Origin: a virus
Direction: 5' to 3' (one strand)
Length of the DNA stretch: 55,607 nucleotides
Virus record (IMG/VR): IMGVR_UViG_3300030098_002332
Location: 1 to 55,607 of that record
Shown: positions 1-55,607 of the stretch, one piece after another
Position numbering within the stretch: the first letter of the stretch is position 1
Layout of the letters: each line of letters opens with the position of its first letter
Made by a program: the position numbers and the translations under genes
The notes under the pieces: model-generated
Seen by the model: only the letters and a program-made list of their open reading frames with translations
Told to the model about the DNA's origin: nothing
The model's database searches: none

Positions 1-405
1 AGGATCTTTTGATTTTTTATATTTAAGTTTTGGAACTTTGGTTGATCGTTTTTTTATGTATGCTAGTAACTCCTCTTTTACCTGTGGTTGTTCATGCCAC
101 TGATTGTGTGTTACTATACTATACCTTTGTTCTCCATTAAAGTTCTGCCAAAACTTAACAGACTTTACGTCTGCCATTGTTAATCCATTGTCTAATAAAT
201 GTTTTTGGAAAGCTTGACTTGTAGTAAGTTCATGACCATTATCATTATTCATTCTTTCTTGTATCCACTCTTCTGATGTTACAAGTTTTTTACAATCTCT
301 AATAATAGCTATATCTACCTCCCACTTATCTGCTAACCACTGTGCTCCTTTTTTTAAAAATCCTTTACGTGTTCTAAATTTCTCAATAATTTCATCTCGT
401 GTCAT
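1..405 (-). CDS. Conserved phage protein, N-terminal 135 residues only
   Basis: An open frame starts at the ATG at 405 and runs without a stop off the left edge, so only the N-terminal part is visible. It begins MTRDEIIEKFRTRKGFLKKG. The next stretch (LADKWEVDIAIIRDCKKLV) looks like a small helix-turn-helix, and a later segment reads RYSIVTHNQWHE. It overlaps the end of the primase gene by 14 nt and is transcribed in the same direction, so it is the next gene of the replication operon. In related marine phages I recall similar N-termini in front of a calcineurin-like phosphoesterase domain, but that domain would lie outside the window and cannot be seen. Function is therefore unassigned. Confidence 0.65.
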   Translation of the reverse strand, partial: MTRDEIIEKFRTRKGFLKKGAQWLADKWEVDIAIIRDCKKLVTSEEWIQERMNNDNGHELTTSQAFQKHLLDNGLTMADVKSVKFWQNFNGEQRYSIVTHNQWHEQPQVKEELLAYIKKRSTKVPKLKYKKSKDP

Positions 406-1393
406 TTAATATAAGTTTAAGTTCATTAAAACTACATTCCTTAGACACCAAGTCAGATGGATCCTTAGACTCAAATGTTTTTGGTATGCAGATGTTTTTT
501 AAACCATATAAGTTACAAATTTTCTTTGCCATTCTCTGGCCCGGATTATCTGCTTTATTAAAATCATTATCATATAAAATTTCTACTGTATTGAATCTTT
601 GTTTTAGCTCACTTATTAATTTCTCATCAGGTATTTGCATCTCACTTTGCATAGCAATCGAATGATAGCCTGCAGAATGTAAACACATAACGTCTTTGAG
701 GGAAGAAGTAATGATAAGTCTCTCACCTTTGTTCGGGAGTTGGTTATAACCTTGTATATCACTTTTATTAGTATTACTTAACCACTTATTCTTTTCTTCA
801 TAAGGAGAATAGATTTTATATCGATTTTTGAATTTAAAAGCATAAGTAATTGATTTACAAGTAAATCTGTTACCATTAACCCAAAAATGACTTACTGGTT
901 CAACCGCAAACTTAGTTAATATTTTTTTACTAACCAAATATTTAGACCAAAATTTAGCATCTACTGTTGTCCACGGTCGCCTTTTCTTTTGAATTATAAC
1001 TTGTTTTTTTGTGTAGTCAATAGTTTTATTTTGTCTATAAGCCATATAACCCATAGTAAATTGCACTTCTGACTTTTTAGGACTAAGCCCAAGATTAAAG
1101 TCACAATCAATAATTCGCAGAGCATCAATAAAATCACAATTAAATCTATGTTTAACATAATTAAAACAATCAAACGTATGATCAGGGTTACCAAAGTCTT
1201 TGTACAGTAATTTACCATTATACATGGTTATATATACTGTAGGAGAATTATCATCACGCAAACTACTGCGGAACTTCTTGCCTAACTTTTTAAACTCAGG
1301 TATATAATACACAAAAATGTCATACTCAGTAATTTTACTAAGTATGACATCAGTGTGTAAATGATCATTACTGTCTCTGCTATTTATTGGCAT
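392..1393 (-). CDS. DnaG-like primase with Toprim domain
   Basis: A 333-aa primase that would make RNA primers for phage replication with the DnaB-like helicase encoded upstream in the same operon. Residues about 25-95 resemble the DnaG N-terminal region (FRSSLRDDNSPT, then KDFG and a DCFNYV helix) but lack the CHC2 zinc cysteines. The Toprim domain spans about 224-315: the first motif reads IITSSLKDVM, the second YDND at 274-277, and a DPSD follows at 311-314. The usual catalytic Glu of the first Toprim motif (EGxxD) is replaced by Ser, a variant seen in some phage primases. Its start codon overlaps the SSB stop by one base (TAATG), suggesting translational coupling. Confidence 0.85.
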   Translation of the reverse strand: MPINSRDSNDHLHTDVILSKITEYDIFVYYIPEFKKLGKKFRSSLRDDNSPTVYITMYNGKLLYKDFGNPDHTFDCFNYVKHRFNCDFIDALRIIDCDFNLGLSPKKSEVQFTMGYMAYRQNKTIDYTKKQVIIQKKRRPWTTVDAKFWSKYLVSKKILTKFAVEPVSHFWVNGNRFTCKSITYAFKFKNRYKIYSPYEEKNKWLSNTNKSDIQGYNQLPNKGERLIITSSLKDVMCLHSAGYHSIAMQSEMQIPDEKLISELKQRFNTVEILYDNDFNKADNPGQRMAKKICNLYGLKNICIPKTFESKDPSDLVSKECSFNELKLILNDTR

Positions 1394-2187
1394 TAGAACG
1401 GTAAATCCTCTGCTTCGCTGTTACTACCAACAGCTGCAGGTTGTGACGTCCAGTCTTCATCTTCACCGATAGTATCAGGAGAGTCAGGCTTAACTAGTTC
1501 TGCAGAAGATACGTGTGGACCCCACTTAAGGTCTGCGTTAAAGTCTGCGTTAAACTGACCATAGTCATCATTTAAAGCTTTGATAAATAAATCATCACGC
1601 TGTGGCTTTATTCTGCCAAAGTATTTAGTATACACTTGCTGATATTTATCATCTTTTACACCAATAAGAACTCTAACCTCATTATTAGTAAGACTTTTTA
1701 GAAGAGCTTTTATCTCTGTAACGTTACCAGCAGCTATAGCAGGCATAGTGTCAAAATATACATTGTCACCAGACGCTACGTTAGCCCATGCTTTTACAAA
1801 ATTTATAAGAGTCTCCTCACCTGTATAAGCTTTCCTTTCACCTTCTTTCTTCCACCAGTCATACGATGGTGCGTCTTCAGACCATGTAGACTGACCAACG
1901 TTATTCATCCACTGGTGTTTGCCAGTTTGTGATACTCTAGGTGTGTTCTGCATTAGAATCTCTAGTTTAAAGTTACCATCTGCGTTAGCTAGCCAGAATA
2001 CAATTTTATTATATTCACCATTTGGCATAGTCACTGAATAGTTTGGTTCTGATTTTACATTTATGTCCATCGCATGTAACTCAGCCATAGTAGGATTTAC
2101 TGCTACAACTCTTACATTTGTTAGACCTGAGTAGGTTCTAATTCCACCTACAACTTCTTGATTACTTGCATTACTTTGTATTGCCAT
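1393..2187 (-). CDS. Single-stranded DNA-binding protein
   Basis: A 264-aa protein placed between ATPase and primase genes. Its best signature is the C-terminus: an acidic tail (SEAEDLPF) of the type bacterial and phage SSBs use to recruit replication partners. The body (about 20-120) is beta-rich and plausible for an OB fold, with aromatic residues suited to stacking on bases (KHQWMNNV, DWWKKEG). It probably coats single-stranded DNA at the phage fork. The function rests on the acidic -DLPF tip and operon position; the OB fold itself is inferred and needs structural comparison. Confidence 0.75.
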   Translation of the reverse strand: MAIQSNASNQEVVGGIRTYSGLTNVRVVAVNPTMAELHAMDINVKSEPNYSVTMPNGEYNKIVFWLANADGNFKLEILMQNTPRVSQTGKHQWMNNVGQSTWSEDAPSYDWWKKEGERKAYTGEETLINFVKAWANVASGDNVYFDTMPAIAAGNVTEIKALLKSLTNNEVRVLIGVKDDKYQQVYTKYFGRIKPQRDDLFIKALNDDYGQFNADFNADLKWGPHVSSAELVKPDSPDTIGEDEDWTSQPAAVGSNSEAEDLPF

Positions 2188-2213
2188 GTTTTTAAAATTT
2201 TATTGGTTATTAA

Positions 2214-2753
2214 TTATAATTCGAACGTATCATCGTCCATTTCTATTTCATCTTCATCATCTGTAGATATTACTTCGCCTCCAGATTTTTCTACTGCTTG
2301 ATGTAAATCATCTATTGTATTAGATGCAGCTTTCAATAAAGTTTCTTCTGGAGTTTCATATTCAGTAGGACTCATCATGTCAACAATAGCTTTCTCTGCT
2401 TCTTGCAGTTCTTGTTTAGCATCTTCTACTGTATCTATAACTTCGTCAATAGCTTGCTCTAGAGTTACTTGATTAGGATCTACCTCTTGTAGTGCCTCCA
2501 CTGCTTCTATCATACCAGTTTCTTTTGTAGATACATCATCAACAAAGTCAAAAGATAGTGCTTTCTTTCTACTAGGCCTTCTACCTTTTAAGAATGGATG
2601 CTTGAACATCTCATCTACCTCCCATGGTTTAATGTTGTACTTTACAGCCATTTCTGCTTTGCTGATACCATTCTTTAGATCATTATCAATCATAGATACA
2701 GTAATTTTAGCAGGCGTTTTACCCGGCTCAGGTGTTTTTCTTACGTCAATCAT
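2214..2753 (-). CDS. Acidic protein with N-terminal HTH-like segment, unknown function
   Basis: A 179-aa protein of unrecognised family. Residues about 20-60 (KNGISKAEMAVKYNIKPWEVDEM, described in two parts: a helix, then a turn and second helix) look like a helix-turn-helix, followed by a basic patch (KGRRPSRKKA). The C-terminal half is strongly acidic and helical and ends EIEMDDDTFEL. It sits between the SSB and the RecA-like ATPase, so an accessory replication or recombination role is possible but not shown. The upstream leader contains TTAATTAAAC, a motif shared with other minus-strand genes here. Confidence 0.7.
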   Translation of the reverse strand: MIDVRKTPEPGKTPAKITVSMIDNDLKNGISKAEMAVKYNIKPWEVDEMFKHPFLKGRRPSRKKALSFDFVDDVSTKETGMIEAVEALQEVDPNQVTLEQAIDEVIDTVEDAKQELQEAEKAIVDMMSPTEYETPEETLLKAASNTIDDLHQAVEKSGGEVISTDDEDEIEMDDDTFEL

Positions 2754-2774
2754 TTTTTTACGTTTAATTAATTA

Positions 2775-3473
2775 TTAGTCTATATATATATCTGACCAGT
2801 TCATAGGCATGGTCTTGCCCTTTAGATGTGCACAGCGTGAGCCAGCAGTTATATCATCAAGAGAGTTAAAGCTAACCATAGTCTGGTCATCTTCTCTGTA
2901 AATATAACCAACAGCATCAGCGTTAGCACAAGTGATTTGCTTGATTTTGCCAGTTAAGTCAAGATCCTTTACAGCAACCTCTTTACCTTTCTTCTCAAGC
3001 ATTTTGTCTTTTAGGTGGCCAACTAAGATAACATGATCCGCCAACAGGTTTAGTCTATCTATCCACTTTTTGTAGGCCATCCGCAAATATAGATAACCAG
3101 CGCCATTTGGCAATGATAATATTGACATTCCTGGGTTTTTAGTCTCAAAGTTTTTACCCATAGGTGTTTTCATATAAATTTTCTTGCCTTCTGCTTCACA
3201 CCACTCCTCAAGTTTAGATATAGTGTCGATAGCAACATATTTATATGGTTTTCCAGCTGTTATAATAGCTCTACCAACATCACCTAGTTCTTTTAAATTA
3301 TTTGCTTTAATCTTTAAAGCATCAACCATGTCTGAACCATCTTCTAGGTCGATGATTAGACAGTTGTCAAGTTGTGATAATACTGTAGTCTTGCCAATCT
3401 TTGGCGGACCATAGATTATCATGTTTTTAGGCGATTTACGGCTAGCCTTTACCTTCTCTTTTGGTAATTCCAT
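2775..3473 (-). CDS. RecA-superfamily ATPase of the phage nucleotide-binding (Sak4/AAA_24) type
   Basis: A 232-aa P-loop ATPase. The Walker A motif GPPKIGKT lies at about residues 22-29 and a Walker B-like strand (KYVAIDTISKLEEW) at about 78-91. A later strand ends in VILVGHLKD, typical of the sensor region in Sak4-like phage proteins. These are single-strand annealing and recombination ATPases that work with an SSB, which is encoded two genes downstream. Start is the ATG at 3473, two bases after the stop of the newly found small gene 3475-3633. The fold is clear; the exact recombination role is by family knowledge. Confidence 0.82.
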   Translation of the reverse strand: MELPKEKVKASRKSPKNMIIYGPPKIGKTTVLSQLDNCLIIDLEDGSDMVDALKIKANNLKELGDVGRAIITAGKPYKYVAIDTISKLEEWCEAEGKKIYMKTPMGKNFETKNPGMSILSLPNGAGYLYLRMAYKKWIDRLNLLADHVILVGHLKDKMLEKKGKEVAVKDLDLTGKIKQITCANADAVGYIYREDDQTMVSFNSLDDITAGSRCAHLKGKTMPMNWSDIYID

Positions 3474-3474
3474 A

Positions 3475-3633
3475 TTAATTAGTTTTTAATTTACTTCTAA
3501 CTGCGTCTCTTCTAGACATTAACTGTGTTGTTTTTTCTTCGTCATTCTTAAACCTCTTTAGTCTTTTGTCTATAGCGTTTATTTCATTTAGAAGCGCCAG
3601 CTTGGCTTTGTTTTTTGCGTTCCTTTTGCTCAT
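3475..3633 (-). CDS. Small basic coiled-coil protein (52 aa)
   Basis: This frame closes what would otherwise be a 110-nt gap. It starts at the ATG at 3633 inside the 3' end of the membrane-protein gene (50-nt overlap) and stops at 3475, one base before the ATPase ATG (TAATATG). The product begins MSKRNAKNKAKLALLNEINA and is lysine/arginine-rich, with heptad-like leucines suggesting a short coiled coil. No family is recognised. Tight packing and codon use like its neighbours support a real gene; the overlap and short length keep confidence moderate. Confidence 0.55.
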   Translation of the reverse strand: MSKRNAKNKAKLALLNEINAIDKRLKRFKNDEEKTTQLMSRRDAVRSKLKTN

Positions 3634-3766
3634 ATTCTTTTAAATTTTTTTCTAGATTATTCTTTTTACTGTCTATATAATTTTCTAGCTGTGTAAGAGT
3701 ATATGCTATACCTACAGCTATACCTAAAACAGCTAACATTATTGGTACTACTGGTATTTCTTCCAT
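3584..3766 (-). CDS. Small single-pass membrane protein (60 aa)
   Basis: The product has one hydrophobic helix (VVPIMLAVLGIAVGIAYTL, about residues 5-23) followed by a highly charged, probably coiled-coil tail rich in Lys, Glu and Asn. The layout suggests an inner-membrane anchor with a cytoplasmic tail. It lies three bases downstream of the helicase gene stop and belongs to the same operon. Possible roles include membrane attachment of replication complexes or a host-takeover function, but nothing specific is shown. Confidence 0.65.
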   Translation of the reverse strand: MEEIPVVPIMLAVLGIAVGIAYTLTQLENYIDSKKNNLEKNLKEYEQKERKKQSQAGASK

Positions 3767-3769
3767 AAT

Positions 3770-4714
3770 TTATTTTCTTTCGTTAATAGTAAATGTTGAC
3801 ATCTCTGCCTCATAAGGTATCATACCTAGCAGGCCATCACGATTTTTCTCAACGTGACATGCTAGTAGCTTAAGAGGATCTTCACCACAATATAGATCTG
3901 TAATGCCATACAAATCATGTGGTCTTTGTAGCATCATAACAACATGTGCGTCCTGACCAATACTGTCACCGCCAAACAAATCTGTCAGCAGTGGTTGATA
4001 CTGTGCCTTTGCACGATGTTCTTGCTCAATGTTACGATTTAGCTGAGACAATAAAATATTTATAGTGCCCATTTTAGCTTGTAGCCACATACAACCTTTT
4101 GACACCTCATTTAGTTTCTGCAACTCATTGTCTTTATCACTAAGGATAAGTCTAGAGTGGTCAAATACATTTATGATTGTGTGATCCGGCCTTTTATTTG
4201 TTATCTCAACGTTAGCATTTTTAACAAACTCCATATCTCTAGGAATATTGTTAAAATAAATAGGGTAGTGTGCATACTTAAATACCTCTTTCTTAAACTT
4301 CTCGTATGCATCCATCTCTAGCTTTTGTTCTACAGATAGAAGCTCACTAACCTGTTTGTTTACACCTTTAGCACCAGCACGCATAATTTGCTGATGACCA
4401 GGCATCTCAAAACTCCAGTATAATACTAGTAGTTTCTTGTTTTTGTTATTATCTAGTAAATCAAATATCAATTGGTTACTGAATGCAGATTTACCTACAC
4501 CTGGACGGCCAGCTATAACATACATTTTACCAGGCTGTAAACCACCTAGTAAGTTTCTGTTTAACCTTGTCCATTTTGTAGGATAAACCTGTCTTCTACC
4601 ATTAATACCATTCTCTACCTGATGTAACGAAGCACCAATAGCTGTCTTGATGCTCTTAAATCCGCTATCTTTAAAGGGATCTTGTAATTCTTTGGGCAAC
4701 TGTTCTTTTGTCAT
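3770..4714 (-). CDS. DnaB-like replicative helicase (RecA-fold domain)
   Basis: A 314-aa protein matching the C-terminal RecA-like domain of DnaB-family helicases, without the usual N-terminal domain. The Walker A motif GRPGVGKS is at 69-76 after the family-typical GGLQPGKMYVIA strand. A Walker B-like strand lies around 178-190 (NVFDHSRLI), and LSQLNRNIEQ around 222-231 matches the glutamine motif (LSQLNR) of DnaB. The segment GGDSIGQDAHVVMMLQRP follows the usual SxxIxQDAD pattern. It would unwind DNA ahead of the phage polymerase. The 5' end overlaps the upstream gene by 44 nt. Confidence 0.88.
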   Translation of the reverse strand: MTKEQLPKELQDPFKDSGFKSIKTAIGASLHQVENGINGRRQVYPTKWTRLNRNLLGGLQPGKMYVIAGRPGVGKSAFSNQLIFDLLDNNKNKKLLVLYWSFEMPGHQQIMRAGAKGVNKQVSELLSVEQKLEMDAYEKFKKEVFKYAHYPIYFNNIPRDMEFVKNANVEITNKRPDHTIINVFDHSRLILSDKDNELQKLNEVSKGCMWLQAKMGTINILLSQLNRNIEQEHRAKAQYQPLLTDLFGGDSIGQDAHVVMMLQRPHDLYGITDLYCGEDPLKLLACHVEKNRDGLLGMIPYEAEMSTFTINERK

Positions 4715-5201
4715 TCTCGTTTATGTTTTCATACTTTTCCCAAGTATGGTTATTAATCCATGTTTCTAAATTCTGTAAGTACGCCAAGTTATCTTGTTGT
4801 ACATTTAATTGTACCTTCAATAGCTTAATTATTCTATTGTGTACATGCAATTTATTGCCAACAACTTTCTTGTATCTGTTTTTGGCTTTTAAATTGGATT
4901 TAGCTTTAGGATCAACAGCATGCAGAACTCTGACACCGTTAGAACTATCAACTTTGCTAGGATATACAGATATTAACTCTTCAAACATAGCGTCAAAATT
5001 ATTAGAAAACAAACTTCTAAATTTACTTGTTACCGCCTTGTCTTTTATATATCCTTGAGTCTCTAGTTTATTCCAATCGATGTTTAAGTTCAGCTCGTCT
5101 AGGTAAGTATAACCTTTTCTCAGTTCCAAATAAAGTCCAATGTATTCGTCAGCAGATAAATTTGTTGTTTTTAATAATTCTAAGTCTATTTCTATTGTCA
5201 T
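4671..5201 (-). CDS. Unknown protein upstream of DnaB-like helicase
   Basis: A 176-aa protein with no family I recognise. The N-terminal half contains KTTNLSADEYIGLYLELRKG. The middle is basic and helical (SNLKAKNRYKKVVGNK) and the C-terminus is predicted helical. Its position directly before, and overlapping, the DnaB-like gene is where some phages encode a helicase loader or a replication initiator with a winged helix. That is a positional guess only. It starts 12 bases after the SF2 helicase stop. Confidence 0.7.
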   Translation of the reverse strand: MTIEIDLELLKTTNLSADEYIGLYLELRKGYTYLDELNLNIDWNKLETQGYIKDKAVTSKFRSLFSNNFDAMFEELISVYPSKVDSSNGVRVLHAVDPKAKSNLKAKNRYKKVVGNKLHVHNRIIKLLKVQLNVQQDNLAYLQNLETWINNHTWEKYENINENDKRTVAQRITRSL

Positions 5202-5213
5202 ATCTATATATTT

Positions 5214-6374
5214 TTAGGGTAGCCAATTTACGTTATTTAATGATTTTACAGCATTTTTTAACCACTTTTCTTCCTGCGAGTTTTCAACATAAAGTATATA
5301 AATTTCACCTACTTTACCCTCTTGGAATCTAATCAATCTACCTACACGCTGTATCATAGGCAGTGACTTGCTAGTAATACCACACATAACACCCATGTTA
5401 GCGTCAGGTATATCTAGACCCTGATTCAAAGCTTTAGTAGAACACAGTACATTTATCTTACCTGATCTAAAATCTTCTATAGCTTGCTCTCTCTTTTTCT
5501 TAGTTACTTTAGAGTGATAAGAAGCAGACAAAGGGCTAACAGATGCACACATCTGATCTGTAAAATCATTTGCACCACTGAATGCGAGTATCTTGCTATC
5601 CATGTTATTAAGAACTAGTTTCTGAAACTGTGTAATTTTATTGCTAGCAAAATCTACAATCTTTTTACGTTCCCTTATAGCTCTGTAAAACATGACTGCA
5701 CATTTCTTGTCTGCAGGATGCGCATTCTTGTCCCCCATAATTCTTTTTGCCTCGTCAAATGCATTGAACTGTCCAAGCTGGTATTTATAGTAAACAAATG
5801 AGTTGTTTATCTTTTTATATTCATCTTTCTCGGTCGATGTCAATTGCACAGGCATGCAATAAATGTTATAGGGAGAAACTATGCCCTTAGCTACACACTG
5901 ATCTAAAGTAATTTTATAGACAGTAGGTGAAAGTGTAGCTAAAAGCTGTTTATACTCTATTTCTTCTGGTAGTGTAGCAGTCATACACAATAGTCTATCA
6001 TAAGTATTGTTCTCAAAAAACTTACGATACTCCGGCGACAAGCCTAGATGTATCTCATCACACAACACAAGGCTGTAGTGATTACCTACAAGTTTATACG
6101 CACTTTGATAACAAAGAATATCAACGTTATCTAGGCAGTCTTCTAGTCCCCACTTCGTGAACTCTTCTGCAAACTGAGTTTGTAGTTGTACTGTAGGTAC
6201 TAGGATTAAGATTTTACTATCGCTATCAATATTATAAACATGACTAACTGCAAGAACACCACATCTAGATTTCCCAAAACCAGTACCAGCAATAATAGAA
6301 CCGGTATACCCAGCTTGTGCCCAGCTGTTAAGCGCTTTCTTTTGTTCTTCATCTCTTGTTTTATTTATATTCAT
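5214..6374 (-). CDS. Superfamily 2 DExH helicase
   Basis: A 386-aa helicase with a full set of SF2 motifs: motif I GTGFGKS at 30-36, motif II DEIH at 106-109, motif III TAT (CMTATLP), motif V (LNQGLDIPDA) and motif VI QRVGRLIR near the C-terminus. Related phage enzymes (UvsW-like, or the SNF2-type helicases of crAss-like phages) remodel recombination and replication intermediates. An ATG at 6392 gives a longer form, but the ATG at 6374 is preferred: it lies two bases after the stop of the upstream winged-helix gene and begins the conserved region (MNINKTRDEEQ). Confidence 0.87.
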   Translation of the reverse strand: MNINKTRDEEQKKALNSWAQAGYTGSIIAGTGFGKSRCGVLAVSHVYNIDSDSKILILVPTVQLQTQFAEEFTKWGLEDCLDNVDILCYQSAYKLVGNHYSLVLCDEIHLGLSPEYRKFFENNTYDRLLCMTATLPEEIEYKQLLATLSPTVYKITLDQCVAKGIVSPYNIYCMPVQLTSTEKDEYKKINNSFVYYKYQLGQFNAFDEAKRIMGDKNAHPADKKCAVMFYRAIRERKKIVDFASNKITQFQKLVLNNMDSKILAFSGANDFTDQMCASVSPLSASYHSKVTKKKREQAIEDFRSGKINVLCSTKALNQGLDIPDANMGVMCGITSKSLPMIQRVGRLIRFQEGKVGEIYILYVENSQEEKWLKNAVKSLNNVNWLP

Positions 6375-6376
6375 AG

Positions 6377-6568
6377 TTATACTGCTTCCCATAATGTCAC
6401 TGTTCTGTTTGTTTGTGTATCTTTGTGTGTACCATTTGCTTTTACCATACCCTTGTTAACTAGCTCTGTCACTCTACCTGTAACTCTGTTTATCTCCCAA
6501 CCTAAAGCTTTAGCTATATTCCTATTTGTAGGTTTAGATATAGCTTTAATCACTCCATACACCGTCAT
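6377..6568 (-). CDS. Small winged-helix DNA-binding protein
   Basis: A 63-aa protein that is almost entirely one winged-helix domain: PTNRNIAKALGWEINRVTGR forms the helix-turn-helix, and GMVKANG plus NRTVTLW form the wing strands. It resembles MarR/ArsR-type minimal regulators, or small phage proteins that regulate early genes. The frame is open to an ATG at 6637 (86 aa), but that form would overlap the upstream gene by 92 nt. The internal ATG at 6568 begins right at the domain and leaves only a 23-nt overlap, so it is preferred. Confidence 0.65.
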   Translation of the reverse strand: MTVYGVIKAISKPTNRNIAKALGWEINRVTGRVTELVNKGMVKANGTHKDTQTNRTVTLWEAV

Positions 6569-6848
6569 CTGTTTCTTCCCAATAGTTGGCTTCAGTGTTT
6601 TTAAAGAAGCTACCTGTGTTTTTCGTATTTTTTTCATAATCCTCTGTTTTTATAAATTTTTCTTTTATCTCATTACATCTACTATCAAAATTGTAACTGT
6701 AATGACTAATTAATACTTTAGTAGGCTCAATCTCACCACTGTATTTAAAATAATCATTAAAATCAATGTGATTGTCTTCCCACCTTTGTCTCCATTCTTG
6801 CTCTTGTTTGCACTCTGCAATAAAAGCTTTTACGAGTGTTTTATCCAT
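6546..6848 (-). CDS. Unknown acidic protein (100 aa)
   Basis: A soluble 100-aa protein rich in Glu, Asp, Trp and Tyr, with helical N-terminal segment AFIAECKQEQEWRQRWED and C-terminal end YWEETDDGVWSD. No family is recognised. It lies within the tightly overlapping run between the glycosylase and the SF2 helicase and overlaps the genes on both sides (19 and about 23 nt). Its reading frame and amino-acid use fit a real gene. Confidence 0.6.
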   Translation of the reverse strand: MDKTLVKAFIAECKQEQEWRQRWEDNHIDFNDYFKYSGEIEPTKVLISHYSYNFDSRCNEIKEKFIKTEDYEKNTKNTGSFFKNTEANYWEETDDGVWSD

Positions 6849-7009
6849 ATTTTATTTTTATCTATAATTTGTTCTAACTCATGTATCCTGTCTAAATGCT
6901 CTGTAGTTTTCTTGTATGTAAATAAAAATGTACATGCAGCACCAAAAACAATACCAATACCTGCTGTAAGACCTATCTCTGTTAATGCTAATATACTATC
7001 TATACTCAT
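6830..7009 (-). CDS. Small single-pass membrane protein (59 aa)
   Basis: The product has one hydrophobic segment (ALTEIGLTAGIGIVFGAACTFLF) followed by a charged helical tail (EHLDRIHELEQIIDKNK). The ATG at 7009 is chosen because it overlaps the uracil-DNA glycosylase stop as ATGA, a typical coupled arrangement; a longer form from 7042 would be buried in that gene. Function is unknown. It is the second small membrane-anchored coiled-coil protein of the replication block, besides 3584-3766. Confidence 0.6.
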   Translation of the reverse strand: MSIDSILALTEIGLTAGIGIVFGAACTFLFTYKKTTEHLDRIHELEQIIDKNKIWIKHS

Positions 7010-7689
7010 AGCTCTACTCTCATTTGTTGTGGAACTCCCCATTGTATAGGTTGTTCTAACTTAGTATTGATTTTCTTAAAATGTCCACATGTAAAGAAAC
7101 CAGCTCTACCACCAGAGTATGACTCTGCAGCAGGATGAGGCGCCTTAAGTATAGTATGTCCAGATGGATACATAATATGCCTCTCATACTCCTGTGCCTT
7201 CTTACCCCATAACACCCAAATAAGATCTGACTTTTCTACAGACAGTCTAGTTATAATATCTCTTGTAAATGGCATCCACATATTTACATGTGACCCAGCT
7301 CTACCTTTCTGAACAGTCAAGGCAGTATTTAACAACAACACACCTTGTTTAGCCCAGCTTTCTAGACTTTTATCTACATTTACAGGTCCAAAATCATTCC
7401 TTACTGCCTGTATTATATTATTTAAACTAGGACTAGCTCTACCACCATCATTTGCAAACGCTAATCCTGTTGCACTACCATCATGATATGGATCTTGTCC
7501 TAGTATAACAACTCTTACAGACTCTAGAGGACACATTTGAAAAGCTCTAAATGTTTTACCTCTTTCTGGATACACCTTACTCGTAGTCACATTATTTCTG
7601 TGCTGCTTAATTAGCTCTTGGAAGTAATCCATTTTAAATATAGGCTCTAGTATCTTATACCACTCTCCTACTTGTTCTTGTACATTCAT
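7006..7689 (-). CDS. ung: Family 1 uracil-DNA glycosylase
   Basis: A 227-aa enzyme that removes uracil from DNA, leaving an abasic site for repair. Hallmarks of UDG family 1 are clear: the water-activating loop GQDPYHDG at 64-71, the LLLN strand, and the minor-groove loop HPAAESYSGG near residue 187 carrying the catalytic His. UDG is a recurrent member of crAss-like replication modules. Its presence implies a phage genome that must be kept free of uracil. The start overlaps the preceding 57-aa gene as ATGA, and its stop overlaps the next gene in the same way. Confidence 0.95.
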   Translation of the reverse strand: MNVQEQVGEWYKILEPIFKMDYFQELIKQHRNNVTTSKVYPERGKTFRAFQMCPLESVRVVILGQDPYHDGSATGLAFANDGGRASPSLNNIIQAVRNDFGPVNVDKSLESWAKQGVLLLNTALTVQKGRAGSHVNMWMPFTRDIITRLSVEKSDLIWVLWGKKAQEYERHIMYPSGHTILKAPHPAAESYSGGRAGFFTCGHFKKINTKLEQPIQWGVPQQMRVEL

Positions 7690-7859
7690 AAATTATATTT
7701 TTTAATTATACTATCTCTTTTCTTTACTAAATCAGACTTCTTAGGTCTTGGTAATTTAAATATTTCATGGTCAGTCTTTGGCTGTATCCCATCTTTACCC
7801 ATATACTTTATTGTCCTATTTAGATTTTTAACAACTTCTATTGCTTTCTTTCTTGTCAT
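7686..7859 (-). CDS. Small basic protein (57 aa)
   Basis: This frame fills the 180-nt gap between polymerase and glycosylase. It starts at the ATG at 7859 and ends with a TGA overlapping the glycosylase ATG by four bases. The product begins MTRKKAIEVVKNLNRTIKYM and carries a lysine/arginine-rich C-terminal half (RPKKSDLVKKRD). The perfect fit between neighbours, with an ATGA junction, argues for a real gene. No family or function is recognised. Confidence 0.6.
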   Translation of the reverse strand: MTRKKAIEVVKNLNRTIKYMGKDGIQPKTDHEIFKLPRPKKSDLVKKRDSIIKKYNL

Positions 7860-7868
7860 AATAATTAT

Positions 7869-9758
7869 TTATTTTTCCCAGCAGTTACTAACTGATACCT
7901 CAGCTTTTAACAAACCGTTCGTTACTATCTCTAGTGCAGCCTCCTCCATCATTCTTTGCATGTTGTGTGTCCAATCAGATAAATAATCGTTTCTACATAT
8001 TGTATCTATCTGATCATGCACAGTCATGACTAGCTTGACAGGCAGGTCAAATTGATTGATATGATTACGCATCAATATCAACGCTTTCTTAGTCATATCT
8101 GCGCTAGCTCCCTGTATAGGTGTGTTTTTAGATGCACGTTCAATACTACCTAGCTCCATAGATGATGACTTGTTATCCCATATTCTAGGATACCAGTTAG
8201 TAAACCATCTACGTCTGTTATAAGGAGGAAATGTTTTTATATACCCATATTTCTTACCAAAATTACCTAGCTTCTCCAAAAATCCTTTAATTGATGGAAA
8301 AGCTGTAAAATACTTTTCAATAAGTAATTTAGCATCGTCAACAGAAATGTTGAGAGTGTCTGCAAGTTTATGAGGACCCATGCCATAAGCCAGGCCAAAA
8401 TTAATAGTTTTAACATTATTTCTTAGTTTTTTGTGGGAAGGACAATTGCACTTTTGCTTACGACTAAAATAAGCACAATCGTCTTCACCACTATTTAACC
8501 ACTGATCACCATAGACTAACTCAGCACACGTGGAGTGTAGGTCTTCACCATTCTTTAACGCCTCAATCCATACAGGATCTTTAGAACCAAATGCAATAAC
8601 ATTTAACTCTTGACTAGAATAGTCAGCCGAAACAAAACTCCAACCATCGGGTGCAGTGAAGCAATTCCTAAAACTATTATCAGCAGGTATTTGCTGCATG
8701 TTAGGCTTGCTACTACTTACACGGCCGGTGTCTAATATTTGATGAAAACTAGTATGTATTCTTTTATCAGAAGCTAGATTCTTAAAAAATGCATCACCAT
8801 AAGATGTACACAGTTTCATAGCCTCCTTGTATTTTACATACTTGTCTATTAGTGGATATTTAAATCTGTGTTTGTACATCTGTTTACCATTTACATTATC
8901 TAAATCAGGTACAATACACTGAAACACCTCTAGCACTTGCTTTGGTGATGTCCATTTTACATCTACATCTCTAAGCTCTTCTACAGGTGTAAACATGTCT
9001 GCTTGTATGTATTTAGCCACAAACTTTTGTAATCTGTGATCCATCTTAACCATGTTATCTAATGTAGACATCAAAGCATCAGCTTTACTTGTATTTAAAC
9101 TTTCAAGCTCTCTCCATGCTTCTGTATCTAAATCTAAGCCATTGTACTCCATGTCAGCAAAAGCCTTTACTACCTCGTTTTCTAGTTTAACAACATTGTG
9201 CAGTTTATATTTATCTATATCTGCTTGTTGTAGCTCTTTTATTTTACATAGGTATTCTACATCCTTTGCACCATAGATTATCTGATCATCTGTAAAAGGA
9301 TGTCCATGTAAATCTATAAACAAGTTTCTAACCTCCTTGTTTAGCTCTACATTTAAATATCTTTTACATAAATCTTTTAATCCATAACCTAGAGATTTAC
9401 CACAGCTTATAATTAACTCTACAAGAAATGTATCATAAATACCTTCACAGGTTATATTAGCCCATTTTTTAATAAACTTGTAATCAAACTTAGCATTGTG
9501 AAATATCTTTACAATATCATTTGATTCTAATATCTCTCGTAAAGGCTCTATACTTACAAATCTTGTATCTATAATATATTGATTATTAGTATCACCTATC
9601 TGAAACATTATCATCTTTTTACATGTAAAGTCAAATCCTTCTGTCTCCGTGTCTACACCCAAAACTTTCTTAGTTTTACAATATTCTACTACATCATCTA
9701 TAGTAGCATCTGTAAAGTTTGCGTTTAAACTCTTAGTGTTACTAATAAAGTATATCAT
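7869..9758 (-). CDS. Family A DNA polymerase with 3'-5' exonuclease
   Basis: A 629-aa replicative polymerase of the Pol I type without a 5' nuclease domain. The DnaQ-like proofreading domain (about 1-190) has exo I at D36-T-E38, an exo II-like region (FHNAKFDYKFI) and exo III (YGAKDVEYLCKI). The polymerase domain shows motif A (SADYSSQELNVIAF), motif B (KTINFGLAYGMG) and motif C (MTVHDQID). Residues around the middle include cysteines (CAYFSRKQKCNCPSHKK) within the fingers region, possibly a small metal-binding insertion. It would copy the phage genome with the primase, SSB and helicases of this operon. Confidence 0.95.
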   Translation of the reverse strand: MIYFISNTKSLNANFTDATIDDVVEYCKTKKVLGVDTETEGFDFTCKKMIMFQIGDTNNQYIIDTRFVSIEPLREILESNDIVKIFHNAKFDYKFIKKWANITCEGIYDTFLVELIISCGKSLGYGLKDLCKRYLNVELNKEVRNLFIDLHGHPFTDDQIIYGAKDVEYLCKIKELQQADIDKYKLHNVVKLENEVVKAFADMEYNGLDLDTEAWRELESLNTSKADALMSTLDNMVKMDHRLQKFVAKYIQADMFTPVEELRDVDVKWTSPKQVLEVFQCIVPDLDNVNGKQMYKHRFKYPLIDKYVKYKEAMKLCTSYGDAFFKNLASDKRIHTSFHQILDTGRVSSSKPNMQQIPADNSFRNCFTAPDGWSFVSADYSSQELNVIAFGSKDPVWIEALKNGEDLHSTCAELVYGDQWLNSGEDDCAYFSRKQKCNCPSHKKLRNNVKTINFGLAYGMGPHKLADTLNISVDDAKLLIEKYFTAFPSIKGFLEKLGNFGKKYGYIKTFPPYNRRRWFTNWYPRIWDNKSSSMELGSIERASKNTPIQGASADMTKKALILMRNHINQFDLPVKLVMTVHDQIDTICRNDYLSDWTHNMQRMMEEAALEIVTNGLLKAEVSVSNCWEK

Positions 9759-9760
9759 AA

Positions 9761-10009
9761 TTAATAAATTTTGTTATCAGCATAATGCTCTTCTTCTTCT
9801 AACTGCTGTTGTATATGCTGATCATACTTAGCAACCAGTTTGTTGTCATCAACATACTTAACTACACTTTTAGCGAAAGACTTAACAAAAGTTTGTCCTC
9901 CAAAATTAAAGCTAGTTGAGTCTGTTAAGACGCATTTAATGTATAACTGTTTGAATCTCTCATAAGATCCATCCATAATCATACTATAAATCCATTTCAT
10001 TTGTCCCAT
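9761..10009 (-). CDS. Small protein upstream of DNA polymerase, unknown
   Basis: An 82-aa protein beginning MGQMKWIYSMIMDGSYERFK, with a glutamine/glutamate-rich helical C-terminus. It ends two bases before the polymerase ATG, so the two are probably co-translated. Family not recognised. Its leader holds TTAATTAAAC, as in other minus-strand genes, and the promoter-like and terminator-like sites at 10046-10237 lie just upstream. Confidence 0.65.
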   Translation of the reverse strand: MGQMKWIYSMIMDGSYERFKQLYIKCVLTDSTSFNFGGQTFVKSFAKSVVKYVDDNKLVAKYDQHIQQQLEEEEHYADNKIY

Positions 10010-10045
10010 TGTTTTGTGTTTAATTAATACTTGTTTAATTAGTTT

Positions 10046-10081
10046 AGAAAAATAAAGGACTATAAATTAATATAGCCCTTT
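10046..10081 (-). terminator. Terminator-like hairpin, minus strand
   Basis: On the minus strand AAAGGGCTATA pairs with TATAGTCCTTT (11 bp with one G-U pair, loop of 6) and is followed by ATTTTT. The single mismatch on the plus strand becomes a wobble pair on the minus strand, which supports a minus-strand RNA. It lies between the promoter above and the 9761-10009 gene, so it may be an attenuator, the end of a short RNA, or the end of the upstream operon. Confidence 0.5.
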
Positions 10082-10122
10082 ATGATTCTTACTAAAATAC
10101 TGATTTTAAAGTCTTATCTGAC

Positions 10123-10159
10123 TGGTTTTTGATTAAAGTCGTGAGTATCAGATACTTAC
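10123..10159 (+). repeat. U-rich element plus hairpin, copy 1
   Basis: TGGTTTTTGATTAA at 10123-10136 is followed at a fixed distance by a hairpin whose arms are GTGAGTA (10141-10147) and TACTTAC (10153-10159). The same 14-mer and the same 18-nt spacing to a GTG-starting hairpin occur at 26263-26300 after the major capsid gene. Confidence 0.6.
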
Positions 10160-10199
10160 AACATTATATAAACAATTCTTTTATAACTTTGTACTCAAT

Positions 10200-10237
10200 T
10201 AGTTTACAAATATAACAAAAAGAACTACACTACACAA
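10200..10237 (-). promoter_or_regulatory. Bacteroidota-type promoter, minus strand
   Basis: Read on the minus strand, the site has a perfect -7 box TATATTTG (10214-10207) and TTG at a -33-like position (10237-10235), with a spacer of about 20 nt. The bases after the -7 box, TTTGTAAACTA, are identical to those in the late promoters at 18634 and 23585. It would start transcription near 10195 toward the polymerase operon. Confidence 0.55.
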
Positions 10238-10270
10238 GCAATGTAGAACTTTTTATTATATATTAACTAA

Positions 10271-10906
10271 TTACATGCCTACTCCCAATACCTCAACCTC
10301 ATCTGCTGTTACACCTGTATTAGGTTTTACAGTAGTTTGAAGGCTAGTATCAGAAGCTAGAAATACATGTGCAGGATTACTACCTTTTGGTAATAAATCT
10401 ACATATGAGTTTCTAAATATATGCTGACCTTTGTGTAAGATCGCATCTCCTCCTTTACCTGCTCTTTTACAAAAATGCTCAACTACATCCAATCCGTTAT
10501 CCTCTGCATAGTCTTTCTGTGATTTTGTAGGCTCTAGTGTCTCCTCAAGTCTAACTCTAAAGAATACGTTGTTAAATGTAGGATTTAATATATTCAAATC
10601 CATCATCTCAACTTTTTTTCCGTTAGCTTTCTCTCCCAAATACCAGTCACCATCATCTCCAAAGTTTGTTTTAAATATTTTAGATGCATCTGCTATCTCA
10701 GCAACAGCCCAACCTCTAGCTGCTCCAGAGCTAAATCTATTATCACTAGCATTTAATGCTGTTAGTGCAGACATTGGTCTATCTTTTGATGTAACTTTCT
10801 CAGCAAACTCAAGCTGTATTTTGTCTGTTGATGTTTTGTATGCTTTTGTTATCATACATTCTCCTACTTTTAATGTGTTTAAGTCACCACTGTTTAATTC
10901 ATTCAT
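10271..10906 (-). CDS. Unknown conserved phage protein (211 aa)
   Basis: A 211-aa soluble protein beginning MNELNSGDLNTLKVGECMIT. The middle is mixed alpha/beta and contains KKVEMMDLNILNPTFNNVFFRV; the end is rich in Thr, Val and Gly (TADEVEVLGVGM). I do not recognise a catalytic motif. The start is supported by the shared leader CAATTAAAC directly before the ATG. It is well placed as an early gene, upstream of the polymerase operon. Strong coding character but unknown role; it could be a DNA-binding or SSB-like accessory protein. Confidence 0.7.
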   Translation of the reverse strand: MNELNSGDLNTLKVGECMITKAYKTSTDKIQLEFAEKVTSKDRPMSALTALNASDNRFSSGAARGWAVAEIADASKIFKTNFGDDGDWYLGEKANGKKVEMMDLNILNPTFNNVFFRVRLEETLEPTKSQKDYAEDNGLDVVEHFCKRAGKGGDAILHKGQHIFRNSYVDLLPKGSNPAHVFLASDTSLQTTVKPNTGVTADEVEVLGVGM

Positions 10907-10924
10907 GTTTAATTGATTTAATTA

Positions 10925-11185
10925 TTAATAATTGTTATTGATTCTATATTCTTCAAGCTCCTTATTAGTATGTTCTGTAGTATCTACAGGATTCTCCCAA
11001 TAAAATAGCTCTGGATGTACATCTTTTACATTATGTGTACAACTAGTACACTCAGCAATAAAATGTATTGCATCCATCTTGTCTGTAAAGGTTTTGATAC
11101 GTGACGATGTAATCTCATCACGATGACAGTCATGATTACCTTTGGAATCACAACCGTAGATAATTTTAATCTCTTTCATAGGCAT
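10925..11185 (-). CDS. Small Cys/His-containing protein (86 aa)
   Basis: An 86-aa protein with cysteines and histidines in the arrangement YGCDSKGNHDCHRDE followed later by AECTSCTHN, which could bind zinc. The C-terminal part is acidic and ends RINNNY. Start at 11185 is favoured because the shared leader CAATTAAAC lies directly before that ATG; the third codon is also ATG. Family unknown. It lies among the small early genes likely used for host takeover or regulation. Confidence 0.6.
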   Translation of the reverse strand: MPMKEIKIIYGCDSKGNHDCHRDEITSSRIKTFTDKMDAIHFIAECTSCTHNVKDVHPELFYWENPVDTTEHTNKELEEYRINNNY

Positions 11186-11196
11186 GTTTAATTGAT

Positions 11197-11310
11197 TTAG
11201 TTAATAATATGGTTTTCTATAAGTAATGCAACAATGATAAGTAATATCCCACAATAACTGTAGGATAATACTCTCATTGAATATTTGTAACTATCATTTT
11301 TATACATCAT
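11197..11310 (-). CDS. Small membrane peptide (37 aa)
   Basis: A short frame fills the gap between two small genes. It starts with tandem ATGs at 11310/11307 that overlap the stop of the upstream gene (ATGATG) and ends at a TAA at 11197. The peptide begins MMYKNDSYKYSMRVLSYSYC and then has a hydrophobic segment (GILLIIVALLI), fitting a tiny single-pass membrane protein. The overlap with the upstream stop supports translation; the short length makes it tentative. Confidence 0.45.
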   Translation of the reverse strand: MMYKNDSYKYSMRVLSYSYCGILLIIVALLIENHIIN

Positions 11311-11534
11311 TTTACTTCATTGTCTTTCATCATCTTCTCCATTTCAACGTATAGTTTTTCATAGTCTTGCTCAAGAGCTTTGTTCTTTTCTTTTAACTCA
11401 ATAATCTCAAGTTTATATTGAACAGCTTCTGTTGTTAGTCTGTCAACATCTTGCAATGCTCTTGTTAATTCTAGATTCTTAGTTCTAATTTTTTGTTCTT
11501 CATCATAATTGATGTTGTTAATTGGTAGTGCCAT
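11307..11534 (-). CDS. Small coiled-coil protein (75 aa)
   Basis: A 75-aa highly charged protein that is helical nearly throughout, with heptad spacing (LTRALQDVDRLTTEAVQYKL, then IIELKEKNKALEQDYEKLYV). It is most likely a coiled coil. The start at 11534 is supported by TTAATTAAAC directly before the ATG, the leader type of the minus-strand block. It is the first gene downstream of the gene-free structured segment, if that segment is transcribed on the minus strand. No specific function is visible. Confidence 0.6.
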   Translation of the reverse strand: MALPINNINYDEEQKIRTKNLELTRALQDVDRLTTEAVQYKLEIIELKEKNKALEQDYEKLYVEMEKMMKDNEVK

Positions 11535-11559
11535 GTTTAATTAATTTTAGTTAATATTT

Positions 11560-12515
11560 TAGCTAATTGTGCTCACTCTGTATTTTCACGGGCTTGTGAC
11601 CGTCCTTGGCTACATTAAGCACGAATTAGGGGATTACAAGTCCCAAAGTAATACCATCAGGTTTTTACACCTGTAAATCTCGATACATATTATACATCTC
11701 CCAATGTATTCTTATAATTACTAATCCACTTGGACGTCATAATTACATCAAATAATCTACTACAGATTAAAATATACTATCATCAGTCAAAGGCGTGACA
11801 TCATAGATAGTTTAGTATCATACTAACAATCAGTTTGTTTTTACTTAATTATTAGTTATTACTTTAGATGTATCCAACTGTTAAGTTAGTGAAGCTATAA
11901 CATTTGTTATAACCTATTCGTCTGGATGACTATACATCTCTGTCCACTCTTGCTAGTACAAGTGTTAACGACAGTTCTAATTCTAAGGAGTCTTGCAATA
12001 CTCCCTACGCTATTCTGTTCTGGTCTCTATTACCGAGTGTGGTAGCCAGTTCCCCTATTTATCCACTTTTTACTATTAGTCTCCTGTAAGGACACACTAA
12101 TAGTCATATTTAAAATAAAGAATAGTCCACATGCCTTACGGTTTACCACTGCAGGTTGTTATCCAAGACGTTCTACTATTCTTTATTTGTGTTTAGTTAA
12201 TGTTTAGGTTAAAAACTATCATGAGTGTCTTAGGTAATTATTTAGACTATTAGATACACACGACCTAACCAAGACCATTACCCTTGGATCTCTCATGATA
12301 GTTATTATAAAACAACAACAGTAAGTTTACTACATGTTCTAGGTGAATATTAGAATATTCGATAAGTTTTAAATGTGGTTTCATCATCAGAACACTCCAC
12401 TTTACCTTACCTGTTGTTGTTATAATGCAACCGTTGCCTCTATCTCTGGTCGGTTAACTACTAAGCACCAACTAGTATTTATGCTTTTCGTGATTATTAT
12501 AAGTTGCATTTGATT
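11560..12515. ncRNA. Candidate large structured RNA (about 950 nt), strand uncertain
   Basis: There is no credible open frame here, but a chain of long-range inverted repeats in series: 11563-11573/11618-11629 (one bulge), 11631-11636/11722-11727, 11776-11781/11806-11811, 11866-11873/11932-11939, 11984-11991/12000-12007, 12072-12080/12096-12104 (9 bp), 12113-12126/12175-12188 (14 bp perfect), 12214-12225/12292-12303 (12 bp perfect), 12311-12321/12411-12421 (11 bp, extended by 5 bp across a bulge), and 12424-12431/12503-12510. Several units enclose further hairpins (for example 12230-12235/12263-12268 and 12269-12273/12283-12287). The scale recalls large phage RNAs such as GOLLD or ROOL, but I recognise no conserved sequence of either. 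G-U evidence is split between strands; both flanking genes are on the minus strand. Confidence 0.5.
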
Positions 12516-12530
12516 AGAAATGAACAGTTT

Positions 12531-12755
12531 CTACACTTGTTCAGGTGTTATTATTTTGTAACTATGGTTGTCCCAGAGTTTACGACTACATCTTCTTACA
12601 AGTGCAGTTGTTCTTCCTTCTAATGGAGTTTCATGTACATATTCTACAAACTTGTCATGTTTTTTAACAAGTATACAATTAGATCTTCCAGACTCCATGT
12701 TAATTATTATACATCCTTCATTTCCTAAAGAGTATTCATTCATATTTATTCTCAT
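12531..12755 (-). CDS. Small unknown protein (74 aa)
   Basis: A 74-aa protein beginning MRINMNEYSLGNEGCIIINM, mixed beta in character (CILVKKHDKFVEYVHE) with a basic patch RTTALVRRCSRKLWDNHS. It may be a small beta-barrel or SH3-like fold; no family is recognised. A shorter start at 12743 is possible. The last codons lie in a 6-bp inverted repeat (TGAACA...TGTTCA, 12521-12541), so a weak stop-codon hairpin ends the gene before the structured segment. Confidence 0.5.
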   Translation of the reverse strand: MRINMNEYSLGNEGCIIINMESGRSNCILVKKHDKFVEYVHETPLEGRTTALVRRCSRKLWDNHSYKIITPEQV

Positions 12756-12924
12756 AGTGTTATATTGTATTATATTAGTATTCTAGTTAATTGTCAAATT
12801 GTGTAGAAAAGTGGTGAATGTGATGTGGTACACACACTAACGAACAGTGTAATATACCACCCCACCCATAGATTAGTAACAACATTGTTACAATCCCCAC
12901 CTATATAAAAAAAAGAAGAAGTCC
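12756..12924. other. Intergenic region with inverted repeats
   Basis: This 169-nt gap contains GTGGTA...TACCAC (about 12815-12860) and a 7-bp palindrome GTAACAA-CA-TTGTTAC just after. A promoter for the 12531-12755 gene must lie here if the terminator at 12907-12933 works, but I see no perfect TAnnTTTG on the minus strand. Confidence 0.4.
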
Positions 12925-12933
12925 TTAGACTTC
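12907..12933 (-). terminator. Intrinsic terminator overlapping a stop codon, minus strand
   Basis: On the minus strand GAAGTC (12933-12928) pairs with GACTTC (12923-12918), with a 4-base loop TAAG that contains the stop codon of the 12925-13125 gene. A T-rich run follows (TTCTTTTTTTT, 12917-12907). Stem plus U-tract is a standard intrinsic terminator, here built into the end of the coding sequence. Confidence 0.75.
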
Positions 12934-13125
12934 AACTTTTAGTGGTTTACCAGAATTGATTTCGTCCCACCTGTCGAAGGCAGATTCAAGACTGGTGTAC
13001 ACAACTTTTTCTTTGGTGTGAGTATCAGTTTTGGAATCAAAGGATTCTTCCGTGATTCCTACTCTACATGGTGTTCCGTTCTTGTCCACTTTAGTGTCAA
13101 GAACTTTTACTACTGTTAGTATCAT
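12925..13125 (-). CDS. Small unknown protein, first gene of the minus-strand block (66 aa)
   Basis: A 66-aa protein (MILTVVKVLDTKVDKNGTPC at the N-terminus) of beta-rich character, probably one small barrel or hairpin domain. It is the first gene leftward of the divergent region, and its 3' end forms an intrinsic terminator, so it may be transcribed as a single-gene early message. No family is recognised; early-expressed anti-host or regulatory peptides often sit in this position. Confidence 0.55.
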   Translation of the reverse strand: MILTVVKVLDTKVDKNGTPCRVGITEESFDSKTDTHTKEKVVYTSLESAFDRWDEINSGKPLKVEV

Positions 13126-13285
13126 AATTAAAAGTATTTTAGTTAGGATAGTTAATATTATTTGTGGGGGGTACCCTAAACCCCCAACACTAGCCGGGGT
13201 GTCTGTACAAGGAGGACCGTACGCTCACAGATCTACCTCAAAAAAATTTTTTATATTTTATTTTTTTATTCCATTTATTTTATTT

Positions 13286-13293
13286 TATCTTTG
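13286..13293 (+). promoter_or_regulatory. Bacteroidota-type -7 box, plus strand
   Basis: TATCTTTG matches TAnnTTTG exactly and follows an A/T-rich tract with long A and T runs. No clear TTTG is present 19-21 nt upstream, only T-rich sequence. It would start an RNA near 13300, more than 300 nt before the first late gene. Confidence 0.45.
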
Positions 13294-13299
13294 CACCGC

Positions 13300-13560
13300 A
13301 ACAATATTCATCCCTCGGTAACCAAAAAAGGGAAAAGACATCGGATTGTAGGGCTAAATAAGTCTAGAGTTTTCTCCGGTAGTTGCAAAAGAACAAGTGT
13401 ATAAGTTCTAGTTGGGGTAAATTACACATAGGTAAGTGTGATGAATTAACATCAGTTTTATTATCCCTGGGTCTCTGTAAAAAGAAGCACTGCTAGAGTG
13501 AAATCCAAGTTTGAAAGAGAAATCCTAAGGGGGATAACTATATCCTAATCAAAAATACTG
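13300..13560 (+). ncRNA. Candidate structured leader or small RNA
   Basis: There is no open frame between the two promoters. Nested complementary arms are visible: AGAAC/GTTCT (13389-13393/13404-13408), ACAC/GTGT, GATG/CATC, and a closed domain with TTATCCC (13461-13467) pairing GGGATAA (13531-13537), inside it TCTCT/AGAGA and CACT/AGTG (13488-13491/13497-13500). The sequence GAAATCC occurs twice in this domain. It may be an untranslated leader of the late operon or a separate RNA. Confidence 0.4.
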
Positions 13561-13567
13561 TAAAACA

Positions 13568-13600
13568 TTTGGAAGTATAAAAAAATTGTTTATATATTTG
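13568..13600 (+). promoter_or_regulatory. Bacteroidota-type promoter before groES
   Basis: TTTG at 13568-13571 (-33) and TATATTTG at 13593-13600 (-7, perfect TAnnTTTG) are separated by 21 nt, within the range of the known Bacteroides consensus. Transcription would begin about 13607, giving a leader of roughly 12 nt before the groES ATG. This is the clearest two-box promoter in the window and probably opens the late operon. Confidence 0.75.
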
Positions 13601-13617
13601 CACAAAAATATATAGAT

Positions 13618-13881
13618 ATGAAATTTATACCAAACGGATCGTGGGTTGTCCTACCTGACCCAAGTAAAAAGAAAACAGATTCTGGAATTATCTTAGATGA
13701 TAAGACTGCCAGAAAACAATCAACTAACATTTTAGAGGTATTGGCTGTAGGCCCACACTGTACTTTTGTAAAAAAAGGTGATACTGTTATGGTTGATCCT
13801 AGAACAGAAGCTGTAATTGCAAATATAGAAGACACGCAATACTTATTAGTTGGAGAACATCAATTATTAGGTAAGTGGTAA
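13618..13881 (+). CDS. groES: Co-chaperonin GroES (Cpn10)
   Basis: An 87-aa GroES-family protein. It has the N-terminal strand (WVVLPDP), a mobile loop (SKKKTDSGIILDDKTARKQS) ending with the hydrophobic SGIIL that contacts GroEL, the LEVLAVGP strand, and the KKGDTVMVDP turn. Phage co-chaperonins such as T4 gp31 pair with host GroEL to fold the capsid protein, so being the first gene of the late operon fits. No GroEL is encoded in the window; host GroEL is the expected partner. Confidence 0.93.
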   Translation: MKFIPNGSWVVLPDPSKKKTDSGIILDDKTARKQSTNILEVLAVGPHCTFVKKGDTVMVDPRTEAVIANIEDTQYLLVGEHQLLGKW

Positions 13882-14117
13882 AAGGATCTGTTACAATAGA
13901 CTTAAAAGATTACCACGCTTTACTAGAATCAGCAGAAAAAACGATAGAAGTAAAAGAAAAGTTTTTTACAGCCGGTAAAGAACTGCAGGTTTTTTTGTCT
14001 TTTTTAACGTCTAGAGTAGATATAGAGAAATATGTAGAGGAATTTAACAGACAATCTAAAACATCTAGAATAGTCTTTGAAGGTACAACAGCAAAAATAG
14101 AATTAAAAGATGAATAA
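13875..14117 (+). CDS. Small unknown protein (80 aa)
   Basis: Starts with a GTG that overlaps the groES stop by 7 nt. The 80-aa product is helical in the first two thirds (HALLESAEKTIEVKEKFFTA) and ends with a short beta hairpin (RIVFEGTTAKIELKDE). It overlaps the next gene by 8 nt, so the three are translated as a unit. No family is recognised. Confidence 0.65.
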   Translation: MVKGSVTIDLKDYHALLESAEKTIEVKEKFFTAGKELQVFLSFLTSRVDIEKYVEEFNRQSKTSRIVFEGTTAKIELKDE

Positions 14118-14442
14118 AAGAAAAATAACAGTTAATATAGATAGTACCTATAAATATTTGCAATTATGGAATGGCATTTTTAATTTAACAGATAAAGAGC
14201 TTTCTATTTTAGCATCTTTTATAGATACTAATATAATTAAAGAGGATATTAACATATGTAGTGTATCTAATAAAAAATCTGTAGCTAAAATAATGGGAAT
14301 AAAAGATTATAATACTTTAAATAACTATGTAAAAAAATTTAAAGATAAAGGAGCGATAATACTATCAAATAATACTTATAAACTTAATCCTTTTTTAAAT
14401 CCAGATACAGATTCAGTAGAAATAACAATATCAAGAGGATAA
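14110..14442 (+). CDS. Winged-helix/HTH DNA-binding protein (110 aa)
   Basis: The core about residues 27-92 reads as a winged helix: LTDKELSILASFID (helix 1), SNKKSVAKIMGIKDYNTLNN (helix-turn-helix), then KDKGAII and NTYKLNPFL as wing strands. It resembles the domain of phage and plasmid replication initiators and of MarR-like regulators. Being second after groES at the head of the late operon suggests a regulator of late transcription or a DNA-binding packaging factor. The specific role is inferred only. Confidence 0.65.
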   Translation: MNKRKITVNIDSTYKYLQLWNGIFNLTDKELSILASFIDTNIIKEDINICSVSNKKSVAKIMGIKDYNTLNNYVKKFKDKGAIILSNNTYKLNPFLNPDTDSVEITISRG

Positions 14443-14606
14443 TGTTTAGCTTACTAGTAGTTAGTTATTATAATATAGATATATATGAAATTTTAATTAT
14501 ACAATCACCTAGTGGAGATTTATTATCAATAAAAATAGAAGAATATGAGCCAGAACAACGAGCAAAAGCCCCCGAGCATTTTCAAAATGATGAAAACGTT
14601 CACTAA
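14442..14606 (+). CDS. Possible small overlapping protein (54 aa)
   Basis: The ATG overlaps the previous stop by one base (TAATG) and the frame runs 54 codons to 14606, covering the otherwise empty 14443-14544 and then overlapping the zinc-ribbon gene by 62 nt in another frame. The product begins MFSLLVVSYYNIDIYEILII with a hydrophobic N-terminus and a charged C-terminus. The coupled start favours translation; the long overlap and low complexity argue caution. Confidence 0.4.
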   Translation: MFSLLVVSYYNIDIYEILIIQSPSGDLLSIKIEEYEPEQRAKAPEHFQNDENVH

Positions 14607-14841
14607 TGAGTTAGCAAATTGGATAAAAGAGGGGGCACCAAATGTAACACCAGAGTCTTATGCAAAAAGATTAGATATATGTAACGAATGTGAACACATA
14701 AATAAAGTATCAATGAGATGTATGGCTTGTGGTTGTTTATTAGAGCATAAGGCAAAGTGGAGAACTACAGATTGCCCAAAAAAGAAATGGCCTAAAGAAT
14801 ATACAGACGATTTACCTAAGCCAGGAGATGAGCAGGAATAA
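14545..14841 (+). CDS. Zinc-ribbon protein (98 aa)
   Basis: A 98-aa protein with an N-terminal helix (IFKMMKTFTNELANWIKEG) and a Cys-rich domain: CNEC at about 51-54, CMAC-GC about 63-68, then WRTTDCPKKKW. The spacing (CxxC, CxxC, C plus conserved Trp and CPxxxW) matches a small zinc-ribbon protein common in marine and cyanophage genomes near structural genes. It probably binds nucleic acid or a partner protein; no enzymatic motif is present. It overlaps the next start by 14 nt. Confidence 0.7.
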   Translation: MSQNNEQKPPSIFKMMKTFTNELANWIKEGAPNVTPESYAKRLDICNECEHINKVSMRCMACGCLLEHKAKWRTTDCPKKKWPKEYTDDLPKPGDEQE

Positions 14842-15052
14842 AAAATTAATTATATACTATTTGGCAAATAAATATAATTTATCATTAAGCAAAATAGAAA
14901 AAATAGTTAACCATCAATTTAAATATGTAGAGAAGATAATGAAAGAAGGTAAATTTGAAAGTATTCGTTTACCATATTTTGGTAAATTTTCTGTAAAACA
15001 AAGTAGATTAAAGCATATAAATAAAAACAAAAATGATAAGGATAAGATTTAG
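14828..15052 (+). CDS. HU/IHF-like small DNA-binding protein (74 aa)
   Basis: A 74-aa basic protein. The pattern of two helices followed by FESIRLPYFGKFSVKQSRLK resembles the HU/IHF fold, where a conserved glycine-phenylalanine turn (here YFGKFSVK) precedes the arm. crAss-like phages carry IHF-type subunits in their late blocks, which fits. The arm region is short or missing, so the protein may be a truncated member or only similar by chance. Confidence 0.5.
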   Translation: MSRNKKLIIYYLANKYNLSLSKIEKIVNHQFKYVEKIMKEGKFESIRLPYFGKFSVKQSRLKHINKNKNDKDKI

Positions 15053-15515
15053 AGCTTGGATAATACACAAACTAGTAAAACTAATATATTGGTTTGGAGG
15101 TTTTGTAGCTCTAGAACCTTTAGTGTTTTTTAGACCTGCTTATATAAAAATAAAAGATTTAGAGTCTTATAAAAAAATTATAAGAAAATATTGTGGTAAT
15201 TCAAATAGATATAAGTGGGATTTACTAAAAAATAGTATTAAGGAAGAAGGTTTAAAAAACAACTTATCTGTATATTATACTTATCATGATACTAGTACTA
15301 AAATGTATGAACTTGTTGATGGTCATCACAGAGTTGCAATATTAAGAGAGTTATATGGTGACGATTATAAGATTAAAGTAAATTTATATGTACCAGATCC
15401 ATTTGATGCTTATTACAAATATAATTTACTAAATAGATATGGAGGAAAAATGTCTGACAAAGAATTAAATGATGTAACATATAAAATAAAAAAACAATTT
15501 AACAGTGAAAGATGA
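15033..15515 (+). CDS. ParB-like domain protein
   Basis: A 160-aa protein with a ParB N-terminal-like core: KNSIKEEGLKNNLSVYYTY, then MYELVDGHHRVAILRELYGD. The second segment carries the DGHHR signature of ParB/sulfiredoxin-type nucleotide-binding domains. A hydrophobic N-terminal segment (WIIHKLVKLIYWFGGFVALE) may anchor it to the membrane or be part of the fold. ParB-like proteins just upstream of terminase genes occur in several phages and may act on DNA or serve as CTP-switches; no nuclease residue is certain. Confidence 0.7.
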   Translation: MIRIRFRAWIIHKLVKLIYWFGGFVALEPLVFFRPAYIKIKDLESYKKIIRKYCGNSNRYKWDLLKNSIKEEGLKNNLSVYYTYHDTSTKMYELVDGHHRVAILRELYGDDYKIKVNLYVPDPFDAYYKYNLLNRYGGKMSDKELNDVTYKIKKQFNSER

Positions 15516-16020
15516 TTTAATATATATAAATGATGGTGTTGCAATGCCAAGTTCTTACGCTTTAACTATTTTAGAGTTTAAAGATTTATCAGCTACTGAA
15601 TTAGCTTTTGTATACTTCATGGTAGACCATAGATCACCTTTTTCAATATATGACTGGGACCAACGTATTAGTGAAGTAAAAAATAGTATCTTTGGTGACA
15701 AGAAAAAATGGAAACCTTCTGCAAAAGTGCTTGCAGCTTGTGATAAATATGATAAATTAATAGAAACATCTTCTGTAAGATTGTTAAAAGCAGCTAGAAC
15801 TTCTATTGTTAAGTTAGAAAAGTATTTTAAGGATATAGATTTACATTTAATGGATGACAATGGTAGACCTATATTTCATGCAAAAGATTTAATAGCTAAC
15901 TTATCTAATATGGGTAAAGTTGTAGACGGATTAACAAAACTTGAGGAGATAGTTAAGAAGCAGGAGCAAGCTGCTAATACAAACAGAGGTGGAATAGAAG
16001 TTAATAAATATAGTATGTAA
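15505..16020 (+). CDS. Candidate small terminase subunit
   Basis: A 171-aa helical protein starting from a GTG that overlaps the previous gene by 11 nt. Sequences such as LSATELAFVYFMVDHRSPF and the C-terminal coiled-coil (GLTKLEEIVKKQEQAAN) fit the layout of TerS proteins: N-terminal DNA-binding helices, then oligomerising coiled coil. Its place shortly upstream of the large terminase supports this. I see no diagnostic motif, so the call rests on position and general architecture. Confidence 0.5.
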   Translation: MKDDLIYINDGVAMPSSYALTILEFKDLSATELAFVYFMVDHRSPFSIYDWDQRISEVKNSIFGDKKKWKPSAKVLAACDKYDKLIETSSVRLLKAARTSIVKLEKYFKDIDLHLMDDNGRPIFHAKDLIANLSNMGKVVDGLTKLEEIVKKQEQAANTNRGGIEVNKYSM

Positions 16021-16319
16021 TGGATTTTTTAGAAGACATGGAACTCTATGAAGAGGCAATGAAAAACGCTTATCAAATTATAACTAAAAAGAAAACTTTA
16101 GATGACATTTACTATGATCTAGAAGAAGGAAAAATAAATAGATTACCACTACCTTTTGACCCTCTTAGTGAGGATGGTAGAAGTGAAGATGTAATAGATG
16201 TTGTTATAGAGTATTTTACTAGTATAGAAGAATACGAAAAATGTGCAGAGTTAGTTAAAATTAAAAATAAATGTTTAAAAACACCGATAGAGTCAGAAGA
16301 TCAGCAATATCTTTTATAG
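16020..16319 (+). CDS. Small acidic protein before terminase (99 aa)
   Basis: A 99-aa acidic, helical protein (MDFLEDMELYEEAMKNAYQI at the start). Its ATG overlaps the preceding stop (TAATG) and its 3' end overlaps the large terminase by 49 nt in another frame. A short C-terminal stretch (YEKCAELVKIKNKC) is amphipathic. No family is recognised; it could be part of the packaging machinery. Confidence 0.6.
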   Translation: MDFLEDMELYEEAMKNAYQIITKKKTLDDIYYDLEEGKINRLPLPFDPLSEDGRSEDVIDVVIEYFTSIEEYEKCAELVKIKNKCLKTPIESEDQQYLL

Positions 16320-18235
16320 ATAATGGTTATTATACAGCTGCTTTACCTGGAACTAAAGATTATTATGATTTTTGGGACGAGGAAAGAAACAGATGTTTGT
16401 ATGGATACACAGATGGTGATATAAGTGTTACAGGATTTCATTATTTTTACCTAAACTATTGTCCTATTGACAGAGCGGTAGATGAAATAATGCCAGATGG
16501 TACTGTACAGTCTAAACGTGAGCGTACATTCCCTAGATTTTACGATGGTGACTGGGAATATTTCCAAGAGATAGATAAAGCAAGAGCACAGAACAAACAT
16601 ATGATTGTTTTGAAAGCAAGGCGTAAAGGATATTCTTATAAAGCTGGATCTATGCTTGCACGTAACTATTTTTTTGTACGTAATTCTAAAAACTTTGTAT
16701 TTGCATCACAAAAAGAATATTTAATTGGTGATGGATTACTTTCTAAAGCGTGGGAGTTTTTATCTTTTATAGATGACCATACTGCATGGGCACAACCAAG
16801 ATTGAGAGATAGAGAAATGACTAAAATGGCTGGATATAAAAAGAAAGTAAATGGTATAGAGATAGAAATGGGTATGAAGTCACAAATTATGGGGGTATCA
16901 CTAAAAGATAACCCAGATAAGGTAAGGGGTAAGGCAGGTGAGCTAGTATTCTTTGAAGAAGCCGGATCATTTCCTGGATTATTAAAAGCATGGGAGGTGA
17001 CTATGCCAACAATGCGTCAAGGAGCAAAAACATTAGGATTAATGATTGCATTTGGTACAGGTGGTACAGAAGGCGCAGATTTTGAGGCTATGGAAGAGAT
17101 ATTTTACAACCCAGAAGCATATGATTGTATGAACTATGATAATATATGGGATGAAGGAGCAATGGGTAGTCAATGTGGATATTTTATACCTATACAAAAA
17201 AATTTAGATGGATTTATAGATGATGAAGGTAATTCTTTAGCAAATAAAGCTATAGAATATGAAAAAGAAATGAGGGAAAAGAAGAAAGGTGCTGCAGATG
17301 CAAAATCATTAGACCAATATATAGCTGAGCACCCTTTTTCTCCTCAAGAAGCTACATTACAAGTAACAGCTAATTTATTTGATGTAGCATCTTTACAAGA
17401 ACAGTATAATAACATAAAAGCAAATAATTTACACTCTGTAGGTACAGTTGGTAGATTATATTATGCATCTGACAATCAAATTAAATTTAAACCAGACGGA
17501 GATCTAAAACAAATACTAAAATTTCCACATAGAAAAGATGATAATACTACAGGAGCTGTTGTTATATATGAATCACCGTATAAAAATCAGAAACAACAAG
17601 TTCCTTTAAATATGTATGTAATATGTCATGACCCTTATGGTCAAAATCAGTCTGCAGATAGCTCATCTTTAGGAGCGGCGTATGTATTAAAAAGACCAAA
17701 CAATATTTCTCATCCTGATGATATTATTGTAGCATCTTATGTAGGTAGACCAAAAACACAAGATGAATATAATAGAAATTTGTTTATGTTAGCAGATTAT
17801 TATGGGTGTAAGATAGGATTTGAGAACGATCGAGGTGAAGTAATAGCTTATGCAAAAAGACATAGAAAGTTACATAAACTACAGGAAGAATTTGAGATGT
17901 TAGATAAAAAAGAATTGAGAAGTAGAAATGTAAAACGTCAATATGGTATGCATATGACAGAAGCAAGGAAAAGGCAAGGTGAGATATATATAAGAGATTG
18001 GTTAAATACTGTAAGAAGAACTGATGAGAATGGAAATAAATTATTAAACTTGCATAAGATATATGATCCTGCATTATTAACAGAGTTAATTAAATTTAAT
18101 CATGCTGGTAACTTTGACCGGGTAATGGCGTTAATGATTGGTATGTATCACACTAGAGAATTGTATAATGCAGAAGTAAAAGAAATACTAGAAGATAGGT
18201 CAGCCGATAAATGGTTTGATCAAAATTATTATTAA
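16271..18235 (+). CDS. terL: Terminase large subunit
   Basis: A 654-aa packaging motor protein. The ATPase domain has a deviant Walker A around 115-125 (ARRKGYSYKAG), preceded by a hydrophobic strand, and a Walker B with catalytic Glu around 225-230 (LVFFEEAG). The C-terminal RNase H-like nuclease has an acidic residue in CHDPYGQ (about 452), followed by GFENDRGE (about 516) as second metal site. It cuts concatemeric phage DNA and pumps it through the portal, encoded two genes downstream. Length and motifs are complete. Confidence 0.93.
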   Translation: MFKNTDRVRRSAISFIDNGYYTAALPGTKDYYDFWDEERNRCLYGYTDGDISVTGFHYFYLNYCPIDRAVDEIMPDGTVQSKRERTFPRFYDGDWEYFQEIDKARAQNKHMIVLKARRKGYSYKAGSMLARNYFFVRNSKNFVFASQKEYLIGDGLLSKAWEFLSFIDDHTAWAQPRLRDREMTKMAGYKKKVNGIEIEMGMKSQIMGVSLKDNPDKVRGKAGELVFFEEAGSFPGLLKAWEVTMPTMRQGAKTLGLMIAFGTGGTEGADFEAMEEIFYNPEAYDCMNYDNIWDEGAMGSQCGYFIPIQKNLDGFIDDEGNSLANKAIEYEKEMREKKKGAADAKSLDQYIAEHPFSPQEATLQVTANLFDVASLQEQYNNIKANNLHSVGTVGRLYYASDNQIKFKPDGDLKQILKFPHRKDDNTTGAVVIYESPYKNQKQQVPLNMYVICHDPYGQNQSADSSSLGAAYVLKRPNNISHPDDIIVASYVGRPKTQDEYNRNLFMLADYYGCKIGFENDRGEVIAYAKRHRKLHKLQEEFEMLDKKELRSRNVKRQYGMHMTEARKRQGEIYIRDWLNTVRRTDENGNKLLNLHKIYDPALLTELIKFNHAGNFDRVMALMIGMYHTRELYNAEVKEILEDRSADKWFDQNYY

Positions 18236-18236
18236 T

Positions 18237-18572
18237 ATGAATAAATGTAAAAAGAAAAAACCTTATAACCCTCTACCAGAATACTTAATGATAGGTCCAT
18301 CAAACATACACGGGGCGGGAATCCTAGCTAAAGAAGATATTCCGGGAGAGGTAGTTATAGGTATAAGTCATGTGTACGACCCAAATTTTCAACATGATTA
18401 TATACGTACACCTCTAGGTGGTTTTATAAACCATTCTGATAAACCTAACTGTGAGTTAATAGATGATGATGAAAATACGGATTATAAAAAATTAAAAACC
18501 ATAAAAAAAATAGAAACAGGAGAAGAATTAACTTTAAAGTATGGTTTATATGATATATGTAACTACTTGTAG
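18237..18572 (+). CDS. SET-domain protein (putative lysine methyltransferase)
   Basis: A 111-aa protein with the main SET motifs: SNIHGAGILAKEDI (N-terminal GxG-like region), GGFINHSDKPNCEL (the NHS-x-xPNC motif that binds AdoMet and forms the knot) and GEELTLKYG (ELTxxY). The start at 18237 follows the terminase stop by one base; an upstream in-frame ATG at 18216 lies inside terL and is less likely. SET enzymes methylate lysines. Between terminase and portal, a phage protein or a host factor could be the target. It stands just before the 18634 promoter. Confidence 0.82.
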   Translation: MNKCKKKKPYNPLPEYLMIGPSNIHGAGILAKEDIPGEVVIGISHVYDPNFQHDYIRTPLGGFINHSDKPNCELIDDDENTDYKKLKTIKKIETGEELTLKYGLYDICNYL

Positions 18573-18633
18573 TGTTATATATATAATAAAAGGTTTAAAA
18601 TATTTAGTAGTGTAAAAAATCAACAAAATATAA

Positions 18634-18649
18634 CTAATTTTGTAAACTA
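18634..18649 (+). promoter_or_regulatory. Late promoter motif, copy 1 (portal)
   Basis: CTAATTTTGTAAACTA is identical to the 16 nt at 23585-23600 and shares TTTGTAAACTA with the minus-strand promoter at 10200-10210. It includes a perfect -7 box TAATTTTG (18635-18642) but no good -33 box. The portal ATG starts at the last base of the motif, so transcription would begin at or inside the first codons, implying a leaderless message or use of the ATG at 18685. Confidence 0.6.
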
Positions 18650-20949
18650 TGGGATACGATAAAATACCTAGGCAGAAACTGCCTATGAGCAAAAAAACAA
18701 AAAAGTGGAGAGAGTCTTGTGTAGAAGCATACATAGAGCTTTCTAATTCAGGTAGAAGTTCTGGAAGTAATAGAAAAGAATCTCTACAACAACTATATGA
18801 ATACTATAACGGTGTAATTGACGAGGCGGATTATAAATACGTGCTAAAACCATACGGTAAAAGCCGTAGTAACTTCCCTTCTGAAATGCGTAATTATCCC
18901 ATAATTAAACCTATCGTTGATCTTTTGTTAGGTGAGAAATCCAAAAGACCTCTCAATTTCACTGTTACAGTACAAAATGCAGACACAGTTTCTACTAAGG
19001 AACAGGCTTTAAAAGATTTGATATATCAAAACTTTCAAAAACAATTTGCAAATGAATTGATAAAAACAGGCAAGTTTCAAGGAGAGCTAAACGAGGTGCA
19101 ACTGCCTAAACATATACAAGAACAATTTGAAGCATCCTATGTAGACAATAGAGCAATTAAAGGACAACAAGCTTTAGATTATATTATGCATAGTCAAGAA
19201 CTACATGATAAATTTCAAAAAGCATGGTTTCATTTTTTAGTTTCTGGAGAATGTTATACACATAGAGGTGTAAGAAATAATGAACCGTTTTATGAAGTAT
19301 TAAACCCACTTGACGTAGACTATGACCTTGACCCAGATTTAGATTTTGTAGAAGATGGTGATTGGGCTATTGTTAGAAAATATGTACACGCATCTAGTGT
19401 AATAGATTCTTATTATGATTATTTAACTGAACAACAAATACTAGAATTAGAAGAGCCAAGACATTCTGAGTCTGACTCATATTTTTTATATACTAATTCT
19501 ATGAATAAAGATCCAAATGCATATAGAAATAGATTAATAGAAGTTGCACATGTATATTGGAAATCTAGAAAAAGAATTGGATTTTTATCTTTTAACGATC
19601 CTCAGACAGGAGCTATGGAAGAAAAAATAGTAGAAGATGGATTTAGAATGTCAGAAGATCTTAAGATGATAGGAGCTAAAATGGATTGGAGATGGGTAAA
19701 CGAAGTTTGGGAAGGAACAAGAATTGATGGTAGGATGTATGTTAAGATACACCCAGTAGTAAACCAAAGAAATGATATAGATAATAATTCTGTTTGTAAA
19801 CTTCCTATTAATGGTATTAGATATTCTAATATAAACTCTTCAAATATATCTTTAGTAAAATTAGGTATACCTTACCAGTTAAATTACAATATATATAAAT
19901 ATAGATTAGAGCTTGCAATAGCTAGAAGTAAAGATATTATTGCACAGTTTGATATAAATATGATTCCTAAAAAATGGGACATGGATAAGTTTATGTACTA
20001 TGTAGAAGGAACAGGTATTGCTTGGGTAGACTACAATAAAGAAGGAATACAACTAAATCCACAACACCAATCTGTTATGGACATGTCTATAAAAACAATA
20101 GAACAATATATTGCTTTGTTAGAGTCTATAATGCAAGAATGGGAAAAATTATCTGGAGTAAATAGACAAAGACAAGGACAAGTAGGTAGTTATGAGGGTA
20201 AAGCAACATCACAACAGGCTATCGTACAATCATCACATATTACAGAAGACTTGTTCCGTAAATTTAACAGAATGGAACAAAGAGATTTACAAGGTTTGAT
20301 TGACTATTCTAAAGAAGCTTGGTTAGGAGGAAAGAAAACTATGTACATGATGCCTGATGGTACAACAGATTTTTTAGATTTAAATAGTTTAACTCACATG
20401 GAGTCTAACTATGGTATATTTGTTTCTGACTCTGGTAAAGAGCAGGATAAACTAGAAGCAGTTAAAGCTTTATCACAATCTATGATACAAAACGGAGTTC
20501 CAGCATCTACTATTACAGAAATGTTTGATTCTTCTAGCTTTACACAAATAAAACATAAAATTAAATTAGCTGAGCAAGCACAAGAGAAATTAGCACAACA
20601 ACAACAAGAAGCTCAACAACAAATGGAGCAGGCTAAACTTGATCAACAAGCTAAAGAAGCTGACAATGATAATATGAACAAAGAGAAAGATAGAGAAACT
20701 CAAATCAAAGTCGCTATGATACATGCTAGAGATAATGATACTAATGCTAAGTTAAATTTAGCAAAAGGTATGAGAGAGTTAGACATTAAAGACAGAGAAG
20801 TTGATATTAAAGCTAGAGAAGCTGAAGGAAAAGTACAAACAAATAGAGATAATGCAAATCTTAAAAGAGAAGAACAAAGATCTAAAGAAAAAATAGCTAG
20901 AGAAAAAAATAGAGCAGATATAAATAAATCTAAATCTAAGGATAAATAA
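18649..20949 (+). CDS. Portal protein
   Basis: A 766-aa protein with podovirus portal features: N-terminal region with PIIKPIVDLLLGEKSKRPL, a mixed core, a long central helix region (ALLESIMQEWEKLSGVNRQR), and a C-terminal Gln-rich coiled coil (LAQQQQEAQQQMEQ) followed by Lys/Glu-rich helices. Sequences like GSYEGKATSQQAI resemble portals of crAss-like and P22-like phages. It forms the dodecameric DNA gate at a capsid vertex. It lies two genes after terL. An alternative start at 18685 would fit the promoter better. Confidence 0.85.
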   Translation: MGYDKIPRQKLPMSKKTKKWRESCVEAYIELSNSGRSSGSNRKESLQQLYEYYNGVIDEADYKYVLKPYGKSRSNFPSEMRNYPIIKPIVDLLLGEKSKRPLNFTVTVQNADTVSTKEQALKDLIYQNFQKQFANELIKTGKFQGELNEVQLPKHIQEQFEASYVDNRAIKGQQALDYIMHSQELHDKFQKAWFHFLVSGECYTHRGVRNNEPFYEVLNPLDVDYDLDPDLDFVEDGDWAIVRKYVHASSVIDSYYDYLTEQQILELEEPRHSESDSYFLYTNSMNKDPNAYRNRLIEVAHVYWKSRKRIGFLSFNDPQTGAMEEKIVEDGFRMSEDLKMIGAKMDWRWVNEVWEGTRIDGRMYVKIHPVVNQRNDIDNNSVCKLPINGIRYSNINSSNISLVKLGIPYQLNYNIYKYRLELAIARSKDIIAQFDINMIPKKWDMDKFMYYVEGTGIAWVDYNKEGIQLNPQHQSVMDMSIKTIEQYIALLESIMQEWEKLSGVNRQRQGQVGSYEGKATSQQAIVQSSHITEDLFRKFNRMEQRDLQGLIDYSKEAWLGGKKTMYMMPDGTTDFLDLNSLTHMESNYGIFVSDSGKEQDKLEAVKALSQSMIQNGVPASTITEMFDSSSFTQIKHKIKLAEQAQEKLAQQQQEAQQQMEQAKLDQQAKEADNDNMNKEKDRETQIKVAMIHARDNDTNAKLNLAKGMRELDIKDREVDIKAREAEGKVQTNRDNANLKREEQRSKEKIAREKNRADINKSKSKDK

Positions 20950-23522
20950 TGCTGAGTTCTAAGGAACAGATGGAAATAATCAAAGCAGCTATTGATAGAA
21001 AATATCAAGGTCCTGTATATGAATTGATAGAACAGGCTATGATAGAGCGTGCTGCTCAGATAGAACAAAAGCAAAAAGAAGGAGATCAAAATCAACCTTT
21101 ACAACCAGTATCTTTAGGGTCTATAGATCCAGAAGTTCAGGAGCCAACATCTACAGAAAGAAATATAATAATGCCTGGTCAATATAAAGATGGAGGTGTA
21201 AAAGAAGATAAAGATCAAGTTGCATTAAATGTTTATTATCCAGAGGTAGAGGTAACTGGGAATCGTTTAGAGCCTGCAATAAGTGGTGGTGATATATCTG
21301 AAGTAACTACTGAACCTAAAAAAACTTTGCTAGATAAAATTAAAAATGTTGGTTTGAATTATATTAATCCTTTATTAATTGCAGACAATACATTACAAGC
21401 TTTAAGCATACCTTCTAACATTATTAGAGAAAGCATAGAAGGTATAGGTGGTAAAGGAGATGCTAAGTTTAATTGGAAAGATATTATTCCAGATGTATAC
21501 AATACTACTATATTTGATGAGGATAAAAAACAAGAACCAGTTTCAAAAACATTAGGTGTAGAAGGCTTTTTTCCAAGTTTGCTTGTTGATCTAGCTACAG
21601 ATCCTACAACATATGTAGGCGCAGGAGTTGTTAAAAATCTTGTACAAAAAAGTGGTAAAACAATTTTACCTAAAGTTGGAAAGCAGGTAAAGAAAATAAA
21701 ACCAGGATATAAATCTCAAAGCCCTACTACAACTACAACAACAACTAAACCTACAACAGCTAAGGTTGATAAACCTAAAAACGATATAGTAACCAAAGAA
21801 AATATAATTACACCTACAGCTAAAGAAGATAAACTTATTAATGAGGCTCTAGACAATTCTTCTAACTTTTATCAAAAACAATTTGAGGGGGCTGTTAATC
21901 AGAAGAAATTAGATGAGATGGGTCCGTATGGAGATCAAATAAGACTTAATTATAAAACTAGTCTAGACCTTGGGACTTTTGGATCACAGACTCGTTCAGG
22001 GTTGGGTAGTGATATAAGTCAAATGGGCTATTCTACCACGTTAGATATTAACAAAATTGGTCAAAGACGTGCTGTAGATTTTGATGGTGATTTAAAATTT
22101 CTAGACTATGACGCACCTAATCCTAGAGTAAGTTTTGTAAATAAAAGTCAGAGTCTTATGGGATATAGGCAGAAAAGTAAATTTAGTGTAGGTAAAAATA
22201 TTGGTGGTAAGATAAAAACTCAAGCTGATGTTGATGATAATTTTGTAAAAAGTCTTGGAGAAACTGATATTCATGAAACCTCTCATAATCTTGGTATGCC
22301 TACCAATTTTAAAGCATACTATAGACCCAGCAAAGGAGAGAATGCAGGTAAAATTGTAAGTTATAATCTCCACCCTAATAACATGTTTACTCTTCACAGA
22401 AACAAAAATTTAGTTTTTGACCCAAGGCAACCTGCAATAAGATATGGAGAGGGTATAGCTACAAAAGTTACTGATGAGGGTGTAACATTTACAACAAAAT
22501 GGAATCCAAAAAAAGAACAATTTGACACAGAGTTTGTTAAAAAAAGTGATTTGCCTGTAGATCAATACAATCTCTTGAATACTATGAAAAACAAACCAAG
22601 TAGCCAAAAAAGGTTTAAGAATTTTTTTGAATATAAAAGGCAACCCCTTGAAATAGTTCCTAATATGCAGGCGTTTAAATATCAGGGTAAATATACAGAT
22701 GACCTTTATGGAAATATTGGTTCTGGTACTGCTGACAAACTTTATGGTAAATTAAAAAATTCTGATCGTACGCAATGGGCTTTATTTAGAGATAGTAAGG
22801 CGTTTCAAAATATATTTAATAAATCTACTTATGGTGCTGTGCCTGTTGGAGGTATAGGTGGGGCAACTATATTTAATAATAAAGAAACTAGCACAGGTTA
22901 TAGGAAAGGAGGTTTTAAAAAAGAAAATGGTGGATTTAAAATATCTTTAACAAAAGAAGGTTTTCGTCCTATAGATGATCAGTTCTTTTCTAGATATAGA
23001 TATTACAAAGGTAAAAGTTGTGAAGAAACAGATTCAGCATGTTCTTACAGACCAAACACTACAATAGGGTTTAATGCAGGAGATAGATCTTTATTTGCAT
23101 CATATACTCCAGAAATTGAAGTTCCTCTTGGAGGAGATAGAATAAGAACAGGTGGGGGTATCTTAGCACTAGGCACAAACTTTGAAGGAACTTTAGATAA
23201 GGATTTAAATATTGATAGCTCTATAACAGGTACTGGTAGAATTGGTTGGAACAGATATGAACGTAGACAAGAAAATCAAGGATTAATAAATCCTTTTACT
23301 GGTAAGAGAATGGACAAAGTTAGACCACAAGTAGAAGCTGGTATTTATGGTAACTATGATTTACAAAATAAAAATATAAAAGATGTTGGTTTGTATGGAA
23401 GGTATGGAGCTTTGTCAGGTAATTTAGGATATGACTTAACAGACAAACAAGTCAAAGCTGGAATAGGATTAAAATTTAAAGAAGGAGGGAAAAAAAGAAA
23501 ATGTAGATATGGATGCTGGTAA
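20949..23522 (+). CDS. Large virion protein with HExxH motif and beta-rich C-terminus
   Basis: An 857-aa protein between portal and scaffold (start overlaps the portal stop). It contains a low-complexity Thr/Pro linker near 255-270, a GETDIHETSHNLG segment with HETSH at 442-446 as in zinc metallopeptidases, and a glycine-rich motif YRKGGFKKENGG near 650. The last 140 residues alternate polar and aromatic/hydrophobic positions (YGNYDLQN, GLYGRYGALSG, AGIGLKF) like an outer-membrane-type beta barrel, ending in a basic tail with Cys. It may be a capsid-maturation protease or an ejected pore protein; neither is proven. Confidence 0.65.
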   Translation: MLSSKEQMEIIKAAIDRKYQGPVYELIEQAMIERAAQIEQKQKEGDQNQPLQPVSLGSIDPEVQEPTSTERNIIMPGQYKDGGVKEDKDQVALNVYYPEVEVTGNRLEPAISGGDISEVTTEPKKTLLDKIKNVGLNYINPLLIADNTLQALSIPSNIIRESIEGIGGKGDAKFNWKDIIPDVYNTTIFDEDKKQEPVSKTLGVEGFFPSLLVDLATDPTTYVGAGVVKNLVQKSGKTILPKVGKQVKKIKPGYKSQSPTTTTTTTKPTTAKVDKPKNDIVTKENIITPTAKEDKLINEALDNSSNFYQKQFEGAVNQKKLDEMGPYGDQIRLNYKTSLDLGTFGSQTRSGLGSDISQMGYSTTLDINKIGQRRAVDFDGDLKFLDYDAPNPRVSFVNKSQSLMGYRQKSKFSVGKNIGGKIKTQADVDDNFVKSLGETDIHETSHNLGMPTNFKAYYRPSKGENAGKIVSYNLHPNNMFTLHRNKNLVFDPRQPAIRYGEGIATKVTDEGVTFTTKWNPKKEQFDTEFVKKSDLPVDQYNLLNTMKNKPSSQKRFKNFFEYKRQPLEIVPNMQAFKYQGKYTDDLYGNIGSGTADKLYGKLKNSDRTQWALFRDSKAFQNIFNKSTYGAVPVGGIGGATIFNNKETSTGYRKGGFKKENGGFKISLTKEGFRPIDDQFFSRYRYYKGKSCEETDSACSYRPNTTIGFNAGDRSLFASYTPEIEVPLGGDRIRTGGGILALGTNFEGTLDKDLNIDSSITGTGRIGWNRYERRQENQGLINPFTGKRMDKVRPQVEAGIYGNYDLQNKNIKDVGLYGRYGALSGNLGYDLTDKQVKAGIGLKFKEGGKKRKCRYGCW

Positions 23523-23584
23523 AGTGTTATATAATAATAGAAAAACCAAAAAATAAAAAACTATAAAAAATATAGATATAATTA

Positions 23585-23600
23585 CTAATTTTGTAAACTA
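23585..23600 (+). promoter_or_regulatory. Late promoter motif, copy 2 (scaffold/capsid)
   Basis: The same 16-mer CTAATTTTGTAAACTA as at 18634-18649, with -7 box TAATTTTG at 23586-23593, lies 17 nt upstream of the scaffold ATG. Both copies are preceded, about 60-70 nt upstream, by AGTGTTATATA directly after the previous stop codon. It would drive scaffold and capsid synthesis. Confidence 0.65.
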
Positions 23601-23616
23601 ATAAAACAATAAATAT

Positions 23617-24720
23617 ATGGACCCAAATGAAAAAATACAACTAGATGACATCTCTTTTGACGATGTTATTGCTGGTGACGGAGTAGCTACAGAAACTGTA
23701 GAACCCGTAGAAGAAACCAAAGAAGAACAACAACCTGTAGAAACTACAGAAGAACCTTTAGAGGATATTGCGTTAGATGATACCGAAGAGGAAGAGGAGG
23801 AAGAAGTAGAAGAAGAGGAGTATGAAGAAGCTGAGGAAGAGGAATCTTATGAGGATGATGAAGAAGGTGAAGGATACTCTACAGTAGTTGGAGAAGTTTT
23901 AGATAAACTAGGATATGACCTAGAAGGTGATAGCTATGATGACACAGCTGAAGGTTTGGCAAATATGACTGCAGACGTAGCATCACAAATGGCTGATGAA
24001 AGAATTGATAAAGTTCTTGAGGCGTTTCCTTTAGTTAAAAAACATTTAGATTATGTTTTAGCTGGAGGAGAGTCACAAAATTTTATGGAAGCGTATGACC
24101 CTAACTTGGATTATAATCAAGTTAACATTGAAGAAGATGACCACAGGTCTCAGAAAGCAATATTAGGAGATTACTTAGAATTAAAAGGACATGATCAAGA
24201 CTTTATTGAAGAGATGTTAAATGACTTTGAGGATACAGGTAAATTGTATCAAAAAGCAGAAGCTGCTCGAGGAGCGCTTGCTAAACATCAAAACAGTCAA
24301 AGAGAACAGTTGGTAGAAAGACAAAGAAAAGAAACAGAAGCAAGACAAGCAGAGGTACAAAAATTCTGGAACAATGTTTCTGATACTATTGAGGATGCAG
24401 ATTCTTTTGCTGGTATAGCAGTACCAAAAAAAGACAAAGAAGACTTTTTTGACTATCTATCAACACCTGTAACCAAAGAAGGTTACACACAAAGAGACAT
24501 AGATCATGCAGAAGCTGATATGGAAATAAAATTAGCTATTGACTATCTAATGTACACAGGGTTTGACTTAAGTGATTTAATATCTACTAAAGCTAAAACT
24601 CAAAATGCTAGAACGTTGAGAGAACGTATTAGTAGAAATGAAGATAGAGTTAAATCTACTCGAAGATCAACAAGAAGAAGTAAAAATGTTGATTTAGATA
24701 ATTTAGATCTATCAATTTAA
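23617..24720 (+). CDS. Scaffold-like acidic protein
   Basis: A 367-aa protein with an extremely acidic N-terminal third (long Glu/Asp runs around residues 40-85) and helical, coiled-coil C-terminal half (SQREQLVERQRKETEARQAE) ending with basic RRSTRRSKNV. Acidic-helical composition with a basic end, right before the major capsid gene, matches tailed-phage head scaffolding proteins. The basic C-terminus would contact the capsid protein. No protease domain is visible. Confidence 0.7.
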   Translation: MDPNEKIQLDDISFDDVIAGDGVATETVEPVEETKEEQQPVETTEEPLEDIALDDTEEEEEEEVEEEEYEEAEEEESYEDDEEGEGYSTVVGEVLDKLGYDLEGDSYDDTAEGLANMTADVASQMADERIDKVLEAFPLVKKHLDYVLAGGESQNFMEAYDPNLDYNQVNIEEDDHRSQKAILGDYLELKGHDQDFIEEMLNDFEDTGKLYQKAEAARGALAKHQNSQREQLVERQRKETEARQAEVQKFWNNVSDTIEDADSFAGIAVPKKDKEDFFDYLSTPVTKEGYTQRDIDHAEADMEIKLAIDYLMYTGFDLSDLISTKAKTQNARTLRERISRNEDRVKSTRRSTRRSKNVDLDNLDLSI

Positions 24721-24732
24721 TAACGGCAATTC

Positions 24733-24760
24733 TTCAAGGAGACTTGAATTTTGTATATAA
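24733..24760 (+). promoter_or_regulatory. Hairpin and promoter-like site before the major capsid gene
   Basis: TTCAAG-GAGA-CTTGAA (24733-24748) is a 6-bp stem with a GNRA-type loop followed by TTTTG, a short terminator- or processing-like hairpin. Its 3' arm runs into GAATTTTGTATATAA (24746-24760), which resembles the late promoter motif (AATTTTGTA shared). The capsid gene may thus have its own 5' end by initiation or RNA processing. Confidence 0.5.
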
Positions 24761-24780
24761 CTTTAAAAAATAATTAGAAT

Positions 24781-26235
24781 ATGGCAATTAACGGAACAAA
24801 CATAAGCGTTCAAAAAACGTTTTACAATGACTCGCAAATGACAGACATGAACAGTCTATCAGCTGCATTGTTGGCAAAACCGACTGAGCTGTCTCCAATT
24901 ATTACTCATTTAGCAGGAAAAGACGATAAAAGATTTCCACTATCTTTCTTAACGGAAGGTGTTGGTAACGTAAAATCTATTGACCGCTTGGAGTATGAAT
25001 ATCGTGTGGCAACACATAGATTGAGAACGAGACCAGTAGCGGCGACACCAGCATCAACTTCAAATGTTGGTCTAGGAGGAGCAAGCTTCGAGCTTGAATT
25101 CCCTGACAAGCATTTTGTATTTCCATACGTATTAGTATCTCAAGGAGGTACTCAAGCACGTATAATGAAAGAGCCTCAGCAAGTGGCTGGTGGAACTTCA
25201 TACAAGTATACATTACAATTAGTAAATCCAGCAGCTACAGCAACTGTTGCAGCAGCAGATATTACAGTAGGAGCTCTTTGGGCTCAAATGTATGCACCAG
25301 TAGGAACTGACTTCTCTAGAGGTAATGCTTCTAACTGGGAAACTCCAGGTAAAGTAAGAAATAAACTAACTACAGTTAGAAAATCTTACCACATGTCTGG
25401 AAACGCTAAAGATTATGTAGCAGAGTTTGCTCTACCAACTAAAGGTGGATCTACTACTAAACTTTGGATGGACTACGAAGAGTACTTACACATGCTTGAC
25501 TTTAAAGAAGAGTGTGAAATGTACTACTGGTATGGTCAAAAGACTTATGACTCAAACGGGATCACTTACATGAAAGATGAAAATGGTCAACCAGTTGTTG
25601 TAGGTCCTGGTCTATTAGAGCAAATAGTAAATAAAGATACTTACTCTACTATGACTGAAACAAAAATTAAAAACATCATCGGTGATTTATTTTATCAAAT
25701 GACTGATGCTGCTCAAAAACAAGTAACTCTTTACACTGGTACTGGAGGTGCTAGAGAATTTGATGAGGCGTTAAAAGCTCACTTCTCAGCTGCAGGTAAT
25801 GCATTTAAAGTTGGAGGTGAAAATAGATTCATCACAGGTTCTGGTAGATCATTAGGTTTAACTGGTTACTTTACTACGTACGAGCACGTAGACGGACACA
25901 CTGTAAATGTGGTAAAATTACCATTATTTGATCATGGTGCGGTTGCTCAAGCTCGTGCAAAACACCCTGTTACTGGATACTCTTTAGAATCATACAGAAT
26001 GGTATTTGTTGATCAATCAAATTATGATGGTCAGAATAACCTACAAATGATTTCTAAGAAGGGCCGTGAGGCGATGAGATGGTGTGTAGCTGGATCTGTA
26101 GTCCCTAGAGGATTTAGTTCTACTGACGCTAGAGCATCTGATGTTGATGGGGCGTCTGTACACATGTTAAAAACTGCAGGTATCGCATTAAGACGTTTTG
26201 ATACTTCTTTAGACATTGAGTGTACAGCATCTTAA
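24781..26235 (+). CDS. Major capsid protein
   Basis: A 484-aa protein after the scaffold gene and bounded by hairpins on both sides, as expected for the most abundant product. Its codon use is more regular than neighbours and it is rich in Gly, Ala and Thr. It opens MAINGTNISVQKTFYNDSQM, with an extended N-terminal arm suited to an HK97-type capsid, and contains conserved-looking aromatic segments (HMLDFKEECEMYYWYGQ). Identification rests on position, length and composition; HK97 fold is expected but not visible from motifs. Confidence 0.78.
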   Translation: MAINGTNISVQKTFYNDSQMTDMNSLSAALLAKPTELSPIITHLAGKDDKRFPLSFLTEGVGNVKSIDRLEYEYRVATHRLRTRPVAATPASTSNVGLGGASFELEFPDKHFVFPYVLVSQGGTQARIMKEPQQVAGGTSYKYTLQLVNPAATATVAAADITVGALWAQMYAPVGTDFSRGNASNWETPGKVRNKLTTVRKSYHMSGNAKDYVAEFALPTKGGSTTKLWMDYEEYLHMLDFKEECEMYYWYGQKTYDSNGITYMKDENGQPVVVGPGLLEQIVNKDTYSTMTETKIKNIIGDLFYQMTDAAQKQVTLYTGTGGAREFDEALKAHFSAAGNAFKVGGENRFITGSGRSLGLTGYFTTYEHVDGHTVNVVKLPLFDHGAVAQARAKHPVTGYSLESYRMVFVDQSNYDGQNNLQMISKKGREAMRWCVAGSVVPRGFSSTDARASDVDGASVHMLKTAGIALRRFDTSLDIECTAS

Positions 26236-26262
26236 TTTGGCATTAATTTGCAGTCTATATAT

Positions 26263-26300
26263 TGGTTTTTGATTAAGGTTGTGGGGGAACAATCCCCCAC
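26263..26300 (+). terminator. Strong hairpin after capsid gene with U-rich element, copy 2
   Basis: GTGGGGG (26281-26287) pairs with CCCCCAC (26294-26300), loop AACAAT, giving 7 bp of mostly G-C. The downstream run is ATCTTTAATT, not a long U-tract. Upstream at 26263-26276 is TGGTTTTTGATTAA, the 14-mer repeated at 10123 with the same 18-nt spacing to a hairpin. It may terminate or stabilise the abundant capsid message. Confidence 0.6.
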
Positions 26301-26374
26301 ATCTTTAATTACAATTATATAATCGGGGAGTTATTCTTTACACCCACTAACTAAAACTTTAAAAGAACTGAATT

Positions 26375-27187
26375 ATGGAAAAAAAAGTGTATTTAAGGAG
26401 AAAAGACCTAGATGGTCATCTACCTAAAGCAGTAAGAGCAGAAGCTACAATGAAATTAAGTAGTGTGTTTGTAAACAGACAACCACTTAAACCATTTAGC
26501 TTAGCTGAAGAAAAAAAGTATATGGAAGGAATTTTAGATGTTAATCCTGATCATGTTGATTGGCCTAAACATTCTAAAAAATTCTGGGCAGAACTTACAA
26601 TACCTGTTGGTTTTACAGGAGTAGAACTAGAAATAGGAAAAGATGAAAATGGGAGACCATTAAATATTATGGATTTTATTAAGTACAATTTTGCACTTAA
26701 ACACCCTCATGTATCTTTAACTAAACAGGAAATGGATAAAGATTACAATAAAAGATTTTATATCCAAGATCTTACAAGAGATGATAAAGTTAAAAATAAC
26801 CTTATCAAACTTAAGAAAGACGCAGATAAAGAATTTATTAAAGTATCTTCTAATCCTTCAAACATGAAGAGAATACTAAGATTAATGTCTAATACTAATC
26901 CTGCTAGGATGAGTTTAGAACAAATTGAAAATGCTCTTTATGAAATTAAGAATAAAGAACCTAAAAGATTTATTAAAATTGCAACTGATAAAAACTTAGA
27001 ACTAAAAGCAGAGATTGAAGAAATGGTTTCTTCTGGGGTTTTAAGAAAGATTGGTAATCAGATAATTTTTATAGACGAGGTTCTTGGTGATACTACAGAA
27101 GACACTGTTGTTCATTTAAAAGACAAAAAGAATTCTGGTAAATTAACAATACTTAGAGCAAAACTCAAAGAATTAGCATTAACATAA
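26375..27187 (+). CDS. Conserved structural-block protein (270 aa)
   Basis: A 270-aa protein starting MEKKVYLRRKDLDGHLPKAV. It is mixed alpha/beta, with segments KKFWAELTIPVGFTGVELEIG and a C-terminal winged-helix-like stretch (EIEEMVSSGVLRKIGNQIIF). Proteins of this size regularly follow the capsid gene in crAss-like and related phages and are of unknown function. It might be a capsid-associated or packaging accessory protein. Located 140 nt after the capsid gene, beyond the terminator-like hairpin, so it may have lower expression. Confidence 0.65.
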   Translation: MEKKVYLRRKDLDGHLPKAVRAEATMKLSSVFVNRQPLKPFSLAEEKKYMEGILDVNPDHVDWPKHSKKFWAELTIPVGFTGVELEIGKDENGRPLNIMDFIKYNFALKHPHVSLTKQEMDKDYNKRFYIQDLTRDDKVKNNLIKLKKDADKEFIKVSSNPSNMKRILRLMSNTNPARMSLEQIENALYEIKNKEPKRFIKIATDKNLELKAEIEEMVSSGVLRKIGNQIIFIDEVLGDTTEDTVVHLKDKKNSGKLTILRAKLKELALT

Positions 27188-27188
27188 T

Positions 27189-28358
27189 ATGAATGTAACA
27201 GAAATGCATATAGCAGTACAGCAAGGAGTGGATAAAATAAATTCACTCCAAGCTGACATGCTATTACCTCAAGAAATAGATATAGAATTAAATAAATCTG
27301 TTTCTAGATTTTTAAACACGAAGTACGGAAAAAACAATAAATATGGTAGGGGTTTTGAAGAAAGCCAAAAAAGAATAGATGATCTTAGAAGTTTGGTTAA
27401 AGAATATTCAGCTCCAGTAATTTTTAAAGAGCAATATAGTGACAGATTTTGGGTAGATCAATTTAGATTACCTTCTGATTATCTATATTTAGTAAATCAA
27501 AGGTCTGAGGTTTTTACAGATATTAACTGTGATCCAATATCATTTTCTTATGATGATAATGACCCTACAGCATACTATGTAATGCCTTTGACTGAATTAC
27601 ATGATGGAACTAATATGGCTGAGGGAGCAGCAATTATGGCTGATCCTTCTGATCCTAGTTTAGGATTTAATTATGTATTTGTAAATCAAGGTACATATAC
27701 ATACCCGCAGGATATACAAGCATTTAAAGATTTTTTAATAGACCCAGCTAATTGGCAACCAGGTATACAAGTATATTGGGAACAGTATGGTCAATTACAA
27801 TTTCCTAATTCTTTTATAATTATAGTAGACTTTGTAAATACTATAACATATCTTAATTGGGATGCGGCAGATCCTCAAGCTAATGCTACAGCTCCTACTT
27901 TAGTAACACCTATAATTACATCTTATCCAGGATCTACTGGACCAGAAGATGATGCCAATGGAGTTATCTATGTTCAATACACTGAAAACGGATTAGGCAC
28001 AAAAAGATTACCTCCTGCATTTGCAGTGAGAAAATTTGCAACAAACAAATTTATACAACACGACGACATATTTACCTTATTAGATGATCCTTTTAATACT
28101 ACAAAATATACATCACCATTAACAACTATGCGTGGAGAATATATTGACTTGTATACGAATGATATATTTATAATAGACAAGGTAAAAATAACATATATAA
28201 GAAAACCAAGGCAAATTTCACTAACTTTGGGGATTAGTTGTGAACTTCCTGAACATACTCATCAAGAGCTTGTGGACATGACAGTTAGCAGCATTTTAGA
28301 GGGAATTAGTGACCCTCGATACAAAACTCACGAAGCAGAAGTGAGTAAAAATGAATAA
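27189..28358 (+). CDS. Putative head-tail connector or virion protein (389 aa)
   Basis: A 389-aa protein that starts one base after the previous stop. The N-terminus (DKINSLQADMLLPQEIDIEL then NKSVSRFL) is helical and typical for adaptor-like proteins; the remaining part is beta-rich (YSDRFWVDQFRLPSDYLYL; DKVKITYIRKPRQISLTLG), ending with a helical segment before SDPRYKTHEAEVSK. Phage connector/adaptor proteins often have such helix-beta-helix design, and the RLPSDY and KITYIRKP signatures recur in marine phage virion proteins. Role inferred from position and architecture. Confidence 0.6.
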   Translation: MNVTEMHIAVQQGVDKINSLQADMLLPQEIDIELNKSVSRFLNTKYGKNNKYGRGFEESQKRIDDLRSLVKEYSAPVIFKEQYSDRFWVDQFRLPSDYLYLVNQRSEVFTDINCDPISFSYDDNDPTAYYVMPLTELHDGTNMAEGAAIMADPSDPSLGFNYVFVNQGTYTYPQDIQAFKDFLIDPANWQPGIQVYWEQYGQLQFPNSFIIIVDFVNTITYLNWDAADPQANATAPTLVTPIITSYPGSTGPEDDANGVIYVQYTENGLGTKRLPPAFAVRKFATNKFIQHDDIFTLLDDPFNTTKYTSPLTTMRGEYIDLYTNDIFIIDKVKITYIRKPRQISLTLGISCELPEHTHQELVDMTVSSILEGISDPRYKTHEAEVSKNE

Positions 28359-28382
28359 ATATTAATTTAAAAAAATAGAAAA

Positions 28383-29312
28383 ATGGCAAGACATTTGTTT
28401 ATCGGAAACGAGGTTGCGGTTAGCTACACTAATGGTGTATTAGCTAATGGTGCTCTTGATGTCCAAAAATTAAGTGCTTCAGGACCTACAAGTATGGTAG
28501 CTGGAGACACAGTAGCAGACTCTCCACAATTTAGAATTGTACAGGGTAATGGAACAACTAATATTGTAAGTCCTTGGATTTATGGTAAAGATGTGATTAA
28601 CTGGAGTGGTAAAGGTCACGCTGCACAAACTGCGCAAGTTAGAAATGGAGCATTAACTACTAATGCAACAATTGCTGGTGAGCACACTTTAAAAATCATA
28701 AACAAAACTAACGGTAACGAACCTTTTGAAATGAAGTCATATACAATTAGTGTAGCTGCAAATGCAACTCCAACTCAACAGTGTATAGATTTTGCTGCTG
28801 CTATTAATGCTGATTTACCTCACTGGGTAAACAGTATTACTAACAACGGTACAGACATTGATTTTACTGGATTTAAAAAAGGTGAAGTTAAGGCTGATGG
28901 ATCAGTTCAAGAAGATTTAGTTGAAATGGAATTAGCTTTTGAAGCTATTGATGGTGGCGGTAACGGTACTACTTTAGCAGATACAAATACAACTCCAGGA
29001 TCTAGAGGAGTTGGTGATGGTTTTTATGTAGAAAAGATGGAAGATATTGCAAGAGGTGTTAACTATGGTTTTTACCACAGAGGTCACCTTCCAAATACTC
29101 CAGCTTTAGTAACTAATACTGCTAGTCCTTACGACATGTATCACATTGCAGCTACTAAAGATGGTTCATCTAATTCTCAAATTCACGGTGTTGATAATAT
29201 TATTGAGTTTAATATTGCATTCGATAACGGTACAGGTTCTATAACGCAAGCGTTTGAGTCAGTACTAAACGGATATTTAGCGTCAGTAAATTTTGCACCA
29301 GTTAACTTATAA
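28383..29312 (+). CDS. Structural protein, beta-rich (309 aa)
   Basis: A 309-aa protein of Gly, Thr, Asn-rich beta composition, beginning MARHLFIGNEVAVSYTNGVL, with clean regular codon use similar to the capsid gene. The segment FAAAINADLPHWVNSITNNG forms a helix within an otherwise beta fold. It has no signal peptide or enzyme motif. Abundant-protein codon style and position before a decoration-like gene and a strong terminator suggest an abundant virion component such as a tail-sheath-like, tube or head-spike subunit. Podovirus affinity makes a true sheath unlikely. Confidence 0.6.
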   Translation: MARHLFIGNEVAVSYTNGVLANGALDVQKLSASGPTSMVAGDTVADSPQFRIVQGNGTTNIVSPWIYGKDVINWSGKGHAAQTAQVRNGALTTNATIAGEHTLKIINKTNGNEPFEMKSYTISVAANATPTQQCIDFAAAINADLPHWVNSITNNGTDIDFTGFKKGEVKADGSVQEDLVEMELAFEAIDGGGNGTTLADTNTTPGSRGVGDGFYVEKMEDIARGVNYGFYHRGHLPNTPALVTNTASPYDMYHIAATKDGSSNSQIHGVDNIIEFNIAFDNGTGSITQAFESVLNGYLASVNFAPVNL

Positions 29313-29336
29313 TATTAACCTTTAAAATTTAAAAAA

Positions 29337-29693
29337 ATGAGTAAATTATCAAACGTAAAAACAGCTTCATTTGACACTGGTGTTATGACATCTGCTGGAG
29401 ACTATCCTTCTGGAGGAAGTGGAGTATATTTACCTGCGGGAGCTTTAGTTCTTCGTGCACATTTAAGTGAAATAACTACATTAGCTGGTGGTACAAATGT
29501 AAAGCTAGTTAGTGGTTCTACAGACTTAATGGGTACACTAGCAACTGGATCTATAGATGACTACAATGCTCTTACATTAACAGCAAATAAATTGTCTGCT
29601 GGAGGAGAGCTTAAACTAACTACTACTGGAACTTACAGTGGTGGTAGTAGAGCTATCTTACATGTAGAGTATGTAACTGAGATTGACGAGTAA
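29337..29693 (+). CDS. Small beta-rich virion protein (118 aa), candidate decoration protein
   Basis: A 118-aa protein with repeated Gly/Thr/Ser beta strands (YLPAGALVLRAHLSEITTLA; GELKLTTTGTYSGGSRAILH). Similar compact beta proteins lie at 36788-37081 and 41973-42341. The fold could be a jelly roll, as for capsid decoration or head-fibre proteins. It is followed directly by the best intrinsic terminator in the window, which marks the end of a capsid transcription unit. Confidence 0.6.
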   Translation: MSKLSNVKTASFDTGVMTSAGDYPSGGSGVYLPAGALVLRAHLSEITTLAGGTNVKLVSGSTDLMGTLATGSIDDYNALTLTANKLSAGGELKLTTTGTYSGGSRAILHVEYVTEIDE

Positions 29694-29710
29694 AATCGTA
29701 TAACTATATA

Positions 29711-29750
29711 AGACTAATAGGGGGCATAGTCCCCCTGTCAGTCTTTTTTT
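29711..29750 (+). terminator. Intrinsic terminator after capsid/decoration genes
   Basis: AGACT (29711-29715) and AGGGGG (29719-29724) pair with CCCCCT (29731-29736) and AGTCT (29740-29744), giving a long GC-rich stem with a small internal loop, followed by seven T residues (29744-29750). Stem stability and U-tract are both convincing. Confidence 0.88.
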
Positions 29751-29766
29751 ATAAAAATAAAATAAT

Positions 29767-30270
29767 ATGGGATTTAATATAAGCGTAGAAAACTCTTGTA
29801 AGTTAATAGCTATATCTGGAGACAGATACGATCAGACAGCTACACAAGCTGACATTGTGCTTGAAAATATGGAAGACGGAACTTCATACACAGTAACTAT
29901 GGCGTATGATGGTTCAGGTAAAGGAACTTTAAATTTTCCTTCTGAAAACTTACCATCGCAGTATGGAGTGTATAGAGCATGTTTATCAGAAAACGGCCTA
30001 GAATATGGATGCAAACCATTTATAATTAAATGTAATATAGATTGTTGTTTAAACAAACTAACATACGAATTAATAGATTGTCATTGTGATTGTGCAAGAT
30101 GTGCAACAGCTATGGCAAAAGCACAAAAAATATATTTACTATTACAAAGCGCTATTTCTTCTGTAGAGATTGCAGGAGAAAACCAAAGTAATTCATATTA
30201 TATTGATATACTACATAAGTATAACAAAGCAAAAGAAATTTGTGATAACAGTTGTGGGTGTGATTGTTAA
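29767..30270 (+). CDS. Cys-rich virion-block protein (167 aa)
   Basis: The N-terminal half is a beta domain (about 1-90, NISVENSCKLIAISGDRYDQ at the start) and the C-terminal half is helical and Cys-rich: NIDCCLNK, DCHCDCARCA, then CDNSCGCDC at the extreme end. Clustered CxC and CC pairs suggest metal binding or disulphides in the virion. The next gene is the large Cys-containing fibre, whose C-terminal region has similar Cys spacing (NCLFNCAD, KFCADCDTK), so the two may assemble together. No known domain is recognised. Confidence 0.6.
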   Translation: MGFNISVENSCKLIAISGDRYDQTATQADIVLENMEDGTSYTVTMAYDGSGKGTLNFPSENLPSQYGVYRACLSENGLEYGCKPFIIKCNIDCCLNKLTYELIDCHCDCARCATAMAKAQKIYLLLQSAISSVEIAGENQSNSYYIDILHKYNKAKEICDNSCGCDC

Positions 30271-30290
30271 TCTTATAATTAAACTTTAAA

Positions 30291-33200
30291 ATGGCATACG
30301 AAGAAAATCCACTATCAGAGGAAGAACTTAGAGGGGCTGTAAGATCTAGAGACACAAGAGAGGCCCCTTCATCTGACAGAACACCAGCAGAAAGAGTTAA
30401 AGATGAGGTAGATGAAATAAGAAGATCAGCAGAAGAATCACAATACGGTTCTTCTTATGGTACATCTTTAATAGAATTATCTGCAGATGTTTATAGTAAT
30501 CCTTTAAACCCTAAGACTAGAGAAAATTTAGAATCAAGAACATTTTTAGAGGGCAAGATAGGCAGAAGTAGTGGTATGGTAACTCCTGCTAGTACAGGTA
30601 AAAGATGGATTTCTGTACAAGCTTATAATCACAGGATTTTTGAAGATGCTTATGATACAGCTAATACAGACATAGGTTTAATTATTACTGTAGCTAAAAA
30701 ACCAAGTACTGGAACTGGCTGGGATCCTGTTGTAGAAATAGTCGATATAACAAATTATACTCCCTCACAATGGCAAGGATCATTACCTCCTAACTCTTCT
30801 ACTAAAGTATCTACTGTAAATACTACAGATAATATAAGTTTATACTATCAAAATAATGCATTTACTCCAGGCGGAGGAGCAACTAATATTCCGTCAACTA
30901 ATGGTTATTTTGAGATAGATTTACAAGTAATTTTCCAATCTGGTCATATTGAGTATTTTACATCTCAAGGTTTTCAAAATGATAATGGACCAATATTGTG
31001 TCCTGTTGGAAATCGTTATCATACTATGCTTGATTATAATTGGGACCCGATGTCTTCTGGTGCTAATACTGAAAAGTTTAATCTTGTAAATGCATGTGGT
31101 AATAAGGCTAATACATACTTTTACAGTAAGGGAATGAATATTCTTAAAGGTGTAAATGCAATAGGAGACTATTCATTACTTACCAGATATGCTCCAATAC
31201 ACAATCCGTCAGGAACTTTAATAGAAGCAGGGTACTATAAAGAATATATTAATGGTGTTTCTCAAAGTGATAGTGCATTTATAGAGCTTGTAAATCAAGT
31301 ACCATTTTCTTGGGGAGACCCTTTAACATCTTATTTAGGACAAAATGGTGTTATAACTCCAGATTATAATCAAACGCAAAGACAATCGTTTAAAAGAATT
31401 GATCTTTTATTTCAGCATAATAATACAAACTACCATACAGAGATTTTTGGGAATAATACTACAGGATTTATAGATGAAACCTGGTTTCAATCAAATTACC
31501 AAGGTATAACTTTATCTGGAGGTTTTGAAGGATATGACACTAGCTATACAAATAATGATATAAGTAGTTTTGAGCATATAAGAAATCGTGTGCAAGCTGC
31601 AATGCAAAAGCAGTATATATTTAGCTATACAGCATATTATTCAGAAAATATTACTTCATGCACACCATCGCAGTCAACTTCTTATACTGTTTGTGATAGT
31701 CAAGGTAATGCTAGTCATTATGTAACAACAGGTAAAGATTGTGCTGGTAATACAATTCCGGCTGCAGATTTACCTGGAGGTGCTAATAATGCTAATGTTT
31801 TGTTTATACATGATCAAGCTTGTTGTACTGCTTGTACTTTAACATTAACAGCAAATAGTATAGATGCTAGTTATGGAGGTACTGATGGTATTATTACTTG
31901 GAATGCTAGAGATTTAGGAGCTCCATCAGGAAATCCTTTTAATACTGGCAGTATGTATACTGTTACAGTAACAGATTCTAGTGGTGTAGCCGTAGGTGTA
32001 ACTGCGCCATCAGGAGGTAATACATTTACAGATAATACTTGTGATACTAACACAACAGCTGGTACAGCTAATTTAGTGACTTGTGATCCAAGTAACAAAA
32101 TTGTTCCTGGTATGCAAGTATCTGGAACTGGAATACCGGCTACTGGTACAGTTTTTGTAGGGGCAATAACGGCTGGTACAGTAAGTTCAAATGTAACTCA
32201 ATTTTCATTAGTTGACACAGCAGGAGGACCTGTTAATGCAAATGCAATAGGTACTAATGTAACTTTAACGTTTTCAACAGGAGATACAGGACAACAAGGT
32301 AATTTAGCGCCTAATGATACTGCTAATCCTTTTTATACTGTATGCGTAACTGATGAGGATGGGTGTCAAGAGTGTGTTCAACTTGTAGTAAGAGAAGCTC
32401 CAAATGCGCCTACAGGTTGTACAGATAACACTGCTGTAAATTATGATGCAACTGCAATTATTGATGACGGTAGTTGTATTTTATGTAATGCAACTTCTGG
32501 ATTGTTAGAAGATCCAGCTGGAACAAATACAACACCTTTATTTGGTAATACATATGCAGGATCTACTTCAGCAACCTGGAATAGTGGTTTTGGAGCTAGT
32601 GCAACACATAATAGTGATGGTACTTTATCAGTAAGTGCGTCGCCAATAGCGTCTGCTATGGCTTATATGGATTGGGATGCTAACTCTAAATTTGAAATAC
32701 TATTATATAAAACTTTAAATCCGGGAGATCCAAGCACAGCAACAGGAGCAGTTCAAATAGGAGGAACTATAAACGCTGGTACTTTAGATATTGTAACAAC
32801 AGCATCTCACACATTTACAGGATTAGCTTATGGTTACTATACTATAAGAGTTAGATATGTAGATACAAATACTGTTAGCACACTAGAAGATTGTTTTACA
32901 GAATTTTACGGTACAGTACAAGCACAGGTTTGTGATGCAATAGGAAACGCACATTATATGACTGTGCCATCAGATCTTGCTTTACAAGACCCACAAAACA
33001 GTTTACTTTGTTCTAATACTATACCTTGTTGTACACTACAAGATATTACAGAATCTTTTGATCTTGGAAATTGTAATCCAATATTATTTTCTAATATATT
33101 TTGTGACCCTTCAAGAACTGTAACAGTTACATGGTCATATAGTACTAATGGATCTACTTACACAAATCTTGGTAGCTACAATTTAGGTACTATAAATCCT

Positions 33201-34901
33201 GGATCAGGAGTAACAGCATATGCAGCTCCTGGAAATAATTATGCTTCAGGTCACTGGTTTGCGCAAAATGGAACGGGTTATTATAAAGTAGAAATAAGTG
33301 CTGTTACTGTTGGACATACTTCAAATACTTGTATAGAACAAAAGGTTGGTTATTTTACTTTCCCTGTAACAGGGTGTATGGATGCAAATGCACACAATTA
33401 TAACCCAAATGCTGTATGTCCTGGACAATGTGCTTATCCTAGTTATGAGTGTGACCAAGCAACAGGACAATGCTATGATCCTTGGCAGGGTACATTTACA
33501 GGATACACTCCAGGTCAATACAATTGTTTAAATGGTCCTGGTTGTTGTAACTCTGCTTGTATTCCTCCAACTGTTTATGGGTGTACAGATTCGTGTGCAA
33601 CAAATTATAATGCATTAGCAACACAAGACGACGGTTCGTGTACATATACAGCATGTTTAGACCAGCTAGCATCAAACTATTTACAAAATTGTTGTAATCA
33701 AAATTATTACGCTGCAAATCAAGTTGTAGGGCCAGACAATAGTTGTTGTATAAATCCTTGTACTAATCCAAATACTTTAGATGTAGTAACAACAGATGCA
33801 ACTTCTACATGTACTGTATTTAATAATGATGGTACAGCAACTTTAACAGTTACAGTAAACACTGGGGCTACAACGTGGACTTGGGAACTTTTTGATGTGC
33901 AAGGAAATTCAATATACTCTGATGGTATTACATATACAGGGTCAGGATCAGCTCCAACGTATACTACATTAGGAACAGGAAGTTATAGCATTACAGTAAC
34001 AGATAATTTAGGATGTGTTGAAACTAATAATTTTATAGTAGACAGTAATGGACCTACTGTAGGTTGTACTGATCCAAATGCAGATAACTACGATCCAAAT
34101 GCAGTTTGTGATTGTGGTTGTTGTTTTATAGAAGGGTGTATAGATCCTAACGCTACAAACTATAATCCTAATGCAACCGTGCCTGATGGTAGTTGTGAAT
34201 ATGCAGATATACCACCTAGCCCATGTGTACCAGAATCTTTAGAAACAGAAAGATTTAAATTAGATATATGTATAGCTCAAAAAGGATCAAGATGGTTAAA
34301 CAATTATAAAATAGGTAGAACAGATGATTGTTCGTTAATGAATAAATGGAAATTAATTCTAATAGATTATTTATTAAGTCAACATGAGCTAAACTGCCTG
34401 TTTAATTGTGCTGATATAGAATCATCAAGTGTATCAGCAGTTCAAGATTGTAATGCGTTATGGGTAACTGGAGGTCCTAGTACAGGGCAAAACCATGACC
34501 CTAATCATTTAGGAGCAAGTATAGTAAACCCAGGAGAAGGAACAACTATTACAGAATATGATGGTTATCCAAATGGTTGGTTTGGATATGTGCCAGGAGG
34601 TAGCCCTACATGTAATTTTAGTTTTGTAGGAGATGTTGTTAAATTTGATTTACCAACAGGACATCCACTGGCAACATGGTTAAATGGAACAATATGGACA
34701 CTTACAGCAAATCCTGCTAATAATCCAACTGGAATGCATCAAGGTTGTAAACTATCAAAAATACAACATTATACACAATGTTTAGACTACAGATCGGTAA
34801 CAATAACAACAACTGAAAATTATTACGATAAATATATTAACTTTGTAACTAAATTCTGTGCTGACTGTGACACCAAGATATTAAAAAATAAAACAAATTA
34901 A
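30291..34901 (+). CDS. Giant multidomain fibre/adhesin-like virion protein (1536 aa)
   Basis: The N-terminal 90 residues are charged and helical, possibly the virion-binding base. About residues 90-450 are a beta-rich domain. From about 500 onward come Ig-like/SprB-type segments (CTLTLTANSIDASYGGTDG; YSITVTDNLGCVETNNFIV) of the sort found in flavobacterial surface proteins. At least five copies of the repeat GC-x-D...NY-x-PNA...GSC lie between about 708 and 1300. The C-terminal 220 residues are Cys-containing and unique. It is probably a head or tail fibre contacting the host, using domains shared with host adhesins. Confidence 0.7.
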   Translation: MAYEENPLSEEELRGAVRSRDTREAPSSDRTPAERVKDEVDEIRRSAEESQYGSSYGTSLIELSADVYSNPLNPKTRENLESRTFLEGKIGRSSGMVTPASTGKRWISVQAYNHRIFEDAYDTANTDIGLIITVAKKPSTGTGWDPVVEIVDITNYTPSQWQGSLPPNSSTKVSTVNTTDNISLYYQNNAFTPGGGATNIPSTNGYFEIDLQVIFQSGHIEYFTSQGFQNDNGPILCPVGNRYHTMLDYNWDPMSSGANTEKFNLVNACGNKANTYFYSKGMNILKGVNAIGDYSLLTRYAPIHNPSGTLIEAGYYKEYINGVSQSDSAFIELVNQVPFSWGDPLTSYLGQNGVITPDYNQTQRQSFKRIDLLFQHNNTNYHTEIFGNNTTGFIDETWFQSNYQGITLSGGFEGYDTSYTNNDISSFEHIRNRVQAAMQKQYIFSYTAYYSENITSCTPSQSTSYTVCDSQGNASHYVTTGKDCAGNTIPAADLPGGANNANVLFIHDQACCTACTLTLTANSIDASYGGTDGIITWNARDLGAPSGNPFNTGSMYTVTVTDSSGVAVGVTAPSGGNTFTDNTCDTNTTAGTANLVTCDPSNKIVPGMQVSGTGIPATGTVFVGAITAGTVSSNVTQFSLVDTAGGPVNANAIGTNVTLTFSTGDTGQQGNLAPNDTANPFYTVCVTDEDGCQECVQLVVREAPNAPTGCTDNTAVNYDATAIIDDGSCILCNATSGLLEDPAGTNTTPLFGNTYAGSTSATWNSGFGASATHNSDGTLSVSASPIASAMAYMDWDANSKFEILLYKTLNPGDPSTATGAVQIGGTINAGTLDIVTTASHTFTGLAYGYYTIRVRYVDTNTVSTLEDCFTEFYGTVQAQVCDAIGNAHYMTVPSDLALQDPQNSLLCSNTIPCCTLQDITESFDLGNCNPILFSNIFCDPSRTVTVTWSYSTNGSTYTNLGSYNLGTINPGSGVTAYAAPGNNYASGHWFAQNGTGYYKVEISAVTVGHTSNTCIEQKVGYFTFPVTGCMDANAHNYNPNAVCPGQCAYPSYECDQATGQCYDPWQGTFTGYTPGQYNCLNGPGCCNSACIPPTVYGCTDSCATNYNALATQDDGSCTYTACLDQLASNYLQNCCNQNYYAANQVVGPDNSCCINPCTNPNTLDVVTTDATSTCTVFNNDGTATLTVTVNTGATTWTWELFDVQGNSIYSDGITYTGSGSAPTYTTLGTGSYSITVTDNLGCVETNNFIVDSNGPTVGCTDPNADNYDPNAVCDCGCCFIEGCIDPNATNYNPNATVPDGSCEYADIPPSPCVPESLETERFKLDICIAQKGSRWLNNYKIGRTDDCSLMNKWKLILIDYLLSQHELNCLFNCADIESSSVSAVQDCNALWVTGGPSTGQNHDPNHLGASIVNPGEGTTITEYDGYPNGWFGYVPGGSPTCNFSFVGDVVKFDLPTGHPLATWLNGTIWTLTANPANNPTGMHQGCKLSKIQHYTQCLDYRSVTITTTENYYDKYINFVTKFCADCDTKILKNKTN
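32414..34205 (+). repeat. GCxD...NY...GSC repeats in the giant fibre
   Basis: About five protein-level copies begin near 32417, 33373, 33580, 34063 and 34135. Each starts GCTD/GCMD/GCID, has an NYDP/NYNP centre and ends DDGSC, PGQC or similar. The pattern resembles calcium-binding thrombospondin-3-like repeats of marine Bacteroidota proteins. They are scattered between beta domains rather than in one tandem block. Confidence 0.7.
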
Positions 34902-34903
34902 AT

Positions 34904-36346
34904 ATGGCAACTAACAGAAATATATATGATTTAAGAACACTAGCTAAAACAAGTGTAGATAGTAATGACTATTTAGAGGTAGCTAATCAAACAACTAAAG
35001 CGCCATCTAAGTTACTAGTGTCTTCTCTATTTCCAACATTTTCTACAACCGGTACTGGTAGTGAAAATATTTGGATTGATATAACAAATAAAAACCAACT
35101 AAATTTTAAAGGAATAAAGTCAGGAGATACTGGACTATTAACTGTAGCTACAACTTCTAACAATATAGTATTAACAGCTTTAGAAGCAGGTATAGATCTT
35201 AGTTTATGTAATAACACTTCATCAGGATTTATTTCTGGAATAGATTTTTCAGGAACAGTTACTGGAGAAAATTTAGTAATAAATGGTGGAACAGGATTAT
35301 CTACAATTGCAAAAGGAGCTGTATTGTATGCAGATGCTACAGATTCATTAGCGGCTAGCACAGCAATGTCTACAAATGGACAATTACTTATAGGTAATGC
35401 AACTGCTGGTTATCCATCAGTAGCTACACTTACTGCAGGTAGTAATGTAACAATTACTAATGGTGCTGGATCAATTACAATAGCTGCTAGTTTAACAACT
35501 TTAGCTGCAGACTTAGATTGTGATAATAATGACATTGATTTAGGTACAGGATATTTAAGTTCTGATGGAAATCAAAATGGAATACGAGTTACAGGATCAA
35601 ATGCATATATAGGGGCTTCTGGAAACTACCACGATTCAGATGTTTTAAATTTAGCTGGAGGTGGTATAAGATTTAGCAATACAGCATCTGTAGATATAAA
35701 ACCTAATGCTACCACATCAAGCACAGCAGGACAGCCTGTTACAATTGAGGCTGGAAGCAGTGCTTCTGGTAATGCAGGTAAATTAACACTTAAGGGTGGT
35801 ACTGCAGCATCAGGAGGAGGAAACGGTGGAGATGTAGAGATATATGGTGGTAGTGAAGCTGGAGGTACAGCTGCATCTATTAAAAATTATGTATATGATG
35901 GTTCAGGAAGTGCTGTAGAAAGTTTAACAGTAGAAGGAAATAGTGCTAATCCTAATGTAAAAGTATGTAAAGGTAATTTAGTAATTACTGAAGCTACAAA
36001 AGGTATTATACATACAGGTAGTGGTGTAGTTACACAGGCAACTAACCATAGTACAGATGTAACAATTAATTCAACATCTGGTGTTATTACTTTGGCTGGT
36101 GTAGCTTTAGCTGCAGGAGCAGAAGCAGATTTTGCAGTTACAAATAGTACTGTTCAGACAGACTCAGTTATATTATTAACTGTGCAGTCTCCAGCTGCTG
36201 CTAGCGCAACTGACAATGCAACACTAATAGCACAACTTGATGCAGTAGCTAACGGAAGTTTTAATATTAGATTAACTAATCCGGGAGCTGCAACAACATC
36301 AACAAACGCACACAAAATTCACTTTTTAGTGATAAACAATAGTTAA
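34904..36346 (+). CDS. Tail-fibre-like protein (480 aa)
   Basis: A 480-aa Gly/Ala/Thr/Ser-rich protein with short beta repeats typical of trimeric phage fibres: GAVLYADATDSLAASTA, GQLLIGNATAGYPSVATLTA and SNVTITNGAGSITIAA. The phrase pattern 'LLIGNATAGYPSVATLTAG' is common in phage fibre proteins of very different hosts. The last 100 residues form a compact beta domain (SVILLTVQSPAAASATDNAT). It starts two bases after the giant fibre gene and probably forms part of the same adhesion structure. Confidence 0.7.
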   Translation: MATNRNIYDLRTLAKTSVDSNDYLEVANQTTKAPSKLLVSSLFPTFSTTGTGSENIWIDITNKNQLNFKGIKSGDTGLLTVATTSNNIVLTALEAGIDLSLCNNTSSGFISGIDFSGTVTGENLVINGGTGLSTIAKGAVLYADATDSLAASTAMSTNGQLLIGNATAGYPSVATLTAGSNVTITNGAGSITIAASLTTLAADLDCDNNDIDLGTGYLSSDGNQNGIRVTGSNAYIGASGNYHDSDVLNLAGGGIRFSNTASVDIKPNATTSSTAGQPVTIEAGSSASGNAGKLTLKGGTAASGGGNGGDVEIYGGSEAGGTAASIKNYVYDGSGSAVESLTVEGNSANPNVKVCKGNLVITEATKGIIHTGSGVVTQATNHSTDVTINSTSGVITLAGVALAAGAEADFAVTNSTVQTDSVILLTVQSPAAASATDNATLIAQLDAVANGSFNIRLTNPGAATTSTNAHKIHFLVINNS

Positions 36347-36371
36347 TATTAATCAATAAATAAATAGACCA

Positions 36372-36788
36372 ATGACAAAAACAATTAATGCAACAAAAGG
36401 AGAACTAGTAACAATTATAAATGGATTGTTTGGGGTTCAAGAATTAAAAGGTAAAAAATTTAGTTTAGTAGTAAGTAAAAATATTGCTATCCTAAAAGAA
36501 ACTTTAAAAGATCTAGAAGACGCAGGTAAGCCGTCTGAAGAATTTTTAAAAATAGCTCAAGAGGTAAATGAAATTGCCACTAAAAATGAAGAAGGAGCTA
36601 AAGAAAAAATTGATAAGATCGAAGAAGATAACAAAGAGTTAGTTGAAGCTAGAAGAACTCAAATGGATAAAGTAGAAAAAATGATGCAAGAATCTGCAGA
36701 AGTAGAATTAAATACTATTGCAGAAGATCTTTTACCAGAAGATATATCAGCTCAACAAATTAATAAAATAATAAAAATAATAGAATAA
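36372..36788 (+). CDS. Small helical acidic protein (138 aa)
   Basis: A 138-aa acidic, fully helical protein (KINKIIKIIE end; GAKEKIDKIEEDNKELVEAR centre) with coiled-coil potential. It sits in the fibre region and overlaps the next gene by one base (TAATG). It may be a chaperone or trimerisation helper for the fibre proteins, as found in other phage fibre operons. No family recognised. Confidence 0.6.
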   Translation: MTKTINATKGELVTIINGLFGVQELKGKKFSLVVSKNIAILKETLKDLEDAGKPSEEFLKIAQEVNEIATKNEEGAKEKIDKIEEDNKELVEARRTQMDKVEKMMQESAEVELNTIAEDLLPEDISAQQINKIIKIIE

Positions 36789-37081
36789 TGGCTATAAGAA
36801 CAACATCAGAATCTTTATTACACGATAGCGCAATAGCTCTTAACAAAAGCTTAGGAATGCATGGTGTAGTAATGGTTACAGGTACTGCTACTACAACAGC
36901 AACATCTGGAACATATTTTGCAGTACAGTTTGTTACAGATTGTACTCCTACAACATTGACAATCTCTAATTCAACAACAGTAACTAGTGTGCAACACAAA
37001 GCAGGAACTGTTATATACGGAGACATTACAGCAATAACTGCAGGTAGTGGAGAAACTTATATATTATATAAAGCAAAATAA
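36788..37081 (+). CDS. Small beta-rich fibre-region protein (97 aa)
   Basis: A 97-aa beta protein with Thr-rich strands (TGTATTTATSGTYFAVQFVT; STTVTSVQHKAGTVIYGDI). It resembles the other small beta proteins in this block (29337-29693 and 41973-42341) and overlaps both neighbours by one base, so it is translated as part of the fibre cluster. Probably a virion decoration or fibre-tip subunit. Confidence 0.6.
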   Translation: MAIRTTSESLLHDSAIALNKSLGMHGVVMVTGTATTTATSGTYFAVQFVTDCTPTTLTISNSTTVTSVQHKAGTVIYGDITAITAGSGETYILYKAK

Positions 37082-37875
37082 TGTTAGGATTAGGACTAAG
37101 TAGAACTAAAAGCAGCCTTGTACCGGCACTTCCAGCATTTACAAATGCAGATCCACAAAATGACAGAGGGTTTGTTTTTGATGGTAATGGAGATTTTTTA
37201 CAGGTTAATGATCATGATGATTTTTCATTTAATAATGCTGGCGCAGGTAACAATCCTTTTAGTATAGCTTTTTGGATAAAAAGAGATGGTACAGGGGCAA
37301 ACGAAGCTCTTTTTTCTAAAGCAGCGACTAATAATTATGAGTACAGAGTATTTTTTCTAAATGATGATATTTATTTTGATGTTTATGATACTACTACTTC
37401 TAAATACACTCGTAAATACAAAGGCGGTATTGGAAATACTACTAACTGGCAACATTGGGTTTTTGTTTATGATGGAGGTTTAACTGGTCCAATTTTAACA
37501 ATATATGTAAATGGTAGTGATATAGGGTCTTTAAGTAGTGGTTCTAGTGGTGGAGGTGGAGATATGGAAAACTTAGGGGCCGCTTTTAAACTAGGAGCAA
37601 TGGATGCAGCGTCTTATGATTATGATGGAAAAATGATGCAGGTTATATTATGGGATGCAGAATTAACAGCAGACGAAGCTGCATATATTTATGCATCAGG
37701 AAATGCTGCTAGGAACCCACTAGTTGAAAGTACAACTTATAGTAAACATAATAATGTAGTAGCATGGTGGCCTTTAGATGATGCTAACGGTCACGAAGAT
37801 CATGGAGGTAGAGGACATGATTTTACAAAAAATGGAAATGCAGATTTAGATACTGGCGCTGATGCTCCGTGGTAA
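37081..37875 (+). CDS. Concanavalin A-like (LamG-type) lectin protein
   Basis: A 264-aa protein with the LamG/ConA-like lectin jelly roll: DRGFVFDGNGDFLQVNDHDD, PFSIAFWIKRDGTG, NWQHWVFVYDGG then LTIYVNGSDIG, and a closing strand KMMQVILWDAELTADEAAYI. The WQHWVFVYDG pattern and the VNG turn are hallmarks. Such domains bind glycans; in a phage fibre region the natural role is binding to the host surface polysaccharide. Final residues include AWWPLDDANG. It has no signal peptide. Confidence 0.82.
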   Translation: MLGLGLSRTKSSLVPALPAFTNADPQNDRGFVFDGNGDFLQVNDHDDFSFNNAGAGNNPFSIAFWIKRDGTGANEALFSKAATNNYEYRVFFLNDDIYFDVYDTTTSKYTRKYKGGIGNTTNWQHWVFVYDGGLTGPILTIYVNGSDIGSLSSGSSGGGGDMENLGAAFKLGAMDAASYDYDGKMMQVILWDAELTADEAAYIYASGNAARNPLVESTTYSKHNNVVAWWPLDDANGHEDHGGRGHDFTKNGNADLDTGADAPW

Positions 37876-37885
37876 TTTAATTAAT

Positions 37886-38992
37886 ATGAAAAAATTAAGT
37901 ACAATATTTTTAATTTTTATAGCATTTAGTTTAAATGCTCAAACTTTTGAAGTTAAAGGGTATGAGTATAATATAAATAATATGTTAAAAGATCAATTAA
38001 AATTTGCTACAATATACGGGGCTGTAAATGGAGGTACATCTATTTCTGATGTAAAACAATTTTCTGTGTTAGATGGACTACAAACTTCAATAGTAGAAAC
38101 TCCCTATGACTATTCTCTTACAATAGGTATACGTAAGATAGCTAGGTTTGGTTATGAGAATAGAGCTAATACTTTTTATGACGGTACTGAGTCTAATTAT
38201 AGTGATGCTGCTACAGTTGGTAAAGTGCAAGGATTTGAATATTTATTTGAAATAGACTATGCTAGACAACAAGGTTTAGATTACATAGACCAGCATCATT
38301 TTATAAGATATAGCTCTGATGATGATTGTGATGGCCCGTTGTGTGTAAACCATTTTGCAGCAAAAGTAGAATACCTTAAAGATGGTTTTGCAGATGTAGA
38401 GTACTTTGAATTATCAGAAAGGTATAGGTTTAAGAAAAATAAAGACTTAGCTTTTAGTATAGGTGCAGCTCACAGATTGGCTCAACCTTATGGTTACGAC
38501 CCTTTATCAGAATGGATGCTATCAAATGGTAATTTACATTATACTTATTTAGCAATACAAGAAGGATACACTATAGATGTTGCAAATAGTGAATATAAAG
38601 ACCCTAGTGGTAATATAGTTGCTAATAGTTCTGATGTTTGGAAAGAGGTTGTAATACCACAAGTATTAGCAGACTATACAAAGAAAAAGAAAGATGAGTT
38701 GGAAAGAATAATACAGCATTCTGTTGTATTAGGATTTGACTACTACACTTATAATAAAAATACATGGCTACACGCATGGGGTAATTTATTACCTTGGCAC
38801 TATAATGATGGTAGTGAATTTTCGTATCATAACTTTATAGAAGATAATCAATGGTATGACTATTCTGCAGGTGTTATTTACGGTATTAAAGTAAATAAAC
38901 AATTAGGATATTTTGCAGAAGGTAAATACAATAAATATTGGAATAGAGAATGGTATGATTTTAAATTTGGAATTAATTATATAATAAGATGA
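37886..38992 (+). CDS. Secreted outer-membrane beta-barrel-like protein (368 aa)
   Basis: From the ATG at 37886 the product has a clear signal peptide (MKKLSTIFLIFIAFSLNAQ, cleavage likely after NAQ); the longer frame from 37862 adds residues that would mask it. The mature part has long amphipathic strands separated by turns (YDYSLTIGIRKIARFGYENR; HSVVLGFDYYTYNKNTW; YSAGVIYGIKVNKQLGYFAE) and ends WYDFKFGINYIIR, consistent with a barrel of the outer membrane. A phage-encoded outer-membrane protein could block superinfection or alter the envelope. It begins an envelope-directed cassette. Confidence 0.7.
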   Translation: MKKLSTIFLIFIAFSLNAQTFEVKGYEYNINNMLKDQLKFATIYGAVNGGTSISDVKQFSVLDGLQTSIVETPYDYSLTIGIRKIARFGYENRANTFYDGTESNYSDAATVGKVQGFEYLFEIDYARQQGLDYIDQHHFIRYSSDDDCDGPLCVNHFAAKVEYLKDGFADVEYFELSERYRFKKNKDLAFSIGAAHRLAQPYGYDPLSEWMLSNGNLHYTYLAIQEGYTIDVANSEYKDPSGNIVANSSDVWKEVVIPQVLADYTKKKKDELERIIQHSVVLGFDYYTYNKNTWLHAWGNLLPWHYNDGSEFSYHNFIEDNQWYDYSAGVIYGIKVNKQLGYFAEGKYNKYWNREWYDFKFGINYIIR

Positions 38993-39111
38993 AAACTATG
39001 AAAGAAAAATTTTGTAAATGGATTCAAGCTATAACGTTTGGATTAGTGTGTTTTAATTTATGTACAAAACCTGAAGTATGTGACGCAGGTGATAATTGTT
39101 GTAAAAAATAA
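38989..39111 (+). CDS. Small Cys-rich peptide with hydrophobic segment (40 aa)
   Basis: Its ATG overlaps the stop of the barrel gene (ATGA). The 40-aa product starts MKTMKEKFCKWIQAITFGLV, continues through CFNLC and ends with several cysteines (VCDAGDNCCKK). A basic N-terminus plus short hydrophobic segment plus Cys resembles a tiny signal-bearing or lipoprotein-like peptide, but the lipobox is not canonical. It ends five bases before the next ATG. Perfect fit between neighbours supports a real gene. Confidence 0.5.
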   Translation: MKTMKEKFCKWIQAITFGLVCFNLCTKPEVCDAGDNCCKK

Positions 39112-39115
39112 TACC

Positions 39116-39397
39116 ATGGCAAAAGAACTAAACGAAGATACAGCGTTTAAGCTAAGTATTAAAACAATGATGGGTCTAGGTTTTGCAATAGTAACTTTAG
39201 CTGGTATGTGGTTTACACTTCAAGCAGATATTGCTGAAGCTAAAGAATTACCTGCTCCACCAGATCCTGAAGTTACACGTATGGAATTTGATATGAAAGA
39301 TCAAATGATACGTCAAACTATATTGGACACACAAGAAGATGTAACTGAAATAAAAGCTACTCTTGAGAAAATTGAAGATAAATTATATAACAGGTAA
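39116..39397 (+). CDS. Single-TM protein with coiled coil (93 aa)
   Basis: Start at 39116 gives a 93-aa protein with one transmembrane helix (MMGLGFAIVTLAGMWFTLQA, about 18-37), a Pro-rich linker (ELPAPPDPEV) and a C-terminal coiled coil (EDVTEIKATLEKIEDKLYNR). The layout is like small spanin- or holin-associated membrane proteins or anti-holins, and lysis genes lie 3 kb downstream. It could also act in the envelope cassette. The earlier ATG at 39080 would overlap the 40-aa gene and is rejected. Confidence 0.6.
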   Translation: MAKELNEDTAFKLSIKTMMGLGFAIVTLAGMWFTLQADIAEAKELPAPPDPEVTRMEFDMKDQMIRQTILDTQEDVTEIKATLEKIEDKLYNR

Positions 39398-39398
39398 A

Positions 39399-39755
39399 AT
39401 GAAAAGTCCAGTATGGAAAATTATGGTAACGTACTTACTTGTGCTATTCTTATTATCTGTCTCGTCAGATGCCTTTTCACAGATTACGATAAAGAGCTTT
39501 AATGCTGGGTGGAATAAGTCTAACGCTGTAGAGTGGTTAAATAAATTAAAAGATGTTAAAACTATTAGTTACATAGATGTTGCTAAAGATGTTAAGGCAC
39601 AAAAGAAATATAAGATAGCAGCTGTGCCTACAATAATAATATTTAAAGATGGTGAAGAAGTTGCAAGATTTCAAGCTGATCTTAGTTTTACAATGGTAGC
39701 TACAAAAGAAGAAGTACAAGAAGAAATAGATAATCAATTAATGAGTGATTTTTAA
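39399..39755 (+). CDS. Exported thioredoxin-fold protein lacking the CxxC motif (118 aa)
   Basis: The ATG at 39399 begins a protein with a signal peptide (VTYLLVLFLLSVSSDAFSQ). The mature domain matches the thioredoxin fold: a beta strand with DVAKD (as in VDVDxN), a helix KAQKKYKI, then the cis-proline strand AAVPTIIIFKDGEEVARFQA. The region where CxxC would lie (FNAGWNKSNAVEWL) has no Cys, so it cannot be a redox enzyme. It may be a periplasmic chaperone or binding module. Next gene starts one base after its stop. Confidence 0.7.
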   Translation: MKSPVWKIMVTYLLVLFLLSVSSDAFSQITIKSFNAGWNKSNAVEWLNKLKDVKTISYIDVAKDVKAQKKYKIAAVPTIIIFKDGEEVARFQADLSFTMVATKEEVQEEIDNQLMSDF

Positions 39756-39756
39756 A

Positions 39757-41964
39757 ATGAAAAAAATATTATTACTACTATTATTACCAATAATAACTTT
39801 TGCACAAAAAGAAGTTGTTATACATATTAAAACAGATACATATCCAGGAGAAACTAAATGGACGTTGTATAAAGATGTTTATCAAGGTGATACTATAGAT
39901 TATGTAGAGTATAATTATTATTCTACACCAAACTATATGCATCGAGATACTTTGTATATATCTGATAGTATAACAGATATTTCTTTTGTAATATATGATT
40001 CTTATGGTGACGGTATAACTAATGGAGAATATTATGTAACTATCTGTGGTGATACAGTAGTTAATTATCCTGTAAGTACATTTACTACAGGGCTAATACA
40101 TACTAGGGTTGTACCACAATGTATGCCTCAACCTCCACCAATTCAGTTAGTTCCTGCTAAAGTTATAATAAACTTAGATCAATATCAAAGTGAAACTAGT
40201 TGGGATATTAAAGATACAAATGGAATAATATATGCTTCTGGAGGTAATTATAATACACAGCCTGACTACGCTACAGTAGTTATACCTGTGCAAATACCTA
40301 AAGGAGATTTAGTTTTTACTATATATGATACGTATGGTGATGGTTTAAATGGAAGCCTATGGCAAGGACAAGATGGTTCGTATTTTATAAAACAATGTAA
40401 TGATACATTAGTATATGGGACTGATCCAGCTTTTGGAAATGATACATCACATGTATTTGTTTCTGATTCATGTCCTCCTATATTAGGGTGTACAGATGAT
40501 GATTATGTAGAATGGAATCCGTTTGCTACAGTAGATGATGGAAGCTGTCAAACGTTAAAAATATTTGGATGTGTAGATAGTACTATGTACAACTATGATC
40601 CTAATGCAAACACAATGGAGCTTATAGATACTTGTGAGTATACGTTAATACTACATGATCTTATGGGTAATGGTTGGGTTGGTTCTCATTTAAAATTAAT
40701 ACATCCTGATACATCGTATCAATTTACACATACAGGCGGTTTTAATGATGAATACCAAGTAGGGCTTACAGCACCAGATCCAGTCACCTTTAGATTTCAT
40801 ATATCGTCACAGGCTAGTTTAACAACAATAGAATGTGGGTTTACATTTATAAATCCAGAAGGAGATACTTTAATAAGTATTATGCCTCCATTTATACAAC
40901 CTTTATTACCATATAATATAATAACTAATTGTGGTAATACTTGTGAAGAAAAAGTATATGGTTGTTTAGATTCATTGGCAATTAATTATGACGACGAAGC
41001 AAATACAGAAGATAGCAGCTGTTACTATACACCTGGATGTATGAATTCTTCTTATTTGGAATATTATACACAGGGTTATACGGCAGACTATGACGATGGG
41101 ACTTGCCAAACAGTAGCCGTGTGGGGCTGTATTGATTCTACAGCCTTCAACTATGACTCATTAGCAAACATAGACAATGGAGGATGTATACCTGTAGTGT
41201 TAGGATGTATGCAACCTTTAGCTTTTAATTATGATCCATTGGCAAACACCCCTGATACATGTATACCATATATTTATGGGTGTGTAGATCCAACGATGTT
41301 TAATTATGACTCTACAGCTAATGTGGATGACGGCTCTTGTATACCATTTGTATATGGATGTACAGACTCTACAATGTTTAATTTTAATCCTTTAGCAAAT
41401 GCAGAATATAATCCTAGTAATTGTGTGCCTTATATTTATGGTTGTACCGATCCTTCTATGCTTAACTATAACCCGCAAGCAAACACAGAAAACTTTACTT
41501 GCATTCCTTATGTTTATGGTTGTATGGATAGTACTGCTCTTAACTATGATTCACTGGCTAATACTGACAATGGTTCGTGTGTGGCTGTGGTTGAAGGTTG
41601 TATGGACAATGGTGCCTACAACTATAATATACTTGCTAATGTTAATGATAGCAGTTCTTGCTTATATGACGCTGGTTGTGTCACTGGGGCGGGTATACCT
41701 TATTGGCTAAACGATCCTTGTTATGCCTGGGTAATTGAGGTAGATGAGTACTGTTGTAATAACGAGTGGGATAGTGTGTGTGTATTAACATATGAACATT
41801 GTCAAAATAATTGGGTGGGACCTATACCTAAAAGAGTAACAACTAAAAAATTAATAGGTATTACAGATCTTTTAGGAAGACCTGTAAATAATATAAACAA
41901 TAAACTTCTATTATATATATATGATGATGGAAGTGTAAATAGAAAAATAATAATAAATAAATAA
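39757..41964 (+). CDS. Secreted repeat protein with T9SS type A sorting domain (735 aa)
   Basis: Start at 39757 gives a signal peptide (MKKILLLLLLPIITFAQ). Two related N-terminal beta domains follow, each with a YDSYGDG/YDTYGDG motif (around 85 and 195), then a third (HDLMGNGW). Around 245-645 are about eleven GC-x-D...NYDP-x-AN...GSC repeats, then DEYCCNNEWDSVC, typical of flavobacterial surface proteins. The last 45 residues (TTKKLIGITDLLGRPVNN, then LLLYIYDDGSVNRKIIIN) match the T9SS C-terminal sorting signal. The protein is built to leave the cell by the host T9SS and be anchored on its surface. Confidence 0.85.
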   Translation: MKKILLLLLLPIITFAQKEVVIHIKTDTYPGETKWTLYKDVYQGDTIDYVEYNYYSTPNYMHRDTLYISDSITDISFVIYDSYGDGITNGEYYVTICGDTVVNYPVSTFTTGLIHTRVVPQCMPQPPPIQLVPAKVIINLDQYQSETSWDIKDTNGIIYASGGNYNTQPDYATVVIPVQIPKGDLVFTIYDTYGDGLNGSLWQGQDGSYFIKQCNDTLVYGTDPAFGNDTSHVFVSDSCPPILGCTDDDYVEWNPFATVDDGSCQTLKIFGCVDSTMYNYDPNANTMELIDTCEYTLILHDLMGNGWVGSHLKLIHPDTSYQFTHTGGFNDEYQVGLTAPDPVTFRFHISSQASLTTIECGFTFINPEGDTLISIMPPFIQPLLPYNIITNCGNTCEEKVYGCLDSLAINYDDEANTEDSSCYYTPGCMNSSYLEYYTQGYTADYDDGTCQTVAVWGCIDSTAFNYDSLANIDNGGCIPVVLGCMQPLAFNYDPLANTPDTCIPYIYGCVDPTMFNYDSTANVDDGSCIPFVYGCTDSTMFNFNPLANAEYNPSNCVPYIYGCTDPSMLNYNPQANTENFTCIPYVYGCMDSTALNYDSLANTDNGSCVAVVEGCMDNGAYNYNILANVNDSSSCLYDAGCVTGAGIPYWLNDPCYAWVIEVDEYCCNNEWDSVCVLTYEHCQNNWVGPIPKRVTTKKLIGITDLLGRPVNNINNKLLLYIYDDGSVNRKIIINK
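40485..41690 (+). repeat. Tandem GCxD...NY...GSC repeats in the T9SS cargo
   Basis: About eleven protein repeats of 25-35 residues, each beginning GC[TVLMI][DNQ] and ending in an acidic-GSC segment, run almost back to back in the second half (41120-41670). They look like calcium-binding stalk repeats. DNA copies have diverged, so this is an old array or was recoded by drift rather than recent duplication. Confidence 0.8.
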
Positions 41965-41972
41965 ATAATAAT

Positions 41973-42341
41973 ATGGCAACATTAATCGCAAAATTAACAC
42001 TAACAAGTAATAACGCTACAAGCGATGCTTTAAACTTAACAGTAACAGATACTTTAACAACTGCTAACCCAACACAGGGATTAACAAGAGTTAGTATTGC
42101 TTCTGGAGACTCTCTATCAATTATAGCTGCGTCTGGTACAGGCTCTGTATATTTATATGCAAAAAATACTAATACTGCTGGTTCTGGAAAATTAATTTTA
42201 GCAAATGCAGCGGGGCAGGGTTTTGGAGTATTAAATAATGAGGAGTATGCATTTTTCCCAATTGATAAAGCTAAAGGATTTAACTTTGAAGCAAATACAG
42301 CAGATGTAGTAGTTGAGTATGGATATTTTACTAAAGGGTAA
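41973..42341 (+). CDS. Small beta-rich virion protein (122 aa)
   Basis: A 122-aa Ala/Thr/Asn-rich beta protein (MATLIAKLTLTSNNATSDAL at start), with strands VYLYAKNTNTAGSGKLILA and EYAFFPIDKAKGFNFEANTA. It lacks a signal peptide, so it returns to virion-type genes after the secreted cassette. Similar in size and composition to 29337-29693 and 36788-37081; these may be related fibre or decoration subunits. No known domain is assigned. Confidence 0.6.
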   Translation: MATLIAKLTLTSNNATSDALNLTVTDTLTTANPTQGLTRVSIASGDSLSIIAASGTGSVYLYAKNTNTAGSGKLILANAAGQGFGVLNNEEYAFFPIDKAKGFNFEANTADVVVEYGYFTKG

Positions 42342-42345
42342 ATAG

Positions 42346-42834
42346 ATGGAAAGAATAAGTAAACATATAAGCTGGAAAGAGGGTACTTATAGCAGGACAG
42401 GCGAAAGGCTGGATTTAGACAACACTCCTAACGAGGATCAAATAAAATGTATGAAAGAAGTTGCAGAAAACTTGTTTGAACCATTAAGAGAATGGGTTGG
42501 AGGTCCTATAAAAATTAATAGTTTTTTTAGAGGAAAACCTGTCAATACAGCTATTGGGGGATCTAAAACCTCACAACATATGAAAGGTCAAGCTATAGAT
42601 ATAGATGATACTTTTGGACATAAAACAAATGCAGAGATGTATCATTATATAAAAGATAATTTAGACTTTGATCAAATGGTGTGGGAGTTTGGTGGTGAAT
42701 ATCCTGACGGTAATCCTAACTGGGTTCATATTAGTTGGGTGTCACACAGACCTAATAGAAAGCAAGAAGTTATTGCTATTAAGAAAAACGGTAAAACTAA
42801 ATATATAAAAGATATTGAAAATTATATAAAGTGA
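42346..42834 (+). CDS. Peptidoglycan endopeptidase (M15 family), endolysin
   Basis: A 162-aa member of the M15 peptidase family (M15_3/VanY-like, Peptidase_M15_3). The zinc ligands and catalytic residues are seen in SQHMKGQAIDID (H78, D85), a Glu in MVWEFGG (E114) and WVHIS (H128). Such enzymes cut peptide crosslinks of the cell wall and are the usual endolysins of Bacteroidota phages. No signal peptide, so it needs the holin encoded 1.5 kb downstream. Ends with GTGA overlap into the next gene. Confidence 0.9.
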   Translation: MERISKHISWKEGTYSRTGERLDLDNTPNEDQIKCMKEVAENLFEPLREWVGGPIKINSFFRGKPVNTAIGGSKTSQHMKGQAIDIDDTFGHKTNAEMYHYIKDNLDFDQMVWEFGGEYPDGNPNWVHISWVSHRPNRKQEVIAIKKNGKTKYIKDIENYIK

Positions 42835-43808
42835 AAAGGATCGGCCAACATATAGTAGATTTTATATCTAGATTTCGTAGTGATGTTTACCTAGATGATA
42901 TAAGCACTGGGACTATTGCTAGTGGTGGTAATTTAGGTTTAGACTCGAATAATAAGATAGTAAAAAATACTGTAGGTGGAGGAGGTACAACAGATTTAAC
43001 TAGTGATGTTAGTGGTGTACTACCTGTAGCAAATGGTGGTACTGGACAAAACGCTTTAAGTAATGTGTCTATAAGTTCTTTTAATAATGATTCTGGTTTT
43101 ACTGCTAACATAGGAGATGTAACAGCTGTTAAGCTTGTTACAGATTCTGGTAATGCTGATTGTATAGGTTCTTCTGGTAATTTAACTTTTAATATTTTAG
43201 GTGGTGAAGGTGTAGATGTTACTAATTCTGGAACAACTATAACTGTGGCTGGGGAGGAAGCGTCTACTTCTAATAAAGGTGTAGCTAGTTTTAATACAGA
43301 AGATTTTTCTGTAAGCTCAGGGGCTGTTAGTTTAGCGCAACAAAAAAGAATGAGGTTTGTATCAGCTAATATGAAAGGACCGCACGGAACTAGTGAAACT
43401 TTTATACCTTTGTCTGGTGTTCCAGATGAGAAAACAGGATTTACTAATGAGCAGGTTGTATTACTTATGCCAACTGGAGGACATGTTAGAGAGATTATGA
43501 TAAGAGCACATTACGGAACATACACTTCTGAAAATATAACAATAAAAGTTTATACAAGACCTGGTAATAAAAAAATGAATGGTAGTGGTCAAGTTGGTAG
43601 TGACATAACTGTTGCGGCTCCAACTCAAAATGGAACAGATGATAACAACACTAGAAAAACTGGAGATTTAGGAACATCATATCCATTTAATCAAAATGAT
43701 TCTTTGGGTATTAGTTTTACCTGGGCTAGCACTGGACCTACAGCTAATAGTGATAAAACTTACATAACTGTAGTTTTAGAAGAGGACTTAACAGATTTAG
43801 GATACTAA
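42831..43808 (+). CDS. Tail-fibre-like protein (325 aa)
   Basis: Starts with GTG overlapping the endolysin stop (GTGA). The N-terminal half has the classic fibre phrases GVLPVANGGTGQNALSNVSI and SGNLTFNILGGEGVDVTNSG, typical of trimeric phage fibres of many hosts. The C-terminal 140 residues form a beta-rich domain (GHVREIMIRAHYGTYTSENI; KTYITVVLEEDL), perhaps the receptor-binding or virion-attachment domain. Next gene begins one base downstream. Confidence 0.72.
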   Translation: MKRIGQHIVDFISRFRSDVYLDDISTGTIASGGNLGLDSNNKIVKNTVGGGGTTDLTSDVSGVLPVANGGTGQNALSNVSISSFNNDSGFTANIGDVTAVKLVTDSGNADCIGSSGNLTFNILGGEGVDVTNSGTTITVAGEEASTSNKGVASFNTEDFSVSSGAVSLAQQKRMRFVSANMKGPHGTSETFIPLSGVPDEKTGFTNEQVVLLMPTGGHVREIMIRAHYGTYTSENITIKVYTRPGNKKMNGSGQVGSDITVAAPTQNGTDDNNTRKTGDLGTSYPFNQNDSLGISFTWASTGPTANSDKTYITVVLEEDLTDLGY

Positions 43809-43809
43809 T

Positions 43810-44313
43810 ATGGAAGGAGTTGAAATATATAAAAGTATAAGTGGTAATACAGCTACAAGGCTAGATTTAATGACTACTAAGGAGTATAACTACAATAGAA
43901 TATCTATTTGTAATACACATGCAACTGATGACGTGAGTGTAGATTTATATTTATCATATGTTACTAACGAGCGTGGAGAGTATAAAATAGCTGTAGAAAA
44001 TGACTATAGTGATTTAGAACAATTTACTGAGGATTACTATATTTTAAAAAATTGTTTAGTACCTTATGGTAGCACAGTAATTTTAAACGAAGAAGATTTT
44101 TATATAAACAATTTAAAATATAGATTATATATAAAATTAAGTGGAGCTAGTAGCTCTGTAGATATAATGATTTTTGATTTACAAAAAAGTATGTCTATTA
44201 AAAGAAATGGTGATAGATACAAAGAAGATGTTGCACATAAAAAATTAAACAGGAGGCTTGGCGGTAGGACAAATCCAGTTACTGGTGGTTCTATGGGGTC
44301 AGGCAGTTATTAA
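43810..44313 (+). CDS. Unknown beta-rich protein (167 aa)
   Basis: A 167-aa protein with a beta domain (about 20-125: YNYNRISICNTHATDDVSVD; STVILNEEDFYINNLKYRLY), followed by a basic C-terminal tail (KKLNRRLGGRTNPVTGGSMG). It resembles small virion proteins lying next to fibres in marine phages. No signal peptide. It is immediately before the holin. Role unknown, probably structural. Confidence 0.6.
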   Translation: MEGVEIYKSISGNTATRLDLMTTKEYNYNRISICNTHATDDVSVDLYLSYVTNERGEYKIAVENDYSDLEQFTEDYYILKNCLVPYGSTVILNEEDFYINNLKYRLYIKLSGASSSVDIMIFDLQKSMSIKRNGDRYKEDVAHKKLNRRLGGRTNPVTGGSMGSGSY

Positions 44314-44327
44314 TAAAAACAAAAATT

Positions 44328-44714
44328 ATGTTAGATAAAATATTTGCCGGAGGGGCAGCAGAATTAGTAAAAGGTGTAGGTGGTGTTATAGATAATTTAC
44401 ATACATCTAAAGAAGAAAAGCTTGAGGCTGAAAAACAAATAAAAGATATGATAATGGGTTACGAGGCAGAAATGCAAAAACAAGTAACTGAAAGATGGGG
44501 TATGGATATGAAATCTGATTCATGGCTCAGTAAAAACATAAGACCTTTAGTACTTATATTTTTAGTAGTAGCAACAGTATTATTAATATTTATTGATGCT
44601 GGTGTTATTGCTTTTGAAGTAAAAAATACTTGGGTTGATTTATTACAACTAGTATTGATAACAGTGATTGGAGCTTACTTTGGCGGTAGATCACTAGAAA
44701 AAGTAAAAAAATAA
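44328..44714 (+). CDS. Holin (3-TM type)
   Basis: A 128-aa protein with N-terminal amphipathic region (AAELVKGVGGVIDNL), a charged helix, then the signature DSWLSKNIRPLVLIFLVVAT typical of the GTA/3TM holin family, and a further hydrophobic helix (LLQLVLITVIGAYFGGRSLE). It would form lesions in the inner membrane that release the M15 endolysin encoded 1.5 kb upstream. Total length and the 'WLSKNIRP' motif fit the family well. Confidence 0.85.
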   Translation: MLDKIFAGGAAELVKGVGGVIDNLHTSKEEKLEAEKQIKDMIMGYEAEMQKQVTERWGMDMKSDSWLSKNIRPLVLIFLVVATVLLIFIDAGVIAFEVKNTWVDLLQLVLITVIGAYFGGRSLEKVKK

Positions 44715-44715
44715 A

Positions 44716-45414
44716 ATGACATTAGACGAGATAGCATATAATCTTTTAAATCTTGTTAGGGGTGGTAGATCTAATAATGATGAACATATATCATTAGATC
44801 AAATTAAATTTAACATTATGCATTATAGAGCAATGTTTATTAGAAGAGACCACGCTAAAAATGGATTTACAAGTAGACACATAGAACAAGACTTAGGATG
44901 CGTTATGATAAAACCAGTTGACGCAAGTAAATGCTGTGACTTAAATACAGATTGTCCTGTATACAGAACAGTAAAACCTATACCTAAAACTATTAGATAT
45001 AACTTTGAAGAAGCTATCTCTCACGTTGGAGATATAACAGGATTTGGAACTATACCTATGGTAAATTCTAATACAATACGATGGTTACCTTATGATAAGT
45101 ATACAAAAGGTAAAATGAAAGCATACATGATAGCAAATTTTTTATACATATATAATGCACAAGGAATAGAAGCTATTAATGTTAGGGGTGTTTTTGAGGA
45201 CCCTAGAGAAGTGTCTGAGTTTGATCAGTGTGATGGCGGTGGTTGCTATGATGATAGTAAGCATCCTTATCCAATATCAGCAGACATGTTAAGTTTAATA
45301 AACTCTGGACTTGTGTCTGGAGAATTGCAATTATTGTCAGGATCATTTAGTGACACAGAGAATGATAGAATGCAAGATCAAAAAACAGTTAGGGGAGTAG
45401 CCCCAAAAAAATAA
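44716..45414 (+). CDS. Conserved crAss-like-type tail/ring protein (232 aa)
   Basis: A 232-aa protein opening MTLDEIAYNLLNLVRGGRSN, followed by DEHISLDQIKFNIMHYRAMF. This N-terminal pattern (two helices that read RGG..DD.IS..QI.F.I..YRA) recurs in virion ring/tail proteins of crAss-like and other Bacteroidota phages, as I recall. The middle has Cys residues (DASKCCDLNTDCP) and a beta-rich part with GDITGFGTIPMVNSNTIRWL. Expected to sit in the tail barrel or the connector. Family assignment from memory, not a search. Confidence 0.68.
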   Translation: MTLDEIAYNLLNLVRGGRSNNDEHISLDQIKFNIMHYRAMFIRRDHAKNGFTSRHIEQDLGCVMIKPVDASKCCDLNTDCPVYRTVKPIPKTIRYNFEEAISHVGDITGFGTIPMVNSNTIRWLPYDKYTKGKMKAYMIANFLYIYNAQGIEAINVRGVFEDPREVSEFDQCDGGGCYDDSKHPYPISADMLSLINSGLVSGELQLLSGSFSDTENDRMQDQKTVRGVAPKK

Positions 45415-45432
45415 TTTTAAAATAATATAACA

Positions 45433-46737
45433 ATGAAAAAAATGATGTATAAAAAAGCAGGTAAAAAGATGAAAAAAGGTGGCAAGTCATCTTTTGGTAT
45501 GCTAAGTGTAAAAGCAGGATATGATAATAATCCTAACCCTACTGCTGCCGATAGAATTGTTGGGGCTAAAAAGAATAAAATGAAAAAAGGAGGTAAGAAA
45601 AAAATGATGAGTTATGGTATGGGAGGTAAGAAAAAAATGGGCTACAATATGGGAGGTATGCAACAAACTACTCCTCCAGCAGCTTCTTTTATAGAACCAC
45701 CAATTGAACAACCTTTTATGCAACAACCTATGGCTCAACAAAACCCAGCAGAGTTTACAGCTAAAAAAGGAGGTAAAAGAAAGAAGTCAAAAAAAGGAAT
45801 GGGTGGTAAAAAAATGATGACGTATAAAAAAGGTGGAGTAAAGAAAGAAAATGGAGGAGAAGATGAAAACCTTTCTATGAGGGAGTTAAGAAAAAAACAA
45901 AGAGAAGAGAGAAGAGAGGCTCGTAGAAATAGACGTTCAGATAGAAAAGCAGATAGAGAAGCTGTTAGAACATTAAAAAGAACTTCTAGGCTAAAGAGAA
46001 GAGACAAGATAAATGATGCAGGAGAAGAAACAGGAATGACTAGATCTGAAAGAAGAATGGATAGAAGAGCTACAAGAAGAGCTTCTAGAACATTTAGAAA
46101 GCAAGAAAGACAAGCTAGAAGAACAGCAAGAAAAGATATGAGGGCTAAACAAAGATCTGAAAGATCAGATTTAAGAACTAGAAGAAAAGCAGCTCAAGAT
46201 AAATTAACTCAAGATAAATTAGACAAGTTAAATAAATCTGAAAGCTCTTCTGTTAAGCCGGCACCAGTTAAAAAAGATACTACACCTAAGACGAATACAG
46301 ATAATAAACCAAAAACTGAAGAGAAAAAAACAGAAACTAAAAAAGTTACTAATCATGGTGTAACTAATGACATGTCTTTTAGTAAAGCATTTAGAACAGC
46401 TCGTGATTCTCACGGAGGTAAGGGTGGTGTATTTACTTGGAAAGGTAAAAAATATCATACCGGACTAAAAGAAGAAATGAAGAAAAAACAAACGGAAGAG
46501 GAAAGAAAAAAAGAATTACAAGGAGATAAAGGAAAAGAAAAGAAAAAGGACGAAACTCCAATTAAACAAAAACAAAAGACAAGCACTACGCCAAAAACTA
46601 AAGAGCAACATGCAAATCAAGGAACAACATATAATAGGAAAAAAGCTCCTGTTGGTAATGAAGTTTTGATGAGTGGTCCTAAATATAAAAAAGGAGGTTA
46701 CAAAATGGGGTACAGAAGAAGAGGCGGTAGAAAATAA
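45433..46737 (+). CDS. Very basic Gly/Lys/Arg-rich protein (434 aa)
   Basis: A 434-aa protein of extreme basic composition. The first 140 residues have repeated KKGGK and MGGKKKM patterns and the segment KAGYDNNPNPTAADRIVGAK, which I recall as conserved in marine phages. The middle (about 145-260) is almost wholly Arg/Lys helical (RRADRKA-like runs); then a Lys/Thr linker and a small folded domain (SFSKAFRTARDSHGGKGGVF then TWKGKKYHTG). The end is KYKKGGYKMGYRRRGGRK. Possibly a DNA-condensing internal virion protein. The motif YKKGGVKKENGG also occurs in the 20949-23522 product. Confidence 0.65.
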   Translation: MKKMMYKKAGKKMKKGGKSSFGMLSVKAGYDNNPNPTAADRIVGAKKNKMKKGGKKKMMSYGMGGKKKMGYNMGGMQQTTPPAASFIEPPIEQPFMQQPMAQQNPAEFTAKKGGKRKKSKKGMGGKKMMTYKKGGVKKENGGEDENLSMRELRKKQREERREARRNRRSDRKADREAVRTLKRTSRLKRRDKINDAGEETGMTRSERRMDRRATRRASRTFRKQERQARRTARKDMRAKQRSERSDLRTRRKAAQDKLTQDKLDKLNKSESSSVKPAPVKKDTTPKTNTDNKPKTEEKKTETKKVTNHGVTNDMSFSKAFRTARDSHGGKGGVFTWKGKKYHTGLKEEMKKKQTEEERKKELQGDKGKEKKKDETPIKQKQKTSTTPKTKEQHANQGTTYNRKKAPVGNEVLMSGPKYKKGGYKMGYRRRGGRK

Positions 46738-47207
46738 TGCACAATTTAAAAGAAATATATGAAGATTACTGTAAAGTAAACGGAGACATAGACAAGGAAC
46801 TATTTACTAATATATGTCACGAGTTTAACATTATGATAATGGATTATATTTTAGACGGTAAAGAGTTTAATATGGGAAATAATTTATCAACCTTATCTAT
46901 TACTAGGAGAGACAGAGACCCTAGATCTCCTAGAATAGATTGGGGTGAAAGTAATAAATATAAAAAAGAACTATTAGATGATGGTAAAGCTTTATATGAT
47001 CCTATAACAGAACTTGGAACTAAATGGCATATCTATCATACTGATGAGTTTTATTGTAGGTATTACTGGAGAAAAGGTAAGTGTAAAGTACCTAATAAAT
47101 CTGTATATAGATTTGATGCTACACGAGGTATAAAAGGAAACAAAGAAAAGTTAATTAATCTTTTAAAAGAAGATGACTTAGCTTATTTAAAATTTAAAAA
47201 ACAATAA
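46737..47207 (+). CDS. Conserved phage protein (156 aa), unknown function
   Basis: A 156-aa protein starting MHNLKEIYEDYCKVNGDIDK, with a first part resembling the small helical domain seen in many Bacteroidota phages (FTNICHEFNIMIMDYILDGK, then EFNMGNNLSTLSI and RRDRDPRSPRIDWGES). The N-terminal half has HU-like helix spacing, with the 'GxxFxxGNNLxxLxI' turn, so a DNA- or nucleoprotein-related role in the virion is possible. It overlaps the previous stop by one base. Assigned as a conserved hypothetical. Confidence 0.65.
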   Translation: MHNLKEIYEDYCKVNGDIDKELFTNICHEFNIMIMDYILDGKEFNMGNNLSTLSITRRDRDPRSPRIDWGESNKYKKELLDDGKALYDPITELGTKWHIYHTDEFYCRYYWRKGKCKVPNKSVYRFDATRGIKGNKEKLINLLKEDDLAYLKFKKQ

Positions 47208-47208
47208 C

Positions 47209-47775
47209 ATGTCTGATAAAAAAAGAAAAAGAAAAGTTACTAAGGGGTATGTTAAAGATGCTAGATCTAAAAAAGTAGTTAAAACAAATAGAAGAGGGAC
47301 AACTACTACTAAAGAAAAAGTTGATCAGTACAACAAACAGTATCTAGGTCGTGACCCTGAAAACATTAAATATAATGATAAAAACATTTGGTCAAGAAGA
47401 TTTAAATCTAAAGTAAACAAAGAGGGAGAAGAAACTAAACGTAAAGAAAAAATTGTTTTTGATGATGGAAATCAAATGACAAAGCGTACACAACGTAAAG
47501 TTAGATTTGGTAAAAATAAAGGTAAAATAAAAATAAAAACTGTGAACTATAATAGAGGTAAGAAAACTAAAGATGTAAAGTATGCAGATAAAACAGATCA
47601 AATGATGCTTAAGAAAGGAGGAAAGAGAAAAGGATCTGATGGTAAAGCGTGTTGGAAAGGTTATTACTATGCAGGTTACGATGCTAAGAATAAAAAAGAC
47701 ATCTGTAAGCCTATAAAGAAAAAAGAAATGGGCGGATTCTTAGAAGGACCTACACCACTATTATTTGAAGATTAA
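47209..47775 (+). CDS. Basic protein with GGFLE C-terminal tag (188 aa)
   Basis: A 188-aa very basic protein (KKRKRKVTKGYVKDARSKKV near the start) with Lys/Arg repeats and a C-terminal Cys/Gly region containing KKGGKRKGSDGKACWKGYYY. It ends KEMGGFLEGPTPLLFED, which closely resembles the end of the next protein (KTGGFLEPAIPNIFE). The same short tag on two adjacent unrelated proteins suggests a common sorting or cleavage signal. Likely an internal virion protein. Confidence 0.65.
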   Translation: MSDKKRKRKVTKGYVKDARSKKVVKTNRRGTTTTKEKVDQYNKQYLGRDPENIKYNDKNIWSRRFKSKVNKEGEETKRKEKIVFDDGNQMTKRTQRKVRFGKNKGKIKIKTVNYNRGKKTKDVKYADKTDQMMLKKGGKRKGSDGKACWKGYYYAGYDAKNKKDICKPIKKKEMGGFLEGPTPLLFED

Positions 47776-47779
47776 AGCT

Positions 47780-48253
47780 ATGAGTAAATATCACATAACA
47801 AGAGACGGTAAAAAAGCTAGAAAAGGTTTATGGTACTACATGAACAAAAGAAAGAAAAGTGGTACATCTAGACCTGGAAAAGGAACTGTATCTGATGAAG
47901 CTATAGAAAAGTCTAGTAAAAAAGATGGAGGAGCTTGGACTAGAAAAGAGGGTCAGAATCCTACAGGAGGTTTAAATGCAAAAGGACGTGCATCATTAAA
48001 AGCTAAAGGTCAAAACATAAAAGCGCCTGTAACTGAAGATAACCCTAAAGGTAAAAGAAAAGCTAGAAAAAAATCTTTTTGTGCTAGAATGAGGGGTATG
48101 CGTAAGAGACAAAAGAAGAGCAATAATACAGGTAAGGATAGATTAAGCTTATCATTAAAAAAATGGAAGTGTAGAGATGGAGGGCCTTGTGGTCCTAATG
48201 CATATAAAACAGGAGGATTTTTAGAGCCTGCAATACCAAACATATTTGAATAA
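47780..48253 (+). CDS. Basic protein of the DUF6321-like type with GGFLE tag (157 aa)
   Basis: Starting at 47780 (a shorter and more natural start than 47765) the product begins MSKYHITRDGKKARKGLWYY. It contains KGRASLKAKGQNIKAPVTED, the cysteine-bearing SFCARMRGMRKRQK, and the conserved GKDRLSLSLKKWKCRDG. The last two motifs recur in phage proteins of an uncharacterised family I recall as DUF6321. It ends KTGGFLEPAIPNIFE. Role unknown; basic composition suggests DNA or virion-interior association. Confidence 0.68.
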   Translation: MSKYHITRDGKKARKGLWYYMNKRKKSGTSRPGKGTVSDEAIEKSSKKDGGAWTRKEGQNPTGGLNAKGRASLKAKGQNIKAPVTEDNPKGKRKARKKSFCARMRGMRKRQKKSNNTGKDRLSLSLKKWKCRDGGPCGPNAYKTGGFLEPAIPNIFE

Positions 48254-49137
48254 TGAGTATATATAAAACAATATCAAGCAAAACAGTAATTAGAAAAATA
48301 TTTAGAGATCTTAAACCTGATAGAGATAACTGGATAGATGATGCTATAGAGTGGATAGGAGAAGCTTTAGAGCACATTGGAGCAGCTGCACAGTTGTGTC
48401 AAAAACAATGTGTGTTAGAGGTTAAAGACCACAAAGCTCTAATGCCTACAGATTTATATTACATAAATCAAGTAGCAATAAATAATTCTGTATCACCAAA
48501 AACAAAACAAGAGTTAGATACTTTATTAACTAAGGTAAAAGAATTACAACAAAATATAATTGATGCGCAAGCTGATGGTTTAGAATATTCTAGTACTACA
48601 GTAGCATTAAATGAAATAAATAATAGAATTGTTGTTTTAGAAAATATTTATTTTAAAGATAGTAATCAACTACAACCTTTACAATATGGTGCTGCTACTT
48701 TCCACAGAAGCATGCATTGTGATGATTGTGTTAATGAGAATACGCACTATGAAGAAACCTATATTGTAGATTGTGACTATATAAAAACTTCTTTTGAGAC
48801 TGGTAAAATTTGTATAAGCTATATGGCTTTTCCTACAGACGAAGAATGTTTTCCATTAGTACCACAAGACATTAGTTATCAAGAAGCTTTGTTTTGGTAC
48901 ATATATAAGCAAATATTATTAAGCACACCAAGGTTTAAAAACAATGGTATAGATTATAATTTTGCAGATTCTAAATGGAAATACTACTGCACACAAGCTA
49001 GAAATGCAGCTAATTATCCAGACATAGATAAATACGAGTCTTACATGAATCAATGGGTAAGAATGATACCAAACATTAACAGACATGATTTAGGTTTTGA
49101 ACAATTAAATACAAGAGAAGATTTATATAGAGGCTAA
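48253..49137 (+). CDS. Conserved crAss-like-type tail/adaptor protein (294 aa)
   Basis: A 294-aa protein with N-terminal pattern YKTISSKTVIRKIFRDL followed by NWIDDAIEWIGEALEHIGAA. This pattern (SK.V..RI..D......W..D..EWI.EAL..I) is one I associate with tail/adaptor proteins of crAss-like phages. The remainder includes a Cys-containing turn (HCDDCVNENTHYEETYIVDC) and a helical C-terminus. It overlaps the 1858-aa gene by one base; together they likely form the tail barrel/needle complex. Confidence 0.7.
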   Translation: MSIYKTISSKTVIRKIFRDLKPDRDNWIDDAIEWIGEALEHIGAAAQLCQKQCVLEVKDHKALMPTDLYYINQVAINNSVSPKTKQELDTLLTKVKELQQNIIDAQADGLEYSSTTVALNEINNRIVVLENIYFKDSNQLQPLQYGAATFHRSMHCDDCVNENTHYEETYIVDCDYIKTSFETGKICISYMAFPTDEECFPLVPQDISYQEALFWYIYKQILLSTPRFKNNGIDYNFADSKWKYYCTQARNAANYPDIDKYESYMNQWVRMIPNINRHDLGFEQLNTREDLYRG

Positions 49138-52100
49138 TGGCAGAAAAAAGATTTATAAAAGGTTTATTTAAAGATACTGGACACATTGATCAACCAGAAG
49201 GTACGTGGAGACACGCACATAATATGGTTTTAAACTTAAAAGATGGGTCAGTTAGTAATGAAGGTGGTACTGTATTAGATGGGTTCTTAGGAACAAACCC
49301 TAGTAGAGGAGCTCAAAGTGATAAGGTTATTGGGGTTATAGAGGTTGATGATGATAGAGCTATTCTATTTGTTGTTAACGTTGTACAGAGTATAGCTACT
49401 ACGGGTAATCCCCCTAGATCTGAAATAGGGCTATGGGAAAAAGGTGTTTACTATCCTATATTTAATCCTTCTTTAGGTCCAGCAGGTAATCCTACACAAT
49501 GGATAACTAATGACTTAGGGTTTAGAGAAAGTAACCCTATTAACGGTACTTTTAAAATTGACTCTAAAGGAGATCTTTTAGTATATTGGACAGACGATTT
49601 AAATCCTCCTAGAGCTTTTAATGTAGATAGACAGCTTAGAGAAAGTGGTAACGGAACTTTAGCAGGTGTAAATGTTAATATGCTGTATGGTTTAGGTCCA
49701 GCACAAATACAACATATAGATATGTTAAATCTATTTCCTTATTCAGGATCTATTCCACATATAAATATAGATGACCAAGGCACACATCAAAACTGTGTTA
49801 TTGAAGGAGGAGGATTGTTAACTGGTGTATACTATTTAGCACTAGCATATGTTGATGATGATCTTGTAGCTACAAACTTTTTAACAGTTTCTAATCCTGT
49901 TCCTATTGTTGACGAATACGACTATACATTACCTACAAATAAAAAAGATGGGGCTAAGGAAGGTAGTCAAACTACTAAGGCTATTAAGTGGGAAATATCA
50001 AATTTAAATAAAAACTATAAATATTTAAGACCTGTAATAATAAGAAGCAAAGGAGATGCGCAAGAGGCGTTTAGGTTAAATGATATGGTATTTACAACGT
50101 CAACTACAAGTATTGTATATAGTGGATTAGAAACACAATCTACTGGATCTCCATCAGAAGTTATAATAGATACTGTATCTTACGACACAGCAAAGACTAT
50201 ACAACAATTAGATAATATTTTATATATAGGTAACACTACAGGAACTAAAGATGTTGGGTATCAAAAGTATGCAAATAATATAAAGCTAAGAGCAAGGGTA
50301 GATAGAATACCAGACTTTGATATGTTTATAGCGTCAGTAGATAACCTAGAATCTGGATGGGGTTTTTACCCTGTAAATTCTTATGGTGGTAGTATTGGTA
50401 ATCCAGGCCCTGTTATAGACACACCGCATACACAATCTTACAGATATGTTCCTAATCTATTTAGTCGTAGAGGGTACATGAGAGATGAGATATATGCATT
50501 TTATATTGCATTTGTTATGAATGATGGTAGTATGTCTTACGCATATCATATACCAGGTAGAGAAGCTTTAGGGTTTGAGAAAGAACCTGTAGACACTTTA
50601 AGTGCTAATCAGTTTGGAGGTTTATGGGACGATATTCATAAAGTTAGTCCAGAGTTTTCTAAAAGGTTTCACTGGATAGATTCTACTGTAGACTCTATAA
50701 GTGGTCCAACATCTCCAAATCCATATAACGCTCTACTATATATGGGAATGAACTATTGGGAAAACGCTACAGAGTTTTATCCTGATACAGAAAACTATCA
50801 AGTTTGGGATGCACACGCTGCTGGGAACAACGGACAAATATCAACTTTGGTTAATGAAAATGTTAGACATCATCACTTTCCGTCTAACAGAAACAAAAGG
50901 ATGAAGACTATATTAGATGATAAAAAATGTAGAACTGCTAAAACAGCTGGTACACAAAGTAACTTTGTATTGCATGATACTGTTTTAACTGTGTATGATA
51001 CAACTGGTAATTATTTAGGTAATCTTAGTTCTTCATCTTGGAAAAAACAAAGATTTACAAATTTAAATGGTTCAGGATCAGTTCCTAATTCTAATAATAC
51101 TGCAGACGCTTTAGCGTGTTGGAGTACTGATACATTTACTGCAGACTCTCCTATGAGGATAAGAGTTAAATTTGTTCAATGGTGGGAGCAAAATACAGGG
51201 TGGACAACAAAATCTTTTAGAACTAGAGTTAGAACTTCAGCATTAGATTGTAATGGAAACAATGTAGGTAATTGGACTATTACCGATGACACAAACAGTG
51301 CATCGCCTTTTAGTAGTGGAGGTTCTTGTGGGGGAGCTCAAACAGATGCTACTTGGGACTTTCCGGGTACTAATTTTAATTTATTTGGAGGTGGAGGTAA
51401 TGCTCCTGGAGCTTGTGGTGGTGGATGGGTAGAGCTACAGCCTGGAGATCAAGTGTGGTTAGAAACTAAAAAAAATTCATCAGGAGGTGTAGCATATGAT
51501 GCAGCTACACCTAGTCAAATAAATTGTTATGCTAGTCAAACTCAGTGTGTTCAATTTGGTGATACTATACCATGTTTTTCTGTTTTTGAAATAGAAATGA
51601 AAAGTTTAGCTTTGGGTGTTGATACAGATGATTTACACGACGCTCAAATAAATCATGATGTGCAAAGATTAGGATTTGATTTAGAAGATATTAAAATACC
51701 ACAATCAATTGCAGATAAAGTTCAAGGATTTAGAGTATACTATGCTAAAAGAAAACATTCTGATCGTACTATTTTAGGGCAGCAAATAATAATACCAGCT
51801 ATGTATAGAAGAGCTTTACTTGGTGTGTGCGAAGAAGCAACATCAAGTGGTTCGTTAAATCAGGCATTACATGCAATGCAAACATTGCAAACTACACCAG
51901 AACCTTTTTATGATATGCATCCATATGCAGACACATGGACAAGGTATCCTATAATGCCTTACTATAGTGAAAATGGAACAAATGATCCTGTAGGACCTAT
52001 TGTAGAAGATGAAAGAGGTATGAATGTATTTTCTTTTCATGATTTTTATTTACAAAGAACTAAGAATAGTTTAGCTGCAGCAACACATATAGATATACAA

Positions 52101-54713
52101 TACTATGTTCATAATTTAGCTTGGAATGGATCAGCTACGCAACAAGATAAAAGAATGAATACACGGTTGATGAATGATCCTAATAGTACTAGTGATACTG
52201 TTAAAGTAAAAGAAATATGGGGTTGGGATGCAGATCAGAACTGTTATCCACAAGATGTAGCTACAGCTGTTTTTATGGGGTGTGAATATGTAACACCGTC
52301 AGCAAGAACACAACCTAGATTGTTAGGACAAAAAGCTAAAACATATATATTAGGTGATACTATATTTAAAGGAGATGCTTTAGGGTTTGGTGGTAAACTA
52401 TTTAATGAGTTTGGAGAAAGTGCTATTACTTTTAGACTTATGGATAACCATGCAATAAGCGCATATAAAGTTAGAAGTATGCCTTATAGTAACACTATTG
52501 GGTACTTCTTTGATACGTATGGAGCTGGTGCACCTGAATTAGAAAATGGTCATTATGGTAGACCTCATGATGGTTGGCACATATTAACAACTACTTTAGA
52601 TGCTGCAGGTAATTTTAATGGGACAGGAACACACAGTCATAAATATAGAAGTATGTCTGCAATGGTTAATTTAAAAGCTTATAAAACAGATGTATATAAA
52701 TCTATTGATAATCAAGAATTAGTGTGGACTGGGTTTGAGGTTTTAGGCGCTGAGCTACAAGAGTATGTATTTGATAAAGATGGGACTATGCAAGGAAGTG
52801 GTAATACAATAGATACTCATCCTGAAGGCATTTATGGCGGAGACGCACATATATGTAGACATGGTATTACTCCTACATTAAAGCCTAGTAATGATGTATC
52901 ATCATCTGTTCCTATGAGAGCAATACATTATCATATAGTAGAAAGTACTGATAATATTAACTTTAGATATAGTGATTCTGATGATAGTTTATATTTTCCA
53001 AATAGTGTATCTAAATTAATACTTAGAGAGTCTGGTACTAAAGATTTTCATCATTTTGATAATATAAAGTACAATGATAATTACTCTGAATTAAATAGTA
53101 TAAGACCTGCATTCCCACTACCAGTTAGAGATGTAATACAAGATGATTTTGCTACTAGAGTACACAGAAGTGCTAAGCATGACACTACAAGTTTAATAGA
53201 TAATTATAGAATATTCTTAGCTAATCAATTTAAAGACTTACCTAAAAATAGAGGAGACTTATGGAAGTTATCATCGTTTAATAATTTATTATACTTCCAC
53301 ATGGAAGAAAGTTTATTTGCTGCACAAGGTAAGCAACAAATGCAAATGAAAGATGGTAGTGAAGCTTTTATAGGAAGTGGAGATATATTTGCACAAGAAC
53401 CAAATGAGTTAATACAAACAGATGGAGGTTTTGGTGGAACACAATCTCATTACGCTGCTATAACTACAAGGTATGGATATTTCTTTGTAGATGCTGCTTC
53501 TAATAAAGTCTTTATGATGAAGGACAGTATATTAGAAATAAGCGCTATAGGTATGGATGAGTGGTTTAAAGATAATTTAAATTTTGAGTTAGACAACTAT
53601 GGCTTAAATGCTGCTTGTGTTTTAGATAATCCTATAATAGGGTTTGGTTATCATGCTATATACGATCCTAAATTTAAACGTATCATACTAACTAAAAGAG
53701 AGTTTACACCAACACAAAAATTTATAGATGGTTGGGAAGCATCAGGAACAGGTGTGCAACCTTGTCCTGCATATCCAGAAGGTAAAATTAGATTTAATTC
53801 ACAAATATGTAGGTATGAAGTTTGGGGTCCACTAAAAGGCGGAGGATGTGGCTGGAGAACTATTGAGTTTACATGCAGTAGTAGCTTTTTTAATTGTGGA
53901 GGATTTACTATATCATATTATCCTGAGTTAGGTATATGGGGTAGTTTCCATGACTATATTCCTTATATATATTTTAATACATCTACAGAGTTTTATTCTT
54001 TAACAGACAAATATCCAAGACCTGTGTGGGCTGCTGGTACTAATGTTACGAGCCACTTAGGAACAACTTTTGGTAATGCTGGTATATGGAAACACAACTC
54101 AACAGAAGCTCATGGTATATACTACCAAGAATGGAAAGATGTTACAGGTAATATAACTCAAGAAGAGTGGTTAACAACTGTTGATTACTATGATTTTGCA
54201 ATTGAGTTTATACACAATGAATATAAAACAGAAGACACCTTATTGAGTTCTTTTGGTTATACCTTAGAAACAATTAACCAAGAAAATATAAGTGTGTTAG
54301 AAAATGGATTTACATCATTTTTTGTATACAATACATTCCAGATCTCTGGAGAAAATAATTTAGAGTATTTAATAAATACTAGACGTATAGGTAATAACTG
54401 GAAAGTAAATAGATTTAGAGACATGGCTGCTGCCGCTCTTAATACAAATAATTACTATATGTCTACTAACATTAATGTTACAGGAGGAACTAACGTTGGA
54501 ACTGTAACGACTTCTAATGTACAAAATATGTTTATATATAATGGTATGAGTAAAACTGTTAATGCTGCATACCTAGATTTAACTAAAAATTGGAACTTAC
54601 AAAGAAAATTTATAGATAAATGGGTAGGAATACGATTAATCTATAACAATATTTCAAATAATTCCTTAAATTTGTACGGCACTTCTACGGCTGTACGTAA
54701 AATGCATAGATAA
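49137..54713 (+). CDS. Giant tail protein of the crAss-like stabilization/muzzle type (1858 aa)
   Basis: The longest gene in the window. It begins MAEKRFIKGLFKDTGHIDQP and continues EGTWRHAHNMVLNLKDGSVS. The pattern F-x-K-G-L-x-x-D-t-x-x-x-x-Q-P-x-G-T-W/Y-R-x-A-x-N is typical of tail stabilization ('muzzle'-type) proteins of crAss-like phages, as I recall. The rest is mostly beta with many Asn/Thr/Gly turns (HHHFPSNRNKRMKTILDDKK; GFGYHAIYDPKFKRIILTKR), without transmembrane segments. It probably closes the tail end. The fold is not visible from sequence alone. Confidence 0.72.
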   Translation: MAEKRFIKGLFKDTGHIDQPEGTWRHAHNMVLNLKDGSVSNEGGTVLDGFLGTNPSRGAQSDKVIGVIEVDDDRAILFVVNVVQSIATTGNPPRSEIGLWEKGVYYPIFNPSLGPAGNPTQWITNDLGFRESNPINGTFKIDSKGDLLVYWTDDLNPPRAFNVDRQLRESGNGTLAGVNVNMLYGLGPAQIQHIDMLNLFPYSGSIPHINIDDQGTHQNCVIEGGGLLTGVYYLALAYVDDDLVATNFLTVSNPVPIVDEYDYTLPTNKKDGAKEGSQTTKAIKWEISNLNKNYKYLRPVIIRSKGDAQEAFRLNDMVFTTSTTSIVYSGLETQSTGSPSEVIIDTVSYDTAKTIQQLDNILYIGNTTGTKDVGYQKYANNIKLRARVDRIPDFDMFIASVDNLESGWGFYPVNSYGGSIGNPGPVIDTPHTQSYRYVPNLFSRRGYMRDEIYAFYIAFVMNDGSMSYAYHIPGREALGFEKEPVDTLSANQFGGLWDDIHKVSPEFSKRFHWIDSTVDSISGPTSPNPYNALLYMGMNYWENATEFYPDTENYQVWDAHAAGNNGQISTLVNENVRHHHFPSNRNKRMKTILDDKKCRTAKTAGTQSNFVLHDTVLTVYDTTGNYLGNLSSSSWKKQRFTNLNGSGSVPNSNNTADALACWSTDTFTADSPMRIRVKFVQWWEQNTGWTTKSFRTRVRTSALDCNGNNVGNWTITDDTNSASPFSSGGSCGGAQTDATWDFPGTNFNLFGGGGNAPGACGGGWVELQPGDQVWLETKKNSSGGVAYDAATPSQINCYASQTQCVQFGDTIPCFSVFEIEMKSLALGVDTDDLHDAQINHDVQRLGFDLEDIKIPQSIADKVQGFRVYYAKRKHSDRTILGQQIIIPAMYRRALLGVCEEATSSGSLNQALHAMQTLQTTPEPFYDMHPYADTWTRYPIMPYYSENGTNDPVGPIVEDERGMNVFSFHDFYLQRTKNSLAAATHIDIQYYVHNLAWNGSATQQDKRMNTRLMNDPNSTSDTVKVKEIWGWDADQNCYPQDVATAVFMGCEYVTPSARTQPRLLGQKAKTYILGDTIFKGDALGFGGKLFNEFGESAITFRLMDNHAISAYKVRSMPYSNTIGYFFDTYGAGAPELENGHYGRPHDGWHILTTTLDAAGNFNGTGTHSHKYRSMSAMVNLKAYKTDVYKSIDNQELVWTGFEVLGAELQEYVFDKDGTMQGSGNTIDTHPEGIYGGDAHICRHGITPTLKPSNDVSSSVPMRAIHYHIVESTDNINFRYSDSDDSLYFPNSVSKLILRESGTKDFHHFDNIKYNDNYSELNSIRPAFPLPVRDVIQDDFATRVHRSAKHDTTSLIDNYRIFLANQFKDLPKNRGDLWKLSSFNNLLYFHMEESLFAAQGKQQMQMKDGSEAFIGSGDIFAQEPNELIQTDGGFGGTQSHYAAITTRYGYFFVDAASNKVFMMKDSILEISAIGMDEWFKDNLNFELDNYGLNAACVLDNPIIGFGYHAIYDPKFKRIILTKREFTPTQKFIDGWEASGTGVQPCPAYPEGKIRFNSQICRYEVWGPLKGGGCGWRTIEFTCSSSFFNCGGFTISYYPELGIWGSFHDYIPYIYFNTSTEFYSLTDKYPRPVWAAGTNVTSHLGTTFGNAGIWKHNSTEAHGIYYQEWKDVTGNITQEEWLTTVDYYDFAIEFIHNEYKTEDTLLSSFGYTLETINQENISVLENGFTSFFVYNTFQISGENNLEYLINTRRIGNNWKVNRFRDMAAAALNTNNYYMSTNINVTGGTNVGTVTTSNVQNMFIYNGMSKTVNAAYLDLTKNWNLQRKFIDKWVGIRLIYNNISNNSLNLYGTSTAVRKMHR

Positions 54714-54714
54714 T

Positions 54715-55607
54715 ATGAAGAAAAAGAATAAGAAAAGAAGTTACAAATCCAAATATAAAATTAAAAAATATGCCGCTGCAGGAATGTACAATGATAATAC
54801 TGTGGCAGGTGCAGGACAGTCTGCAATGAATTCTACAGCTAATATTGTTTTCCAAGAAAGCGATCCTAATATTTTAAAATCTAAACTTGATCAATTAGAG
54901 CAAGCTAAAAAAGATGCTATGGCAACTAGTGAACAAACTGCATCTGACTTAGCAGCTCAAGATCAGGCAGACCAGCAAAGTATTGCTGCAGCTGCAGCAG
55001 AAGAGGAACAAAAGTTTCAAAAGGGAGAAGCTTTACTTCAGCAAGGAAAACAAGCCTATGAAAAATTCTCAGAAATAGGATCAAATATAGCAAGTAATAA
55101 AGCACAAAAACTGGCAGCTGAAAAAGCAGCACAGTCTATAGCAGGAGAACAGTTTGGTAATTTAGCTAGACAACAAAGTGCAGAAGAGGTTAGTAAAATA
55201 CTAGCTGATCAAACAGTTCAAAAAGGAGCAGAACTAAGTTTAAGTGGAAGCACAGGCGGATCGTCAAGTATATTAAGTTCTTTTGGTGGTACAACACCAG
55301 GGATAACCCCTCCAGGTGTAACAGCCCCAGTACAAACATTAGGTAGTGAAGCTGTTAAGACAGGTGCTACACAGGCTGGAGCAGAGGTTGGTAAAGAAGT
55401 TGTTAAACAAGGTGCTGGTAAATTTGCAGGCGTAGGTGGAGCAGGGGCAGCAGGTACTAGTGGATTTGCTAAGTTTGCTACATCAGGAGCTGGTATTGGG
55501 ACTATTGCATCTATTGCTGGTACAGGTATTAAAATGTTGTCAGATGATAATGATCCTACTAAGTCTAACTTTGGGGAGTATTCAGGAGCAATATTGTCAT
55601 CGGCAGG
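54715..55607 (+). CDS. Ala/Gln-rich coiled-coil protein, partial at right edge
   Basis: An ATG at 54715, one base after the previous stop, opens a frame of 297 codons without stop to the window end. The product starts with Lys/Arg-rich residues (MKKKNKKRSYKSKYKIKKYA), then YNDNTVAGAGQSAMNSTANI, then a long Ala/Gln/Glu-rich coiled coil (AAAAAEEEQKFQKGEALLQQ), and a Gly/Ala-rich region with a hydrophobic stretch (GAGIGTIASIAGTGIKML). Such composition fits an internal, ejected virion protein. Full length is unknown. Confidence 0.75.
   Translation, partial: MKKKNKKRSYKSKYKIKKYAAAGMYNDNTVAGAGQSAMNSTANIVFQESDPNILKSKLDQLEQAKKDAMATSEQTASDLAAQDQADQQSIAAAAAEEEQKFQKGEALLQQGKQAYEKFSEIGSNIASNKAQKLAAEKAAQSIAGEQFGNLARQQSAEEVSKILADQTVQKGAELSLSGSTGGSSSILSSFGGTTPGITPPGVTAPVQTLGSEAVKTGATQAGAEVGKEVVKQGAGKFAGVGGAGAAGTSGFAKFATSGAGIGTIASIAGTGIKMLSDDNDPTKSNFGEYSGAILSSA

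Follow-up and report, generated by a model that had tools for sequence, protein, structure and literature searches.

A conserved multi-branched phage RNA joined to a type-P1 twister ribozyme, a candidate counterpart of GOLLD

The phage DNA analyzed here (the window, 55,607 nt) holds, upstream of its DNA polymerase gene, a gene-free stretch whose minus strand carries a large conserved RNA structure, termed RNA F, and the intact core of a type-P1 twister ribozyme; in related phages, the giant RNA GOLLD is found at or near the same position. The explanation that we favor, and consider probable, is that RNA F is a transcribed and twister-released large non-coding RNA with a role in trans, a counterpart of GOLLD that would represent a new family among the large structured non-coding RNAs of phages. 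The features of the region are listed in Table 1 and discussed below with respect to their conservation, genomic setting, and possible function.

Table 1. Features in and around the gene-free stretch (positions in the window)
Feature	Position	Strand	Evidence or comment
Genes flanking the gap	11307-11534 and 12531-12755	both minus	gap 11535-12530 between
75-aa gene directly downstream of F	11307-11534	minus	same family after F in 11 of 18 loci
Type-P1 twister ribozyme	11570-11621	minus	RF03160, 54.8 bits, E 3e-11
RNA F, large multi-branched RNA	11617-12014	minus	~398 nt; 3' end is the predicted twister cut
Closing stem of F, 3' strand CUAAUUC	11623-11629	minus	directly before twister P1
Closing stem of F, 5' strand GAAUUAG	11977-11983	minus	pairs with 11623-11629
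5' hairpin of F, conserved 8-nt loop (AUUGCAAG / UUUGCAAG)	11987-12005	minus	covariation
Unit E2, GUGGAUAAAU...ACCACACUCGGUAAUAGAGA	12020-12069	minus	possible pseudoknot, GUGG/CCAC crossing CUGG/CCAG
Unit E, 9-bp hairpin	12070-12107	minus	inverted repeat I7
Unit D, perfect 14-bp closing stem	12113-12188	minus	inverted repeat
34-nt element TTTTAACCTAAACATTAACTAAACACAAATAAAG	12180-12213	minus	repeated matches across relatives
Unit C, 12-bp closing stem	12210-12307	minus	inverted repeat
Unit B, 11-bp closing stem	12308-12424	minus	conserved single-stranded blocks, crossing GUGG/CCAC stem
Unit A, closed by AAUGCAAC/GUUGCAUU	12423-12511	minus	homologue comparison

Structure and conservation of RNA F and its twister ribozyme

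The interval 11535-12530 contained no open reading frame of at least 60 amino acids, and a hidden gene was ruled out because the largest frame on either strand was 46 amino acids, in agreement with the first-pass annotation, which had described a gene-free segment of about 950 nt. The three long stems named in that annotation were exact to the nucleotide (12113-12126/12175-12188, 14 bp; 12214-12225/12292-12303, 12 bp; and 12311-12321/12411-12421, 11 bp), and three perfect inverted repeats of at least 11 bp were seen in the gap compared to 0.09 expected, a number reached in none of 200 dinucleotide shuffles. Its figure of at least ten arm pairs was generous, as we counted eight imperfect pairs under the settings used and five perfect pairs of at least 9 bp, and the stems themselves exist. 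All three long stems lie in the 5' half of the region; the strongest conserved structure lies in the 3' half. Folding of both strands against shuffled sequence gave better than shuffled values for the whole region (z of -3.6 on the minus and -2.95 on the plus strand). The 3' 455 nt reached a z of -5.4 on the minus strand compared to -1.1 on the plus strand, indicating that the minus strand, which is also the strand of the flanking genes, is the RNA strand. The earlier proposal of an ornate large phage RNA thus gained support from strand asymmetry and covariation; its view of a single large RNA held in part, since the region appears to comprise several separate units in series together with one large RNA, whose 3' twister had been overlooked.

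Relatives were gathered via the DNA polymerase and terminase of the window phage and via short RNA patterns, and the F alignment comprised 13 sequences including the window, each with the full conserved F-plus-twister stretch (12014-11570, minus strand). The fold was computed on the window sequence by itself, before its pairs were counted on the alignment. Pairing was preserved in the homologues, with 94.7% of cells paired compared to 86.0% in shuffles, and two-sided changes were observed in 50 of 145 pairs compared to 27.7 in shuffles. The covariation score was 0.306, compared to 0.145 in shuffled controls, which leave the kinship among the sequences in, and at most 0.063 with partners slid by 1-3 columns, a control that is less affected by kinship, as is the distant clade described below. 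Many of the kept pairs are G-U. The 7-bp closing stem was paired in all sequences (100%) and showed two-sided changes in three of its seven pairs; in the 5' hairpin, the covarying inner pairs were alignment columns 14-31 to 18-27. Helix 10 of the window fold, paired in 65%, is probably wrong or variable. In the window clade, the putative 5' boundary near 12014 was placed by sequence conservation only.

Two distant homologues, L056 and L007, were found at E values of 6e-9 and 5e-8, and both fold with the same helix order as the window F. The order common to the clades begins with the 5' hairpin with its 8-nt loop, the 7-bp closing stem, and a hairpin arm; continues with a three-way domain with an AAAU loop and then an inner GACAC/GUGUC stem (GAUAC/GUAUC in the window); and ends with two late hairpins, the closing stem, and the twister. 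In both homologues the closing stem reads GAACUAG/CUAGUUC compared to GAAUUAG/CUAAUUC in the window, and again lies directly before the twister. As judged from these sequence comparisons, the structure of F and its ribozyme core are well supported by covariation.

At Rfam gathering scores nothing was found in the region, and in a sensitive search the type-P1 twister model (RF03160) matched at 54.8 bits compared to a gathering score of 67.2 bits (E 3e-11). A custom twister model scored 81.7 bits on the window, which was part of its training set. The core letters UAA, GC, CGGUC-CAAGCCCG, AAA, and GAG are kept in the window and invariant in most copies. Across twelve copies, P1, P2, and P4 were 96.6-100% paired, with two-sided changes in every P1 and P2 pair and in two of the four P4 pairs. 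The second pseudoknot, CCC/GAGGG in the Rfam consensus, reads CAC/GAGUG in the window, a compensatory change (A-U against C-G), and the consensus letters are kept in L003. The element therefore matches RF03160 in its conserved core, P1, P2, P4, and pseudoknot, and makes up the 3' part of the window element; it differs in its sub-gathering score, in having CAC/GUG for CCC/GGG in the pseudoknot, and in the large conserved RNA attached to it. Following known twister chemistry, the predicted cut falls between U 11617 and A 11616. No other Rfam family was found in the region, and a SNORD21 match at 11726-11791 (E 3) was put down to chance.

Twisters also occur in other arrangements. The human-gut phage MT835475.1 (L002) carries two twister-P1 ribozymes on the minus strand (2578-2636 and 2997-3048, ~400 nt apart), each with a short hairpin directly before it and a protein gene after it, an arrangement that points to the twister as a processing site between genes. 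In L100, positions 3111-3345 (minus strand) hold a short RNA of another kind, with GGAAAGGG/CCCUUUCC as its closing stem and a twister directly after it; this is the same design of closed domain plus twister with an RNA unrelated to F.

Under the favored explanation, an early minus-strand transcript of the operon leading to DNA polymerase would carry RNA F together with units A to E2 as separate structured elements. RNA F would fold into a multi-branched domain held by the closing stem, and the twister directly after it would cleave itself at 11617/11616. This cut would free RNA F from the downstream mRNA and leave it with a defined 3' terminus that carries a 2',3'-cyclic phosphate. The twister body would remain as the mRNA leader of the 75-aa gene, and the released RNA F would act in trans, in the role filled by GOLLD in sister phages.

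Genomic setting and relation to GOLLD

The closest named relatives of the terminase (~42% identity) are mostly crAss-like phages. RNA F of the window ends 1.8 kb upstream of the polymerase gene. Across loci, the genes upstream of F come from several unrelated families, so that F is linked to no single gene. F, detected via its twister, is present in 14 of the 50 related records searched, many of which are fragments. Among named phages, only the twister piece of F matched, in MT835475 and LR596903; no match to F was obtained in plasmids, nor to the F pattern in genome contigs. In the literature searched, whose coverage was incomplete, we came across no large phage RNA described as ending in a twister.

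Comparison of the window with GOLLD, first drawn by analogy in the first-pass annotation, proved apt, as the Rfam GOLLD model (RF02032) matched four sister contigs (L018, L029, L057, and L059) with scores of 212-226 bits; these matches lie 1.7-2.5 kb upstream of the polymerase genes. In L018, GOLLD is followed by a gene of the same family as that after F (50% identity over 36 aa, E 3e-7); the genes after GOLLD differ in L029, L057, and L059, so the positional identity is close only for L018. F and GOLLD co-occur in none of the 50 records (14 and 4 carriers, respectively), and since by our calculation a zero overlap is expected about 1 in 4 times by chance, we claim no mutual exclusion. RNA F takes the place of GOLLD, at or near the same position, and is not detectably related to it: the model of the conserved GOLLD 3' region had no hit in the window at a threshold as permissive as E 10, and the reading of F as a GOLLD remnant was rejected. 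The annotation had also recognized no GOLLD or ROOL sequence, and the Rfam search was of the same outcome for GOLLD, ROOL, and OLE. ROOL (RF03087) gave no cmscan match at gathering, nor one within the region at E 10, and OLE had no Rfam match there; a further ROOL/OLE search was also without a match, but its positive control was unmatched as well.

Both F and GOLLD are large multi-branched phage RNAs at or near corresponding spots upstream of a DNA polymerase gene. GOLLD forms a homo-oligomeric cage and is often located near tRNA islands, whereas no tRNA or tmRNA was found in the window. F carries a twister, in contrast to the GOLLD-bearing records, which have none. F measures ~400 nt, whereas GOLLD often exceeds 800 nt (PMC12286853). 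ROOL, which is likewise encoded by phages (PMC12286853), and OLE resemble F as large ornate RNAs and differ in that the window has no Rfam match to either. An apparently unrelated RNA at the position of GOLLD offers a comparative handle on the purpose of giant phage RNAs, as features common to F and GOLLD should point to what such RNAs do. We know of no function assigned to GOLLD or ROOL. The built-in twister adds a precise, testable end and would give a ribozyme a part in the production of a large non-coding RNA.

Two other relatives have gene-free gaps upstream of the polymerase gene without twister or GOLLD matches, in L119 (~2.2-2.7 kb upstream, fold z of -6.0) and in L082 (~1.6-2.2 kb upstream, fold z of -4.2), which are possibly further RNA families.

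Alternative explanations and hammerheads in relatives

The main rival to a released RNA F, a serious if lesser possibility, is processing of mRNA in cis, whereby the F domain and twister separate upstream and downstream mRNAs, leaving a protected 3' end on the former and a 5'-OH leader on the latter, with no function in trans. F starts at the stop codon of the preceding gene in L065 and L150, which leaves no evident promoter for F alone and raises the possibility that it belongs to an mRNA; the gut phage twisters with a simple hairpin sit between protein genes; and the hammerhead of L061 lies just before a gene. However, a simple hairpin would suffice for such a task, and the ~20 conserved helices with invariant loops, kept in a divergent clade, point to an independent function. 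The upstream genes are, moreover, unrelated between loci, and the corresponding position is taken elsewhere by GOLLD, a free-standing RNA. A released, trans-acting RNA F accordingly remains our preferred reading.

Ribozymes upstream of F bear on a second set of ideas. A unit of ~190 nt, termed unit G, ends in a type III hammerhead-like structure at five loci (L056, L007, L018, L100, and L061), with the core CUGAUGA...GAA and stems I, II, and III, the stems being kept by two-sided changes. The Rfam hammerhead model (RF00008) scored 24.2-27 bits in L018, L100, and L056 compared to a gathering score of 48.5 bits (E 2e-5 to 4e-5 per record), and a local search with Hammerhead_3 matched L056 at 27 bits (E 2e-4). 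In L007, L018, and L061, the pair next to the cut is U-A in place of the usually invariant A-U. Unit G lies directly before F in L056 and L007, and in L018 directly before ~300 nt preceding the recognized GOLLD, probably the variable 5' part of GOLLD. With the candidate hammerhead before F and the twister after it, an RNA of ~416 nt is predicted to be excised in L056 (7916-8332, 417 nt) and L007 (285-700, 416 nt) if both ribozymes cut, both sites being placed by known ribozyme chemistry. L100 was not counted as a flanked F because a gene and the different short RNA lie between its hammerhead and twister.

This phage lineage might reserve a slot for a giant RNA, filled by GOLLD or by the unrelated F, with F excised by its own twister, in some lineages by a hammerhead too, to become a naturally circularized RNA; we regard this as speculative and rather unlikely. 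The narrower rival, in which both ribozymes cut in L056 and L007 and a host RtcB-type ligase joins the 5'-OH and cyclic-phosphate ends, is improbable. The hammerhead match in L056, the hammerhead-like geometry with covarying stems in L007, L018, L100, and L061, the twister after F, and a closing stem that brings the two ends together are consistent with it, but no hammerhead was found in the window itself, the hammerhead scores are below gathering, the three U-A loci depart from the usual pair at the cut, and no ligase turned up among those window genes that were compared with Pfam and PHROGs. Retrozymes, a class of natural circular RNAs flanked by ribozymes, are retrotransposons with hammerheads (PMC4918200); they share with the prediction for L056 and L007 an RNA between two self-cleaving ribozymes, and differ in that here a hammerhead and a twister are combined, in a DNA phage and in distant relatives only.

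A DNA-level element such as a replication origin or recombination region with cruciforms, the main alternative in the first-pass annotation, is very improbable because F beats chance folding on one strand only, many of its kept pairs are G-U, which a DNA hairpin does not favor, and a twister functions only as RNA, even though the region lies ~1 kb from the reversal of gene direction and GC skew and the stems of units A-E are long and perfect, with fold z values that are alike on the two strands.

This reversal falls at 13000-13620 of the window, where the first of the rightward genes is GroES-like (13618-13881); a uracil-DNA-glycosylase-like gene is located at 7006-7689. Hammerheads of type III whose stem-I loop reads GUGU are common in viral contigs (91 stretches, ~90 contigs; L238-L315 and others), some contigs carrying two or three copies. 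L018 holds unit D, unit G with its hammerhead, and GOLLD in that order (178-1060), the hammerhead being directly upstream of GOLLD.

Structured units upstream of RNA F

The smaller units were conserved to different degrees. Unit B has eight homologues, with two-sided changes in 11 of 21 predicted pairs. Unit A has six, in which the closing stem is kept and covariation is modest. Near-identical copies of unit D are present in L084 and L018, and the second stem of unit E2 changes on both sides across the window, L184, and L170, as compared by eye in these three sequences and without statistics. No homologues of units C and E were found among the relatives. The motif CUGAUGAUGAAA in unit B of the window was ruled out as a hammerhead, because stems I and II are missing and the motif is absent from L201.

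In relatives, units A, B, and D turn up at other sites and in other arrangements, and F is preceded there by unrelated genes or different units. F and the smaller units thus behave as cassettes, and the recurrence of structured units in varied combinations suggests that RNA cassettes are exchanged among these phages much as genes are among others. The 34-nt element precedes gene starts in relatives (as read in L015, L016, and L150); in the window it precedes unit D and no gene, as if an RNA unit had replaced the gene.
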